Part shown: piece by piece, positions 1 through 52,676 of the stretch
How positions within the stretch are numbered: position 1 is the stretch's first letter
Layout of the letters: each line of letters starts with the position of its first letter
NCBI GenBank assembly: GCA_024642665.1
Contig: JAHEAR010000001.1
Location: 92,764 to 145,439 of the forward strand
Length of the DNA stretch: 52,676 bases
Direction: 5' to 3'
Origin: Bacteroidota bacterium
Lineage (GTDB): Bacteria > Bacteroidota > Bacteroidia > Chitinophagales > Saprospiraceae
The notes under the pieces: generated by a model
Seen by the model: only the letters and a program-made list of their open reading frames with translations
The model's database searches: none
Told to the model about the DNA's origin: nothing
Position numbers and translations under genes: made by a program

Positions 1-118
1 TTACCCCATCAATTGTGCCGCCTGATGATGTTAGAACAACTTTACAGAGCTTGCACTATCTTGAGAGGCGAATCGTATCATCATGAATAAATAATCCTGA
101 CTTACAAAACCTGTTATT
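1..118. other. Window edge, possible 3' tail of an upstream gene
   Basis: Two plus-strand frames are open from the window edge, one to TAA at 88-90 and one to TGA at 84-86. Either could be the last ~28 codons of a gene that begins outside the window. The frame ending at 84-86 has the more protein-like composition (ends LERRIVSS), but the piece is too short to assign. Nothing else is recognisable before the rhomboid gene. Confidence 0.25.
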
Positions 119-748
119 TTGGAGTTTTCAATCACACTTCTGATTATCATTTTTACAAGCCTTGTTTCTTATCAGGGATTTTCCAAGTATGCGCTGATTG
201 ATCGCCTGAAGCACTCCCCTATAAGAGAATACAGAGAAAAAGAATACTACCGACTGCTTACATCAGGTTTCGTTCATGCTGACTGGACACACCTCATCAT
301 CAATATGTTTGTCCTGTACAGTTTTGGTGGGTTTATTGAAAATTTTATTGTGAATGAATTTGGCGTTATACAAGGAAGAATCATCTTCACAGCTTTTTAT
401 TTACTCAATGTCATATTAGCCAATATTCCGACGGCGGTGCGTCAAAAAGATAATCCCTCCTTTTCAAGTATCGGGGCATCGGGTGCTGTGAGTGGAATTA
501 TTTTTGTTTTTATCCTGCTTAAGCCCTGGGCCATGCTATTGTTGTTTTTCATCATTCCTGTACCGGCCATTATTGCCGGAATAGGATATTTGGTGTATTC
601 ATCATGGGCGGCCAAAAAAGGACATGGACGCCTTGACCATTCCGCTCACTTTGCCGGAGCTATTGCAGGCATGCTGATGATTATTCTTTTGAAAAGAGAA
701 ATATTGGGTCATTTTTTTAATCATCTGGTGCATGACTTTCCATGGTAA
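119..748 (+). CDS. Rhomboid family intramembrane serine protease
   Basis: A 209-residue polytopic membrane protein that should cleave transmembrane substrates within the inner membrane. The catalytic dyad is visible: Ser121 in GASG and His177 in SAHFAG. The oxyanion/structural HxxxN motif (His58, Asn62) lies in the second membrane helix. About six hydrophobic helices fit the minimal rhomboid core, with no extra cytoplasmic domain. The start is TTG at 119: no ATG gives a longer in-frame product, and the first helix begins straight after it. No Shine-Dalgarno is visible, as is normal in Bacteroidota. Substrates are unknown. The family call is firm from the motifs. Confidence 0.9.
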   Translation: MEFSITLLIIIFTSLVSYQGFSKYALIDRLKHSPIREYREKEYYRLLTSGFVHADWTHLIINMFVLYSFGGFIENFIVNEFGVIQGRIIFTAFYLLNVILANIPTAVRQKDNPSFSSIGASGAVSGIIFVFILLKPWAMLLLFFIIPVPAIIAGIGYLVYSSWAAKKGHGRLDHSAHFAGAIAGMLMIILLKREILGHFFNHLVHDFPW

Positions 749-1158
749 CCATCATCCATTACAAAAGTGGCGCATGCCCTGTGGTGAAAGGTAAGTGGTG
801 AGTCGCGTGTTGCACAATCTCAGGCCTCTTTTAAGTGAAAAATGTAAAGTGAAAAATAAAGTTGTGATGTGATTCGTAATTCACGCATTCGGTTCCTCCG
901 TCAGAGCCTTTTGTGAAGGCAGGTAATTCGCAATTTCCCTATGCCCTGCGCCTATCATTGTTCGATGCTCCCTATTCCGATATATCGGAACGGGATGAGA
1001 GAATGCTCTATGCTCCCTGCCCTTAGTCGCGTGTCGAATGTCGAATGTCGAAAAATCGCGCATTGCAAAATCTCAGGTCCCCTGAACTACCTCCTTCGTT
1101 GGAGTACAGGGTCTTCGCTGCGCTCCGATCAGGTCCAATAGTCACAGGTCTAAAAGAA
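749..1158. repeat. 410-bp intergenic island of short word-like repeats
   Basis: No gene is visible. The stretch contains two imperfect copies of a ~26-bp phrase (tcgcgtgttgcacaatctca at about 803-822 and tcgcgcattgcaaaatctca at 1055-1074), tandem 'gtcgaat' words at 1031-1049, doubled 'aagtgaaaaat' words near 834-860, and a perfect 16-bp palindrome at 975-990. Short ORFs through it on both strands have no protein-like composition. Similar word-like DNA recurs near the right end of the window. It is probably a decayed or expanding intergenic repeat; its function is unknown. Confidence 0.6.
975..990. repeat. Perfect 16-bp palindrome ttccgatatatcggaa
   Basis: The 16 bases read identically on both strands, with no spacer. 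The palindrome sits in the middle of the repeat island after the rhomboid gene, far from any start codon (168 bp from the pruA stop), so an operator role for a neighbouring gene is not obvious. There is no T-run next to it, so it does not look like a terminator. Confidence 0.7.
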
Positions 1159-2784
1159 CTAATCCAGAAACGGATACCTATAATCCAACGGTGGATTCAT
1201 ATTTTCCTTAATCGTTCTGGCCGACACCCAACGGTACAAATTCATTATACTTCCGGCCTTGTCATTGGTTCCCGAAGCTCTTGCACCTCCAAACGGTTGC
1301 TGCCCCACCACTGCTCCGGTCGGTTTATCATTGATATAAAAATTACCGGCAGCATGTTTTAATCGCTCACTGGTCAGATTGATAGCTTCGCGATCATTGG
1401 CAAAAACAGCTCCTGTTAAAGCATATGGAGAAGTGGAATCCAAAATGGTCAAGACTTTCTTGTAGTCTGCATCTTCATAAACATAAATAGTCAGTACGGG
1501 ACCAAATAATTCATCACACATGGTCACATACTTTGGATCATCCACCTGGATGACTGTTGGTTCAATGAAGTACCCACTTGTCTTATCATAATTTCCTCCC
1601 ACCAATATCTTTGCACCTTTATCTTTCTTGGCTTGTTTGATATAGGAAGTGATTTTATCAAATGCTTTTTCATCAATGACGGCATTAATAAAATTGTCAA
1701 ACTGCTCTGGCGAACCCATCTTCATACTCTTTAAATCTGTCACCAGCTTTTTCTTAATCACAGGCCACAAAGACGCAGGCAAATAAGCCCGACTGGCTGC
1801 AGAACATTTTTGGCCCTGGTATTCAAAAGCGCCTCTGGCTAAAGCAACAGATACAGCCTCCGGGTTGGCCGAGGGATGCGCTATGACAAAGTCCTTTCCG
1901 CCAGTTTCACCTACGATTCTTGGATATGATTTGTAAAGCGAAAGATTTTGCCCGATCGTCTGCCATAATTTTTGAAATACACCCGTACTTCCCGTAAAGT
2001 GCAATCCTGCAAAATCAGGATGATTGAATATAATATCACCGGCAGTTCTACCCTCCACAAAAACAAGATTAATGACACCAGCCGGAAGTCCGGCTTCCTG
2101 AAGAATTTGCATAATCACCTGCGCAGAATAAATCTGAGTTTCAGCCGGTTTCCAAACAATCGTATTTCCCATGAGTGCTGGTGCACAGGAAAGATTTCCG
2201 GCGATAGAAGTGAAATTGAAAGGAGATAAAGCAAAAACAAATCCCTCAAGTGGTCTGTACTCCATACGATTCCAGATTCCGGGATCACTGATGGGCTGAT
2301 CCGCATAGATATCCCGCATAAACTGCGCATTAAATCGAAGAAAGTCACACCACTCCGCTACTGCATCAATTTCTGCCTGAAATGCATTTTTACTCTGCCC
2401 AAGCATGGTGGCGGCATTCATTCTGGCTCGATATGGTCCGGCTAACAGATCTGCAGCTTTCAGAAATATAGCCGCGCGATCCTGCCAGGCCATGGCTTCC
2501 CAGGCGGGTTTCGCTTTCAGAGCAGCCTGAATGGCCTGCTTCACATGAGAGCTACCTCCTTTATTGTACGTACCGAGTTTGTGCTTAAGCTCATGAGGCG
2601 GATGGATATCCACCTTTTCATTTGTATAAATCTCTTTCCCACCGATATACATCGGTATATCTGCTTTTTTGGATTTCAGCTCTTTTAATGCCGCAACCAA
2701 TTTTACACGTTCCGGAGAACCTTTTATATAAGAAAGTACAGGTTCATTATAAGTTTTTGGAAAATTAAATACTGCGTTCGACAT
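1159..2784 (-). CDS. pruA: L-glutamate gamma-semialdehyde (1-pyrroline-5-carboxylate) dehydrogenase
   Basis: A 541-residue NAD-dependent aldehyde dehydrogenase that oxidises glutamate semialdehyde, the product of proline or ornithine breakdown, to glutamate. The catalytic cysteine is Cys327 in GQKCSAASRAY and the general base is Glu293 in GETGGKDF. The N-terminal extension (about 45 residues before the aldehyde dehydrogenase core) and the overall length match the free-standing ALDH4A1-type enzyme, not the PutA fusion, so proline dehydrogenase should be a separate gene elsewhere. The ATG at 2784 gives the family-typical N-terminus. It is followed 48 bp further right by coaD on the same strand, which may be its upstream partner. 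Confidence 0.93.
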   Translation of the reverse strand: MSNAVFNFPKTYNEPVLSYIKGSPERVKLVAALKELKSKKADIPMYIGGKEIYTNEKVDIHPPHELKHKLGTYNKGGSSHVKQAIQAALKAKPAWEAMAWQDRAAIFLKAADLLAGPYRARMNAATMLGQSKNAFQAEIDAVAEWCDFLRFNAQFMRDIYADQPISDPGIWNRMEYRPLEGFVFALSPFNFTSIAGNLSCAPALMGNTIVWKPAETQIYSAQVIMQILQEAGLPAGVINLVFVEGRTAGDIIFNHPDFAGLHFTGSTGVFQKLWQTIGQNLSLYKSYPRIVGETGGKDFVIAHPSANPEAVSVALARGAFEYQGQKCSAASRAYLPASLWPVIKKKLVTDLKSMKMGSPEQFDNFINAVIDEKAFDKITSYIKQAKKDKGAKILVGGNYDKTSGYFIEPTVIQVDDPKYVTMCDELFGPVLTIYVYEDADYKKVLTILDSTSPYALTGAVFANDREAINLTSERLKHAAGNFYINDKPTGAVVGQQPFGGARASGTNDKAGSIMNLYRWVSARTIKENMNPPLDYRYPFLD

Positions 2785-2832
2785 AAAGAATAAATATTTC
2801 TTGTTTATAGAATGAAGGTCACAAACGAACCA

Positions 2833-3297
2833 TTAGAAGGTAACGCCATCAGGCAAAAATGGTTTAGCATTTCCTCCTCCTTTGATGATTTCTCTGACAA
2901 TAGTGGAGCTTATATGGGAGAATTCGGGTTTGCTGATAAAGAATAAGGTCTCTACATCATCCCCCACAATTTGGTTAAGCTGGCTAATCGTTTTTTCATA
3001 ATCAAAATCAGAAGCATTTCGCAATCCCCGAAGCAGATAATGGGCATTCACTTTTTGACAAAAATGAACCGTTAATCCCTCAAAAACATCCACCCGTATC
3101 CTGTCTTCAGCTTGAAAAACATTTTCAATCCAGGACTTACGTTCTTCCAGCGTAAAAAGGGTTTGCTTCTGCGAATTAATCCCAATGGCAATAATCACTT
3201 CATCAAATAAAGGCAATGCACGACGGACTAGATCAACATGCCCGGTGGTGATCGGATCAAATGACCCGGGGAAAACAATTATCTTTTTAGCTTTCAT
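2833..3297 (-). CDS. coaD: Phosphopantetheine adenylyltransferase
   Basis: A cytoplasmic nucleotidyltransferase of ~154 residues that converts 4'-phosphopantetheine and ATP to dephospho-CoA, the penultimate step of CoA synthesis. The family's N-terminal FPGSFDPITTGH motif is present (a T-x-G-H variant of HxGH), as is the C-terminal ISSTIVREII motif that corresponds to the second nucleotide-binding signature. An in-frame ATG four codons upstream (3309) is also possible. I prefer 3297 because family members begin a few residues before the Phe-Pro-Gly motif. The length is standard. Confidence 0.93.
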   Translation of the reverse strand: MKAKKIIVFPGSFDPITTGHVDLVRRALPLFDEVIIAIGINSQKQTLFTLEERKSWIENVFQAEDRIRVDVFEGLTVHFCQKVNAHYLLRGLRNASDFDYEKTISQLNQIVGDDVETLFFISKPEFSHISSTIVREIIKGGGNAKPFLPDGVTF

Positions 3298-3371
3298 AAG
3301 ACTTGACATAGGACTGAACTACAAATATCACACCTTCAGGCCAATATAACACATCATTTCTACTGTTGATT

Positions 3372-4073
3372 TTATTGAAATTTACTATCCGATGTTTTTG
3401 ATTTGCCAATAAATGGAATCATAAGCAGGAGAAAAAGAAATATCATCATAAACTCCCCGAAAAGTATGTACCATGGCCATGGCCCAAACAAGTCAAGGAT
3501 GGAGGCTCCGGGTGGCTTTTGCATGGTATAACTATAATTACTATGCAACAAATGATTGATGATATGGACAATTAATAAATAAACCTGCGCATAGATAATC
3601 GCATGAAAAAAATCCTGCCAATTGATTCGTATCCGATCTATCACAACAACGTAAATGATGGTTATAATAATACCTGCATGCCCTATGAAATATCTGAAAA
3701 AATGAAAAGAGGGAAAACCTTCCGATAAATCAGGGGTAAGGATCGCCTGAAAAGTACCTGCCAACGCCCAAAAATATAATATCCCTATCCATTTCCTTTT
3801 TTTAAATGCAATGATGAATGGCAACATAATGGCCACTATATCACAAAGAAAAAATGGCAAATCGACGAGATAATCGTAAGTCCCAAACATTAACTTAACA
3901 ATGGTGTCGAGAATTACCGTAGCACAGGTCATACCAGCCAATCCAAGGCCAATATCAGTCCTTCTCGGTTCTCCATACTTTTGTCCAATTTTGATTAAGG
4001 AAATGGCAGCCAACGTAATCACCAGTAGTACTGAAAAGTGTTGTTGGGAAAATGTCTCGAAACCGGAACCCAT
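3372..4073 (-). CDS. YwaF/TIGR02206-type integral membrane protein
   Basis: A 233-residue protein with about seven hydrophobic helices and little soluble sequence. The pattern 'F..QH' near the N-terminus, the conserved D-LP-F-LCD-I block around residues 75-85 and an N-H-L-LHSNY-YT segment near residue 180 match the TIGR02206 (YwaF, TP0381) family. The function of that family is not known. It ends 75 bp before coaD on the same strand, so it may be the first gene of a short leftward group with coaD and pruA, though nothing biochemical connects them. Confidence 0.75.
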   Translation of the reverse strand: MGSGFETFSQQHFSVLLVITLAAISLIKIGQKYGEPRRTDIGLGLAGMTCATVILDTIVKLMFGTYDYLVDLPFFLCDIVAIMLPFIIAFKKRKWIGILYFWALAGTFQAILTPDLSEGFPSFHFFRYFIGHAGIIITIIYVVVIDRIRINWQDFFHAIIYAQVYLLIVHIINHLLHSNYSYTMQKPPGASILDLFGPWPWYILFGEFMMIFLFLLLMIPFIGKSKTSDSKFQ

Positions 4074-4429
4074 GTTTTATCAGGCGTTACTTAGTTATCA
4101 AATGTAACGATTCGTTCAAGATCATAAGATGTAATACTATATTTCAATCGCGCCCCCTGTATAATCCATTTTGACGCAAATCCATATGTATGGGCCTTTT
4201 AGAGGACATCAACTTATGGTTCAAAATAAGGTAAGTACATCATTTGCAGGAACGATTTTTATGTCATCAATGCGCTTCCGGCTTTTCCAATAAACCCTAT
4301 AGCTTACTATCGTCAGATTTGAAAGATGCCGGATTATTTGAAAGTTTTTGCAGTGCTTGCAAAACCCGGGATTTCAGAGGAGAAACACTTGATTTCAGCT
4401 CACAAGTGCCAAAAAGAAATGAAAATATG
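4074..4429. other. Intergenic region before the tRNA genes
   Basis: No convincing gene is seen in this ~350-bp stretch. A TTG-initiated open frame from 4244 carries two CxxC pairs (CHQC, CSAC) but runs into the tRNA gene and has no upstream signals; it may be a decayed zinc-ribbon gene. The rightmost part holds the likely tRNA promoter. Confidence 0.5.
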
Positions 4430-4437
4430 TACATTTG
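4430..4437 (+). promoter_or_regulatory. Bacteroidota -7 box of the tRNA promoter
   Basis: TACATTTG matches the Bacteroidota sigma-A -7 consensus TAnnTTTG exactly and lies 13 bp before the tRNA-Val gene, so transcription would begin a few bases upstream of the mature 5' end. No good -33 TTTG box is seen at the usual distance. Confidence 0.45.
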
Positions 4438-4450
4438 TATCCCCTATTTC

Positions 4451-4525
4451 GGGTGATTAGCTCAGTTGGTTCAGAGCGCTGCCTTGACAGGGCAGAGGTC
4501 AGCAGTTCGAGCCTGCTATCACCCA
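4451..4525 (+). tRNA. tRNA-Val (anticodon GAC)
   Basis: A complete cloverleaf can be drawn: acceptor gggtgat with atcaccc (4518-4524), D stem gctc/gagc, anticodon stem ctgcc/ggcag with loop ttgacag (anticodon GAC at positions 34-36, reading GUC), and T stem agcag/ctgct around ttcgagc. The discriminator is A at 4525. CCA is not encoded. Confidence 0.95.
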
Positions 4526-4554
4526 CAACCTGACTTATTTGGTTTTTTTGATTT

Positions 4555-4631
4555 CGGGATGTAGCTCAGCTCGGTAGAGTACACGTCTGGGGGGCGTGGG
4601 GTCGCTGGTTCGAATCCAGTCTTCCCGACCA
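4555..4631 (+). tRNA. tRNA-Pro (anticodon GGG)
   Basis: Acceptor strand cgggatg (4555-4561) pairs with cttcccg (4621-4627), apart from a T-T mismatch at pair 6-67. The D stem is gctc/gagt, the anticodon stem cacgt/gcgtg has loop ctggggg (anticodon GGG, followed by G37 as in proline tRNAs), and the T stem is gctgg/ccagt around ttcgaat. The discriminator A is directly followed by cca, so the 3' CCA may be encoded, unlike in the upstream tRNA-Val. The 29-bp spacing and the terminator behind it suggest a two-tRNA transcript. Confidence 0.94.
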
Positions 4632-4636
4632 CTTTT

Positions 4637-4677
4637 AAGGGTCATGATCCGCCTCAGGCAGATGGTGACCCTTTTTT
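4637..4677 (+). terminator. Rho-independent terminator of the tRNA pair
   Basis: An 8-bp perfect stem aagggtca/tgaccctt encloses a smaller gcct..aggc hairpin and is followed by a run of six T. It lies right after tRNA-Pro on the plus strand. Confidence 0.85.
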
Positions 4678-5018
4678 GTATTCATTCAAGCGCATCTTTT
4701 CCTCCGCAGTAAGCCCATCCGGTCTCAGCCGGACGAGCTAAAATATCCTCAATATTTTGTTGGACAAATCAATCCAATACAGCAGGATTTGATGTAACTT
4801 AACCAGGCATTTAGCTTGAATTCTACTACCTGGTTGAAGTGCATTTGACCCTTCAATCAGGCTTGAATAGTATAAAACCTGAGGTTCCTTTGTCCTGATA
4901 AATAGGCTTATGAACATTTTGGATCGTCTAATATTTGCTAAAGGAGAAAAGAATTTTGCCACTTTCCCCAATAATCTGTATTTTCACTCCCAAAGTCTTA
5001 TCTATCAACAATATACCA
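4678..5018. other. Leader/intergenic region before the T9SS propeller gene
   Basis: I see no gene here. A small imperfect hairpin (tccgg..ccgga at 4718-4733) and a near-consensus -7 box (TAATATTTG, 4929-4937) are present. The latter is ~80 bp before the ATG at 5019 and could drive it. Confidence 0.4.
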
Positions 5019-8000
5019 ATGCACAGAATTTACATATTTACCTTATTCCTATTTGTGGCAACCTTAAGCATGGCTCAGACAAATCTCGAAGCCAGCAGGG
5101 TATTTGGAGGCAATTCAAGCGATGAAGCGAAAGACATCAAAGTGAATTCCACGAAAACGGCCTTATTTCTTGGCGCCAGAACTTTTTCCAATGATGGTGA
5201 TATACCTGAAAATGCAGGTGCAAGTGATTTTTGGATCATGAAAATGGGGTTAGATGGAAGTCCGATATGGAATAAGACTTTTGGCGGACTTAGTGACGAT
5301 GACCTTGAAGTGGTACTTCCCCACCCTGATGGAGGCACGCTTGCTTTTGGAACCACAAGAAACTCCCAAGGGTTGTTTGGCACCTTGTTAGGAAATACCG
5401 GTGGATGGCTGATGCGAACCAATTCAAACGGAAGCATTATTGATGGTCAAATATTTGGAGGGACCATTGCAGAGACAGCTGTCGATGCTTTCAGACACAT
5501 AAGCGGGGAAATCACCATGACCCTTTCCGCAAGCTCACCGATTTTGTATGGTGCTCAGAATAATGGGATCCTTGATGTTTGGGTAGTCCATGTAAATCCT
5601 ACACTGAATAACCAATGGTCTGCTTTATTGGGAGGCACCGGTATAGATATTCCAAATGCCATTACCGGAGATATTAATGGATACACCTACATAGCGGCAA
5701 CAAGTGATTCAAACCTCCCTGGTCTTTCTATGAATGCCGGGGGTACAGATCTCTGGATTATAAAACTTGACCAATCAGGCCAGATGGTCTGGCAGCAAAC
5801 TTTTGGAGGATCCAATGATGATAAGGCCAGTGATATCATTGTACATCCAAATGGCGATGTATATGTAATCGCACATTCTTCTTCCGATGATGGTGATTTC
5901 AATAGTAATTATGGAATAAATGATTTATGGATATTAAAATTAAATGGCGAAGATGGCACCTCAAAAGGCATCTATCATTACGGAGGAAGTGGGAATGATT
6001 ATGACGCTAAATTCGAATTCGCCAACGAAAATCAAATTGTCATTACTGCAAATTCAACCAGTAGTGATATTGATCTTACAGGCAATAAAGGATTTGGTGA
6101 TGCCTGGTCTTTTATCACCAACCTGGATGGTGATATAGTTTCACAAATGAATTACGGGGGATCTTTAAATGACTTTGCTGCAAAAGTAATTAGCGTGGAT
6201 AGTGTATTTCATTTCTATTCCAGCACACTGTCTAAAGATAAAAATGTGCCCTTTAATAGCCTTTCACAATTGAATACATGGTATTATGCTTTAAATCCAT
6301 ATCCTGATACTTGCTCATCAACGTATATATGCCTTCAGGATACGACTACGAACAATCACATCTACCCTCCGGCAGATAACTCTTTAATTTGCGTTGAAGG
6401 ATGCAATGCAGGTTATGGCCCCGGTCCAACATTAAACAATAATGAATGTCCTGATTTTGTGAATGCGACCTCTTACTTTTATATCACTACAGACACTACC
6501 GCAGACCTGCTTACCATAAGTGTTAGCTCCGATGAATTCAATCAACCTCAGATTGCGCTCCTCCGATCCGTTAATTGTACCTCCTTTCAGACCGTAGCTT
6601 GTGCGTCAGGAGAAGATGGTCACGTGGTGATGAATTTCGTTGAAATACAACCAAACAGAACTTATGTCGTAGCCATTTCTGATCTGGAAGGAAATATTGG
6701 ACAGTATGAATTTTGTGCCACCTCTATTGATGTTGATTTTTGCAATAAGAATGATCAAATTTATGTAACATCAACCTCGATGGGAAGCAATTATGTAGGG
6801 CCATTTAAACCGGGTGAAGAAGTTCAGATTTGTTATGAACTTACAGATTGGGACAAGCTTGAATGCAATGGATTTCAAGGTGTTATTCCCACGTTCGGTC
6901 CCGGATGGGACGCTTCATCCTTTGACCAATATGGAAAACCCATTCAAATTGATACGATGCTCACGCCGGCGACTGAAGGTGAATGGGCATGGCACAGACT
7001 GGGTGAAGTGCACTACAACACTTTTAATCCCGTAAGTGGATATGAGGGTGGGCAAGGATTACCTCCCGGTTGGTACTTTACAAACACCACTGATCCACCA
7101 CCTGCAGATGAACCTGATCAGACTACGGGAGACATCGATAATTGCCTCAACAATTCAGACTCCTGGAAGGTATGCTTTACATTGACCGTTGTAGATGAAT
7201 GTGATGCCAATTTAGATTGCACCATCACCATGAAGACTTTTGCAGACGGAGAAATCGGCGTAAATACTAATCTGGGTTGTGGCTATGATCAAAAGGAAGT
7301 ATTTGAAGCAAATATGGTTTGCTGCATTAATCCTTCCATACAACAGATTCAAAACTTTTCGATTTGCAGTGGCGATACGATTGATTTCAAACCGGAAACA
7401 AATCTCTTTCCTCCTGTCACCTATACCTGGACAGCAGATCCGGATCCTTTTATTATGGGGGCTGCTGCCGGCAACCAATTACCACAGTTTTATCAAAACC
7501 TGATTAATGAAACGGCCATTCCGCTTACTGTCCGATATAGCATCAAAGCCCAAACGCAGGATTGCGAAACCAGTTACAAAGATTTTGAAGTGACTGTTTA
7601 TCCAAAACCAACCTCAAGGTTATCGGTCTCTGGTCCGAATATAGTATGCAGTGGCTCTACTGTCACGCTTAACTTCGAAAGCACTGGAACACCGCCATTT
7701 GCCATTGGACTCTTTAAAGACAATCAGCTTTTTGCGAATGTATTAAGCGAATCTACTTTATTAACCATCAATATTGATCCGGTCTTTAGTGGCACCTTCC
7801 GAATCGGAACACTTCAGGATGCTAATTGCTCAGGGTTCGGTACGGGCTCCGTCAATGTGACGATAAAACCGGTCTCCAGTATGCAACTGGATACAACGAT
7901 CTGCGAGGGTGAATCAATTTTAATTGGGGATGACCTATTTTCTGACCCGGGCACCTATACCATAGTATTGGAAAATGCTGGATCAAACAATTGCGATAGT

Positions 8001-8852
8001 ATAGTTAATCTGAATCTGGGTGTTGCACCAATACTTACAGAAACCGTTGACGAAATAATTTGCAACGGAGACACCTTATTTATTTTAGACCAACCCTATA
8101 CAAAGACTATTGATACACTCATTGAGTATATTGGCATGGAAAATTGCCCGAACTTTATTGACTTGCATCTTCTTGTCATGGATACATTTTCCATGAGCAT
8201 CGCCCAAACCATTTGCCATGGTGATACCCTTGATTTTGAAGGCACACCCGTCTATGAAGCAGGATCATATTCCAATGTCGTTGAAATAAGACCCGGTTGC
8301 TTTGAAGAAACAATACTCAACCTGAGTGTCTTACCTCAAATATTTGTGAATGACTTGTCAATTATGGGTGACAATGGTTCCGGAAATGGAGCCATACTGG
8401 TTGAAATAATCGGCGGTACTTCTCCCCTGACTTATTTATGGAGTTCCGGTCAAACCACAGAAAGTCTGTTTAATATAATGCATGGGATATATCAACTGAC
8501 CGTTACAGATGGCCTTGGTTGCACACAGGAATTTGAATTCGAGGTCCCAATGATCTCCGGATCAGTGGACCTGTCTGCGATTGATAGTCGCTTGAAAATC
8601 TGGCCTACCTTGATTTCTTCTAATGATAAAGTTCAGTTGTACAATTCGGGAACTACTAACCTACAGTTACGCTCAATGGATTGGATTGCCACATCAGGGA
8701 GGAAACTAAGTTCTCCGATTGACCTTCCACTGGAAGCAGGTCAGACGATTTCAGCGCCTTTGCCTGGACAGCTGACAGAAGGTATTTATTTTCTGAAAAT
8801 AAAACTTGCTGATGGCGCATCGATCTGGTCAAAAATTTTAGTGATCGATTAA
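5019..8852 (+). CDS. T9SS-secreted propeller protein with SprB-like repeat and type A sorting domain
   Basis: A 1277-residue exported protein. The ATG at 5019 is chosen over the upstream TTG because it directly begins a signal peptide (MHRIYIFTLF..., predicted cut after SMAQ). Residues ~25-430 hold about seven repeats of the form FGGS-xDD...DLWIxKLxxxG, an SBBP-like beta-propeller. The middle has cysteine-containing Ig/PKD-like segments. A SprB-type repeat sits around residues 1110-1180 (GGTSPLTYLWSSGQTT). The last ~85 residues form a type A T9SS sorting domain ending GIYFLKIKLADG...ILVID. It is therefore expected on the cell surface or released. Ligand and function are unknown; an adhesive or structural role is inference. 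It stands alone and ends in a terminator. Confidence 0.85.
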   Translation: MHRIYIFTLFLFVATLSMAQTNLEASRVFGGNSSDEAKDIKVNSTKTALFLGARTFSNDGDIPENAGASDFWIMKMGLDGSPIWNKTFGGLSDDDLEVVLPHPDGGTLAFGTTRNSQGLFGTLLGNTGGWLMRTNSNGSIIDGQIFGGTIAETAVDAFRHISGEITMTLSASSPILYGAQNNGILDVWVVHVNPTLNNQWSALLGGTGIDIPNAITGDINGYTYIAATSDSNLPGLSMNAGGTDLWIIKLDQSGQMVWQQTFGGSNDDKASDIIVHPNGDVYVIAHSSSDDGDFNSNYGINDLWILKLNGEDGTSKGIYHYGGSGNDYDAKFEFANENQIVITANSTSSDIDLTGNKGFGDAWSFITNLDGDIVSQMNYGGSLNDFAAKVISVDSVFHFYSSTLSKDKNVPFNSLSQLNTWYYALNPYPDTCSSTYICLQDTTTNNHIYPPADNSLICVEGCNAGYGPGPTLNNNECPDFVNATSYFYITTDTTADLLTISVSSDEFNQPQIALLRSVNCTSFQTVACASGEDGHVVMNFVEIQPNRTYVVAISDLEGNIGQYEFCATSIDVDFCNKNDQIYVTSTSMGSNYVGPFKPGEEVQICYELTDWDKLECNGFQGVIPTFGPGWDASSFDQYGKPIQIDTMLTPATEGEWAWHRLGEVHYNTFNPVSGYEGGQGLPPGWYFTNTTDPPPADEPDQTTGDIDNCLNNSDSWKVCFTLTVVDECDANLDCTITMKTFADGEIGVNTNLGCGYDQKEVFEANMVCCINPSIQQIQNFSICSGDTIDFKPETNLFPPVTYTWTADPDPFIMGAAAGNQLPQFYQNLINETAIPLTVRYSIKAQTQDCETSYKDFEVTVYPKPTSRLSVSGPNIVCSGSTVTLNFESTGTPPFAIGLFKDNQLFANVLSESTLLTINIDPVFSGTFRIGTLQDANCSGFGTGSVNVTIKPVSSMQLDTTICEGESILIGDDLFSDPGTYTIVLENAGSNNCDSIVNLNLGVAPILTETVDEIICNGDTLFILDQPYTKTIDTLIEYIGMENCPNFIDLHLLVMDTFSMSIAQTICHGDTLDFEGTPVYEAGSYSNVVEIRPGCFEETILNLSVLPQIFVNDLSIMGDNGSGNGAILVEIIGGTSPLTYLWSSGQTTESLFNIMHGIYQLTVTDGLGCTQEFEFEVPMISGSVDLSAIDSRLKIWPTLISSNDKVQLYNSGTTNLQLRSMDWIATSGRKLSSPIDLPLEAGQTISAPLPGQLTEGIYFLKIKLADGASIWSKILVID

Positions 8853-8872
8853 ATCCGGAAAGCGAAAAAAGG

Positions 8873-8914
8873 AAGGGATCCACATCATCTGATGACTATG
8901 CGGATCCCTTTTTT
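8873..8914 (+). terminator. Rho-independent terminator
   Basis: A 9-bp perfect stem aagggatcc/ggatccctt with a 20-nt loop is followed by T residues, 20 bp after the propeller gene stop. The rest of the gap to 9201 shows no gene or clear structure. Confidence 0.88.
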
Positions 8915-9201
8915 AATCGTGCCTTATCATCTCATGTTGGTTGGTCTGTTTTCGGTTGAAAACTTAACGGTTGATGTCAAAGCACGTGACCGGCTTAATA
9001 CAACAAACTATGTCTGCCGGTAATGGGTTAATGACCACTAGGCCACCCCGTTGACTGATTTGCTAATCTGCCAAATGAGCAGAATCATGCAAAACAGACA
9101 TTATTATCTTCACCTCATTTGAGCCTTATCAAACTTAGAACATAAATATAAACAGTTCATAATAAAAAAACAAATATTTAAAGCCTGATTGATCTGTTTT
9201 T

Positions 9202-9963
9202 TTACGTATTGGCAGCCTCGATAATAGAAAGAAAACTGGAAGCATTTAAAGACGCCCCTCCTACAAGCCCTCCATCCACATCCGGCTGGGAGAACAAAAT
9301 GGAGGCATTGTCAGATTTGATACTTCCTCCATATAGAATTCGAATGGTATCACTCGTGGTTTGCCCATACCGACCAGTCAGCATTAGCCGAATAAAAGCA
9401 TGCATTTCCTGAGCTTGTTCAGGGGAAGCAGTTACTCCGGTACCTATCGCCCAAATTGGCTCATAAGCGACGACTACTTTTCTAATTTGCTCTTCCTCAA
9501 GATGAAATAAACTCTCCTCTAATTGAAGTCGCACAAAGTCATTTTGTTCATTTCGTTGTCGCAGTGCCAGCGATTCACCGCAACAAAACACAGGAATCAT
9601 TTGATTCTCAAGAATAGCATCCACTTTTTCCCTGATGAACTGATTTGATTCATCAAATAGCTGTCTGCGCTCGGAATGACCTACCAAACAGTATTTCACG
9701 CCGATACGGCTAAACATCGCTGCAGAAATCTCCCCGGTAAATGCTCCGGAGACCTCCGGATGGCAATTCTGAGCAGCCGGCTGCAGATCGGTTCCTTCCA
9801 ATTGTTTGATCATTTGAGTTAAATAGATAGCTGGAGGAGCTATGACCACCTCACATGCAAGGTTTCCCGGAATTCCGGCTATAATATCCTGTATGAGTTG
9901 ATCTCCCTCATCCTGGCTCAAATTCATTTTCCAATTAGCGGCAGCAATCTTCTTTCTATTCAT
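9202..9963 (-). CDS. tpiA: Triosephosphate isomerase
   Basis: A 253-residue cytoplasmic TIM-barrel enzyme interconverting dihydroxyacetone phosphate and glyceraldehyde-3-phosphate. The catalytic residues are all present: Lys12 in AANWKMN, His96 in LVGHSERR and Glu168 in VAYEPIWAIGTG. The phosphate-binding YGGSIK and GGLVGGASL motifs are near the C-terminus. The ATG at 9963 is used because the family begins only a few residues before the NWKMN motif; a 14-codon extension upstream is not conserved-looking. It is divergent from ppk1 across a 293-bp region. Confidence 0.96.
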   Translation of the reverse strand: MNRKKIAAANWKMNLSQDEGDQLIQDIIAGIPGNLACEVVIAPPAIYLTQMIKQLEGTDLQPAAQNCHPEVSGAFTGEISAAMFSRIGVKYCLVGHSERRQLFDESNQFIREKVDAILENQMIPVFCCGESLALRQRNEQNDFVRLQLEESLFHLEEEQIRKVVVAYEPIWAIGTGVTASPEQAQEMHAFIRLMLTGRYGQTTSDTIRILYGGSIKSDNASILFSQPDVDGGLVGGASLNASSFLSIIEAANT

Positions 9964-10049
9964 GGCATCGTATGATAGTAAAACAGGTGAAATACTTAAA
10001 ACCAAAGATAAGCCACCAATTATTCATTTCTCCATTCATCCATCAAATA

Positions 10050-10066
10050 AGGTATTATAAATACCT
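10050..10066. repeat. Short palindrome in the tpiA-ppk1 intergenic region
   Basis: aggtatt and aatacct form a 7-bp inverted repeat around a 3-nt centre, 87 bp upstream of the tpiA start. It could be an operator-type site; nothing else supports that. The remaining 9964-10256 shows no gene. Confidence 0.35.
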
Positions 10067-10256
10067 GTTTGTAAAAGTATTGGAGCAATCTTTGCTGCAG
10101 ATTACCAGAAAACAACGAATCGGCTGAATGCAAAATTTGTGTAAAATGATTCGGGGCAAATCATCATTTTCCGAAGGTGTATAATATAGTTCAGATTGAA
10201 TTTGTTTTATTTGGAGAGGCAATTGGCTTTTTGCCCGCATAGGTAGTATAGATATC

Positions 10257-12377
10257 ATGGCAAAGGATACCTTATATAAGGACGACAGATATATTAATCG
10301 GGATATTAGCTGGCTCAGCTTTAATTATAGAGTCCTGCAGGAAGCGATGGATCCAAATGTTCCGCTGATGGAGCGGGTTAAGTTTCTAGCTATCTACAGC
10401 AGCAACCTGGATGAATTTTTCAGAGTCCGCGTTGCCAACCACAGGAACCTGCTTAAACTTGGCAAAAAGACGCAAAAACAATTGGATTACGATCCGAAAG
10501 CTATATTACTCCATATTCAAAATATCGTGAGTCAACACGCTATTGAGTTTGAAGATATTTTCCAAAACCAAATCATTCCGGATTTAAAAAAACAAGACAT
10601 CCACTTATTAAGAAGGGAAAATTTATCGCCCGAACAACAAGAGTTTGTCGAAACGTATAGTCAGGAATATTTGCTTCCGCATGTTCAACCGGTACTTCTG
10701 GTTAAGGACAAAGTGCGACCATTTCTAAACAATCGGGCGCTCTATCTGGCGATTCTGATGAAGGACAAAGATGTATCTTCGGGCGAAGATCAATATGCCA
10801 TTATTAAAATACCATCTGATGACCTGCCTCGCTTTATTGAATTACCTTCCAAAGGACATGGCCATGACATAATTATTCTTGATGATATTGTACGTTTAAG
10901 TGTCAGGTCATTATTTCCCGGCTTTCAAATCATCAATACATATTCCATCAAACTTACGAGAGATGCAGAGCTCTATATCGATGATGAATATCAGGGGGAT
11001 TTAATTAATAAGATTAAAAAAAGTCTTTTAAAAAGAGATGTGGGTCCGGCTTCCAGGCTTGTTTATGACAAAACTATTCCCACCCATTTTCTTGAATATC
11101 TGATGGAAGTGCTGGAGGTTGAAAAACTGGACTTAATACCGGAAGGTCGTTACCATAATAATTCTGATTTTTTCAAGTTTCCGGATTTTGGCATGGATCA
11201 CCTCAAAGATATTGCCTTACCTCCCTTGGATTATCCACCATTACACAATACGCCATCCATCTTCGATCCAATCAAAAAAAGAGACCACCTGATCTACCTT
11301 CCCTATCATAAATATGAGCCGGTCGTTGAATTTTTTGAACATGCCGCCAAAGACCCGAATGTAACACATATAAAGATTATCCAATACAGAGTTGCGCCTA
11401 ACAGCCGTATCATGGAAGCCTTAATCAATGCAGTAAAATCTGGTAAACAGGTGTATGCTTTCATTGAAGTCAAGGCACGATTTGATGAAGAAGCAAATCT
11501 TCGATGGGGTGAACAACTTGAGCAAGCCGGTATAGTCGTCAGATATAGTTTTCCGGGCTTAAAAGTCCACAGCAAACTTGCTCTGGTTCGAAGAATTGAA
11601 GCTGACGGACCCCAATTGTACACCTATCTCAGTACGGGAAACTTTCATGAAATCACTGCGCGAATTTACAGTGATCACGGATTGTTTACTTCAGACCCAC
11701 GGTTAACATCAGAAGTTGCCAGAATATTTTCCTTTCTGGAAACAGTAAAACTTCCTAACGAAGAATTCAAGCATTTGCTCGTAGGACAATTCAATCTGCG
11801 CAAAAAACTCATTCATTTTATTGATTTTGAAATAAATGAGGCTAAGGCAGGTCGTCCAGCCAAAATAACACTCAAAGTAAACAGCCTGCAGGACGAGGAT
11901 ATGATTGAAAAGTTGTATGAAGCCAGTCAGGCAGGGGTTCAAATCGATTTAAATATCAGAGGCTTGTGCTCTTTAGTGTCCGGAAAGAAAGGGCTTAGCG
12001 AAAACATAAAGGCATTTAGTATTGTGGATCGATTCCTTGAACACAGTCGGATCTTTATCTTTCATCACAAAGGCAAAGAGAAGGTTTATCTGTCATCGGC
12101 CGATTGGATGGAACGAAATTTATCCTTCAGGATTGAGACTGCTTTTCCAATCTATGACAAAAAACTAATTGCTGAAATAAAGGAGGAATTGTCCATCCAG
12201 CAAAGTGATAATATAAAATCAAGATCTTTGCAATACAATCGGATCAACAAGTTTATTCAAAACGATTCAAACCTGGTCATTCGATCGCAGCATGAGATTT
12301 ACTCTTTCCTTCTTCGCAAACAACAGGAGGAATTAAAACTCAAAAAGGCAGAGGAAGAAGAATTAAAGGCATTATAA
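10257..12377 (+). CDS. ppk1: Polyphosphate kinase 1
   Basis: A 706-residue enzyme that reversibly builds inorganic polyphosphate from ATP. The catalytic phospho-accepting histidine is His438 in KVHSKLALV. The flanking signature YLSTGNFHE and the acidic/arginine motif RIYSDHGLFTSD of the first PLD-like domain follow. The N-terminal domain (IN-RDISWLSFNYRVLQEA) and the four-domain length are standard. The C-terminus ends in a Lys/Glu-rich helix. The ATG at 10257 fits family N-termini. The gene is transcribed away from tpiA. A 95-bp gap follows before the small sorting-domain ORF. Confidence 0.96.
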   Translation: MAKDTLYKDDRYINRDISWLSFNYRVLQEAMDPNVPLMERVKFLAIYSSNLDEFFRVRVANHRNLLKLGKKTQKQLDYDPKAILLHIQNIVSQHAIEFEDIFQNQIIPDLKKQDIHLLRRENLSPEQQEFVETYSQEYLLPHVQPVLLVKDKVRPFLNNRALYLAILMKDKDVSSGEDQYAIIKIPSDDLPRFIELPSKGHGHDIIILDDIVRLSVRSLFPGFQIINTYSIKLTRDAELYIDDEYQGDLINKIKKSLLKRDVGPASRLVYDKTIPTHFLEYLMEVLEVEKLDLIPEGRYHNNSDFFKFPDFGMDHLKDIALPPLDYPPLHNTPSIFDPIKKRDHLIYLPYHKYEPVVEFFEHAAKDPNVTHIKIIQYRVAPNSRIMEALINAVKSGKQVYAFIEVKARFDEEANLRWGEQLEQAGIVVRYSFPGLKVHSKLALVRRIEADGPQLYTYLSTGNFHEITARIYSDHGLFTSDPRLTSEVARIFSFLETVKLPNEEFKHLLVGQFNLRKKLIHFIDFEINEAKAGRPAKITLKVNSLQDEDMIEKLYEASQAGVQIDLNIRGLCSLVSGKKGLSENIKAFSIVDRFLEHSRIFIFHHKGKEKVYLSSADWMERNLSFRIETAFPIYDKKLIAEIKEELSIQQSDNIKSRSLQYNRINKFIQNDSNLVIRSQHEIYSFLLRKQQEELKLKKAEEEELKAL

Positions 12378-12406
12378 AGCTGTATTTAGCTAAAAAAAAG
12401 GTTTTT

Positions 12407-12759
12407 TTCAGGGTTTACCATGTGGTATCGTATATCCTTTTGCCCTGATATTTAAGCATAGAATTATCGTCCATGCAACCTACAACAGTTTCTGGGGAAT
12501 CTTCCCTGCACCTAACCAACCATTCTCGATCCCTTTGGATCAATTTCGCTCGGCCTTTACCTGCCAAAGAGGTTGTGGTCATCCTCCATGATCGCCTTAG
12601 CAGGAATCTGAAGTACAACCTCCAGGTCATTACTGCTAATACCCGCGGTATTGAGGTAAAACTACCTCAAATGAAAACAGGCATCTATCTATTGAAAATA
12701 AAAGATGGTCAGGATACTTTTCAGCAACAGGTAGCCATTCAGTAGGGGTAAACCCTGAA
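12407..12759. repeat. Perfect 13-bp inverted repeat enclosing a 353-bp segment
   Basis: ttcagggtttacc at 12407-12419 and its exact reverse complement ggtaaaccctgaa at 12747-12759 bracket the orphan sorting-domain ORF. The right arm begins one base after its stop codon. No clear target-site duplication is visible next to the arms, and there is no transposase, so a mobile-element reading is unproven. Confidence 0.6.
12473..12745 (+). CDS. Orphan T9SS type A sorting domain-like ORF
   Basis: A 90-residue ORF whose sequence resembles only the C-terminal sorting domain of T9SS cargo: alternating hydrophobic strands, an 'xVxxxLHDRLxRN' turn where cargo domains have the N-x-x-G-R strand, and the terminal pattern MKTGIYLLKIKDGQ...VAIQ. 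It has no signal peptide and no cargo domain. The in-frame upstream stop is at 12446-12448, so the domain is not fused to anything. It is either the surviving 3' end of a decayed secreted-protein gene or a stand-alone sorting domain. It lies between ppk1 and a strong terminator on the same strand and is flanked by 13-bp inverted repeats. Confidence 0.5.
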   Translation: MQPTTVSGESSLHLTNHSRSLWINFARPLPAKEVVVILHDRLSRNLKYNLQVITANTRGIEVKLPQMKTGIYLLKIKDGQDTFQQQVAIQ

Positions 12760-12814
12760 TTAAAAATTGGGTGTTTATGCTCATGTTTGAAATAAAATAT
12801 TGCCGCACCTTTAC

Positions 12815-12951
12815 ATCGTAATTAAAAACAACAGCAATTTATAACAACAAGAAATAAAAGCAGGAAAGCCATCAAGGGGATTACTGCCTGAAGATTATAA
12901 AGGGGTGAGACTTGCCGGGGTCGTCAAAGGGTGACACCGGCATTTTTTTTT
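12815..12951 (+). ncRNA. Possible small RNA ending in a strong terminator
   Basis: A -33-like TTTG (12786-12789) and a weak -7-like CACCTTTA (12806-12813) precede an A-rich, non-coding ~100-bp stretch that ends in a strong Rho-independent terminator. No known RNA family is recognised. The terminator could equally serve the ppk1/sorting-domain transcript, so this is a candidate only. Confidence 0.25.
12913..12951 (+). terminator. Rho-independent terminator
   Basis: tgccgg/ccggca, extended inward by gtc/gac past a single mismatch, forms a GC-rich stem followed directly by nine T. It is oriented for plus-strand transcripts coming from ppk1 or from a local promoter. It does not fit the leftward ABC-F gene. 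Confidence 0.88.
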
Positions 12952-13042
12952 GCCCAACCATCAGATTATGCCCGTTGTCGTTCGACTTTTTACCGATTCA
13001 GGATCAGACAATTTATTCTGTCCGCAATCGTAGCAACTTGCC

Positions 13043-14968
13043 TTAGGCAAGCTTATCTGCAAGATCTTCCCACTCTACCATCAGCTTTTCCAATTCAAGT
13101 TTTCTGGCTTCATACGCGTCAACCTCTTTTTGAAAACCCGCTGTTTGATAGAATTCAGGATCCCCCAGCAGGATTTCCTTATCCTTGATATACGCTTCAC
13201 ACAAACTGATATCCTTTTCCACCAGATTAAATCGCCGCTGAAGGTTTTTTAATTCCTTCGTTAAAGCAGCATCATTATTAGGAGAGTTATAATTGGCATT
13301 CGTTTTTTCTTTTTTTCCCTGATCCGCTTTTTCCTTCTGAAGTACTGCCAATGATAAGGCATCAAGTGTTTCGATCCCTTTCTTGCTCAGCATCTCATCA
13401 ATATCACCAATATATTCTTTGATTCTACCTTCAGCAAACTCGACCGTCTTCGAAGTCAATCCGGTCAGAAAGTCCCGGTCGTGAGAAATAATAATCAATG
13501 CCCCAGGATATTCCATCAGCGAATCCTTTAACCTTTGCTTGGCCTGAATATCAAGGTGGTGTGTGGGCTCATCCATAATGAGCAAATTTGTATGCGATAG
13601 AATCATGCAGGCCAGAGCCAGTCTTGCTCTTTCACCCCCTGACAAAACGGATACTTTCTTTCCTGAATCCTCTCCACTAAACATAAAAGCACCCAGAATT
13701 CCTCTAACGCGCGGTCTTACTTCAGGGGAAGCTAATTCTTCAATGGTCTGCAATACCGTTTTGTTCCTGTCAAATAGTTCGGTCTGATCCTGGGCATAAT
13801 ATCCGATCATTACCTTCTCATTGACCTCCAGCAGTCCTGCACTGGCAGGTATTATATTCCCGATCATTTTAGCCAGTGTGGATTTACCCTGACCGTTTTG
13901 ACCAACAAATGCTATTTTTTCATTGCGTTCTATATCAAAATCAACTCCCTTTAAAACTTCCTTTTGGCCGTAGGATTTTGATAGGTCAACGGTATGGACC
14001 ATGGTCCTGGGCGATCTGTCTAAAACAGGAAATCGAACTTTCATCACGGCCTCATCATCTTCATCGACTTCAATAATCTCTACCTTCTCCAATTGCTTTT
14101 CCAATGATTTGGCCATACTTGCTTTTGAAGCTTTGGCCCGGAACCGGTCAATCAATTTTTCAGTACGCTCTATATTCTTTTGTTGGTTCATCGCAGATGC
14201 CTGCTGAATCTCCTTTAATTTTTGCCGCTCTTCTTTGAACTTTGAATACGGTAATGGCATATCATATAACCGGCCTAGAGATATCTCAATGGTTCGATTG
14301 GTCAACTCATCCAAAAATCGTTTGTCATGCGATACCAAAAGAATTCCAGCTTCAGAAGCTTTGAGAAATTTTTCTAACCAAATAATGGAAGGCATATCCA
14401 GGTGATTGGTAGGCTCATCCAGTAAAAGATAATCAGGTCGACCCAATAATAACTTCGCCAATTCTACTCTCATTTGCCATCCGCCGGAAAGCTGGCCAAC
14501 AGGTTTTTGAAAAGTTTCATCATCAAAACCTAATCCCTTTAACACCTTTTGAATATCCCCTTCAATCGTCGCCGCACCCAGATGATCAAGATCTCCGTAT
14601 AGCTCACTGAGACGTTGACTGAGATCCATGATACGATCATCATTCGTACAATGTTCTAGCTCTTTTGTGATGAGTTCCAGTTCGTCATTGATGAGTTGTA
14701 CCCTGTCAAAAGCTGTATAAGCAGCTTCCATTACCGTCAGGGCCGGATCAATACTGATCTCCTGCTTCAGATAGGCCATGCTCGGCGGGCGGTCAACCAC
14801 ACCGGAATCGGCTTCTGCCATCCCGGCAATGATCTTCAACAAGGTAGATTTTCCTGTACCATTGCGACCGATCAGACCAACTTTCTCGCCCATGCGTACT
14901 GCAAACGAAACACGATCCAACAATGTCCGGTCTCCAAATTTCAAGGTAATGTCCTTCACTAAAAGCAT
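13043..14968 (-). CDS. ABC-F family ATPase
   Basis: A 641-residue soluble protein with two ABC domains and no membrane segments. Such proteins act on the ribosome (translation factors or antibiotic protection). Walker A motifs are GRNGTGKST and GQNGQGKST, signature motifs are LSGGWQMR and LSGGERAR, and Walker B motifs are LLLDEPTNHLD and LIMDEPTHHLD. A charged interdomain linker (~residues 240-300) and a C-terminal coiled coil after ~550 give an Uup/YfmR-like layout. The ATG at 14968 matches the usual MLLVKDITLKFG-type start; a 16-codon extension is unlikely. It lies 107 bp downstream of yqgE on the same strand and may be the last gene of the folE-fabD-yqgE transcript. Confidence 0.92.
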   Translation of the reverse strand: MLLVKDITLKFGDRTLLDRVSFAVRMGEKVGLIGRNGTGKSTLLKIIAGMAEADSGVVDRPPSMAYLKQEISIDPALTVMEAAYTAFDRVQLINDELELITKELEHCTNDDRIMDLSQRLSELYGDLDHLGAATIEGDIQKVLKGLGFDDETFQKPVGQLSGGWQMRVELAKLLLGRPDYLLLDEPTNHLDMPSIIWLEKFLKASEAGILLVSHDKRFLDELTNRTIEISLGRLYDMPLPYSKFKEERQKLKEIQQASAMNQQKNIERTEKLIDRFRAKASKASMAKSLEKQLEKVEIIEVDEDDEAVMKVRFPVLDRSPRTMVHTVDLSKSYGQKEVLKGVDFDIERNEKIAFVGQNGQGKSTLAKMIGNIIPASAGLLEVNEKVMIGYYAQDQTELFDRNKTVLQTIEELASPEVRPRVRGILGAFMFSGEDSGKKVSVLSGGERARLALACMILSHTNLLIMDEPTHHLDIQAKQRLKDSLMEYPGALIIISHDRDFLTGLTSKTVEFAEGRIKEYIGDIDEMLSKKGIETLDALSLAVLQKEKADQGKKEKTNANYNSPNNDAALTKELKNLQRRFNLVEKDISLCEAYIKDKEILLGDPEFYQTAGFQKEVDAYEARKLELEKLMVEWEDLADKLA

Positions 14969-15075
14969 AACGGGCGCAAATGTAGGGAATGATATGATAT
15001 ATAATGGTAATGTCAAGACGTCACGGAACTTTTGGTTATTTCCGCAGAACTACAGGCAGTCAGTAAAAACTAACC

Positions 15076-15636
15076 CTAATTAAGACATTGATGCTCGGGC
15101 AATTGAGATAATACACTAAAAACATTGCCTTTATGGTACATCACCTGTCTCCATAACTTAGTCGGCTTGGACTTAAAGAGATAATTCGCATGCATATAGG
15201 AGGTAATCCATGAACTGGCTTCGAGCTCCTGCATAAGCTGACCGGCTGACCATCCGGCATAACCAATATAAAATCGGATATTATCTGGTTTAATTAACTC
15301 CTGAGAAATTAAAAATTTTAATTTCTCAAAGTCTCCACCCCAAAATACGCCACTGGATATTTCCGTACTTCCCTCTAAAAGTGGTCCGACATTATGCATA
15401 TAATGAATTGTATTCGTGGACACAGGACCACCGTAATAAGCTACTGAATCAAATTCAGGAAAATCTTCCATGAGTTCAGAAATCTTAATTTTCAAAGGTT
15501 TATTAATGATAAACCCAACTGTACCCTCTTCCCGTGTATGATCTGTAATCAAAATGACGGATCTGCGAAAATTAGATTCCTCCATAAATGGCTCTGCAAC
15601 GAGCAAACTTCCCGTATGAACTTTATGCTTTATCAT
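15076..15636 (-). CDS. yqgE: YqgE/AlgH family protein
   Basis: A 186-residue member of the DUF179 (AlgH/YqgE) family. The typical opening GSLLVAEPFMEESNFRRSV, the GFIINKPL segment and the central GGP-V motif (YYGGPVSTNTIHYMH) are present, as is the C-terminal GYAGWSAGQL motif. The biochemical role of the family is not established. Its start codon immediately follows the fabD stop (TAAATG), so it is almost certainly cotranscribed and translationally coupled with fabD. Confidence 0.92.
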   Translation of the reverse strand: MIKHKVHTGSLLVAEPFMEESNFRRSVILITDHTREEGTVGFIINKPLKIKISELMEDFPEFDSVAYYGGPVSTNTIHYMHNVGPLLEGSTEISSGVFWGGDFEKLKFLISQELIKPDNIRFYIGYAGWSAGQLMQELEASSWITSYMHANYLFKSKPTKLWRQVMYHKGNVFSVLSQLPEHQCLN

Positions 15637-16518
15637 TTATTCAAATGAAGTGACGGCAGCTTCTCTGTCAATCTTTCTTACAAATCCACCCAATACCTTG
15701 CTGCCAAATTCGAGATAGGTAGAAATGCCATTCTCTTTCATAGTTTCAATGGTGCTTGTCCAAAGTACGGAAGAAGTAAGTTGATGAAGTAATTTGTGCT
15801 TGATCGTTTCCGGTGTCGTGGTGGGATGCGCATCAACATTCTGATACACTTCACACATCGGCGTATGAAAAACGGTATGCGCAATCGCTTCGGCAAACAT
15901 ATCCTTTGCCGGGGACATCAATGGGGAATGGAAAGCCCCTCCTACCGGTAGCATAATGGCACGCTTTGCTCCTTCTTTTTTACAAGCCTCCATGGCCAGT
16001 TCCACAGCTACAATTTCACCGGAGATGACCACCTGGCCGGGACAGTTATAATTAGCAGCTACCACAATGCCTGGTGTATTCTGACAAATCTGATGGACGA
16101 CTTTATCATCAAGTCCAAGGATGGCAGCCATGGTGCTGGCTGTCATCTCACACGCCGCTTGCATGGCATTGGCGCGTGCAGATACAAGCTTCAACCCTGC
16201 TTCAAAATCCAGTGCTTTCGCTGCGACCAGGGCAGTAAGTTCGCCAAGCGAGTGTCCCGCGACGGCATCCGGCAGTCCCTCATTTTTGGACATGTAGGTT
16301 GCATAGCTATAGACAAATACTGCCGGCTGGGTAATTTCAGTTCGTTTAAGATCTCTCTCTTCTCCATGAAACATTAAATCCTTCAGACCAAAGCCTAAAA
16401 TTTCGTCAGCCTGATCAAACAGATATCTGATCTCAGGAGTTTGATCATATAAGGATGCGCCCATGCCGCTCAACTGGGATCCCTGACCGGGGAATAAAAA
16501 TGCTCTCTTACTTTCCAT
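15637..16518 (-). CDS. fabD: Malonyl-CoA:ACP transacylase
   Basis: A 293-residue cytoplasmic enzyme that loads malonyl groups onto acyl carrier protein for fatty acid elongation. The nucleophile is Ser90 in AGHSLGE and the catalytic histidine is His197 in GGAFHSPLM. The N-terminal FPGQGSQ motif is intact and the length is typical. The start ATG overlaps the folE stop by one base (TAATG), and its stop abuts the yqgE start, giving a three-gene block with no spacers. Confidence 0.95.
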   Translation of the reverse strand: MESKRAFLFPGQGSQLSGMGASLYDQTPEIRYLFDQADEILGFGLKDLMFHGEERDLKRTEITQPAVFVYSYATYMSKNEGLPDAVAGHSLGELTALVAAKALDFEAGLKLVSARANAMQAACEMTASTMAAILGLDDKVVHQICQNTPGIVVAANYNCPGQVVISGEIVAVELAMEACKKEGAKRAIMLPVGGAFHSPLMSPAKDMFAEAIAHTVFHTPMCEVYQNVDAHPTTTPETIKHKLLHQLTSSVLWTSTIETMKENGISTYLEFGSKVLGGFVRKIDREAAVTSFE

Positions 16519-17117
16519 TAACTAAGGTCTGATGATATTAATTGCAAAAATTCGTTTCGTGTCTCTACTTTGGTAAACTGCCCTGTAAATGCCGATGTGG
16601 TGGTCTTAGAGTTTTGTTTTTGTACCCCTCGCATCATCATACACATATGCGCTGCTTCGATCACAATGGCACATCCTAATGGTTTGAGTGTTTCATCTAT
16701 ACATTTAAGAATTTCATGTGTTAATCGTTCCTGCACCTGAAGTCTTCTTGCAAAAATGTCTACCACTCTCGGAATTTTACTCAGGCCGACGATATGCCCA
16801 TTTGGAATATAGGCCACATGCGCTTTACCGAAAAAAGGCAATATATGGTGCTCGCATAATGAAAACACCTCGATGTCCTTGACGATCACCATCTCACTGT
16901 ATTCTTCTGCAAACATGGCAGAACGTAATACCTTGGCAGGATCCAGATCATACCCATGGGTTAAATACTGAATCGCCTTTGCAGCCCTTTCAGGGGTTTT
17001 TGCCAACCCTTCCCGCAACGGATCCTCACCAATCTGCTCCAACATTTTAGTGTATAACGTCTTGATTTCCCCAATCGGCTGATCATCATAGGTTTCTACT
17101 TTATGGTACTTCTTCAT
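16518..17117 (-). CDS. folE: GTP cyclohydrolase I
   Basis: A 199-residue enzyme forming 7,8-dihydroneopterin triphosphate from GTP, the first step of folate and pterin synthesis. The zinc ligands Cys88, His91 and Cys159 are all present ([14 protein letters not shown]), with the same 71-residue spacing as in the E. coli enzyme. The ATG at 17117 is used; a longer ORF reaching 17213 reads through a hydrophobic, AT-rich stretch and does not resemble the family. It is the first gene of the leftward folE-fabD-yqgE run and is divergent from the LytS-type kinase. Confidence 0.95.
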
Positions 17118-17432
17118 AGTTATCGTCGAATACGAGGTAAGATAAAATTTTAGTCTCCAAAATGGAAAAAAAATCCAATGGATTTTGGTCCCTTTCATCA
17201 GCCCAACGCCCAATCATTCAAAAACAATTTCTCCTTCTAAAGGTTGAGTGTGGGAATCATTTCTAATAAAAGAGCAGGGAAAAATTCCAGGGCCATATGG
17301 CATCTTTAAATGGATTTAAAGAGAAAAGCATGCTATCCGTTAAAACAACTCCATTTGGCGTCAAAACCGCATACTTTCATCTATGGGTTTAGCCTTTAAT
17401 CTATTAATTCAGTAAATAGCCAATTAGGTGGC

Positions 17433-17440
17433 TACATTTG
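17433..17440 (+). promoter_or_regulatory. -7 box immediately upstream of the LytS-type kinase gene
   Basis: TACATTTG matches TAnnTTTG exactly and ends only 4 bp before the ATG at 17445. If used, transcription would begin at or next to the start codon, giving a leaderless mRNA. The rest of the 327-bp divergent region (17118-17444) holds no gene. Confidence 0.45.
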
Positions 17441-17444
17441 TAAT

Positions 17445-18506
17445 ATGGCCAGAATGTTGAATCGAAATCATTTTTTCCGCCTTATTCAATTAGCCCAGAA
17501 GCCCTGGGTCATCCATGGGATCTTCTGGATTCTGGTTTTCCTGATGATGCTGATGATCGGACAAGATGATCAATTGACGATTGTTGAATTGGTTCGTATG
17601 CTGATCAACATCGTATTTTATATGCTGGTGGTCTATATTAATCTGGGATACCTGATTCCCAAATTTTTAAATCAGAAGAATTTCATGACCTACGTCATGC
17701 TTCTGTTGGCCATGGTGGCCATTTTTACGCCGATCAAAGTCCTGTTGCTTTATATCACGTATGAGGATGCAGAGCCCAGGGAAATGCTGGTCATGAATCA
17801 ACATACCATCTTTCTGTTATTGTTTCTGATCGCAGGTGGCTCAACGATCTTAAAAATCATATCCGATTGGCAAAAACACCAAAGAGACCGAAAAGATTTA
17901 GAAACCAGGCGGATGCAATCCGAGATAAAGTTTTTAAAATCCCAAATCAACCCGCACTTCCTCTTTAACACCTTAAATAGTCTTTATGCGCTGACTTTGA
18001 TGAAGTCTGATAAAGCTCCCGAAATCGTTATCAAGCTTTCCGAAATGATGCGATATATGCTTTATGAAAGTAATGAACGGAGAGTACCCCTTCAGAAGGA
18101 AGTCAATTATATCGAAAATTATCTTGAGATGGAGACCCTCAGACAATCCGGACGTCCCGATATCAAGTTGAAAATTGAAGGCAATATCACTGAGCAAACA
18201 ATCGCCCCATTATTGTTTATTCCATTTCTGGAAAATAGCTTCAAACATGGCCTGAATCATCAGATCAATGAAGGCTATGTACATGTTAATATGAAAGTAT
18301 TTGAAAATAAACTCCTGCTAAGAATTGTCAATAGCAAACCGTCCGCTATGCCCACCAATCCCCCATTAGAAATGAAAAGTGGTGGGATCGGATTGGTCAA
18401 TGTGCAGCGCAGACTTAACTTATTATACCCGGAGCAATTCAAATTGGATATTACCGAAAATGACACGGAACATATTGTAGAACTTTCTTTAGCTTTAACA
18501 ACTTAA
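17445..18506 (+). CDS. LytS-type sensor histidine kinase
   Basis: A 353-residue inner-membrane kinase. Four transmembrane helices occupy about residues 20-150 with little periplasmic sequence, so it probably senses a membrane or intracellular cue. A short coiled linker leads to the His_kinase domain, where His171 in QINPHFLFNTLN is the phospho-acceptor, and then a HATPase_c domain with the N box (FLENSFKHG) and G-box (SGGIGLVNV). It has no periplasmic 7TMR or PAS sensor. The matching LytTR regulator lies 408 bp downstream on the same strand, behind a repeat-rich spacer, so the pair is probably functional but not tightly coupled. Confidence 0.93.
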   Translation: MARMLNRNHFFRLIQLAQKPWVIHGIFWILVFLMMLMIGQDDQLTIVELVRMLINIVFYMLVVYINLGYLIPKFLNQKNFMTYVMLLLAMVAIFTPIKVLLLYITYEDAEPREMLVMNQHTIFLLLFLIAGGSTILKIISDWQKHQRDRKDLETRRMQSEIKFLKSQINPHFLFNTLNSLYALTLMKSDKAPEIVIKLSEMMRYMLYESNERRVPLQKEVNYIENYLEMETLRQSGRPDIKLKIEGNITEQTIAPLLFIPFLENSFKHGLNHQINEGYVHVNMKVFENKLLLRIVNSKPSAMPTNPPLEMKSGGIGLVNVQRRLNLLYPEQFKLDITENDTEHIVELSLALTT

Positions 18507-18659
18507 AACAACCTTATGTGACCGGAAATTCAAAAAATACTCTATTTAATAATATAACATCAATATATGCCTTGGTCAACAGACCTTAATGTAAAATAAA
18601 TGATGAAGAATTGTAATGAAAATCATTTTCCACAAACGCCGTGATCCAAAACTGTTTGA

Positions 18660-18834
18660 GCGCTTGGATGGCCCCTTTTTGGCCAAAAAGCCAAAAAGGG
18701 GCACACGTGAAAAACTACTTAGCGTGAAAGCAAACCGATATCTTAAGAGAATGAATTTATCTAAAAGCGAGTTTTTTGGATCACTAGACTTTTTGGTTAC
18801 TTTTTTGGCGATGAAAAAAGTAACAGGCATGTAA
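18660..18834. repeat. Double-hairpin intergenic element between kinase and regulator
   Basis: Two strong inverted repeats: gcccctttttgg/ccaaaaaggggc (18671-18682 and 18691-18702, 12 bp, 8-nt loop) and gttactttttt/aaaaaagtaac (18796-18806 and 18814-18824, 11 bp, 7-nt loop). Both strands are open across the element by coincidence of composition. The translated phrases (VTFFIAKKVTKK, FLAKKPKRG) resemble spurious ORFs that recur in many genomes from dispersed hairpin repeats. The whole gap 18507-18914 has no supported gene. Confidence 0.65.
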
Positions 18835-18914
18835 TCTTGCCTACAAATTATCTATTTGAATAACTTTTTTAAGGAAACAAAATTTATTTTGCACACCATT
18901 TAATTGAATATATC

Positions 18915-19649
18915 ATGATGAATACATTAATCATTGACGACGAACCCTTAGCCTTAGATGTATTGGAGACTTACATTGGGCAAATACCCCAGTTGAATCT
19001 TGTCGCTAAGTGCTCTAATGCCCTGGAAGCAAACGAACTTTTAAGAGCGCATGCTATTGATCTTATTTTTCTGGACATTCAAATGCCGCAAGTCTCTGGT
19101 GTAGATTTTATTAAGACATTGCAGCATCCCCCTCTTTTCATTTTCACAACAGCTTATAGCAATTATGCACTGGAAGGTTTTGAATTGAATGCCATTGATT
19201 ATCTGCTAAAACCCATTTCTATCAATCGATTCATGAAAGCTGTCAATAAAGCGCTGGAACAATTCGAGCTTAGAAAACGGGAAGAAGAGAGTGATCATGA
19301 ACCACATGAAGGAGATGGAAAAGAGTTTTTCTTTGTCAAAGCCGATAAAAAACTCGTGAAAATCAAATATGATGAGATCCTGTATATCGAAGGATTAAAA
19401 GACTATGTCATCATCCGATTGGAACAAGGCCGAGTAGTGACCCTTCAAACCATGAAAAGCCTTGAAGAAAAGCTACCGGTTGATAAGTTCAAAAGAATTC
19501 ATCGGTCCTATATTGTTTCTATTGACAAGATCAAAGCCGTTGATGGCACATCCGTCGATGTGATGGAAAAAGGTCAGATCAAGCAGCTCCCTATTGGAAA
19601 GAATTATCGCGACGAAATTCTGGAGATTGTCAATCAAAACAAGCTATAA
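18915..19649 (+). CDS. LytTR family response regulator
   Basis: A 244-residue DNA-binding regulator, presumed partner of the LytS-type kinase upstream. The receiver domain (1-120) has the acidic pocket Asp8/Asp9, phospho-acceptor Asp54 in LIFLDIQMP, the FTTAYSNYALEGFE switch region and Lys99 in LLKPIS. An acidic linker leads to a LytTR domain (~140-240) with the FVKADKKLVKI, ILYIEGLKDYV and HRSYIVS strands typical of the fold. Two consecutive ATG codons begin the gene (18915, 18918). The target genes cannot be read from the window. Confidence 0.94.
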   Translation: MMNTLIIDDEPLALDVLETYIGQIPQLNLVAKCSNALEANELLRAHAIDLIFLDIQMPQVSGVDFIKTLQHPPLFIFTTAYSNYALEGFELNAIDYLLKPISINRFMKAVNKALEQFELRKREEESDHEPHEGDGKEFFFVKADKKLVKIKYDEILYIEGLKDYVIIRLEQGRVVTLQTMKSLEEKLPVDKFKRIHRSYIVSIDKIKAVDGTSVDVMEKGQIKQLPIGKNYRDEILEIVNQNKL

Positions 19650-19651
19650 GA

Positions 19652-19688
19652 TTTCCTGAAAATTTTGATTATATTTTAATTCAGGAAA
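19652..19688. repeat. 9-bp inverted repeat after the LytTR regulator
   Basis: tttcctgaa/ttcaggaaa around a 19-nt AT-rich loop lies directly behind the regulator stop. No T-run follows, so it is a weak terminator candidate at best. Confidence 0.4.
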
Positions 19689-19787
19689 CCTAAACGTCAT
19701 TCTGATGCATGTTCTATTACAATTGTTGTAATGGAATTGGTTTCAAAAACTTAAGCCTTAATAGAATGGATTACTTGTCTGAATCTA

Positions 19788-22262
19788 TTATCTGATGACC
19801 GATAATAATTGAGTCATTACGCCATGTGAATGTTTCACCTGGATGTAATACAGCCCATCAGGAAGAGCATTGACATCTAACTGATATTGCTTGAGATTAA
19901 TATCCGAAATGGTTTCTACGATTCGGCCTTGTGGATCCACAACGGTTACCGTTTCAATAGCTGTTTTACCATTGAGGTAGATATTGACCAGGTCCTGAGC
20001 AGGATTTGGATACAACATCAATTTATATTCGTTTTTGGAATTACCCTTTAAGTTGTATGTTAAGATTACTTCATCCCCATCCACATCATATCCGGTACCG
20101 TTTTCTCCCATTGCACCACCCGCTTGTAAAGAAACTGGGATATACAATATATCATCATCATTCTTGAATCCTTCCAGGTCATCTTCAATAATAAAGACGA
20201 TTGTAGCAATGACTCCAAAACCACTTGCCCCCTTGCCATTTGCCTTAGAGAATCCTGCATCGATTCGACCATCCCATGGCACTTTGGCAAGCGATATCGA
20301 AGAAGATCCTTCTGCCAACCAGGAGTCCTGATGGAAATTGACTTCTACAGAGCTAGAATCCAACATCCAGGCCGGCACATTAACTGAAAACTTAGCACCA
20401 ATCATGTCCAATACAGGGACATTACTATTTCCAAAGGAAACATCTAATATGACAACATCCCCTGAATCCAATGAAAACTGAACTGGTATAAGCGAGAATT
20501 GATAGGGCAACTTTTGTTGCACATCTCTTACAACGACATCATGGGTTTTGTAGTAATATTGATCAATCAATGCTACATCCTGGGCTGTAATCACACCATC
20601 GCCATTTCCATCAATATACTGAGATCCTTCATACCCGTCAGAGAGTTCCCATTCTTCTGCATGTTGGCCAAACCATAAGGATGATTCATCGTATTCTCTT
20701 TCGAATCCTGTCTCACCAAGTTGGTATCCGGTCACCAGCAAATCATTCATGTCCACTCTTCCATCCTGGTCACCATCTCCCGGCCAAACACAATCTACTA
20801 TACAAGGACAGGATTCCGCTTCCGGTTCTTCAATCACTTCAATATCGGCTTTTACCAGATAACAAACATTCGTAGGTTGTACACAGTAGTAATATTCGAA
20901 ATGATCCTGGCCGACAAATCCTGCTTCCGGTTCATACACTAACAAATTGAATCGCTCTATGGTATCACATTCAAATTCTATGGTTTGCAACCCCGCATAA
21001 TCCATTAAAATCCCATTGTTCGGATCACTGCTTATTACGTAGGAGAAGTCACTATAAACAATTGGATAATCTATAATTAATGGAAGATCTTTAGAGGTTT
21101 GAAGCTTATAACTAAAAACATTATCCGGTTCAAGGTCAGTCACATGAATTAAGACGGTGGCAGTTTCACAATAAACCGTATCCTGAAAACAAGTGGTGTA
21201 AGTGAACTTGTCCACTCCCTTGTAGCCGTTATTAGGCGTATACATAAAAGCACCATCCCCGGAATCTGACAAAGTTCCTTTAGCCGGATTGGTATAAGAG
21301 ACAAGATCAAAATTCAGCAGGTCATTGTTCTCTACATTGAAACTGACACTCAATCCTGGACGGACATAGAATATATCATCCCGCGCTTGGGCATTGATTG
21401 CTTTGTCATAAACAGTAATCAAATATTCCAATGTGTTTCCTGGCGCTAACTCAAGCATAAAGGTATCTGCTCCGGTAAAATCTTCATCCGGGGTATACAA
21501 CCAAACAAAAGCATTCACCGAATCAAGGGTTCCATGGGCAGGACTATTAGTGACGTTATACCCATTCAACGGAGTCAGTATTTCTAACGGTTCTCTATTC
21601 AGCAAATACTTGTGAAACCATAATGTATTTTGGTCGGGATCACACACCAATACATGCGCATTGGCCTTGGCACAATTACCCAGCGTGTCACAAACAATAT
21701 ACTGAATCCATGTATCGCCTATAAAATCTGCTTCAGGTGTAAAGAGGATGGAATCTCCCTCCGCAGAAATCTCTGCAGTACCTGTGTTAATGACAGAAAC
21801 TGTTGAAATAGTAAGGGGTCCACTGGTGGCAGAATCGTTCCCTAGCACTGCTAATGGAAAATCGACAGCGCCATACGTCATAACGAACTGATCATTTCCT
21901 GCCATCACTATCTCATCAGCCACATTGATCCTGTAATGCTTAGTCATAGGATGCATAGGTGCCGATAAAGTATAATACGTGATGATTATATCTGTAGATC
22001 CTACTGCCCCGATCTCCGGGGTAAACATAAATTTCAATGTATTATTTCCTTCAAGGAAACTTGCGAGACCTAAATCGTCATTAGTCTGCTCCAAAATGCT
22101 GTAGGCATAGTCCGTAGAGGCTGGGAACTGATCAGAAAAACTGGATCCTGAATTTTTGACATTTACGACAATCGGATCACTCAACTGACTATGTGCAAAA
22201 GGCAGGACAAGAAGTGAGATTATCACTACCAAAAGGGTCTGTATATGGAACAGATTCTTCAT
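19788..22262 (-). CDS. T9SS-secreted cadherin-like/dockerin-containing protein
   Basis: An 824-residue exported protein with a signal peptide (MKNLFHIQ..., cut near FAHSQ). Residues ~100-470 hold several Ig/cadherin-like repeats with the 'A-DD-F-V-xGxxVxFxVxxND' and 'YTPxxGYxGxDxFxY' patterns. Around residues 490-560 two calcium-loop segments (GDGDQDGRVDMNDL, IDGNGDGVITAQD) form a dockerin type I-like module. A cohesin/Ig-like stretch follows, and the last 78 residues are a type A T9SS sorting domain (LYPNPAQD ... LPDGLYYIQVK). It should be surface-bound or released. Partner and substrate are unknown. A 7/8 match to the -7 box lies ~50 bp upstream of the start (minus strand, 22313-22320). Confidence 0.85.
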   Translation of the reverse strand: MKNLFHIQTLLVVIISLLVLPFAHSQLSDPIVVNVKNSGSSFSDQFPASTDYAYSILEQTNDDLGLASFLEGNNTLKFMFTPEIGAVGSTDIIITYYTLSAPMHPMTKHYRINVADEIVMAGNDQFVMTYGAVDFPLAVLGNDSATSGPLTISTVSVINTGTAEISAEGDSILFTPEADFIGDTWIQYIVCDTLGNCAKANAHVLVCDPDQNTLWFHKYLLNREPLEILTPLNGYNVTNSPAHGTLDSVNAFVWLYTPDEDFTGADTFMLELAPGNTLEYLITVYDKAINAQARDDIFYVRPGLSVSFNVENNDLLNFDLVSYTNPAKGTLSDSGDGAFMYTPNNGYKGVDKFTYTTCFQDTVYCETATVLIHVTDLEPDNVFSYKLQTSKDLPLIIDYPIVYSDFSYVISSDPNNGILMDYAGLQTIEFECDTIERFNLLVYEPEAGFVGQDHFEYYYCVQPTNVCYLVKADIEVIEEPEAESCPCIVDCVWPGDGDQDGRVDMNDLLVTGYQLGETGFEREYDESSLWFGQHAEEWELSDGYEGSQYIDGNGDGVITAQDVALIDQYYYKTHDVVVRDVQQKLPYQFSLIPVQFSLDSGDVVILDVSFGNSNVPVLDMIGAKFSVNVPAWMLDSSSVEVNFHQDSWLAEGSSSISLAKVPWDGRIDAGFSKANGKGASGFGVIATIVFIIEDDLEGFKNDDDILYIPVSLQAGGAMGENGTGYDVDGDEVILTYNLKGNSKNEYKLMLYPNPAQDLVNIYLNGKTAIETVTVVDPQGRIVETISDINLKQYQLDVNALPDGLYYIQVKHSHGVMTQLLSVIR

Positions 22263-22521
22263 TTTTGGATCCTGTAAGATGTGTGCTCAGTTATTTAACC
22301 ATGCCAAGATACAAAGATCAGTGCGTTGAAAACACATTTTAGGGCAAATTTATCACAAAATCTTCCTCGTTATTTGTACATTGCTGCTTATCAACAGGTT
22401 ATGACGGAACAAAAATTCAAAATAGCCAATTTTTTTTGAATAAATATTGTTTATTGATATGTTTTCCAAGCAGATTATCAGCTTTTTATAAAATCTAAAA
22501 AAATGTATAATATTTGTCATT

Positions 22522-23949
22522 ATGCGTGAAGGGAAACTCTACCAGGCAATTGTCCAACTTAACGGACATGAACTAAACCGGTTGCACCGTTTTGTAGACA
22601 GCCCTTTTTTTAACCGAAATGAGCCCACCAAAAAACTTTTTGAATGGATCAAAAATGATTTAAAAAATGCCGCTGAGGATCCTATCGATGTAAACCACTT
22701 ATGGGACATGTGCTTTGGTTCTGACCTCCCGTTCAATGCCGCCAGGTTCAGAAAATTGCAAAGCGACCTGCTCAAAACTGTTGAGGACTACTATGCGCAG
22801 GAAGCTTTTGAGGCAAATCCAATTCATAAAGCCAAATACCTGCTGGAAACCATTTATGACAGAAGTCTGGAAAAGCTCCAGACAAGCGCACTGAAAAGCG
22901 CTCAGCGTCTGGTGGAAGAGCAGGATTTAAAACCGGCTTCTTTCTATTACTACCAATATGAACTTGAACAAAGTATCTACGACTTAAGCAGAGTTCAACT
23001 CGAGCGAAGTGCCAAATCAAACATTGAAAGTATTGCGCTCAATCTGGATAGATTTTACCTTGCAGAAAAGCTCAGGTATTACTGCACTGTATTAAACCAC
23101 CAGCATGTCGCAGCACTGGAGTACAATATGCTTTTTATTGATGAAATCATCAACCATGTAGAAAGTCATAATTACTCTGATGTACCGCCCATCGTCATGT
23201 ATTACCAGATACTGCTAACCTACAAAGAACCTGACAATAAAGCCCATTACGAACATTTAAGGAACCTTATTGACCAACACATACATCTTTTCCCTGAAAC
23301 AGAAGCTAAAGAAATTCTCGATGCCGCGCTCAATTACAGCACTAAAAAAATCAATGCCGGTCAGATGGAGTATATGCGGGAGATGTTTGAATTATACATA
23401 AAATCACTCGAAAATGGTGTTCTGTTGGTCAGAGGAAATATCTCCCCCTGGTCTTTCAAAAATATTGTGACTGCAGGTCTTCGTCTGAATGAATTTGATT
23501 GGATAGAAAATTTTATTCAGGAGTATAGCATCCACTTGGATGTTCGTTACCGAAAAAATGCGATCACCTTCAATCTGGCCCAACTCTATTTTTACAAAAA
23601 AGAATATGAGAAAGTGATCAGTCAGCTAAGCCAGGTGGAATACGATGATATGACCTATAATCTGAACTCTAAAACACTCCTGATGGCTAGCTATTATGAG
23701 TTAGATGAAATTGAAGCTTTGCTTTCTTTGCTTGATACGTTCAGAGTATATCTCAATAGAAATAAAGAACTCCCGGCCACGAGAAGAAAACACTATCTGA
23801 ACACGATTTCCATTGTTCGAAAACTATCTCGAATCAGTGGAGGGGATACAAAACAAATTGACAAACTCACTAAGGAACTGGAAACAACTAAAGGCGTTGT
23901 GAGTAAAAACTGGATCTTTGAAAAATTAGCAGCCCTCAAAAACAAATAA
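22522..23949 (+). CDS. Helical-repeat protein of unknown function
   Basis: A 475-residue soluble protein that I do not recognise. It has no signal peptide or membrane segment. The N-terminus (REGKLYQAIVQLNGHELNRL, then a D-SPFFNRNE segment) is followed by amphipathic helices of a TPR-like or alpha-alpha-superhelix type to the end. Aromatic-rich stretches (ASFYYYQYELEQ, NLAQLYFYKKEYEKVI) fit TPR helices. Proteins of this layout appear to be restricted to Saprospirales-like Bacteroidota, as far as I can recall. It starts 5 bp after a near-consensus -7 box (AATATTTG, 22509-22516) and precedes the TPR lipoprotein by 113 bp on the same strand. A scaffold role is inference. Confidence 0.8.
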   Translation: MREGKLYQAIVQLNGHELNRLHRFVDSPFFNRNEPTKKLFEWIKNDLKNAAEDPIDVNHLWDMCFGSDLPFNAARFRKLQSDLLKTVEDYYAQEAFEANPIHKAKYLLETIYDRSLEKLQTSALKSAQRLVEEQDLKPASFYYYQYELEQSIYDLSRVQLERSAKSNIESIALNLDRFYLAEKLRYYCTVLNHQHVAALEYNMLFIDEIINHVESHNYSDVPPIVMYYQILLTYKEPDNKAHYEHLRNLIDQHIHLFPETEAKEILDAALNYSTKKINAGQMEYMREMFELYIKSLENGVLLVRGNISPWSFKNIVTAGLRLNEFDWIENFIQEYSIHLDVRYRKNAITFNLAQLYFYKKEYEKVISQLSQVEYDDMTYNLNSKTLLMASYYELDEIEALLSLLDTFRVYLNRNKELPATRRKHYLNTISIVRKLSRISGGDTKQIDKLTKELETTKGVVSKNWIFEKLAALKNK

Positions 23950-24062
23950 ACGCCTCCCGGATGGAGCACCCGGCTCGTTAATCGTTTCCTAATAGCCGCA
24001 AGGACATGACATGATTTCATTGAAAGCAAATTACCTTTACCTTTCAGCATTTTAAAAAAGAT

Positions 24063-24968
24063 ATGAGAACGATAAGTTTCCTATTCCTCCTGACACTTTC
24101 TTTCGGTTGCAAAAAAGCAATGACCCCTGAGCAACAAGCCGTTGAATCAGCTCGGGTGAGTTTCGAGGAAAAGGCTGATATTAATACGGCGCAGACGCTC
24201 ATCAATACCATGCAGGATTACGTGACTGTGAACGGACTCAAAGATTCAACGTCTGCGAGGTACTTACTGGAATCTGCCAGAATTTCAGGGACCTATCTAC
24301 CCCCCGCACAAACCAGAATATGGTATCGAACTTATTTGACGGAGTATCCGGGTCGACCCGGCCAAGCAGATCTAATGGCAGAATACATAACAGTCTCAGA
24401 GAAAATGAATCAGCCGGAAATCGCTGAAATACTTTATAAATCATTTGCCAATAGATTTCCGGATGATGCCCGGACTGCAGCTTATACTGATAAAATTAGA
24501 GTAAAAGATATTCCTGCTGACTCTTTGGTAAGACAGATTGGACTGACCATGTTCAATGATTCCACTTTCAGGCTGGATGAATACAGTGCTGAGCTTTATG
24601 TTGAATTATGCCAGGATCTTGTCATGGCTAATCCCAATCTGCCGGACGCCCCTGAATACCTGCATCGTGCAGCAGAGACCGCACGTACGCTGCGCAGTGT
24701 TGATAAAGCCATTAATCTTTATGATTGGATCATTGACAAATACCCTACCAGTAAAAGAGCTGCAACCTCCTTATTTCTGAAAGCATTTACCTTAGACAAT
24801 GACCTTCATCAATATGAAGAAGCCGGAGAAATTTATAAAATATTTTTGGAGCGCTATCCGAATGATGAATTTACCGAATCCGCTCAATTCTTATTAGATA
24901 ATCTGGGCAGATCAGAAGAAGAGCTTAAACAGATGTTGTTGGAAAATGCTGAGAAAAATCCTGAGTAA
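24063..24968 (+). CDS. TPR-repeat lipoprotein
   Basis: A 301-residue predicted lipoprotein. The first 16 residues form a lipoprotein signal with lipobox LSFGC (Cys16). The mature part has helical hairpins of the TPR/Sel1 kind, most clearly in the last 90 residues (DKAINLYDWIIDKYPTSK, EAGEIYKIFLERYPNDE), the spacing seen in BamD- and CpoB-like proteins. An outer-membrane-associated scaffold is likely. It is not long or complete enough in motifs to call BamD. Two TACCTTT-type boxes lie 17-30 bp before the ATG. It ends 14 bp from the convergent Spo0M-like gene. Confidence 0.85.
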   Translation: MRTISFLFLLTLSFGCKKAMTPEQQAVESARVSFEEKADINTAQTLINTMQDYVTVNGLKDSTSARYLLESARISGTYLPPAQTRIWYRTYLTEYPGRPGQADLMAEYITVSEKMNQPEIAEILYKSFANRFPDDARTAAYTDKIRVKDIPADSLVRQIGLTMFNDSTFRLDEYSAELYVELCQDLVMANPNLPDAPEYLHRAAETARTLRSVDKAINLYDWIIDKYPTSKRAATSLFLKAFTLDNDLHQYEEAGEIYKIFLERYPNDEFTESAQFLLDNLGRSEEELKQMLLENAEKNPE

Positions 24969-24982
24969 CCATCCTATGATTA

Positions 24983-25450
24983 CTACGTTATAATATTTAT
25001 TTGCTGCTTGTCAAATGGGCTTAGGGCAGTGCCTTCTACTTCTGCTTCTGCTTCAATATAAAATTCAGATTTTACATTCTTAATTGCTTTGGCGGTATTG
25101 ACGATTTTCCTGAGCACATAATTTTTATCGCTTAGCTCATCCATATCTGACTTGATCAATGTAAATGGCAGTTCAAAATCAATTACGAGCGGTTCATGCG
25201 CCGGTATTACGATGTCTTTGATCAGATCGATTTCACCGATTTTATAAATGTCCGTCAGTCGTTGCTTCCATCGCCCGCGAATAAATTTTTCGGTCAGCAC
25301 AATCTTTATCTTTTTAACGGTTTGTTCGTGCATCGATTCGAATTTCAATTGCCCAACAATGCTCCCTGATTTTCCAATAACATGTTCAGGCAAAAGCATT
25401 TCAACTTTAACGCCTTCAATACCCAGCCACCGTTTTACTTTTCCAAACAT
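24983..25450 (-). CDS. Spo0M-like arrestin-fold protein
   Basis: A 155-residue, mostly beta-strand protein resembling the N-terminal half of Spo0M (sporulation-control/arrestin-fold) proteins: the start FGKVKRWLGIEGVKVEM, the turn KSGSIVGQLKFES, and VKKIKIVLTEKF fit. Full Spo0M proteins are ~250 residues, so only one arrestin lobe is present. No sporulation is implied. It is the last gene of a leftward series with the Fe-S proteins (54-bp gap). The family call is moderately secure; the role is unknown. Confidence 0.65.
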   Translation of the reverse strand: MFGKVKRWLGIEGVKVEMLLPEHVIGKSGSIVGQLKFESMHEQTVKKIKIVLTEKFIRGRWKQRLTDIYKIGEIDLIKDIVIPAHEPLVIDFELPFTLIKSDMDELSDKNYVLRKIVNTAKAIKNVKSEFYIEAEAEVEGTALSPFDKQQINIIT

Positions 25451-25504
25451 GTTGTTATAATTTCATAAAATGAATTAGTTCTTCAAGTTCTTTTCCGCTT
25501 GTCA

Positions 25505-25987
25505 TCAAACAAATCTTTTCATCCAGGACTCTCTTAATGGAACTGTCCATCGCTTCAAATAATCCTTTCGGGTAGCCACCAGATTATCAAACACAAGCGT
25601 ATCCATATCAATTTTTCCTTCGGCTAAAGCAAGCTTCAAATCGTCCAGGGGTATCAGATGAATACTTTCCTCACGATCCAACCAGGCTACATTATTCCTC
25701 AATAACAGCTTTCGATTGTATTTCTGTTCCAGGTATTTGACGAAAGCCACTGATTTATCGATTGAACAGCCACTGGCTGTGGATTGGGTCTCATCCACGA
25801 CCAGTACGACAAACAAATCATGCATGACACCACCTAATGATCTAAGGTCCCGGTTGTGACTTGTCCATTGTGTGCAGAAATCATTTATCTCCTGATTGAT
25901 GGCATCTACTGCGCCATCTTCAAAAGGGCTGTCTGCCTGATAAATCCAGACCTTTGATTCATCCGGAAAGGCAAGGAGGTTTCTCAT
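25505..25987 (-). CDS. Conserved Bacteroidota protein (often mislabelled 'ABC transporter ATPase')
   Basis: A 160-residue soluble protein with no Walker motifs. The opening PDESKVWIYQADSPF, the central TASGCSIDKSVAFVKYLE and the ending RWTVPLRESWMKRF match a family found across Flavobacteria and relatives that databases commonly label 'ABC transporter ATPase' without any ABC fold. Its cysteine in the SGCSIDKS motif looks conserved from memory of the family and could be functional. It follows the CCG-domain Fe-S gene by 65 bp, an arrangement I recall in other Bacteroidota, which suggests a link with those redox proteins. Confidence 0.8.
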   Translation of the reverse strand: MRNLLAFPDESKVWIYQADSPFEDGAVDAINQEINDFCTQWTSHNRDLRSLGGVMHDLFVVLVVDETQSTASGCSIDKSVAFVKYLEQKYNRKLLLRNNVAWLDREESIHLIPLDDLKLALAEGKIDMDTLVFDNLVATRKDYLKRWTVPLRESWMKRFV

Positions 25988-26052
25988 TCTAAAGTATTAT
26001 TTAAATAATAGGATATTCACCTGACTTGGTGTCCTTCCGGTTTTAAAACAGA

Positions 26053-26844
26053 TCAAAACTCAATCCGGTTCAATACCAATTCTGAAAGATCATACACCAT
26101 CATATCATCCCGCTTATTTGTAGCCTGTAAGCCATCGGTCAACATGGTCATACAAAACGGACAATTGGCGACAACAGCGTTTGCTTCCGTGGCCGCTGCC
26201 TCCTCCGCGCGCTCAACATTTATTCGTTTATCTCCGGGTTCGTCTTCCTTAAACATCTGTGCTCCACCTGCCCCACAACAAAGTCCGTTAGAACGCGAAC
26301 GGCTCATCTCCTTCAGCTCCACATTGACCAGATTCAAAACTTCTCTCGGCACCTCATACACATTGTTGACGCGTCCCATATAACAGGAGTCGTGATATGT
26401 GACGGTCAGTTTATCCGTTCCATATTTTACTTTTATTTTACCATCCTCCAGTAACTGCTTGATGAGTTGCGTATGATGAATGACTTCATAGTGGCCGCCT
26501 AAATCAGGATATTCATTTTTCAAAGTATTAAAACAATGTGGACAGGAGGCCACGATTCTGGTGACACCATACTGATTTAGTGTCCCTATATTTTGTTGTG
26601 CCAGCATTTGAAATAAAAATTCATTTCCGGCTCGGCGAGCAGGGTCTCCTGTGCATGCTTCTTCATCACCGAGAATGGCAAAATCAACACCGGCCGCATT
26701 CAACAATTTAACGAGTGCCACACTTATTTTCTGTGCTCTGGGATCGTAACTACCTGAACAACCTACCCAAAATAAATAGTCCGGCTTTCTCCCTTCGGCG
26801 GCGAGCTGACTCATCGTTTTGATATCGATCTTACTATTTTCCAT
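26053..26844 (-). CDS. CCG-domain (HdrB/GlpC/LutA-like) Fe-S protein
   Basis: A 263-residue cytoplasmic protein with two cysteine-rich CCG domains of the kind that bind a noncubane [4Fe-4S] cluster in heterodisulfide reductase subunit B. Visible are YLFWVGCSGSYD, VASCPHCFNTL, the central Cys in TYHDSCYMGR, the double cysteine GLCCGAGG and the ending ANCPFCMTML. It should transfer electrons from the adjacent membrane dicluster protein to an unknown acceptor. The start lies 36 bp after that gene's stop. Confidence 0.88.
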   Translation of the reverse strand: MENSKIDIKTMSQLAAEGRKPDYLFWVGCSGSYDPRAQKISVALVKLLNAAGVDFAILGDEEACTGDPARRAGNEFLFQMLAQQNIGTLNQYGVTRIVASCPHCFNTLKNEYPDLGGHYEVIHHTQLIKQLLEDGKIKVKYGTDKLTVTYHDSCYMGRVNNVYEVPREVLNLVNVELKEMSRSRSNGLCCGAGGAQMFKEDEPGDKRINVERAEEAAATEANAVVANCPFCMTMLTDGLQATNKRDDMMVYDLSELVLNRIEF

Positions 26845-26880
26845 CGTTATTCTTGCTATTGATTGTAAAGCTCCCTGCGC

Positions 26881-28254
26881 TTATTCATCTTTTAATTGAT
26901 CAGTCCATTTACTTCTGGCATCCGGCACCTGCCAGACTGCTCCACTACTTTCAAGCGCATTAAACATCGGCACCCATTCAGAAGGTCCTTTTGATTCCAT
27001 AAGCACCTGGTAGCGTCTCATCTGCAAAATCGGTTCCAGCGGGTCAATCAGGACCGGGCAAGCCTCTACACATGCATTGCAAGTAGTACAGGCGTAAATT
27101 TCCTCATCTGATATTTTATCAAAAAGCGACAACCCATCATCAAAATTGGAAATGGACAAGATTTGATTTTTGTTACCGGCTTCCTTGCTCAAATATTGCG
27201 TTGAACCTGAAGCGATTTTTTCACTGACCTCCTCTACCCGATCCCTGATATCCATCATCACTTTACGCGGCGATAATTTTTTACCTGTCTGATTGGCGGG
27301 ACATACCGAAGTACATCGTCCGCATTCGGTACAGGTGTAAGCATCTAAAATATTTTTCCATGACAGCCCTTTAATATCATTGGCGCCAAAATCCGGTATA
27401 CCGTCTGTTCCTTCTTCAGGGGTATAATCAGAAGGCAGTCCCAACATGGAGCGTACTTCATGCGTGATTTCCGGCATGTTTGACATCTCCCCTCTGGATT
27501 TTGTTTTTGCAAACCAAGTATTGGGAAAGGCAAGAAAAATATGCAGATGCTTACTGTAGGGTAAATACATAATAAATCCATACACGACCAGGACATGCGC
27601 CCACCAACCGATTCTTTCAATAAACATCAGCCAGTCCGCTGAAAAATTTGAAAACAATAAAGGGCCTAGCCAGCTGCTCACAGGTGTATTTCCGGTAGAT
27701 GGATAATGCGAAGGATCTATTTGCTGCAACATCGCATCAGCACTATTCATGGTCAGAATAGCCACCACCAAAATAATTTCTCCCAGCAGAATCAAATTGG
27801 CATCAAGTCTGGGCCATCCAATCATTTCATCTTTCCAGAATCGAGCAAGCTTTAAGATATTTCGTCTGAACAGAAAAACAAATGTTGCCACTAATGCTAA
27901 AGCGGATAATAATTCAACTGTACTGATCGCAAAAGAATAAAGCTGGCCCAGATATTGGGCAAAAAATCGGTGTGTCCCAAAAAAACCATCAATAATAATC
28001 TCGATGAGTTCTATCTGAGTTAATAAAAAAGCAGCATAAATAAAGAAATGCATCAATGCCGGTACAAGTCGCTTAAACATCTTCTTCTGGCCAAAAGCCA
28101 CGAGGGCCACATTCTTCCATCGCTGGCCTTCATCCCCTCCTATTTTCTCAGACTTGCCTAGTTGGATGTTTTTCCAAATCCGATGATACGCTTTACCTGC
28201 TTTGCTGGTAACTGCCAGTGTAAGAATGGTAAAAAAGATACTACTTATAGCCAT
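26881..28254 (-). CDS. Membrane (Fe-S)-binding dicluster protein
   Basis: A 457-residue protein with about six transmembrane helices in residues 1-260 (NarI/HdrE-like, probable quinone or heme contact) and a cytoplasmic 4Fe-4S dicluster domain. The cluster motifs are CTECGRCTSVCP (~residue 320) and CTTCNACVEACP (~385), i.e. two CxxCxxCxxxCP sets. Histidines in helices (LMHFF, YSKHLHIF) could bind heme. Together with the CCG protein downstream it makes an HdrB/C-like electron-transfer pair on the membrane. The electron donor is not evident. A 7/8 -7 box lies ~30 bp upstream (minus strand, 28283-28290). Confidence 0.88.
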   Translation of the reverse strand: MAISSIFFTILTLAVTSKAGKAYHRIWKNIQLGKSEKIGGDEGQRWKNVALVAFGQKKMFKRLVPALMHFFIYAAFLLTQIELIEIIIDGFFGTHRFFAQYLGQLYSFAISTVELLSALALVATFVFLFRRNILKLARFWKDEMIGWPRLDANLILLGEIILVVAILTMNSADAMLQQIDPSHYPSTGNTPVSSWLGPLLFSNFSADWLMFIERIGWWAHVLVVYGFIMYLPYSKHLHIFLAFPNTWFAKTKSRGEMSNMPEITHEVRSMLGLPSDYTPEEGTDGIPDFGANDIKGLSWKNILDAYTCTECGRCTSVCPANQTGKKLSPRKVMMDIRDRVEEVSEKIASGSTQYLSKEAGNKNQILSISNFDDGLSLFDKISDEEIYACTTCNACVEACPVLIDPLEPILQMRRYQVLMESKGPSEWVPMFNALESSGAVWQVPDARSKWTDQLKDE

Positions 28255-28375
28255 TGGTCAGATTACTTATAGACAAACAAAGATTAGTAATTTTCACCAT
28301 CTCTGCCTATTTTCGCCTAACATTATACCATATGTACCCCAGGTTTGCAATCCATTCGGTTAATCTTCCCACAGT

Positions 28376-28870
28376 ATGAAAATATTAGACCATTCCCAGA
28401 TCAAACAGAAAATCAAGCGAATAGCTATTGAGATTCTTGAAAATAACTTTGAAGAGAAATCTATCGTCCTGGCCGGAATTAACAATAATGGGACTGGTTT
28501 TGCTAAGTTACTGATCAAAGAATTGAAAAAAATCACCGAAATCGAACTCATCCTGGTAACGATAAGACTAAGCCCGGCATCTCCTATTACTTCCGATATA
28601 GAAATAGATGCACCAGTCAGCTCGCTGAAAGGAAAAACAATCATCGTAGTGGATGATGTTGCCAATACCGGACGAACGATATTTTACGGATGCAAACCTT
28701 TGCTTGACATTATCCCAAAGAAAATTGAAGTGGCGGTCCTGGTCGATCGAAAACATAAGACCTTTCCCATCTATGCCAAATATGTTGGCTTTTCATTAGC
28801 GACCACCTTAAAGGAAGATATTGATTTGCAGATTAGCGATACGCAGAATTTTGCTGTGTACATGAACTAA
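28376..28870 (+). CDS. Phosphoribosyltransferase family protein
   Basis: A 164-residue type I PRTase-fold protein. The PRPP-binding loop is VVDDVANTGRT (residues 91-101) with an upstream hydrophobic strand KTIIV. The second half (VEVAVLVDRKHKTFPIYAKYVG) resembles PyrR, the uracil PRTase/pyrimidine regulator, more than hypoxanthine PRTases. No attenuator or pyrimidine gene is adjacent, so enzyme versus regulator cannot be settled. It is divergent from the Fe-S operon and convergent with the patatin gene (21-bp gap). Confidence 0.85.
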   Translation: MKILDHSQIKQKIKRIAIEILENNFEEKSIVLAGINNNGTGFAKLLIKELKKITEIELILVTIRLSPASPITSDIEIDAPVSSLKGKTIIVVDDVANTGRTIFYGCKPLLDIIPKKIEVAVLVDRKHKTFPIYAKYVGFSLATTLKEDIDLQISDTQNFAVYMN

Positions 28871-28891
28871 CTCCTTATCGATCTACAGATA

Positions 28892-29668
28892 CTATTTTAA
28901 ACGTTTCAAATCTTCCAAAATACCCGGAATCAATCCAGTGGTTTCCTCATAACCAACCTCATACATTTCTTTAATATTTTTAAAATTAAACTTACTGAAA
29001 TGGGCTATTTGCACCGGTTCTATGAGCTTGTCACAATATTTCAGTTCGGGCTCAATCGTATTTATGGCTGCAAGCGTAAAGGATCTGGCGGCCACACCAA
29101 TGATTGAATTGACCTCCTCTGAATCAACTTTCATTCGAGGAATGAGATTGACCCCGATCACATATTTAGCATGTGGTCTTAACGGTGAAACAGGTAGATT
29201 CATCAATAACCCCCCATCTGCATACCAGTAATCGCCAATCTGAATGGGTTCATATAACACCGGAATTGAAGAAGAAGCGATTATCACATCCGCCAGCGGA
29301 CCTTTTGAAACAATCTCTGTTTTTCCGGTATTCAGATTGGCAATCGCTACGAAAAGTGGTTTTTTTAATTCTTCAAAACTGTTTTCGGGAACGTGCCGAC
29401 TTAGCATTTTTCTGAGCAACGAATGACGGGCAAATCCTTTATTGGGAAATTTGAGGGCAAACATGCGCAACAGACTTTGTTCACTCGCAATTTCAAGAAT
29501 ATCCCCGGGCGCATACCCATGGGCATAAAGGACACCAACTATACTACCGGCGCTGGTACCGGAAACTATCGAAGGGATTATTCCATGATCTTCCAACGCC
29601 TGGAGAACCCCTATATGAACAATTCCTCTCGTACCACCGCCTGATAAGGCTATCCCAACCTGATGCAT
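28892..29668 (-). CDS. Patatin-like phospholipase
   Basis: A 258-residue bacterial patatin. It has the oxyanion loop GGGTRG, the nucleophile Ser39 in GTSAG and the partner Asp151 in YADGGLLMN, forming the Ser-Asp dyad. Expected activity is acyl-ester hydrolysis of phospholipids. There is no clear signal peptide, so it should be cytoplasmic, as in the single-domain RssA/YlbK group. It lies 66 bp downstream of the BNR protein on the same strand. Confidence 0.92.
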   Translation of the reverse strand: MHQVGIALSGGGTRGIVHIGVLQALEDHGIIPSIVSGTSAGSIVGVLYAHGYAPGDILEIASEQSLLRMFALKFPNKGFARHSLLRKMLSRHVPENSFEELKKPLFVAIANLNTGKTEIVSKGPLADVIIASSSIPVLYEPIQIGDYWYADGGLLMNLPVSPLRPHAKYVIGVNLIPRMKVDSEEVNSIIGVAARSFTLAAINTIEPELKYCDKLIEPVQIAHFSKFNFKNIKEMYEVGYEETTGLIPGILEDLKRLK

Positions 29669-29734
29669 ATGTCTTCCTCTTTTCTAAGTCTTTCAAACTA
29701 TCCACTAATGAAACAATGCGCTAAATCATTTGGT

Positions 29735-32700
29735 TTACTCCACTTTAAAAGCAGGCAACATATTTGGTATATATGGCGCTCCGGCTGCTTGTAGCTTTTC
29801 ACGTAACGCCTTAAAATCCTGATCTAAAAGTGTTCGAACTTCAGGGACTATGGATGCAAGTTGTTGCTGTGCAATATTGAGACTCTTTTGATGTGTGCCG
29901 GTTGGATTGGCACTACTATACTTATTTTCATAAACGATCTGTCCGATTCGTGCAGCTACAGAAGGCGTGGCATCCATATCCAGCTGTGCTTCCAGAGGAT
30001 CCCCTGAAAGTTTTAAATCAATTGCCTTTATGCTGTTCTCCAACGCAATCACCATGACCAGCCAATCCTCCTGGGGTTGTTCCATATTGATTATTGCTTT
30101 TCGAACCATCCCTAACTCATTGGAAGCCCCTCGTAAGGCATTTGAAACTACCTGTTCAACACGCTGCAATTCTTCTATCTTAAGTTTAAAATCAACGGTA
30201 GCTGAAGGATCCGCAGAAGGTAATGTGTGGTGCTCCAGGGATTTCACTTCAAAGCTCACCGGATCACCCATCAATGTCATTTTTTTATCCTGCCATCTGG
30301 TAAGAGAAGCGGTATACATTCCCGGCGCAACCATCGGTCCTTCTGAAACACCCGCAAATGGATTATAAAATCCTGAACTGCCTGTCCTGATCGGATCCTT
30401 TGCTGCACTTCTTAGGTTCCAGGAAATTCGCTGAACACCCTCCTGACCGGCATTCACTTCCAGTTTCCTAACGATTTCGCCATCGCTGTTTTTAATCGTC
30501 AGAAAAATAGTTGCGCCTTCTTCATCGCGCTCTGCTACTAGTTGTTCATATGTAGGGTAAGGATTATCTTTTCCCTGTTTGTCAAGTTCATTTTGCTCTT
30601 TGATGCGCTTGTCTTTTGCGGACTCAAATTTGTTTCTGACATAATAAGTGATCAATGCTTCCGCCCCAAGATTATCCCCTAAGTAATAATCATCGCCCTG
30701 AAAACTTTTTCCAGGCAACCCGAGCGGATATTTCCTTTCAAAACTTAATGCATCTCTTACGGGTAAAAGAACACCTTCTTTGGCTAAGTTTTCTTCTGAA
30801 AGATTTCGAAGTGAGCTATAATCATCCATAACATAAAAACCACGTCCGAAAGTTGCCAATACAAGATCATTTTCTCTTTTCTGAATCGCAATATCCCGTA
30901 CCGGAATTGTTGGAAGGCCATTAGCAAATTTTCGCCAGGATTTTCCGCCATTATTTGAAACAAAAAAGCTAAACTCCGTGCCCGCAAACAACAGATTCGG
31001 ATCCTCATGATCTTCCGCGATAGCGTAGACAGAACCCTTATCCGGCATACCACTGACTATACTTGTCCAGGAATTGCCCTTATCCCTGCTGACAAAAATA
31101 TAGGGCTTGAAATCTCCATATTTATGATGATTAAAGCATGCATAGACAACATTCTCATCATGTGCAGAAGGAATGATCATATTGACATAAGAAGTGTCGG
31201 GCGCACCTGCTATGCGATCTGTTTTTCGCCAGGTCTTTCCTCTGTCTTCTGTAATTTGAATCAGGCCATCATCCGTACCGGCATAAAGTAAATCAGCATT
31301 AACCGGTGATTCTGCTAAGGCTACAATATTTCCGTATTGTGTAGTGGATCCATTTTTTGCTACGGCATCCATACTCCAGACTTTTCCCATCACCTTTAAT
31401 TCATTTCGGTTGATCTGACGGGTCAGATCCTCACTGATCACAGTCCAGTTATCTCCACGATCCTCACTAACGAATACTTTATTGGCGGCAAAATATAATC
31501 TGCCCGGTACATGCTGACTGATCACCAGCGGAGCATCCCAATTCCATCGATAGGAAGGCTCATTGAGACGTTCCTGTGGTTTGATCCCAAGCTCTTCACC
31601 ACTTTGCTTATCATATCGCACCAGAAATCCGTATTGACTCTGCGCATAAATAATATTTGGGTTGGTTTGATCGACTTGTGTTTCAAATCCATCGCCTCCA
31701 TGCGTAATAAACCATTGCTCATTTGAAATGCCATTTCCGGAAATAGTTCTGGCTGGCCCCCCAAGACTAAAGTTGTCTTGCGTACCTCCAAATACATTAT
31801 AGAATGGCTCAGCATTATCTAATGCCACTTTATAAAATTGAGTCACCGGCAGATTCGCTTTGAAATCCCATGTTTTCGCCAAATCCCAGGATTCATACAC
31901 ACCACCATCGCAACCGGCTATCAAATGATTCGGATCAGACGGATCAATCCAAATGCAATGATTGTCAATATGTTTGTAATCTTCCCCAACATTAGCCCAT
32001 GATTTACCACCATCGTTGGACACCTGCATCCATGTATCCATGGCGTATATTCTATTTTCATTGACAGGATCGGGCACTAATTCAACATAATAGTTTCCCG
32101 AAGAGGCATAGCCACTTTGTTTATCCCATGATGCTCCTCGATTGGTACTTCGATAAAAGCCACCTTCACTTCCTGCCGCTTCCACCATGGCATAAATAAT
32201 CTCCGGGTTGACCGGTGAAATGGCTAATCCAATACGTCCTTTATCCCCTGCAGGAAGGCCCTTATCGGCTTTATTCCAGGTTGTTCCTCCATCGATAGAT
32301 TTATAAATTGTAGATGCGGGACCTCCGCCTATGTAGGTATACACATGTCGTCTTCTTTGAAAAGAAGAAGCATAAAGAACATCCGGGTTGCGGGGATCCA
32401 TTACGATATCATTTACTCCTGTATTTTCATCAATGGCAAGCACACATGTCCAAGTGGTACCACCATCTGCTGACTTGTATACACCCCGGTCCCCACCTGC
32501 CGACCAAAGCGGTCCAATGGCAGCGACAAAAATGATAGCTGAATTTTCAGGATGAACAATTATTCTTCCAATGTGCTCACTTTTCTCCAGTCCCATATTT
32601 TTCCAGGAACTTCCGCCATCCATAGATTTATACACCCCATCTCCGTAGCCGACGGATCGCTGGTTATTATTCTCTCCGGATCCCACCCAAATGGTGGAAG

Positions 32701-33073
32701 AATTGCCCGGATCGATGATGACCGTACCAATGGAAGCCGTCCCCTGTGCATCGAAAACCGGTTCTAAAGTAAGCCCTGCATTCAGTGTACGCCAAACGCC
32801 ACCGGCACTTGAAGCCACGAAATAACGGCTGTGATTATTCGGATCCACAGCTACCTCCGAAATACGTCCGGATGTAAGGGCCGGACCAATGCTTCTGAAT
32901 TTATAGCCTGCGAGTGAAACCGTATCGAAGCCTGTTTTGGGTTCCACCTTTTCTGAGGACGAAGATTTAGATTTTTTCTGACTGGCTTTTGTCTGAGCAA
33001 AAGCAGCAAAGGAGATCATCAACAAAGTGACAATCAGAAAGACAGACCGCAGTCCATGGGCATTGGCGTTCAT
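29735..33073 (-). CDS. VPS10/BNR-repeat propeller protein (copy 1)
   Basis: A 1112-residue exported protein. The ATG at 33073 begins a signal peptide (MNANAHGLRSVFLIVTLL..., cut near FAQ). From residue ~50 to ~730 Asp-box/BNR motifs of the S-x-DGGxTW type recur (YKSMDGGSSWKN, YKSADGGTTW, YKSIDGGTTWN, FVSRDKGNSW), typical of VPS10/sortilin-like double propellers. A C-terminal FlgD/Ig-like region (~780-960) and a helical tail follow. No T9SS sorting domain is present, so the periplasm is its likely place. Databases usually call these 'glycosyl hydrolase' by BNR similarity; no hydrolase residues are evident. A paralogue lies at 45225-48464. Confidence 0.85.
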   Translation of the reverse strand: MNANAHGLRSVFLIVTLLMISFAAFAQTKASQKKSKSSSSEKVEPKTGFDTVSLAGYKFRSIGPALTSGRISEVAVDPNNHSRYFVASSAGGVWRTLNAGLTLEPVFDAQGTASIGTVIIDPGNSSTIWVGSGENNNQRSVGYGDGVYKSMDGGSSWKNMGLEKSEHIGRIIVHPENSAIIFVAAIGPLWSAGGDRGVYKSADGGTTWTCVLAIDENTGVNDIVMDPRNPDVLYASSFQRRRHVYTYIGGGPASTIYKSIDGGTTWNKADKGLPAGDKGRIGLAISPVNPEIIYAMVEAAGSEGGFYRSTNRGASWDKQSGYASSGNYYVELVPDPVNENRIYAMDTWMQVSNDGGKSWANVGEDYKHIDNHCIWIDPSDPNHLIAGCDGGVYESWDLAKTWDFKANLPVTQFYKVALDNAEPFYNVFGGTQDNFSLGGPARTISGNGISNEQWFITHGGDGFETQVDQTNPNIIYAQSQYGFLVRYDKQSGEELGIKPQERLNEPSYRWNWDAPLVISQHVPGRLYFAANKVFVSEDRGDNWTVISEDLTRQINRNELKVMGKVWSMDAVAKNGSTTQYGNIVALAESPVNADLLYAGTDDGLIQITEDRGKTWRKTDRIAGAPDTSYVNMIIPSAHDENVVYACFNHHKYGDFKPYIFVSRDKGNSWTSIVSGMPDKGSVYAIAEDHEDPNLLFAGTEFSFFVSNNGGKSWRKFANGLPTIPVRDIAIQKRENDLVLATFGRGFYVMDDYSSLRNLSEENLAKEGVLLPVRDALSFERKYPLGLPGKSFQGDDYYLGDNLGAEALITYYVRNKFESAKDKRIKEQNELDKQGKDNPYPTYEQLVAERDEEGATIFLTIKNSDGEIVRKLEVNAGQEGVQRISWNLRSAAKDPIRTGSSGFYNPFAGVSEGPMVAPGMYTASLTRWQDKKMTLMGDPVSFEVKSLEHHTLPSADPSATVDFKLKIEELQRVEQVVSNALRGASNELGMVRKAIINMEQPQEDWLVMVIALENSIKAIDLKLSGDPLEAQLDMDATPSVAARIGQIVYENKYSSANPTGTHQKSLNIAQQQLASIVPEVRTLLDQDFKALREKLQAAGAPYIPNMLPAFKVE

Positions 33074-33219
33074 ATTTAGCATGTATTAGAAATTTTAAGC
33101 GCTGTAAGATAAAAAATGCCTTCAAAAGATCAGGAGGATAGAAGAATTGATACCTTGTCAGGCTGAACCTAATGGTCCATTTGATGTTTGAAAAAAGCAA
33201 AAAGCAGAAATAAACAGGC

Positions 33220-34803
33220 ATGGAGGTAATCAAGACGGATTATGCAACGATTGGTAAATGGAGTCACACAGATCTGGCTTATATCCAGCAGAATAGTACA
33301 CTCGACCCTTATATAGCGCACAAGCCTGTCATCACCTCATTTCCTGATGCCATTCAAAAGCGGAAAAAAAAACCAGTTGACAGACAATTGTTGTTATCTG
33401 TGCTCAAAAAACAATATGATCAAATGGGCATTTCCTTGCCGGTGACAGATCAGGTTGTGTTAGATGAAAATACCTTTACGATTACAACCGCGCATCAGCC
33501 CACTTTACTGACAGGTCCTGTTTACCATATCTATAAAATCGCTTCTGCCATTAACCTCGCGCGGCAGCTAAACAGTACATTTTCTGATCAGCATTTTATT
33601 CCCTTGTTTGTGGTCGGAGGAGAAGACCATGATTGGCAGGAGATAAATCATCTCCACCTGTTCGGAAGAACTTATGAATGGAAAAGAGAGGCTTCCGGAG
33701 CTTGTGGCCGGTTAAATCTTGAAGGATTAGATACACTTATCGATGAAGTAGCAGAACTATTCTCAAATACTTCCCACGGAAATGATATTAAACATCTCTT
33801 TACAGATTGCCTGACCGGGGCAGAAAATTACGGGCAATTTCATCAACGTTTGATTCAAAAGCTCTTTGGTTATCAAGGTCTGGTTGTCCTGAACATGGAT
33901 GACGTGGAATTAAAAAGAGCGTTTATTCCTTTGATGGAAAAGGAAATCAAAGAGCAGTTTTCATTTCAATATGTGACCGAAACCCAAAAGTCCTTAGCAA
34001 AGGCCGGCTATAAGCCTCAGGCATTTTGTCGTGAGCTTAATCTCTTCTATATGGGAGAAGGTACGCGGGAACGATTGGATATTGAGGAAGATCATTATAT
34101 AAGTGTAGATAGTGGTATTCGATATACTGAACGTGCGCTTCTGGAAGAACTTCATAACCATCCGGAGCATTTCAGCCCAAATGTCATCCTGCGACCTCTA
34201 TATCAGGAGCTTATTTTGCCAAATGTTGCTTTTGTCGGTGGTGGTGGAGAAATTGCCTATTGGTTGGAACGCAAAAGCCAGTTTGAGGCCTCAGATATTC
34301 CGTTTCCCATATTAATCAGGAGAAACTCTTTCATGATTATTGATGAGGCAACTAATGATGGAATGCATAAAACCGGTATCCGGTGGAACGATCTATTGCC
34401 TGATTATGATAGCGTCGTAAAACACTACATATCAAAGCATAGCAAGGCCGATATTGAAGTAACAGATGAGCTCAATATGTTAAAAGCGGCCTATCAGAGT
34501 CTTGAAGAAAAAGCAGCCCTCATTGATCCTACACTATCAAAAGCAATTCAGGCGGAAGAACAAAGACAATTAAAGCAGTTTGAGCAATTGGGATCCCGAT
34601 TAATGCGTGCAGAAAAGCAGCAGCAGGATATTACCTTAAAACGGATTGCTAAATTGAAGGATAAGCTTTTTCCGGAGGAGGGCCTTCAAGAGCGCTATGA
34701 AAACTTTCTACCGTACTATTCTCAAAGGGGCCCAAAATGGATAGAAACCATCATTGAACACAGCAATCCGCTGGAATCCAAATTTACGATTCTGTCTCTT
34801 TAG
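33220..34803 (+). CDS. bshC: Bacillithiol biosynthesis cysteine-adding enzyme
   Basis: A 527-residue enzyme adding cysteine to glucosaminyl-malate in the last step of bacillithiol synthesis. It has the family motifs: TAHQPTLLTGPVYHIYKI (substrate/nucleotide fold), VVGGEDHDWQEINH and the late NVAFVGGGGEIAYWLE. A coiled-coil segment occupies about residues 420-500. BshA and BshB are not in the window. It diverges from the BNR gene by 146 bp and overlaps accD tail to tail by 20 bp. Confidence 0.93.
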   Translation: MEVIKTDYATIGKWSHTDLAYIQQNSTLDPYIAHKPVITSFPDAIQKRKKKPVDRQLLLSVLKKQYDQMGISLPVTDQVVLDENTFTITTAHQPTLLTGPVYHIYKIASAINLARQLNSTFSDQHFIPLFVVGGEDHDWQEINHLHLFGRTYEWKREASGACGRLNLEGLDTLIDEVAELFSNTSHGNDIKHLFTDCLTGAENYGQFHQRLIQKLFGYQGLVVLNMDDVELKRAFIPLMEKEIKEQFSFQYVTETQKSLAKAGYKPQAFCRELNLFYMGEGTRERLDIEEDHYISVDSGIRYTERALLEELHNHPEHFSPNVILRPLYQELILPNVAFVGGGGEIAYWLERKSQFEASDIPFPILIRRNSFMIIDEATNDGMHKTGIRWNDLLPDYDSVVKHYISKHSKADIEVTDELNMLKAAYQSLEEKAALIDPTLSKAIQAEEQRQLKQFEQLGSRLMRAEKQQQDITLKRIAKLKDKLFPEEGLQERYENFLPYYSQRGPKWIETIIEHSNPLESKFTILSL

Positions 34804-35686
34804 CAGTAGCCTGCTTTCTGGGTTTAGCTCTGTTTTCGAGCAACATTAATAATGTAGAAAGCTGGGATCTAAGTTCACTTCGGTCAACAATAAAATCCAA
34901 AAATCCGTGATCCAACAGGAATTCTGCTGTTTGAAAGCCTTCCGGCAGGTCTTTTTTGATAGTTTCTCTAATGACACGAGGTCCTGCAAAGCCGATTAAG
35001 GCACCCGGCTCCGCTAAATTAAAATCTCCAAGCATGGCGAAGCTCGCAGTCACTCCACCGGTGGTTGGATCTGTCATCAGGGAAATGTATGGGATCTTAG
35101 CTTCTGCCAACTGGGCTAGTTTTACTGACGTTTTAGCCATTTGCATCAGGGAAAAAGCTGATTCCATCATTCTTGCCCCTCCTGACCTTGAGATAATCAT
35201 TAAAGGCGTTTTATGCTTCAGACAAAAGTCAATCGATCTGGCAATCTTTTCTCCAACAACAGACCCCATACTACCCCCGATAAATCGGAAATCCATAGCT
35301 GCTATCACCAGGGGTTGCTCATCAATTGTACCGGATGCGACCGCCATAGCATCATCCAGTCCTGTTTTTTGAACTGCTGATTCAAGCCTTGATTTGTATG
35401 CTTTCAAATCTGTAAATTCCAAAAAATCATAGGATAGCAGATCGTCGTACAATCGTAAGTATCCCTGATCAAAAAGCATTTCAAAGTATTCTGCGGAGCC
35501 AATTCGCTCGTGAAACTGGCATTTGGGACACTTAAAGAAATTCTCTTTTAGTTCCTTAACGGTACTGGTCTCATTGCAATGCTCACACTTATGCCATAGT
35601 CCATCAGGGGTCTCCTTTTTGGACTTGGTGGCGGTTTGAATGCCATGACGCAAGCGCTGGTACCAACTTTTGGATTCTTCCTCCAT
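34784..35686 (-). CDS. accD: Acetyl-CoA carboxylase carboxyltransferase subunit beta
   Basis: A 300-residue subunit of the carboxyltransferase forming malonyl-CoA. The N-terminal zinc ribbon (Cys34, Cys37, Cys53, Cys56) and the crotonase-type core with SRSGGARMMES and PTTGGVTASFA are intact, as is the IGFAGPRVIR segment. No accA is beside it. Its 3' end overlaps the convergent bshC stop by 20 bp. A terminator lies between it and the adhesin gene upstream, so it has its own promoter. Confidence 0.95.
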   Translation of the reverse strand: MEEESKSWYQRLRHGIQTATKSKKETPDGLWHKCEHCNETSTVKELKENFFKCPKCQFHERIGSAEYFEMLFDQGYLRLYDDLLSYDFLEFTDLKAYKSRLESAVQKTGLDDAMAVASGTIDEQPLVIAAMDFRFIGGSMGSVVGEKIARSIDFCLKHKTPLMIISRSGGARMMESAFSLMQMAKTSVKLAQLAEAKIPYISLMTDPTTGGVTASFAMLGDFNLAEPGALIGFAGPRVIRETIKKDLPEGFQTAEFLLDHGFLDFIVDRSELRSQLSTLLMLLENRAKPRKQATAKETES

Positions 35687-35717
35687 AATCTATTTAACTG
35701 AGGCTGTAAAATTGGGT

Positions 35718-35764
35718 AAAAAAAAGTAAACCCGGAAGATATTCATTCCGGGTTGGCTTTTTTT
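35718..35764 (-). terminator. Bidirectional Rho-independent terminator after the adhesin gene
   Basis: aacccgga/tccgggtt (35729-35736 and 35747-35754) with a 10-nt loop has an A-run on its left and a T-run on its right, so it can stop transcription on either strand. On the minus strand it follows the adhesin stop by ~30 bp and separates it from accD. Confidence 0.85.
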
Positions 35765-35784
35765 GCAGTATTTTACTTAAAATG

Positions 35785-38700
35785 CTAGTGAAGGAGGGTG
35801 ATATTTCCTTTTTTGAAATAAGACTTGCCGTTTGGACAGGTGACATTTAAGTAATACCCAAATACGTCTGGTGGAAGTAACTGTCCATTATACCTTCCAT
35901 CCCAGCAACTATTAATATCCTTTGAGGAAAAGACTTCCTCTCCCCATCGACTATAAATATGTAACTCCATGCTTTCAACAAAGTTGCTTCTGACACAGAG
36001 CACATCGTTATAATTATCATCATTAGGAGAAAATGCGTTTGGAATAAATACATCCCGTTCGTCACAGAATGGATCAGCCACGCCCGGAGAAGATGTGCAG
36101 GCTACCCCGGTACACCCATCAAAATCCGTTACTGTCACGCAGTAAGTAGTAGGACCCGTTGGAGTCACTACAGGATTGTAAATAGGATCAACTAATTCTC
36201 CGGTTGATGCGGACCAAACATAATCAAAAGCAGGATCCTGATTGACTGTCAGTTGAGACGATTCACCGAGGATAATACTGTCCGGATCAGCTGTAATCAC
36301 AATATCCAGCGGATTGAATCCAATCACTTCTACCAAATAACTGATAGAATCCAAACATCCGGAATCTGCGTCTGTGACCGTCACAGAATAGTTGGTAGTG
36401 ACTTCAGGAGATACAACGATAATCGCAGTAGTCTCACCACCGGGACTCCATATATAGGTTAAATTCAAGCCATTCGCATCAGTTACCTCCAGCGTAACCT
36501 CATCACCAAAGCAGACTACATTATCACCGGCAATAGAAATATCAAAAATAAACGGATCAATACACACCGTGTCAGCATCCTGACAACCCAACGCATCAGT
36601 ACCAACAGCATAATAACATGTCGATTCTTCAGGCGAAACTTTTATTTGTTCACCAGTTCCAACGAGTATATCATTTTCATCAAACCACTCGTAGGTGAGG
36701 CCTGTCATTCCCGTCACCGTAAGGGTAGCACTATCTCCAAGACAAATTGATTGATCAGGTCCTGCATTAATTTGGAAATAAACAGGTGTCAGGCACACCA
36801 AATCAGATTCCTGACATCCTAATGCATCCGTTCCAATGACTGCATAGCAGGTAGCCGATCCGGGAGTTACATCAATACATTTACTGGTACCAATCAAATC
36901 ACCGTCGGCATTAAACCACTCATAGGTGACACCATCAATAGAAGTAGCACAAAGCGTGATTGTCTGAATATAACAATAGATAGAATCATTTCCGGCATCC
37001 AGTTCAAATTCAGGATCCGGTTTAAAGATGGTTACCGTATCAGCTTTCGAACAACCTAGCGTATCCATGGCCATCGCAATATAAACTGTAGTGACTATCG
37101 GGTTAACTATCAGGGTCTGTCCAGTTTCGAGAATATTTCCGTCAATATCCTTCCATACATACGATACATTTTGGTTACCAGTCACCTCAGCGATTAATAA
37201 AATATCATTATACGCACAGCTGATCGTATCCTCCGGAGAAACTGAAATCTCAAAATCATCCGGTATAATCACCAGCACACTATCTTTTGCAATACATTCA
37301 GGAAAATTTGGATCCATGACGGTTACAAAAAACCATGTATCATTATCTACAGTAGCCACTGGGTTGGGTGACGATGGGTCATCCAAAAATTCAGCCGGTG
37401 TCCAGGTATAGATATAATCGGGATTAAAATCAGGATTGAGTTCAATGGATGATTCAAAGCAATTGACTAGTGTTTCTGCCAGGTTGATGACCACACCATT
37501 GGCCGTAATGGTATCCGTAATAAAGAAATCACAGCCATCCTTAACGGTCAGTGTGACGACATAAACCCCTGCTGAATCATATGTCCAGGAAGGACTATAC
37601 ACCGAAGATGTATCATCTATTCGTGCAGTATCACCAAAATCCCAGTGATACTGAAAATTGGATGGGGAGGTATTGAAAAAATCAACGACCAAATCTCTGC
37701 AATCCGTATCATATGTAAATTGAAGGTTGGGAGGTTGTTGAACATTCACCTCAATGGAATCAGTGAGTGTACAAACACCATCGGTTACCGTTACAAAATA
37801 CTCTACTGAAATTCCGGGGAAGGCAATTGGATCCCACGGATCTGTTATATCTAATCCATTGGGTGGTGACCATGTATATTGTAGTGATGGATCTCCGTTC
37901 AACAAAAGATGGACAGATTCTCCTTTGCAAATAGAATCTGCATCCGGATTAAATTCGATACCAAATTCCTTGACCTGGAATGATTGGGCTTTGGAGTCTG
38001 TACAACCATTTATGTCTGTCACAATGAGCACCAAAAAGGCAGATTCCATTCCATCAATATCCAGATTAAACACAGGATTGGTATCCGTACTTGCTTCAAC
38101 ATTTGCACCATAGGTGAGCAACCAATTCCATTCGGCAATCGGATAATTTGAAGAAGTGGACAGATCTGTTACATCAAGCACAACCCCATCGGTACAAGAA
38201 TTGGAGGAGTAACTAAAATCAGCCTGAATATCCGAGAAGAAAACTCCTATTTGTTTGACAATGGTATCATAGCAAATCATATTACTGTCATACGCCACCA
38301 AAGAAACATTATAAAACCCTTCTTCATCATATGTATGAACAGGATTTGTCTCTGTGGATGTATCACTATTCGGATCATCTGTATCGAATGTCCAGATATA
38401 CGAATCGGCCATTTCCGATTGATTGGTAAAATTCATCGTGAGGCCATTACAATTCAACCCAGGTGATGTAAAATCGGCAATCGGTACCGGTCTGCAATCT
38501 CTCACATTATATTGGAAATCCACCCGCGTATACGAAAGCGGTACACCATTTCGATAGGATGTGATCACTATCGTCAAAACGAATTGCCCTATAGTATTTG
38601 GCTTTCCTGTTACGCGTCCTGTCACCGGATGAATGGTGAGTGGCACACCGCCCATGATATTGGCCAGGCTGTATGGTGGTCTCCAATTGACTAATTCATA

Positions 38701-39420
38701 CGGAGGCCCGCCGGGAGGTTGAGGTCGATTATTGATAATATCTCCTCCAGCCCAAGGCGTCGCAAGACTGAAACCTATCGAATCTCCATCCGAATCAAAA
38801 TGCTCCGGTATAAAATCAATTTCTTTATTGACACAAATATAGATGGGTGGATATGTTAATAATTGAGGTGAACTTTTGCAGACCAGTTGTGCTGCCCCTG
38901 TCATATCTGTCTCCAGTGTCATTCCGGTATTGACCGGGTTAAGAATATTATTTACTGATCCATTCCTGCAACATCGCTGGTACACCATCTTATATCCATT
39001 CGCCCAATAGGGTAAGAATATAGTATCTACATAGGTGGTTTGATGCACACAAACCGGTGCACCGATGACACCACAGTCACTTGTAAAGATTTCATTCAGG
39101 GTATCACTCCCATTGAAATCCATAAACAACTGTCCGCCAAATCCTACAAAAATCAAAGGCTGGTTTGTGGTGGCATCGAAAAAACCAATAGAGGCAGGGT
39201 CATCAAACTGGGCATCAGGAGCCCCTAACAAACAGTCCCTTCGCAAGGACAGTCGAATCTCATATTGATTATTGCCGAGACATCGATAGGTAATATTACC
39301 ACCAACGATGTGTGTAGCATTTGCTTCCTGATTGAAAAGCATCAGCAAACCAAACATGATGCAAACCATGCGCAGGGTTACTTTGCTACAAGACAATATA
39401 TTTGGAATAAATAATTTCAT
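35785..39420 (-). CDS. Large T9SS type B (CHU_C) surface adhesin with PKD/Ig repeats
   Basis: A 1211-residue exported protein with a signal peptide (ends near NQEANA). The N-terminal ~300 residues form the T9SS-adhesin domain seen in gliding-associated proteins (THIVGGNITYRCLGNNQYEI). PKD domains follow (YIWTFDTDDPNSDTSTETNP, YHWDFGDTA). Then come tandem ~80-residue cysteine-containing Ig-like repeats, two of them closely alike (both with TDALGCQ). The C-terminal ~95 residues are the CHU_C sorting domain: FIPNAFSPNDDNYNDVL, IYSRWGEEVFSS, W-DGRYNGQLLPPDVFGYYL. Export by T9SS and attachment through the PorP/SprF protein of the same operon is expected. It is last in the operon, 5 bp after the OmpA gene. 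Confidence 0.92.
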   Translation of the reverse strand: MKLFIPNILSCSKVTLRMVCIMFGLLMLFNQEANATHIVGGNITYRCLGNNQYEIRLSLRRDCLLGAPDAQFDDPASIGFFDATTNQPLIFVGFGGQLFMDFNGSDTLNEIFTSDCGVIGAPVCVHQTTYVDTIFLPYWANGYKMVYQRCCRNGSVNNILNPVNTGMTLETDMTGAAQLVCKSSPQLLTYPPIYICVNKEIDFIPEHFDSDGDSIGFSLATPWAGGDIINNRPQPPGGPPYELVNWRPPYSLANIMGGVPLTIHPVTGRVTGKPNTIGQFVLTIVITSYRNGVPLSYTRVDFQYNVRDCRPVPIADFTSPGLNCNGLTMNFTNQSEMADSYIWTFDTDDPNSDTSTETNPVHTYDEEGFYNVSLVAYDSNMICYDTIVKQIGVFFSDIQADFSYSSNSCTDGVVLDVTDLSTSSNYPIAEWNWLLTYGANVEASTDTNPVFNLDIDGMESAFLVLIVTDINGCTDSKAQSFQVKEFGIEFNPDADSICKGESVHLLLNGDPSLQYTWSPPNGLDITDPWDPIAFPGISVEYFVTVTDGVCTLTDSIEVNVQQPPNLQFTYDTDCRDLVVDFFNTSPSNFQYHWDFGDTARIDDTSSVYSPSWTYDSAGVYVVTLTVKDGCDFFITDTITANGVVINLAETLVNCFESSIELNPDFNPDYIYTWTPAEFLDDPSSPNPVATVDNDTWFFVTVMDPNFPECIAKDSVLVIIPDDFEISVSPEDTISCAYNDILLIAEVTGNQNVSYVWKDIDGNILETGQTLIVNPIVTTVYIAMAMDTLGCSKADTVTIFKPDPEFELDAGNDSIYCYIQTITLCATSIDGVTYEWFNADGDLIGTSKCIDVTPGSATCYAVIGTDALGCQESDLVCLTPVYFQINAGPDQSICLGDSATLTVTGMTGLTYEWFDENDILVGTGEQIKVSPEESTCYYAVGTDALGCQDADTVCIDPFIFDISIAGDNVVCFGDEVTLEVTDANGLNLTYIWSPGGETTAIIVVSPEVTTNYSVTVTDADSGCLDSISYLVEVIGFNPLDIVITADPDSIILGESSQLTVNQDPAFDYVWSASTGELVDPIYNPVVTPTGPTTYCVTVTDFDGCTGVACTSSPGVADPFCDERDVFIPNAFSPNDDNYNDVLCVRSNFVESMELHIYSRWGEEVFSSKDINSCWDGRYNGQLLPPDVFGYYLNVTCPNGKSYFKKGNITLLH

Positions 39421-39425
39421 GTCTG

Positions 39426-41591
39426 TTAGTACTTTATTTCTACGATTTCAACTCGACGTTCTTCTGAAGCTTCAGGACTGTATATTGATAATTGAGGCTT
39501 CTTTTTATCATCACTAATAGTTTTCGGTGCTAATTCTTCCCCAAATGATTTCTCCGCCACCACCAGATCACCTGTTTCCATATACTTCCAGAGAATACCA
39601 CCTTCAAACACTTTAAATTCATTTTGAATACTGGATATCCTCCGCTTACCTAGTCGCAGGTTGTATTCTTCCGATGCCAGTGGACTTGCGTATCCTTTCA
39701 AGTAGATGGCAACTTGTTTTCCATCATTGAGGTATTGCTCGAGAATATGCATCAGTATATTCAACTCTCTTCTACCCTTAGGAATAGAATCAGTAAAGAA
39801 TCCATCAATGGCTTCAACGGCATAATCTTTGGCAGCTCCTGCCATTCCTTTGGAAGCCTCGGTGATAAATGTTTCTTTTCGCTCAAGATACTTATCATAG
39901 GTTTCCAGATACCTTGCCTCTGTTCTGTCCGCTGTTGATGGCCCCGGCTCATCATTATCAAAATAGATTTTAGAGAAGAGGAATACTTCAATTTTATCAA
40001 TGTCGAGGAACAGATCGATGATCAAAGTATCTGCGTCAGGGTTATCAGAAGAATTAAATGTTCTTCCTGCTGGCAAATACCCTTTTTTGGTGCCTGAAAC
40101 ATTAAACATTAAATCCCGATCCAGGGCATAATAATACTCGTTAGTTAAATAATCTTCACGAATCTCCGGCTCCCCATCCGGCACTTGCACCATCGTTACC
40201 TGAACCCCCATGAGTGGCTGTGGATTTGCACCTTTATAGGTTTCAAAAGTTCTGACAAGGATAATGCGATCTTTAAGTGGCGGCTTTTCAAAATGATAAA
40301 TATCAAAACAACAAGCTTCATCTTCAGGAGACAAATACATGGATCCCAATCTGTTGGATGAAAAATATCCTGTCATGCCCTTTTCATCAAGGATATAAAA
40401 GGCATCATCCAAACTACTATTGATAGGAGATCCCAAATTGACCAAGGTGTCCCATTGTCCGCCATTGTAGGCTACACTATACACATCAAGACCCCCAAAG
40501 CCGAGATGTCCGTTAGAGCTCAGATAAAGCGTTTCACTTTTTCGGTGATAAAATGGAGACATATCATTTCCTGGGGAATTGATGGTGTCCAGATTTTCGG
40601 GCGTTGTAAAACTGTCAGGACCCGAAATATAGCTGTACCATATATCCAGCTTCCCTTTACCCCCGGGTCGATCAGAAACAAAATATAAGACCTCTCGATC
40701 CGAAGCAGGATCATAACCAATATGTGGCTGCGTATTTGTGTATCCATCGACATTGATCGGATCCGGCAACTTTTGTGCTAACCCAAATTCGCCATCAACT
40801 ATATCCCGATAATAAATATCACATCGTATATCTATCCCATTGAGATAGTCGCAAATAGTATAATACACTCTGTCTTTTGCCTCATTAAACGTTGTGTGTG
40901 ATGTATGAAAATTTTGATCATTGATTAGGGTATCAACAACACCAATTGAATCATTCTTACTCACTAAAATTTTCGCATATGGTTTCTCCGGCAGGGCAAC
41001 ATCATTCTTTCCTAAAAACCTTAAGGAACTATAATAAAGCAAACTATCTTCATTTTCAATGGTTGCGTAGGCTCCAAATTCTGAAAAGGTGGTATTGACT
41101 TCCGGTCCAAGGTGCTCCAGTGTTAATAAAGTATCTGCGTTTTCAATTTCAACCAGCGCCCAGGTGCATATGTCAATATGTTTTTGTGCTTCTTCGGACA
41201 ATTCTTCATCTTCCCCACTGTGCTCTGACAAATAAATCTGATACAGATCAAGCGCCTCCTGATATTTTCCTAATCGTTCCTTGACATTGGCGAGCCAGTA
41301 ATTGGTCGCCGGGAAATCTGCTGCTTTCGCACTGCTGTCGACCTCGGCATAATACTTTTCTGCCATGGTAAACGCTGCGTAATATCTTGCCGCCTCCGCC
41401 AGATTATAGGTGTGTAACGTATTGTTAGGCTCTATTTCGTGGGCAATGCGCAAAAAGTTATACGCAGAATAATAGTCCTTTTTATCAAAAGCCTCTTGTG
41501 CACCTTTCACGTATGCCTTCAACGTCTGCGCTGATGCCCCTGTAAGGAGAAACAGTGAGAAGAAAATGGTAATTATATAATGACGCTTCAT
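39426..41591 (-). CDS. OmpA-family envelope protein with TPR and PD40 repeats
   Basis: A 721-residue exported protein (signal peptide ends near GASAQ). N-terminal TPR helices (~25-150) precede a PD40/TolB-like propeller (~170-420) with repeated YFSSNRLGS, YLSSNGHLGFGGLDVYS, YFVSDRPGGKGKLDIWYS strands. A linker beta domain and a C-terminal OmpA-like domain (~540-715) follow. The OmpA helix keeps the arginines (LGKRR), but the usual Asp of the T-D-x-x-G loop reads GYASPLAS, so peptidoglycan binding may be altered. The layout is that of SprE/PorE-type T9SS accessory proteins that tie the secretion system to the wall. It lies between porP and the adhesin. Confidence 0.9.
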   Translation of the reverse strand: MKRHYIITIFFSLFLLTGASAQTLKAYVKGAQEAFDKKDYYSAYNFLRIAHEIEPNNTLHTYNLAEAARYYAAFTMAEKYYAEVDSSAKAADFPATNYWLANVKERLGKYQEALDLYQIYLSEHSGEDEELSEEAQKHIDICTWALVEIENADTLLTLEHLGPEVNTTFSEFGAYATIENEDSLLYYSSLRFLGKNDVALPEKPYAKILVSKNDSIGVVDTLINDQNFHTSHTTFNEAKDRVYYTICDYLNGIDIRCDIYYRDIVDGEFGLAQKLPDPINVDGYTNTQPHIGYDPASDREVLYFVSDRPGGKGKLDIWYSYISGPDSFTTPENLDTINSPGNDMSPFYHRKSETLYLSSNGHLGFGGLDVYSVAYNGGQWDTLVNLGSPINSSLDDAFYILDEKGMTGYFSSNRLGSMYLSPEDEACCFDIYHFEKPPLKDRIILVRTFETYKGANPQPLMGVQVTMVQVPDGEPEIREDYLTNEYYYALDRDLMFNVSGTKKGYLPAGRTFNSSDNPDADTLIIDLFLDIDKIEVFLFSKIYFDNDEPGPSTADRTEARYLETYDKYLERKETFITEASKGMAGAAKDYAVEAIDGFFTDSIPKGRRELNILMHILEQYLNDGKQVAIYLKGYASPLASEEYNLRLGKRRISSIQNEFKVFEGGILWKYMETGDLVVAEKSFGEELAPKTISDDKKKPQLSIYSPEASEERRVEIVEIKY

Positions 41592-41619
41592 TTTTCTTTT
41601 TATTATCTATTGAGGCTTA

Positions 41620-42633
41620 TCAGAAAATAGTACAAACTTTAGTTTGTTTCAATGGACATAATTTCTTAAACGTATAGGTAAGGAAAAATTCCGGACCTGA
41701 CTTTTCATTGGTTGCTGCTTTAAACGCAGAGGTGGTTAAGTCATAACTAAACCCTCCTTTCCAGCCATCGTAGCCCAACGCAATCATAGGGATAATAGCA
41801 TCATCCAGGCGTACGGCTGCTCCCAGTTGAAGTTCTACTTCTCTGGCTTTTCTATTGCTTAAATGAATGATGACGCCACCGCCCAAAACGGTCTCATTGT
41901 ATGGTCCCTGATCCTGATAAAGACCATTCGCATAAATATCCAGGATGCTTGCAAGTTTAAGCACGCCCATGGCATACAATGAGAGTCGTATAGGTAATTC
42001 GATTTCTGAATCAGTATAAAACCCATATTTGGGTTTATTCAAGTGAAAAGCACCCACCCCAAAATCAAGTTTTGTTCGATCCTCTCCCTGAAGTCGGGCA
42101 TTCACCCCGGCGCCAAGATCAAGAAATATAAAACTCGTTCTGCTGAATGTTTCACCGGAAGCCAGTGACGGGTCAAAGACTGTTCCATTCCATTGGCTAT
42201 CCCATTGCAAATCGGTCTCGCTAAAAGCTCGCTGTCCTAAACCAAGATAAGCCCCGCCACCAACGAAAAACTTTCGTGTAAGGGGTAACGTATAGGATCC
42301 GTTAATATTTAGGCTGGCCAGGCTAAGCTTTGAATCCCCAGAACGATCATAATTAAATAATACGCCTGCAGAGAAAAAACCTTTTTCACTATGGCATGCC
42401 CTGAAATTGACATCATAGCTACCTGAAAAAGTGAGGAAATCTACTGGGACAGAAAAATATTGCTGTTTATGCACTAAAGCAGCCTGTCGGGTACCATTAA
42501 AGATACCTGTCAATGCTGGATTTACCTGCAACCTGTCAAACTGGTATTGGGACAGGTGAATATCCTGGGCATGTATACTACTAAATGCAAGGAGACAAAT
42601 AATTATCCCTTTTATTGATATGTTCATTTTCAT
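41620..42633 (-). CDS. PorP/SprF family T9SS membrane protein
   Basis: A 337-residue outer-membrane beta-barrel protein. The ATG at 42633 (or 42627) starts a signal peptide cut before QDIHLSQYQF; an upstream 21-codon extension is cysteine-rich and implausible. The N-terminal block DIHLSQYQFDRLQVNPALTG and the GT-R-AALVHKQQY segment are the hallmark of PorP/SprF. The family helps secrete or anchor type B (CHU_C) cargo. It is the first gene of a leftward operon with the OmpA-type protein (28-bp gap) and the CHU_C adhesin. A 7/8 -7 box (minus strand, 42704-42711) lies ~70 bp upstream. Confidence 0.93.
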   Translation of the reverse strand: MKMNISIKGIIICLLAFSSIHAQDIHLSQYQFDRLQVNPALTGIFNGTRQAALVHKQQYFSVPVDFLTFSGSYDVNFRACHSEKGFFSAGVLFNYDRSGDSKLSLASLNINGSYTLPLTRKFFVGGGAYLGLGQRAFSETDLQWDSQWNGTVFDPSLASGETFSRTSFIFLDLGAGVNARLQGEDRTKLDFGVGAFHLNKPKYGFYTDSEIELPIRLSLYAMGVLKLASILDIYANGLYQDQGPYNETVLGGGVIIHLSNRKAREVELQLGAAVRLDDAIIPMIALGYDGWKGGFSYDLTTSAFKAATNEKSGPEFFLTYTFKKLCPLKQTKVCTIF

Positions 42634-42735
42634 GTCATTTCTATAGATTGACTTATATATGCATTTGCACATATTTAAATTGCTAGTTAACAACAATTTA
42701 GATCAAAGACACTGGGTTATAATTCTCTTCACTTC

Positions 42736-42755
42736 AGTATAGCAAAAACTATACT
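42736..42755. repeat. Hairpin in the porP-nnr divergent region
   Basis: agtatag/ctatact, a 7-bp stem with a 6-nt A-rich loop, lies in the AT-rich region 42634-42952 between divergent genes. It could be an operator or mRNA leader structure for porP. No gene is seen in the rest of the gap. A TACCTTTC box (42940-42947) ends 5 bp before the nnr ATG. Confidence 0.4.
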
Positions 42756-42952
42756 CAATCTTTCATTAATTCCAAAAAAGGGTAAGGAGGGCGCAGTCGT
42801 TCATGCAATTTCCAGCGCGAATCATGAGGTACGATTCAATACGAAAGATACTACAATTTTAATTATATAATAAAATATTCAAAAAAATTAAAAAAAAGTT
42901 TATACCATAAGCTTAATCCGCCAGCATTACTCAGTTTCGTACCTTTCTGATT

Positions 42953-44494
42953 ATGATCGTATTAAATGCTAAGCAAATAAGGGCCTGGGATACCTACACC
43001 ATTGAAAAAGGGATTAATTCAATCGATCTGATGGAACAAGCAGCTATGGCTATCGTCGTCAAATTAGACCTGCTTTTAGGCGAAGAGGATCAGGAAGTGC
43101 TGATCGTGTGTGGGAATGGAAATAATGGTGCAGATGGACTGGCCATCGCCCGAATGCTCCTGGACATGGACTATATTGTTGATGTATTTGTCAGCCTGGA
43201 GGGCAATCATTCGGAAGAATGGAAAATTAATTACGAGAGATTAATCAGTACCGATCCGGAAGAATTGGAAATTCATACCGTTTGGAATCCGGAAGAAATT
43301 GAACTCAGCTCTTCGGGCACCATCATCGATGCGATGTTTGGCACCGGACTGGAAAGACCTCTTGAAGGCAAATGGCTGGAGATAGCGGATTGGATTAATG
43401 ATCAAAGCAACTTAACTGTGGCTGTTGATATGCCTTCCGGTCTCTACGTAGATCAGGCGCCAAATGGCGTCGTAATTTATTCGGATCTCGTGTTGACTTT
43501 TCAATGTCAGCGACTTGCATTTATGATGCCTGAAAGCGAACCACATTATGGCGAAGTTCTGGTTTGCAATATCGGGCTATCGGACACCTTTCTATTAGAA
43601 TATGAAATCAAGTGTTTTGAGCTCACCTATTATTACCTACTCCCCTTTTTAATTGATCGAAATCGATTCAGCCATAAAGGGGACTATGGCCATGGATATC
43701 TCATGGCAGGCAGTACCGGTATGGCGGGCGCAGCCATATTATCCTCCGCTGCAGCGATGCGTGCGGGTCTTGGATTGCTCACGATTCGAATCCCTGAAAT
43801 AATGTATTCGATATTGCAATCTGCCGTCCCCGAAGTCATGGTAGACATGGATTCAAATCGAAATTTCATAACGGCTTTTTCAATACCGGAAAAAGCAGCG
43901 GCCATTGGTCTTGGTCCCGGTCTGGGGAAGGCGCCAGAAACCATTGAAGCTTTAGCTAATCTCCTCAGTGCACCACCAAAAATTCCGATGGTCTTAGATG
44001 CAGATGCCCTCAACATCCTTTCCATAAGGAAGGATCTCCTTGACCTGCTGCCGGCCGGTACTATTATCACACCACATCCTGCTGAATTCGACAGACTATT
44101 TGGTGAACAAGACGATCACTATGCAAGATTTGAAACTGCTAAAGCCGAAGCCTTAAAACGACAAATTAATATTGTCTTAAAAGGAGGCGTGACGATCATA
44201 TGTCAATCCAATGGCGTAAATTTTTTTAACACTAGGGGCAATCCCGGCATGGCTACTGCAGGAAGCGGAGATGTCCTGACCGGCATTATTTTAGGCCTGT
44301 TAAGCCAGGGATATTCTCCGGATTATGCTGCCATCCTCGGTGTCTACCTGCATGCCACAGCGGGTGATCTTGCTGCCGAAGACCAGGGGTTTGAATCTTT
44401 GATAGCCTCAGATATAGTTGAATACATTGGAGAAGCTTTTGAGGAATTACGCGATCACGAACCCACGATAGACGAAGAAGAAAAAGATGGCTAG
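42953..44494 (+). CDS. nnr: Bifunctional NAD(P)H-hydrate epimerase/dehydratase
   Basis: A 513-residue fusion that repairs damaged NADH/NADPH hydrates. The N-terminal YjeF_N epimerase domain (~1-215) has VCGNGNNGADGLAIAR and MFGTGLERPL. The C-terminal ADP/ATP-dependent dehydratase domain (~230-500) has HKGDYGHGYLMAGS, AAAIGLGPGLGK, VLDADALN and the catalytic loop TAGSGDVLTGII. This is the usual bacterial fusion order. The stop overlaps the sirtuin start by 8 bp (ATGGCTAG), so the two NAD-linked genes are translationally coupled. Confidence 0.95.
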   Translation: MIVLNAKQIRAWDTYTIEKGINSIDLMEQAAMAIVVKLDLLLGEEDQEVLIVCGNGNNGADGLAIARMLLDMDYIVDVFVSLEGNHSEEWKINYERLISTDPEELEIHTVWNPEEIELSSSGTIIDAMFGTGLERPLEGKWLEIADWINDQSNLTVAVDMPSGLYVDQAPNGVVIYSDLVLTFQCQRLAFMMPESEPHYGEVLVCNIGLSDTFLLEYEIKCFELTYYYLLPFLIDRNRFSHKGDYGHGYLMAGSTGMAGAAILSSAAAMRAGLGLLTIRIPEIMYSILQSAVPEVMVDMDSNRNFITAFSIPEKAAAIGLGPGLGKAPETIEALANLLSAPPKIPMVLDADALNILSIRKDLLDLLPAGTIITPHPAEFDRLFGEQDDHYARFETAKAEALKRQINIVLKGGVTIICQSNGVNFFNTRGNPGMATAGSGDVLTGIILGLLSQGYSPDYAAILGVYLHATAGDLAAEDQGFESLIASDIVEYIGEAFEELRDHEPTIDEEEKDG

Positions 44495-45173
44495 AATAAT
44501 CGTATTAACCGGTGCCGGCATCAGTGCTGAAAGTGGCATTAAGACTTTCAGAGATGCGGGCGGATTGTGGGAAGGACACGCCGTAGAAGATGTGGCAACA
44601 CCGGAAGCCTGGCGACGTCAACCGGATGTAGTCCAGCGATTTTACAATGAACGCAGACGCCAATTGTTACAAGTTGCGCCGAATGCAGCACATATGGCGC
44701 TGGCGAATCTTCAGAGCGCGCATGACGTCATAGTGATCACACAAAATGTTGATGATCTGCATGAACGTGCCGGCAGTCAAAATGTAATTCACCTTCATGG
44801 GGAATTGCTTAAGGCAAGAAGCACCAGAAATGAAAATCTGGTCTATGCCTGGCGGAAGGATATCCAAGCCAATGATCTTTGCGAACTAGGCTCCCCATTA
44901 CGCCCTCATATTGTTTGGTTCGGCGAATTAGTCCCCATGTTAACATCCGCCATTGAGAAAATTCAAACCGCAGAAATAGTCTTCGTCATTGGCAGTAGTA
45001 TGCAGGTCTACCCTGCCGCAAGTCTTGTCGCGTTTGCACCCTCCGATGCAGTCATTTACTATATTGATCCAAAGCCTCAGCTAAATCATGAATTAAGAAA
45101 CCGAAAGGGACTTCATGTCATTGAAATGAATGCTACTGAAGGCGTGCCCTATGTTATTGAAAACATCAGGTAA
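44487..45173 (+). CDS. cobB: Sir2-family NAD-dependent deacylase (zinc-ribbon-less)
   Basis: A 228-residue sirtuin with GAGISAESGIKTFRD, TQNVDDLHERAGS and the catalytic His104 in HLHGE. The zinc module normally built from two CxxC pairs is absent: between 105 and 145 only Cys132 remains (NDLCELGSPLRPHIVWFGE). The Tyr53-x-x-Arg56 pair (FYNER) is that of class III sirtuins (SIRT5/CobB-like), which prefer succinyl- or malonyl-lysine. Desuccinylase activity is inference. It overlaps nnr by 8 bp and is therefore probably tied to NAD supply. Confidence 0.92.
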   Translation: MARIIVLTGAGISAESGIKTFRDAGGLWEGHAVEDVATPEAWRRQPDVVQRFYNERRRQLLQVAPNAAHMALANLQSAHDVIVITQNVDDLHERAGSQNVIHLHGELLKARSTRNENLVYAWRKDIQANDLCELGSPLRPHIVWFGELVPMLTSAIEKIQTAEIVFVIGSSMQVYPAASLVAFAPSDAVIYYIDPKPQLNHELRNRKGLHVIEMNATEGVPYVIENIR

Positions 45174-45224
45174 GTAAGCTGCACGCTGCAACAGTCAACA
45201 TTACAAACATCCTGCCTGCCTAAA

Positions 45225-48200
45225 TCACTTAGGTTTTATAATTTCTTTGAACAGAGGCCATTTCAAATTCTGAACGAGATTTTTAAATTCAGCCCAATCT
45301 GTTTCAAGAAATTTATTCACGGCTTCCACACTTTTTCCAACTTCTACATTTGTTTGCGCCAGCATATTTCTTGCATTGGATCCCGGATCCCCTAAAGAAG
45401 AACTTAAGTATGATCCTGTTTCCTCCAAATAGGTTCCTACATTAATTTCGGAGGTATACCCTTTCGTATTTTCCGGCTCCATAAATCCTTTTTCTAATTC
45501 GCCTAATTTCTTTGTGAGCACTTTGACAGAATCTTTCATCATCTTCTGTGTGCTGTCCGGCAAATTTACCATCATGGACTCGATCATTTTAATATCCTTC
45601 CTGACATCCTGCAAAGCCTTGAAAGCAATCTGCGCGCGATCAACTTCATCACTTAGTTCCTGCATCATCGTATTCCTTGCTTCCAGATCTGCCGGTGTGA
45701 TGTTGAGCCTCGGATCAAGTCGGACAGTAACATAGGTCGAATCTTTAAACCCATTAAAAACCCCAACCAATTTGTAAGTTCCGGGATTGACATATTGACC
45801 GGATGGGTCATCTGCATCTTCAGGAGGATCGCGCCTTGAGGGATATCGGACACCTTTTTTCGTCATATCCCATCCAACTTGATTCCACCCTTCGGTCAAC
45901 TTTCGATTAATATATCTTATGGTATCATTATTGGCATTGAATACATATAATTTGAGCAGATCTTTGTCTTTTTTCTCTTCCTTTTTGGTAGAATCTGCTT
46001 CGGCGTTTGCAGGTTTTACAATCTCTTCCTGTTTTGCTTTTTGCTTCTTGTCATTTTTTTTCTCCACCGGTTGAGTGGCCTGATCAATAGAATCCTTTTT
46101 TATTTTAGGTTTGACATACGCAACTATTCTGGCTCCGCCTCCGCGGTTGTCTCCAACAAATTCTCCATCGGCAATAAAGCGAATTCCGTCAACGGAACGA
46201 TAGGAAGCCTGAGTGGCCTCTTTTGAAGGGAACAGGACAAAGTTGCTGTCAAGCATTTCTCTCTTTTTTGTGATTTCGCGTAATGGCAACAGGTTATCTA
46301 AAACCCATAATGAACGACCGAAAGTACCAATGACCAGACTCTCATCTGTCGGATGAATTTTCATATCGGTCGTAGGCACTCTTGGAAAAACTTTTGATGG
46401 AAATCTTGCCCAGGTAGTGCCATGATCCGTACTCACATACAATCCGTCATCAGCCCCTAAAAACACCAGATCTGGCACCTGAGGATCCTGCACAATCGAG
46501 TGAACAAAAGAAGTAATTTGTTGATCCGTAACAATCTTTTTCCAGGTCTTTCCATAATCGGTTGTGTGGTAAGCATAAGCTTTCCAATCATGTCTGCGAT
46601 AATTGTTAACTACGACGAATGCTTCGCCAGCATCATGCGGAGAAGCTTCTATCTGAGGAATCCATGCCCCTTCCGGACAACCGGGTAGTGATGACACCAG
46701 ATTTGTCCAGGATTTGCCCCCATCGCTTGTTAACTGCAGATTTCCATCATCCGTGCCTACCCAAATAACATTAGCATCAACTGTACTTGGCGTTATGCAG
46801 GTAATGGTGGTATGATTCTCTGCATTGGTGGCATCTATCGTCAAGCCTCCTGATTTATCCTGTTGTTGTTTTGTGGAATCATTCGTTGTCAGATCAGGAG
46901 AAATAATTTCCCATGTATGTCCGCAATCCAGACTGAGATGAACAAACTGACTACCGTAATAAAGACCGCAATCATTACCTTTTACTCTGGCGATGGGTGC
47001 ATTCCAGTTAAACCGAAGCTTAACTCCTTCCGGATGCACAGGTTTAACAAACTGGTTAAAACCGGTTTCTCTGTCGTAATAGGTCAGATTTCCGCCTTGG
47101 CTCATCGCCCAACCATATCGGGTGTCTGAAAGTTTGGGTTGCACATCAAAGCCATCTCCAAAATACAATTCACGCCAATCCTGATTGCGAATGCCTCCGG
47201 CTTTTAAAACAAAAGCTGGACCGACCCAGGAGCCATTATCCTGCATTCCTCCATAGAGATTAAAGGGATAATCATGATCAATATCCACATGATAAAATTG
47301 ACCCACCGGAATATTTGCACAGAAGTACCAGGACTGTCCTCCATCTCTTGAAATATTCAAACCACCATCATTTCCATCTATCAAATAATTTGGATCATCC
47401 GGATGAATCCAGAAAGCATGGTGATCCGGATGCACTCTCTTTCCATAATCCAAAATGGTTCGGAATGTCTTACCCCCGTCTTCACTTTTGGAAACGTATG
47501 ACCAGAGGTTCCAGATTCTATTTTCATTTTTTGTATCCACATAGATATCGGAGTAATAAAATGGTCTGTTTCCGATATTCTCGGTAGCAACCAGTGACCA
47601 GTCTTCTCCACCATTCTCACTTTTGTACAACCCTGTAGTTTTTGCTTCAATCAATGCATAGACCACATTGGGTTTCGAGTTGGCTATCGACAAACCAATT
47701 CTTCCCAATATTCCTTTTGGCATTCCTTCTTTTTCTGATAATTTTTTCCAGTTATCACCACCATCATAAGTGATATACAGACCTGACCCCGGGCCACCAC
47801 TTTTGAAATCCCAGGGCGTTCTGATATGTTCATACATGGCAGCAATTATCTTACGTGGATTTTTAGGATCCATCACCATATCACCAATACCTGATTGCTC
47901 ATTGGTGTAAAGAATTTTGTTCCAGGTCTTTCCACTATCCGTCGTTTTAAATAACCCTCGGTGTTCATCCGAACCCCATGGTGATCCACCGGCACCGACA
48001 TATACAACAGAAGGATTTTGAAAATCGATCAGAATCCTATGAATGACTTTTGTTTCTGCAAGTCCCATAAATTTCCAGGTACGACCACCATCGAGTGTAC
48101 GAAACAATCCTCTCCCACTATTTTGCGAGTTGCGTGGATTTCCCTCTCCGGTACCTACCCAAATCTCACTTGGGTTTTGCTGATTGATTTTTATTGCTCC

Positions 48201-48464
48201 GATGGAAAGTGAAGATTGATCATCAAAAATTGGTTTCCATGCAATACCTCCATCCGTCGACTCCCAAACGCCTCCGGAAGCAGATCCAATGTATATATGC
48301 TCCGGATCATCGAGTACTACATCTATTGTTGTGATTCTACCGCTCATGCCGGCAGGACCAACATTTCTAATATCCATCCCTTCCAGGATTTTCTCATCTA
48401 ATGGTTGAGCGAAGAGTATAGCAGCAAATAATGCAAAAAATGTAATGGTTAAACTGAATTTCAT
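45225..48464 (-). CDS. VPS10/BNR-repeat propeller protein (copy 2)
   Basis: A 1079-residue exported protein, paralogous to the one at 29735-33073. The ATG at 48464 starts a signal peptide (MKFSLTITFFALFAAILFAQ). BNR/Asp-box strands recur (WESTDGGIAWK, FRTLDGGRTWK, FKTTDSGKTWN, YITYDGGDNWKK, QLTSDGGKSWTN) in residues ~40-720, a double propeller. A strongly charged Lys/Glu-rich insert (~784-835) precedes an Ig/FlgD-like segment and a helical tail. There is no T9SS sorting domain. The function is unknown; 'glycosyl hydrolase' labels are not supported by visible catalytic residues. Confidence 0.85.
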   Translation of the reverse strand: MKFSLTITFFALFAAILFAQPLDEKILEGMDIRNVGPAGMSGRITTIDVVLDDPEHIYIGSASGGVWESTDGGIAWKPIFDDQSSLSIGAIKINQQNPSEIWVGTGEGNPRNSQNSGRGLFRTLDGGRTWKFMGLAETKVIHRILIDFQNPSVVYVGAGGSPWGSDEHRGLFKTTDSGKTWNKILYTNEQSGIGDMVMDPKNPRKIIAAMYEHIRTPWDFKSGGPGSGLYITYDGGDNWKKLSEKEGMPKGILGRIGLSIANSKPNVVYALIEAKTTGLYKSENGGEDWSLVATENIGNRPFYYSDIYVDTKNENRIWNLWSYVSKSEDGGKTFRTILDYGKRVHPDHHAFWIHPDDPNYLIDGNDGGLNISRDGGQSWYFCANIPVGQFYHVDIDHDYPFNLYGGMQDNGSWVGPAFVLKAGGIRNQDWRELYFGDGFDVQPKLSDTRYGWAMSQGGNLTYYDRETGFNQFVKPVHPEGVKLRFNWNAPIARVKGNDCGLYYGSQFVHLSLDCGHTWEIISPDLTTNDSTKQQQDKSGGLTIDATNAENHTTITCITPSTVDANVIWVGTDDGNLQLTSDGGKSWTNLVSSLPGCPEGAWIPQIEASPHDAGEAFVVVNNYRRHDWKAYAYHTTDYGKTWKKIVTDQQITSFVHSIVQDPQVPDLVFLGADDGLYVSTDHGTTWARFPSKVFPRVPTTDMKIHPTDESLVIGTFGRSLWVLDNLLPLREITKKREMLDSNFVLFPSKEATQASYRSVDGIRFIADGEFVGDNRGGGARIVAYVKPKIKKDSIDQATQPVEKKNDKKQKAKQEEIVKPANAEADSTKKEEKKDKDLLKLYVFNANNDTIRYINRKLTEGWNQVGWDMTKKGVRYPSRRDPPEDADDPSGQYVNPGTYKLVGVFNGFKDSTYVTVRLDPRLNITPADLEARNTMMQELSDEVDRAQIAFKALQDVRKDIKMIESMMVNLPDSTQKMMKDSVKVLTKKLGELEKGFMEPENTKGYTSEINVGTYLEETGSYLSSSLGDPGSNARNMLAQTNVEVGKSVEAVNKFLETDWAEFKNLVQNLKWPLFKEIIKPK

Positions 48465-48555
48465 AGGTAGTAAATAATGGATACAGAATTTGTAAAATAC
48501 GTTCGAAGATATCATTTAGAATGGATGGAGGATTATATGATTAACACAGTACTCT

Positions 48556-50442
48556 TCAATCCTGTTTGGAAGGGTCTGCACTGGTAAATGGCCATACATT
48601 GTTTCGTTCATCAATATCTGCCAGTCTGCGGGAAGGATCGATGGCAATTGTTTTTATTTTTTGAATAGCAAAGGGCACGGTGAAATAATAGTATGGATGC
48701 ACCCAATCCCATGGGGGTAGTGCAAGAAAAGGATTGCCATTGGGTGCTACCTCTGTTTTATGGCCTCGCATAATGTCCAGAGGAATGGTGCAAAAAAGTT
48801 TATCGCCATCATCAAATTCAACGACCACATCGATGGGCATGGGCATCCCTCCTTCTCTGGTTAAATAAATGATAGACTCCAGAGAATTTCCATACACGGT
48901 ATCAATTCCGTAGTCAATAGATTTGGTGGAATTGACCCAATAATCTCTGTACCAGTCAAGTTCAAGATCAGAAACGAGCTCTATGACACGTGTGAAATCA
49001 ACATCATCCGGATGTTTGAATTTCCATTTTGTAAAAAAATCAAGCAGGCCCTGATCAAAGGCAGGCTTTCCGATAATGTATTCAAGTTGATTTAAGAAAA
49101 TAGCTCCTTTTTCATACGCTGAAATACTATACAAAGAATACGAATTGAAGTGATCTGCATGTGTAGAAAGTGGCTCTTCGATTCCTGAGGAAACCAGTTT
49201 TACATAATCTCGATAAAAGGTCTCATAGGGGAATTCGTCAGGATATCCAGTTAGTAATTCCAAAGTCTGAAGATGATCCATGACACGCTCTGCAGCATAT
49301 TGCACGAATCCTTCATCCATCCAGTAATAATAGCTTTCATTAAATCCCAAAACCATTTGATACCAGCTATGCATCATTTCATGTACTGAGACTCCCACCA
49401 GACTTGTCAGCGGCCTGTTACCTGTAATCATTGTGGCCATCGCATATTCCATGCCGCCATCGCCTGCTTGAATAAATGAGTATACCGGGTAAGGATACGT
49501 TCCGAAATGGAGGTTAGCATAATCCAGCGCTTGTTCCATAATGGGAAGAAATGCGTTCCATGCATCCTCGTAAGTTTTCCCTGCAAGATAAAAGGCATGA
49601 AACTCTACCCCATTGGCACACTTGTGAACTTCATGCGTATATCTGGGGTCTGCTGCCCAAACAAAGTCATGTACTTTCTCCGCCACAAAATGCCATGTCA
49701 ACTGACTCTGCTTTTCTTTTGGTGCAGGAGCATATCCGTGACCTATTTCGGTGGCATTCTTTAATTGACCGGTAGCGGCTACCGTAAATGAAGAATCAAT
49801 TGTGATGCGGACATCATAATTTCCAAAAACGCCATAAAATTCCCTTCCAACATAAGGATCTGCATGCCATCCTTTTCGATCGTATGCACAGAGTTTAGGA
49901 TACCATTGACCCATTGAATAGCGAACGCCTTCTTTGTTATCACGACCGGATCGACGCACCATAGCAGGTATCCCTGCTTCATAATCCATTTCAAAAGTTG
50001 TCGTCTGACCTGGTTTTATCGGACTCGCTAATTGAACTTCAAGAATCGTCCCAACCACTTCAAATTTTAGCTTCCTTCCGTTTTGGGTAAGCTTTTTTAT
50101 CTTTTGATAGCCTATTTCGTCCTCTTTGAGATCCCAAATTGGCCCCATTCTCGGGTCAGGCTGGCCGGTAGCTCTGGCCCGGATGTCCATGACGCTCCCG
50201 GGTTGGAAGGCATTTAAGTATAAGTGAAAAAAGACCTTTTCGAGTGTCTCCGGTGAGTTATTGCGATACCTGATGGTTTGATGGCCGGTAAAACTGTTTG
50301 CCTCCACATCCACTACAATATCCATAGTATAGTCAGCTTTCTGCTGCCAGTAGGTGTTTCTAGATTGTCCCTCAGCATTATAGGCGGTCAATAGCAAAAT
50401 GCCGTAAAAAGAACAAATAATGCTTTTAAGGATCACACGCAT
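48556..50442 (-). CDS. M1 family metallopeptidase
   Basis: A 628-residue exported zinc aminopeptidase-like protein. The start at 50442 gives a signal peptide (MRVILKSIICSFYGILLL..., cut near AEGQS); an ORF extension upstream has no signal character. The zinc site is HEMMH (His354, Glu355, His358) with the third ligand Glu377 18 residues on (MDEGF). The substrate-binding exopeptidase motif reads GGMEY. There is no ERAP/C-terminal domain. It should act in the periplasm. A TACATTTC box lies 18 bp before the start on the minus strand. Confidence 0.93.
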   Translation of the reverse strand: MRVILKSIICSFYGILLLTAYNAEGQSRNTYWQQKADYTMDIVVDVEANSFTGHQTIRYRNNSPETLEKVFFHLYLNAFQPGSVMDIRARATGQPDPRMGPIWDLKEDEIGYQKIKKLTQNGRKLKFEVVGTILEVQLASPIKPGQTTTFEMDYEAGIPAMVRRSGRDNKEGVRYSMGQWYPKLCAYDRKGWHADPYVGREFYGVFGNYDVRITIDSSFTVAATGQLKNATEIGHGYAPAPKEKQSQLTWHFVAEKVHDFVWAADPRYTHEVHKCANGVEFHAFYLAGKTYEDAWNAFLPIMEQALDYANLHFGTYPYPVYSFIQAGDGGMEYAMATMITGNRPLTSLVGVSVHEMMHSWYQMVLGFNESYYYWMDEGFVQYAAERVMDHLQTLELLTGYPDEFPYETFYRDYVKLVSSGIEEPLSTHADHFNSYSLYSISAYEKGAIFLNQLEYIIGKPAFDQGLLDFFTKWKFKHPDDVDFTRVIELVSDLELDWYRDYWVNSTKSIDYGIDTVYGNSLESIIYLTREGGMPMPIDVVVEFDDGDKLFCTIPLDIMRGHKTEVAPNGNPFLALPPWDWVHPYYYFTVPFAIQKIKTIAIDPSRRLADIDERNNVWPFTSADPSKQD

Positions 50443-50592
50443 GAAAAATTTGTTATTTTCGAAATGTAAGAAACATTTATTTCCTGATGGCCCGGAATCT
50501 GCCATTCCTGCATGGAATTATACAAATGATTGCATATTAAGGATATACAACCGCAGTAGCTTCAGGATGGCAACATATATAAAGATTCTTCT

Positions 50593-50600
50593 TACTTTTG
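50593..50600 (+). promoter_or_regulatory. -7 box just upstream of the DUF6580 gene
   Basis: TACTTTTG is an exact TAnnTTTG match ending 7 bp before the ATG at 50608, so transcription would begin at or just before the start codon. No -33 box is evident at the usual spacing. Confidence 0.4.
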
Positions 50601-50607
50601 GAGCTCT

Positions 50608-51165
50608 ATGAATCAAACCAGAACTATCATCATTTCATTGCTAATCATTGGTATTGGCAGCAGACTTATTCCGCACTATCCTAATTTTACTGCGGTTGGG
50701 GCGATCTCACTGTTTGGGGCAGCATTTGCCGGCAGAAGAAGTATTGCAATCATCCTACCCTTTTTAATTATGTTGATTAGTGACATGATTTTAAACAACC
50801 TGATTTATGCGTCTGCTTATCCGGCTGACTTTAGTCAGGCTACTTTCTTTTACAAAGGGGCGATCTGGACGTATGCGGCATTAGGCATCATTGTCATTTT
50901 TGGCTATTCGTTGTTTCGAAATGGTGTTGGCTTTCCGAGAGTTTTTGCCGGCGCCATTGGCTCTTCTGTAATCTTCTTCTTGATCACCAATTTTGGTGTC
51001 TGGGCCATGTCTACGATCTATCCGGTGAATTTTACAGGATTATTAGCATGTTACACTGCCGGATTACCTTTCCTAGTTAATCAGATGATGGGCGATATGT
51101 TTTTCAGCATGGCACTGTTCGGTGTGGCTTTGCATGTGTTCCAGCTGAAGCCCAAAATGGCGTAG
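50608..51165 (+). CDS. DUF6580 family putative transport protein
   Basis: A 185-residue membrane protein with about five helices. The segment SRLIPHYPNFTAVGAISLFG and the conserved late block TNFGVWAMSTIYPVNFTGL, then CYTAGLPFLVNQMMGDMF, match the DUF6580 family, suspected to be related to ECF-type S components. Substrate unknown. It stands alone, divergent from the M1 peptidase gene. Confidence 0.85.
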   Translation: MNQTRTIIISLLIIGIGSRLIPHYPNFTAVGAISLFGAAFAGRRSIAIILPFLIMLISDMILNNLIYASAYPADFSQATFFYKGAIWTYAALGIIVIFGYSLFRNGVGFPRVFAGAIGSSVIFFLITNFGVWAMSTIYPVNFTGLLACYTAGLPFLVNQMMGDMFFSMALFGVALHVFQLKPKMA

Positions 51166-51185
51166 GGCGAAGAGCTAAGGTTAAC

Positions 51186-51214
51186 GGTTAGAAGGTTAGG
51201 AGGTTAGGAGGTTA
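51186..51214. repeat. Tandem 8-bp repeat (ggttagga)
   Basis: Four head-to-tail units of ggtta-gaa/gga type (51186, 51194, 51202, 51210; the last partial) lie downstream of the DUF6580 gene in a 191-bp gap. No gene is seen. Confidence 0.75.
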
Positions 51215-51291
51215 TTTTGCCGTTTAACATTCAAGCACCTTTTTTCCTAAACCTCAACAAAAGGCGTCGCAGACGTTAATTGCTAAACAAC

Positions 51292-51308
51292 CAGTGCCTA
51301 AGGCACTG
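51292..51308. repeat. 7-bp hairpin in the fbaA 3' region
   Basis: cagtgcc-taa-ggcactg forms a compact hairpin downstream of fbaA. No adjacent T-run is seen on either strand, so a terminator call is weak. Confidence 0.5.
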
Positions 51309-51356
51309 AGTGCTCAACTTAATAAACACTGTGGACTGATTGAACTATCTGTCAAA

Positions 51357-52427
51357 TCAGGCATTTCGGTTGATGCAATTGAGATCATCAAAGGCCTGCT
51401 TTAATCGCTCTACAAAAGTTTGTTCGCCGGCGCGCAGCCAGGCGCGAGGGTCATAGAATTTCTTATTTGGCTTGTCGTCCCCTTCAGGATTTCCAATCTG
51501 ACCCTGCAGATAGCCTTCATGTTTTTTGTAATAATTTTTGATACCATCCCAGAAGGCCCATTGCATATCGGTATCAATATTCATTTTGACGGCACCATAT
51601 CCGATAGCCTCACGAATTTCTTCCTGCGAACTCCCTGAGCCCCCATGAAAAACGAAGTTGATCGGATTCTGTCCGGTATTGTACTTTTTCTGCACAAAAT
51701 CCTGTGAATTCTTCAAAATGATTGGTGTGAGTGTAACGTTGCCGGGCTTGTACACGCCATGTACATTTCCGAACGCTGCGGCAATAGTAAAATTGGGACT
51801 GATCTTGCTTAATGACTCATAGGCAAAAGCAACTTCTTCAGGCTGTGTATAGAGTTTTGAATTGTCGACATGCGTATTGTCGACACCATCTTCTTCTCCT
51901 CCGGTGACACCAAGTTCAATCTCGAGGGTCATGCCCATGGCAGCCATGCGCTTGAAATATTTCACGCAAGTTTCTATATTCTCTTCGATCGGTTCTTCTG
52001 ACAAATCGAGCATATGAGAGCTATACAAAGCATGTCCGTGCTTTTGGAAATACTGCTCCTGATAAGCCAGCATGCCATCAAACCATGGTAAAAGATTTTT
52101 CGCACAGTGGTCCGTATGCATGATCACCGGTACGCCATAAGCCTCCGCCATAAGGGCGACGTGCTGAGCTCCGGAAATCGCGCCAAGAACATCTCCTCTT
52201 TGCTCGCCTTTACCCATTCCTTTCCCTGCAAAAAAAGCTGCGCCTCCATTGCTGAACTGGATCATCACCGGTGAATTGACTGCTGCTGCAGTTTCCAAAA
52301 CCGCATTCACCGAATTTGTCCCAATCACATTGACCGCAGGAAGTGCATAGTCATTTTCATTTGCATGGTTCAGCAGGTCTGTGACTTCCTGTCCATGTAA
52401 TACACCGGGTCTGAATTGAGTTGCCAT
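51357..52427 (-). CDS. fbaA: Class II fructose-1,6-bisphosphate aldolase
   Basis: A 356-residue zinc-dependent aldolase of the class IIA type. The zinc and catalytic residues Asp106/His107 lie in MHTDHCAKNLLPWFDG. The phosphate- and zinc-binding loops NFVFHGGSGSSQEEI and GVVKMN-like GAVKMNIDTDMQWAFW follow, with the glycine-rich NVHGVYKPGNV segment and the final R-A-WLRAGEQTFVERL that marks the IIA family. Glycolytic partner tpiA is in the window but far away. Start ATG at 52427 fits the MATQFRPGVLHG N-terminus. Confidence 0.95.
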   Translation of the reverse strand: MATQFRPGVLHGQEVTDLLNHANENDYALPAVNVIGTNSVNAVLETAAAVNSPVMIQFSNGGAAFFAGKGMGKGEQRGDVLGAISGAQHVALMAEAYGVPVIMHTDHCAKNLLPWFDGMLAYQEQYFQKHGHALYSSHMLDLSEEPIEENIETCVKYFKRMAAMGMTLEIELGVTGGEEDGVDNTHVDNSKLYTQPEEVAFAYESLSKISPNFTIAAAFGNVHGVYKPGNVTLTPIILKNSQDFVQKKYNTGQNPINFVFHGGSGSSQEEIREAIGYGAVKMNIDTDMQWAFWDGIKNYYKKHEGYLQGQIGNPEGDDKPNKKFYDPRAWLRAGEQTFVERLKQAFDDLNCINRNA

Positions 52428-52676
52428 TGGGTTATTTTGTGATTGAGTGATTTGGTGATGAATGATTTGGTGATTTGTTTATTTACGCTCATTGACCTGT
52501 GCCCATTATTAATAGGGCTAACCCCCTATTCTACCATTAGCGACTATAGCGCTTGTTTTTGAGCTCATGATTTCCTGCACTTCGCATTCTGCCAATTGAG
52601 TTATTTCTCGAAATTCGTAATTTTTTATCAACCTCTCACTCCTCACTTCTCACCTCTAAAAATTGTCCCAGGTCTA
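52428..52676. repeat. Right-edge intergenic island of word-like repeats
   Basis: A direct 12-bp repeat tgatttggtgat occurs at 52448-52459 and 52463-52474. Further right are 'aattcgtaatt' words and a stuttering ctcactcctcacttctcacc stretch (52635-52654). It resembles the left-edge island 749-1158 in style. No gene is seen to the window end. Confidence 0.55.

Follow-up and report, generated by a model that had tools for sequence, protein, structure and literature searches.

The two arms of a perfect 13-bp inverted repeat that bracket an orphan T9SS-sorting-domain-like ORF in the window (i.e., the whole 52.7-kb stretch of DNA analysed here) are, as read by comparison with relatives, two copies of one palindromic operator, approximately TCAGGG-N4-CCCTGA. 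The left copy precedes the predicted promoter of the orphan and the right copy that of a separate downstream RNA unit, a two-operator architecture that we regard as very probable. From the same patterns we infer, as probable, a two-component regulon whose outputs would be a small RNA and a cytosolic protein resembling a sorting domain, together with the transcription, binding and function that these would entail. The features concerned, all on the + strand, are:

12407-12422, + strand: left operator copy (TTCAGGGTTTACCATG), before the orphan promoter; exact arm in the sister genome G001, counterparts at 10 of 10 judgeable loci
12447-12456, + strand: probable -7 box of the orphan (GATATTTAAG); operator 30-32 nt away in 5/6 genomes as judged by eye
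12473-12745, + strand: orphan T9SS-sorting-domain-like ORF without signal peptide, 90 aa; ORF list, domain profiles, dN/dS, relatives
12743-12759, + strand: right operator copy, which overlaps the stop codon and forms the distal site for the promoter that follows; operator past the stop at all 11 loci
12767-12779, + strand: proximal half-site (TTGGGTGTTTATG), ~23 nt past the right operator; downstream-promoter alignment
12786-12815, + strand: promoter that we take to be of Bacteroidota type, TTTG at 12786-12789 and -7 box (CACCTTTACA) at ~12807-12815; sequence, G001 alignment, spacing
12816-12951, + strand: probable small RNA of ~135 nt, conserved core 12890-12951 with AAGGGGTGAGAC; comparison, predicted start
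12913-12951, + strand: intrinsic terminator, hairpin plus T-run; strand fold, consensus with compensatory changes

Probable twin operators and their predicted promoters

An earlier note on this DNA had described a free 90-codon sorting domain, lacking signal peptide and cargo, bracketed exactly by the arms, and its coordinates are confirmed: TTCAGGGTTTACC lies at 12407-12419 and GGTAAACCCTGAA at 12747-12759, the latter starting one base past the stop codon of the ORF. In a whole-genome search of the 3.7-Mb genome the exact 13-bp arm occurs twice, both times at this locus. A hand calculation puts the chance expectation for perfect 13-bp inverted pairs within 400 bp at ~0.3 per 52.7-kb window, so the repeat taken alone is close to chance and its significance comes from conservation in relatives. 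Specifically, in the sister genome G001 the left arm is unchanged and the right arm differs by one mismatch, and an operator follows the orphan stop codon at all 11 loci and precedes the orphan gene at 10 of the 10 that could be judged (the eleventh, in G308, is cut by a contig end). In G113 and G034 the left operator is degenerate, and in G229 it lies 258 nt from the orphan ATG. Operator counterparts are thus present at orthologous loci in relatives, and the genome itself holds no extra exact copy of the arm. A full-length secreted gene at these loci in relatives, which the earlier note named as a refuting outcome, was not found.

Spacing between operator and promoter is near-fixed. In the window, the left operator lies ~30 nt before the orphan -7 box and the right operator ~55 nt before that of the RNA; measured by eye from the palindrome centre to the -7 box, the distance is 55-57 nt in 8/8 downstream RNA promoters and 30-32 nt in 5/6 orphan promoters, the sixth (G035) having a palindrome at 56 nt and a site nearer the promoter. 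A mechanical scan (TA..TTTG, four best sites listed per promoter) placed a 29-31 nt site among the top four for 9/9 orphan promoters (best or tied in 6; in the window the site, at 31 nt, is within the top four and not the best) and for 11/11 regulator promoters, where it was best or tied in all 11. For RNA promoters, a 54-56 nt site was recovered in 12/13 (best or tied in 10; missed in G034b), and in the window and G001 a 31-nt site outscores it. The -7 boxes behind the non-scan distances were chosen by eye, as were the proximal centres that the scan used for G035, G349 and G275.

Two observations bear on which arm belongs to which unit. Between the window and G001, the best-conserved parts of the interval are 12754-12828, just after the ORF, and 12904-12953, the terminator region; together these hold the right arm, the half-site, the Bacteroidota-type promoter and the terminator. 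In G113 and G034 the downstream unit occurs in tandem with an AGGG-N4-CCCT palindrome before each copy, so that the right arm goes with the downstream unit and the left one with the promoter of the ORF itself.

The large RNA stem raised in the earlier note is rejected on these comparisons. The 366-nt stretch does fold somewhat better than its shuffles (z of -2.7 for the window stretch, -2.1 for that of G001); however, pairing between the arms decays across relatives, with longest runs of 13, 10, 5, 9, 3, 6 and 4 in seven genomes and means of 7.1 for a genome's own arms vs 6.3 for arms paired across genomes, while each arm retains its core and its distance to a predicted promoter. A small non-autonomous mobile cassette, spreading sorting domains between 13-bp terminal repeats, was likewise suggested by the perfect, terminal-like repeats set so tightly around the ORF. 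Yet the genome holds no further exact arm, copies at non-orthologous places were not found, no target-site duplication was seen by eye, and the right copy goes with the downstream unit, whose duplicates in G113 and G034 each bring an operator of their own. Neighbouring genes are also similar across genera, with ABC-F or YqgE/FabD at most other loci: the next gene, on the other strand, is an ABC-F gene in the window, G001, G113, G077, G035, G229, G349, G275 and G308; YqgE and FabD come directly after in G034; and in G186 other genes intervene before the ABC-F gene, ~3.6 kb further along. We therefore give the cassette almost no credence.

Operator-like sequences also occur elsewhere. The window genome holds a third operator-like palindrome (L088, G000:C34:51760) ~185-197 nt upstream of a gene that by eye resembles a LysM-bearing lytic transglycosylase, and this site is common to G001 (L100, G001:C64:119048). 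Other exact AGGGNAAACCCT sites in five genomes include several within coding sequence (by eye). One further locus (L174, G167:C1) carries a kinase gene, three operator-like boxes and a promoter-like stretch followed by the ABC-F gene, has no orphan ORF, and is perhaps an RNA-only version of the arrangement.

The orphan gene and its product

To place the ORF among relatives, ppk1, the gene to its left, served as the anchor for the orthologous position (60 genomes searched, 56 with a match, 29 relatives' loci compared). This comparison of the region downstream of ppk1, also put forward in the earlier note, found the ORF by tblastn at one of the 29 loci, that of G001, a member of the same genus whose ppk1 is 84% identical. 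The G001 ORF has 90 codons, occupies the same place after ppk1 and is 50% identical with no indel. Between the two genomes the orphan has dN 0.38 and dS ~1.6, and ppk1 has dN 0.125 with dS undefined; on dN, the orphan is the less constrained. Nonetheless, 45 of its 90 residues are identical, against a mean of 30 and a maximum of 43 when the same substitutions were placed at random 5000 times, and 92% of those placements gained a stop codon. Orphan pairs within genus g35 have dN of 0.014-0.125, dS >=0.46 and dN/dS of 0.02-0.09 (9/10 pairs, those with dS defined). The ORF thus appears to be a real conserved gene under purifying selection, and the substitution null test and the g35 ratios reject a pseudogene.

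Wider searches revealed further carriers. Two separate searches, a two-protein profile against 398 family genomes and a DNA query of the downstream region against 199, reached the same G113 and G077 loci; the G034 locus also came from the DNA search, and G035 was added through the kinase search described below. Matches in the DNA search fell in 81/199 genomes, most of them short and near chance, and one (G000:C19:193980) was discarded as lying inside a kinase gene. A six-row profile on the 398 genomes then gave 10 matches at E <=8.1e-28, the next standing at 1.2e-10, where long cargo frames start; G186, with a short ORF at E 1.7e-9 and the same flanks, is the eleventh locus. The orphan is therefore present in at least 11/398 sampled family genomes and in six genera (g1, g34, g35, g76, g94 and g112), a lower bound since, among the matches listed, only 13 candidates per genome were scored; the mid-length frames in G307, G398 and G237 stand outside this count. 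Its distribution across the family is patchy: within g35 itself, G159 and G332 gave weak profile matches only. Two other candidates were set aside, G095:C134 as an ordinary cargo tail and G287:C449 as the end of a longer ORF.

Across the 11 genomes the ORF is 89-93 aa long with nothing else attached, i.e., without cargo, though in G349 the frame is also open upstream (163 codons from an earlier ATG) and the operator lies inside that stretch. No signal peptide is apparent by hydropathy at the start of the six proteins measured: the best 9-residue mean within the first 35 residues is low (0.5-1.3) in five, and in G034 a peak of 2.54 falls in a segment away from the protein's start.

These data bear on the possibility that the ORF is simply a remnant—what is left of a secreted gene whose C-terminal sorting domain persists by chance between unrelated palindromes, or what the earlier note called the remains of a deletion. 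The missing signal peptide, the sub-threshold profile score of the window protein and a rate of change faster than that of ppk1 are what a remnant would give. However, intact ORFs of near-constant length across six genera, purifying selection and a conserved promoter geometry stand against it, and we consider it very improbable.

The product resembles a T9SS type A sorting domain mainly in its C-terminal half (GxYxLxI.DGK...K.I.LQ), which is also where the window protein matches the domain profiles. It scores below the curated cut-offs (21.8 of 23 bits for TIGR04183, 19.7 of 27 for PF18962), whereas the G034 protein exceeds both (32.7 and 37.4 bits) and those of G113 (24.9) and G077 (24.6) exceed that of TIGR04183 alone; at E up to 0.05, PF18962 matches 9/11 proteins and TIGR04183 6/11. 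What sets the orphan apart from such a domain is that it stands alone, with its own predicted promoter and neither cargo nor signal peptide. A PNP-type motif, which we take to mark the start of T9SS domains, was not seen in the orphan proteins. An AlphaFold2 model of middling confidence (pLDDT 76) predicts a seven-strand Ig-like sandwich, and the solved T9SS C-terminal domains 8glk_D and 8qb1 are the T9SS domains among the many Ig-like matches listed for it, none of them at Foldseek E <=0.001; matches to DUF3244 and BCAP structures were taken as common Ig folds. The predicted product is a cytosolic sorting-domain-like protein.

The surroundings of the ppk1-anchored loci hold several other features. 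Upstream of a tpiA-like gene and ppk1, the window carries a long ORF (4935-8852) with SBBP and PKD-like domains and, by eye, a sorting-domain-like tail. The sister contig that bears the locus carries an IS30-like transposase ORF at one end (by eye; L113 15-1016, G001:C43), and in G018 two partial ppk1 matches, each with an internal stop (G018:C17:65178-65360 and 67477-67725), lie beside a full ppk1.

The probable downstream small RNA

By comparison, the unit after the orphan has its own predicted promoter, an intrinsic terminator and a conserved structure with compensatory changes, as looked for in a small RNA. In an alignment of seven copies from five genomes the AAGGGGTGAGAC core is invariant, and compensatory changes occur at 3/17 pairs of the terminator hairpin. 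We read the unit as a probable separate small RNA ending at 12951.

Because AAGGGGTGAGAC resembles a ribosome-binding site and is followed by ATG or TTG, the unit could instead be a leader or a gene for a tiny peptide. The start codons (ATG in G034, TTG in the others) do lie at a fitting distance, but the frame varies in length between genomes and stops at once in G034 (by eye), the hairpin with its compensatory changes and the T-run come immediately after, and the next gene is on the opposite strand. A peptide gene is accordingly improbable, and the RNA reading is retained.

A covariance model of this RNA matched 35 of the 398 family genomes at E up to 0.01, with clear copies only in the same five. 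The 25 weaker loci that were looked at (L119-L143) were rejected, as they look like generic terminators; GGGGTGAGAC is absent from the matched strand of all 25, and its complement lies inside the terminator hairpin of one (L129, in G185). Six further matches fall outside those 25. Members of g35 carry at the same position a different RNA of ~250 nt, the last ~90 nt of which are almost invariant over four genomes, with a compensatory change at 4/74 predicted pairs; it does not match as a copy of the window RNA model, though position and operator are alike. In Rfam, nothing in window 12300-13100 reached gathering score (best 26.3 bits vs a gathering score of 46), and L199 and L084 returned 0 matches.

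When five genomes were searched for complements of the RNA core as candidate targets, the perfect matches were the RNA genes themselves, and the single-mismatch sites at the 10 loci examined had no gene common across genomes. Post-transcriptional control is the role tentatively favoured for this candidate RNA.

The putative regulator and comparison with known systems

The genes for a NarL/FixJ regulator and then a TPR histidine kinase come first in G113, G077 and G034, followed by the orphan and the RNA; G035 and G349 have one gene separating the kinase from the orphan. The regulator has receiver and GerE domains and the kinase HisKA_3 and HATPase domains (both members of the pair in G113; the kinase in G077). 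The window genome encodes a kinase counterpart (44% identical to that of G113) and an adjoining regulator ~95 kb away on the same contig, and its kinase starts with a signal-like sequence. In this genus the pair (L112 9969-12626, G000:C19:199968-202625) is therefore unlinked, ppk1 lying to the left of the orphan instead, and no operator was found before the regulator gene; the assignment of the regulator accordingly draws on other genera. The same L112 stretch contains an ORF of a tandem ITHHPSP-like repeat (3019-3351), possibly non-coding repeat DNA.

A kinase search matched 48/150 family genomes at E <=1e-60, from which 30 loci were taken; these and the larger stretches gave 23 distinct regulator upstreams of 220 nt each, loci whose regulator start was unrecognised or too near an edge being dropped. 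Eleven of these 23 contain the palindrome, against a shuffle mean of 0.66 and a maximum of 3 in 300 shuffles. It is present in 0/6 orphan carriers and 11/17 others (p ~0.009), a contrast that is indicative only, as the genomes are related. It looks as if the operator had shifted its main targets, either away from the regulator gene and towards the orphan and the RNA or the other way round.

These data allow two readings of what binds the operator. The operators and the RNA may be real and the binder another regulator (e.g., a global factor), the two-component pair being a fellow target or an unrelated neighbour. This would fit the unlinked pair and operator-less regulator gene in the window's genus, the 6/17 non-carrier regulator upstreams in which the palindrome is absent, and the shared operator site upstream of the transglycosylase-like gene. 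However, nearly half of the regulator upstreams carry the operator at near-fixed spacing, and in several genera regulator, kinase, orphan and RNA sit side by side; autoregulation of the regulator fits these patterns best. We thus rate another binder as unlikely, though to be taken seriously, and the NarL/FixJ regulator paired with the TPR histidine kinase as the probable operator-binding factor.

Under the two-component reading, the left operator copy would serve the gene for a 90-aa cytosolic protein consisting solely of a T9SS-type sorting-domain-like Ig fold, and the right copy, with the half-site ~23 nt on, would serve a small RNA that has a terminator to itself. Both operators would be bound by the NarL/FixJ response regulator, with the TPR kinase and its signal-like N-terminus as partner. 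The kinase would sense envelope state—a cue suggested by its TPR region following a signal-like start—and the phosphorylated regulator would switch on both the sorting-domain mimic and the RNA. The RNA may in turn tune envelope or secretion genes, and the mimic may act as a cytosolic signalling or feedback partner. That part of a Bacteroidota family has domesticated a T9SS sorting domain as a free cytosolic regulator, whose synthesis, jointly with that of a small RNA, one two-component system controls through twin operators, falls in our judgement somewhat short of an even chance. If true, tag and RNA would form a loop coupling T9SS or envelope state to post-transcriptional control, much as a NarL-type regulator is coupled to RNAs in Gac/Rsm.

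The components are of known kinds. Their combination, and a stand-alone sorting domain under selection, are without a counterpart found in the open-access literature, where neither a stand-alone, signal-less sorting-domain gene nor this RNA was found described; the remark in the earlier note that no stand-alone T9SS sorting-domain cassette is described agrees with this. The locus provides three things: a free-standing sorting domain that shows evidence of selection for a role other than secretion; a putative regulon that can be tested through its operator motif, spacing, regulator and kinase, within a Bacteroidota family that is diverse; and RNAs, candidates for a regulatory role, with no Rfam family at gathering score. 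To our knowledge, coupling of T9SS secretion to gene expression has been studied mainly in Porphyromonas.

In GacA/UvrY systems, a NarL/FixJ regulator acts through palindromic upstream sites on small RNA outputs (RsmY/RsmZ or CsrB/CsrC). The locus shares with them, in its general architecture, the type of putative regulator, the palindromic sites and the probable RNA outputs, here sometimes in tandem; it differs in phylum, in kinase type and in having a protein output beside the RNA. The ComA box of Bacillus is a 6-4-6 palindrome bound by a NarL/FixJ regulator. The operator here has the same 6-4-6 form and putative NarL/FixJ binding, but its half-site is TCAGGG, vs TTGCGG in the ComA box.

The closest precedent found is PorA of Porphyromonas gingivalis, where a T9SS C-terminal domain is involved too. 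In the part of its description drawn on here, PorA is a T9SS C-terminal-domain protein that influences a two-component pathway, PorXY-SigP, suppressors of its loss mapping to the cytoplasmic domain of the kinase, and it has a signal peptide, a FimH-like domain and a cell-surface location (PMC7712824). The orphan resembles PorA in its type of C-terminal domain and in the probable link to a two-component pathway, whereas it has neither signal peptide nor FimH-like N-terminal domain and is hence, by these criteria, not a PorA orthologue; the same part of the PorA account features no small RNA, unlike the locus here (PMC7712824). This precedent, a T9SS C-terminal-domain protein feeding into a two-component pathway, together with a product that resembles a T9SS signal yet has no visible route of export, leads us to favour, tentatively, a cytosolic signalling or feedback role for the orphan protein.
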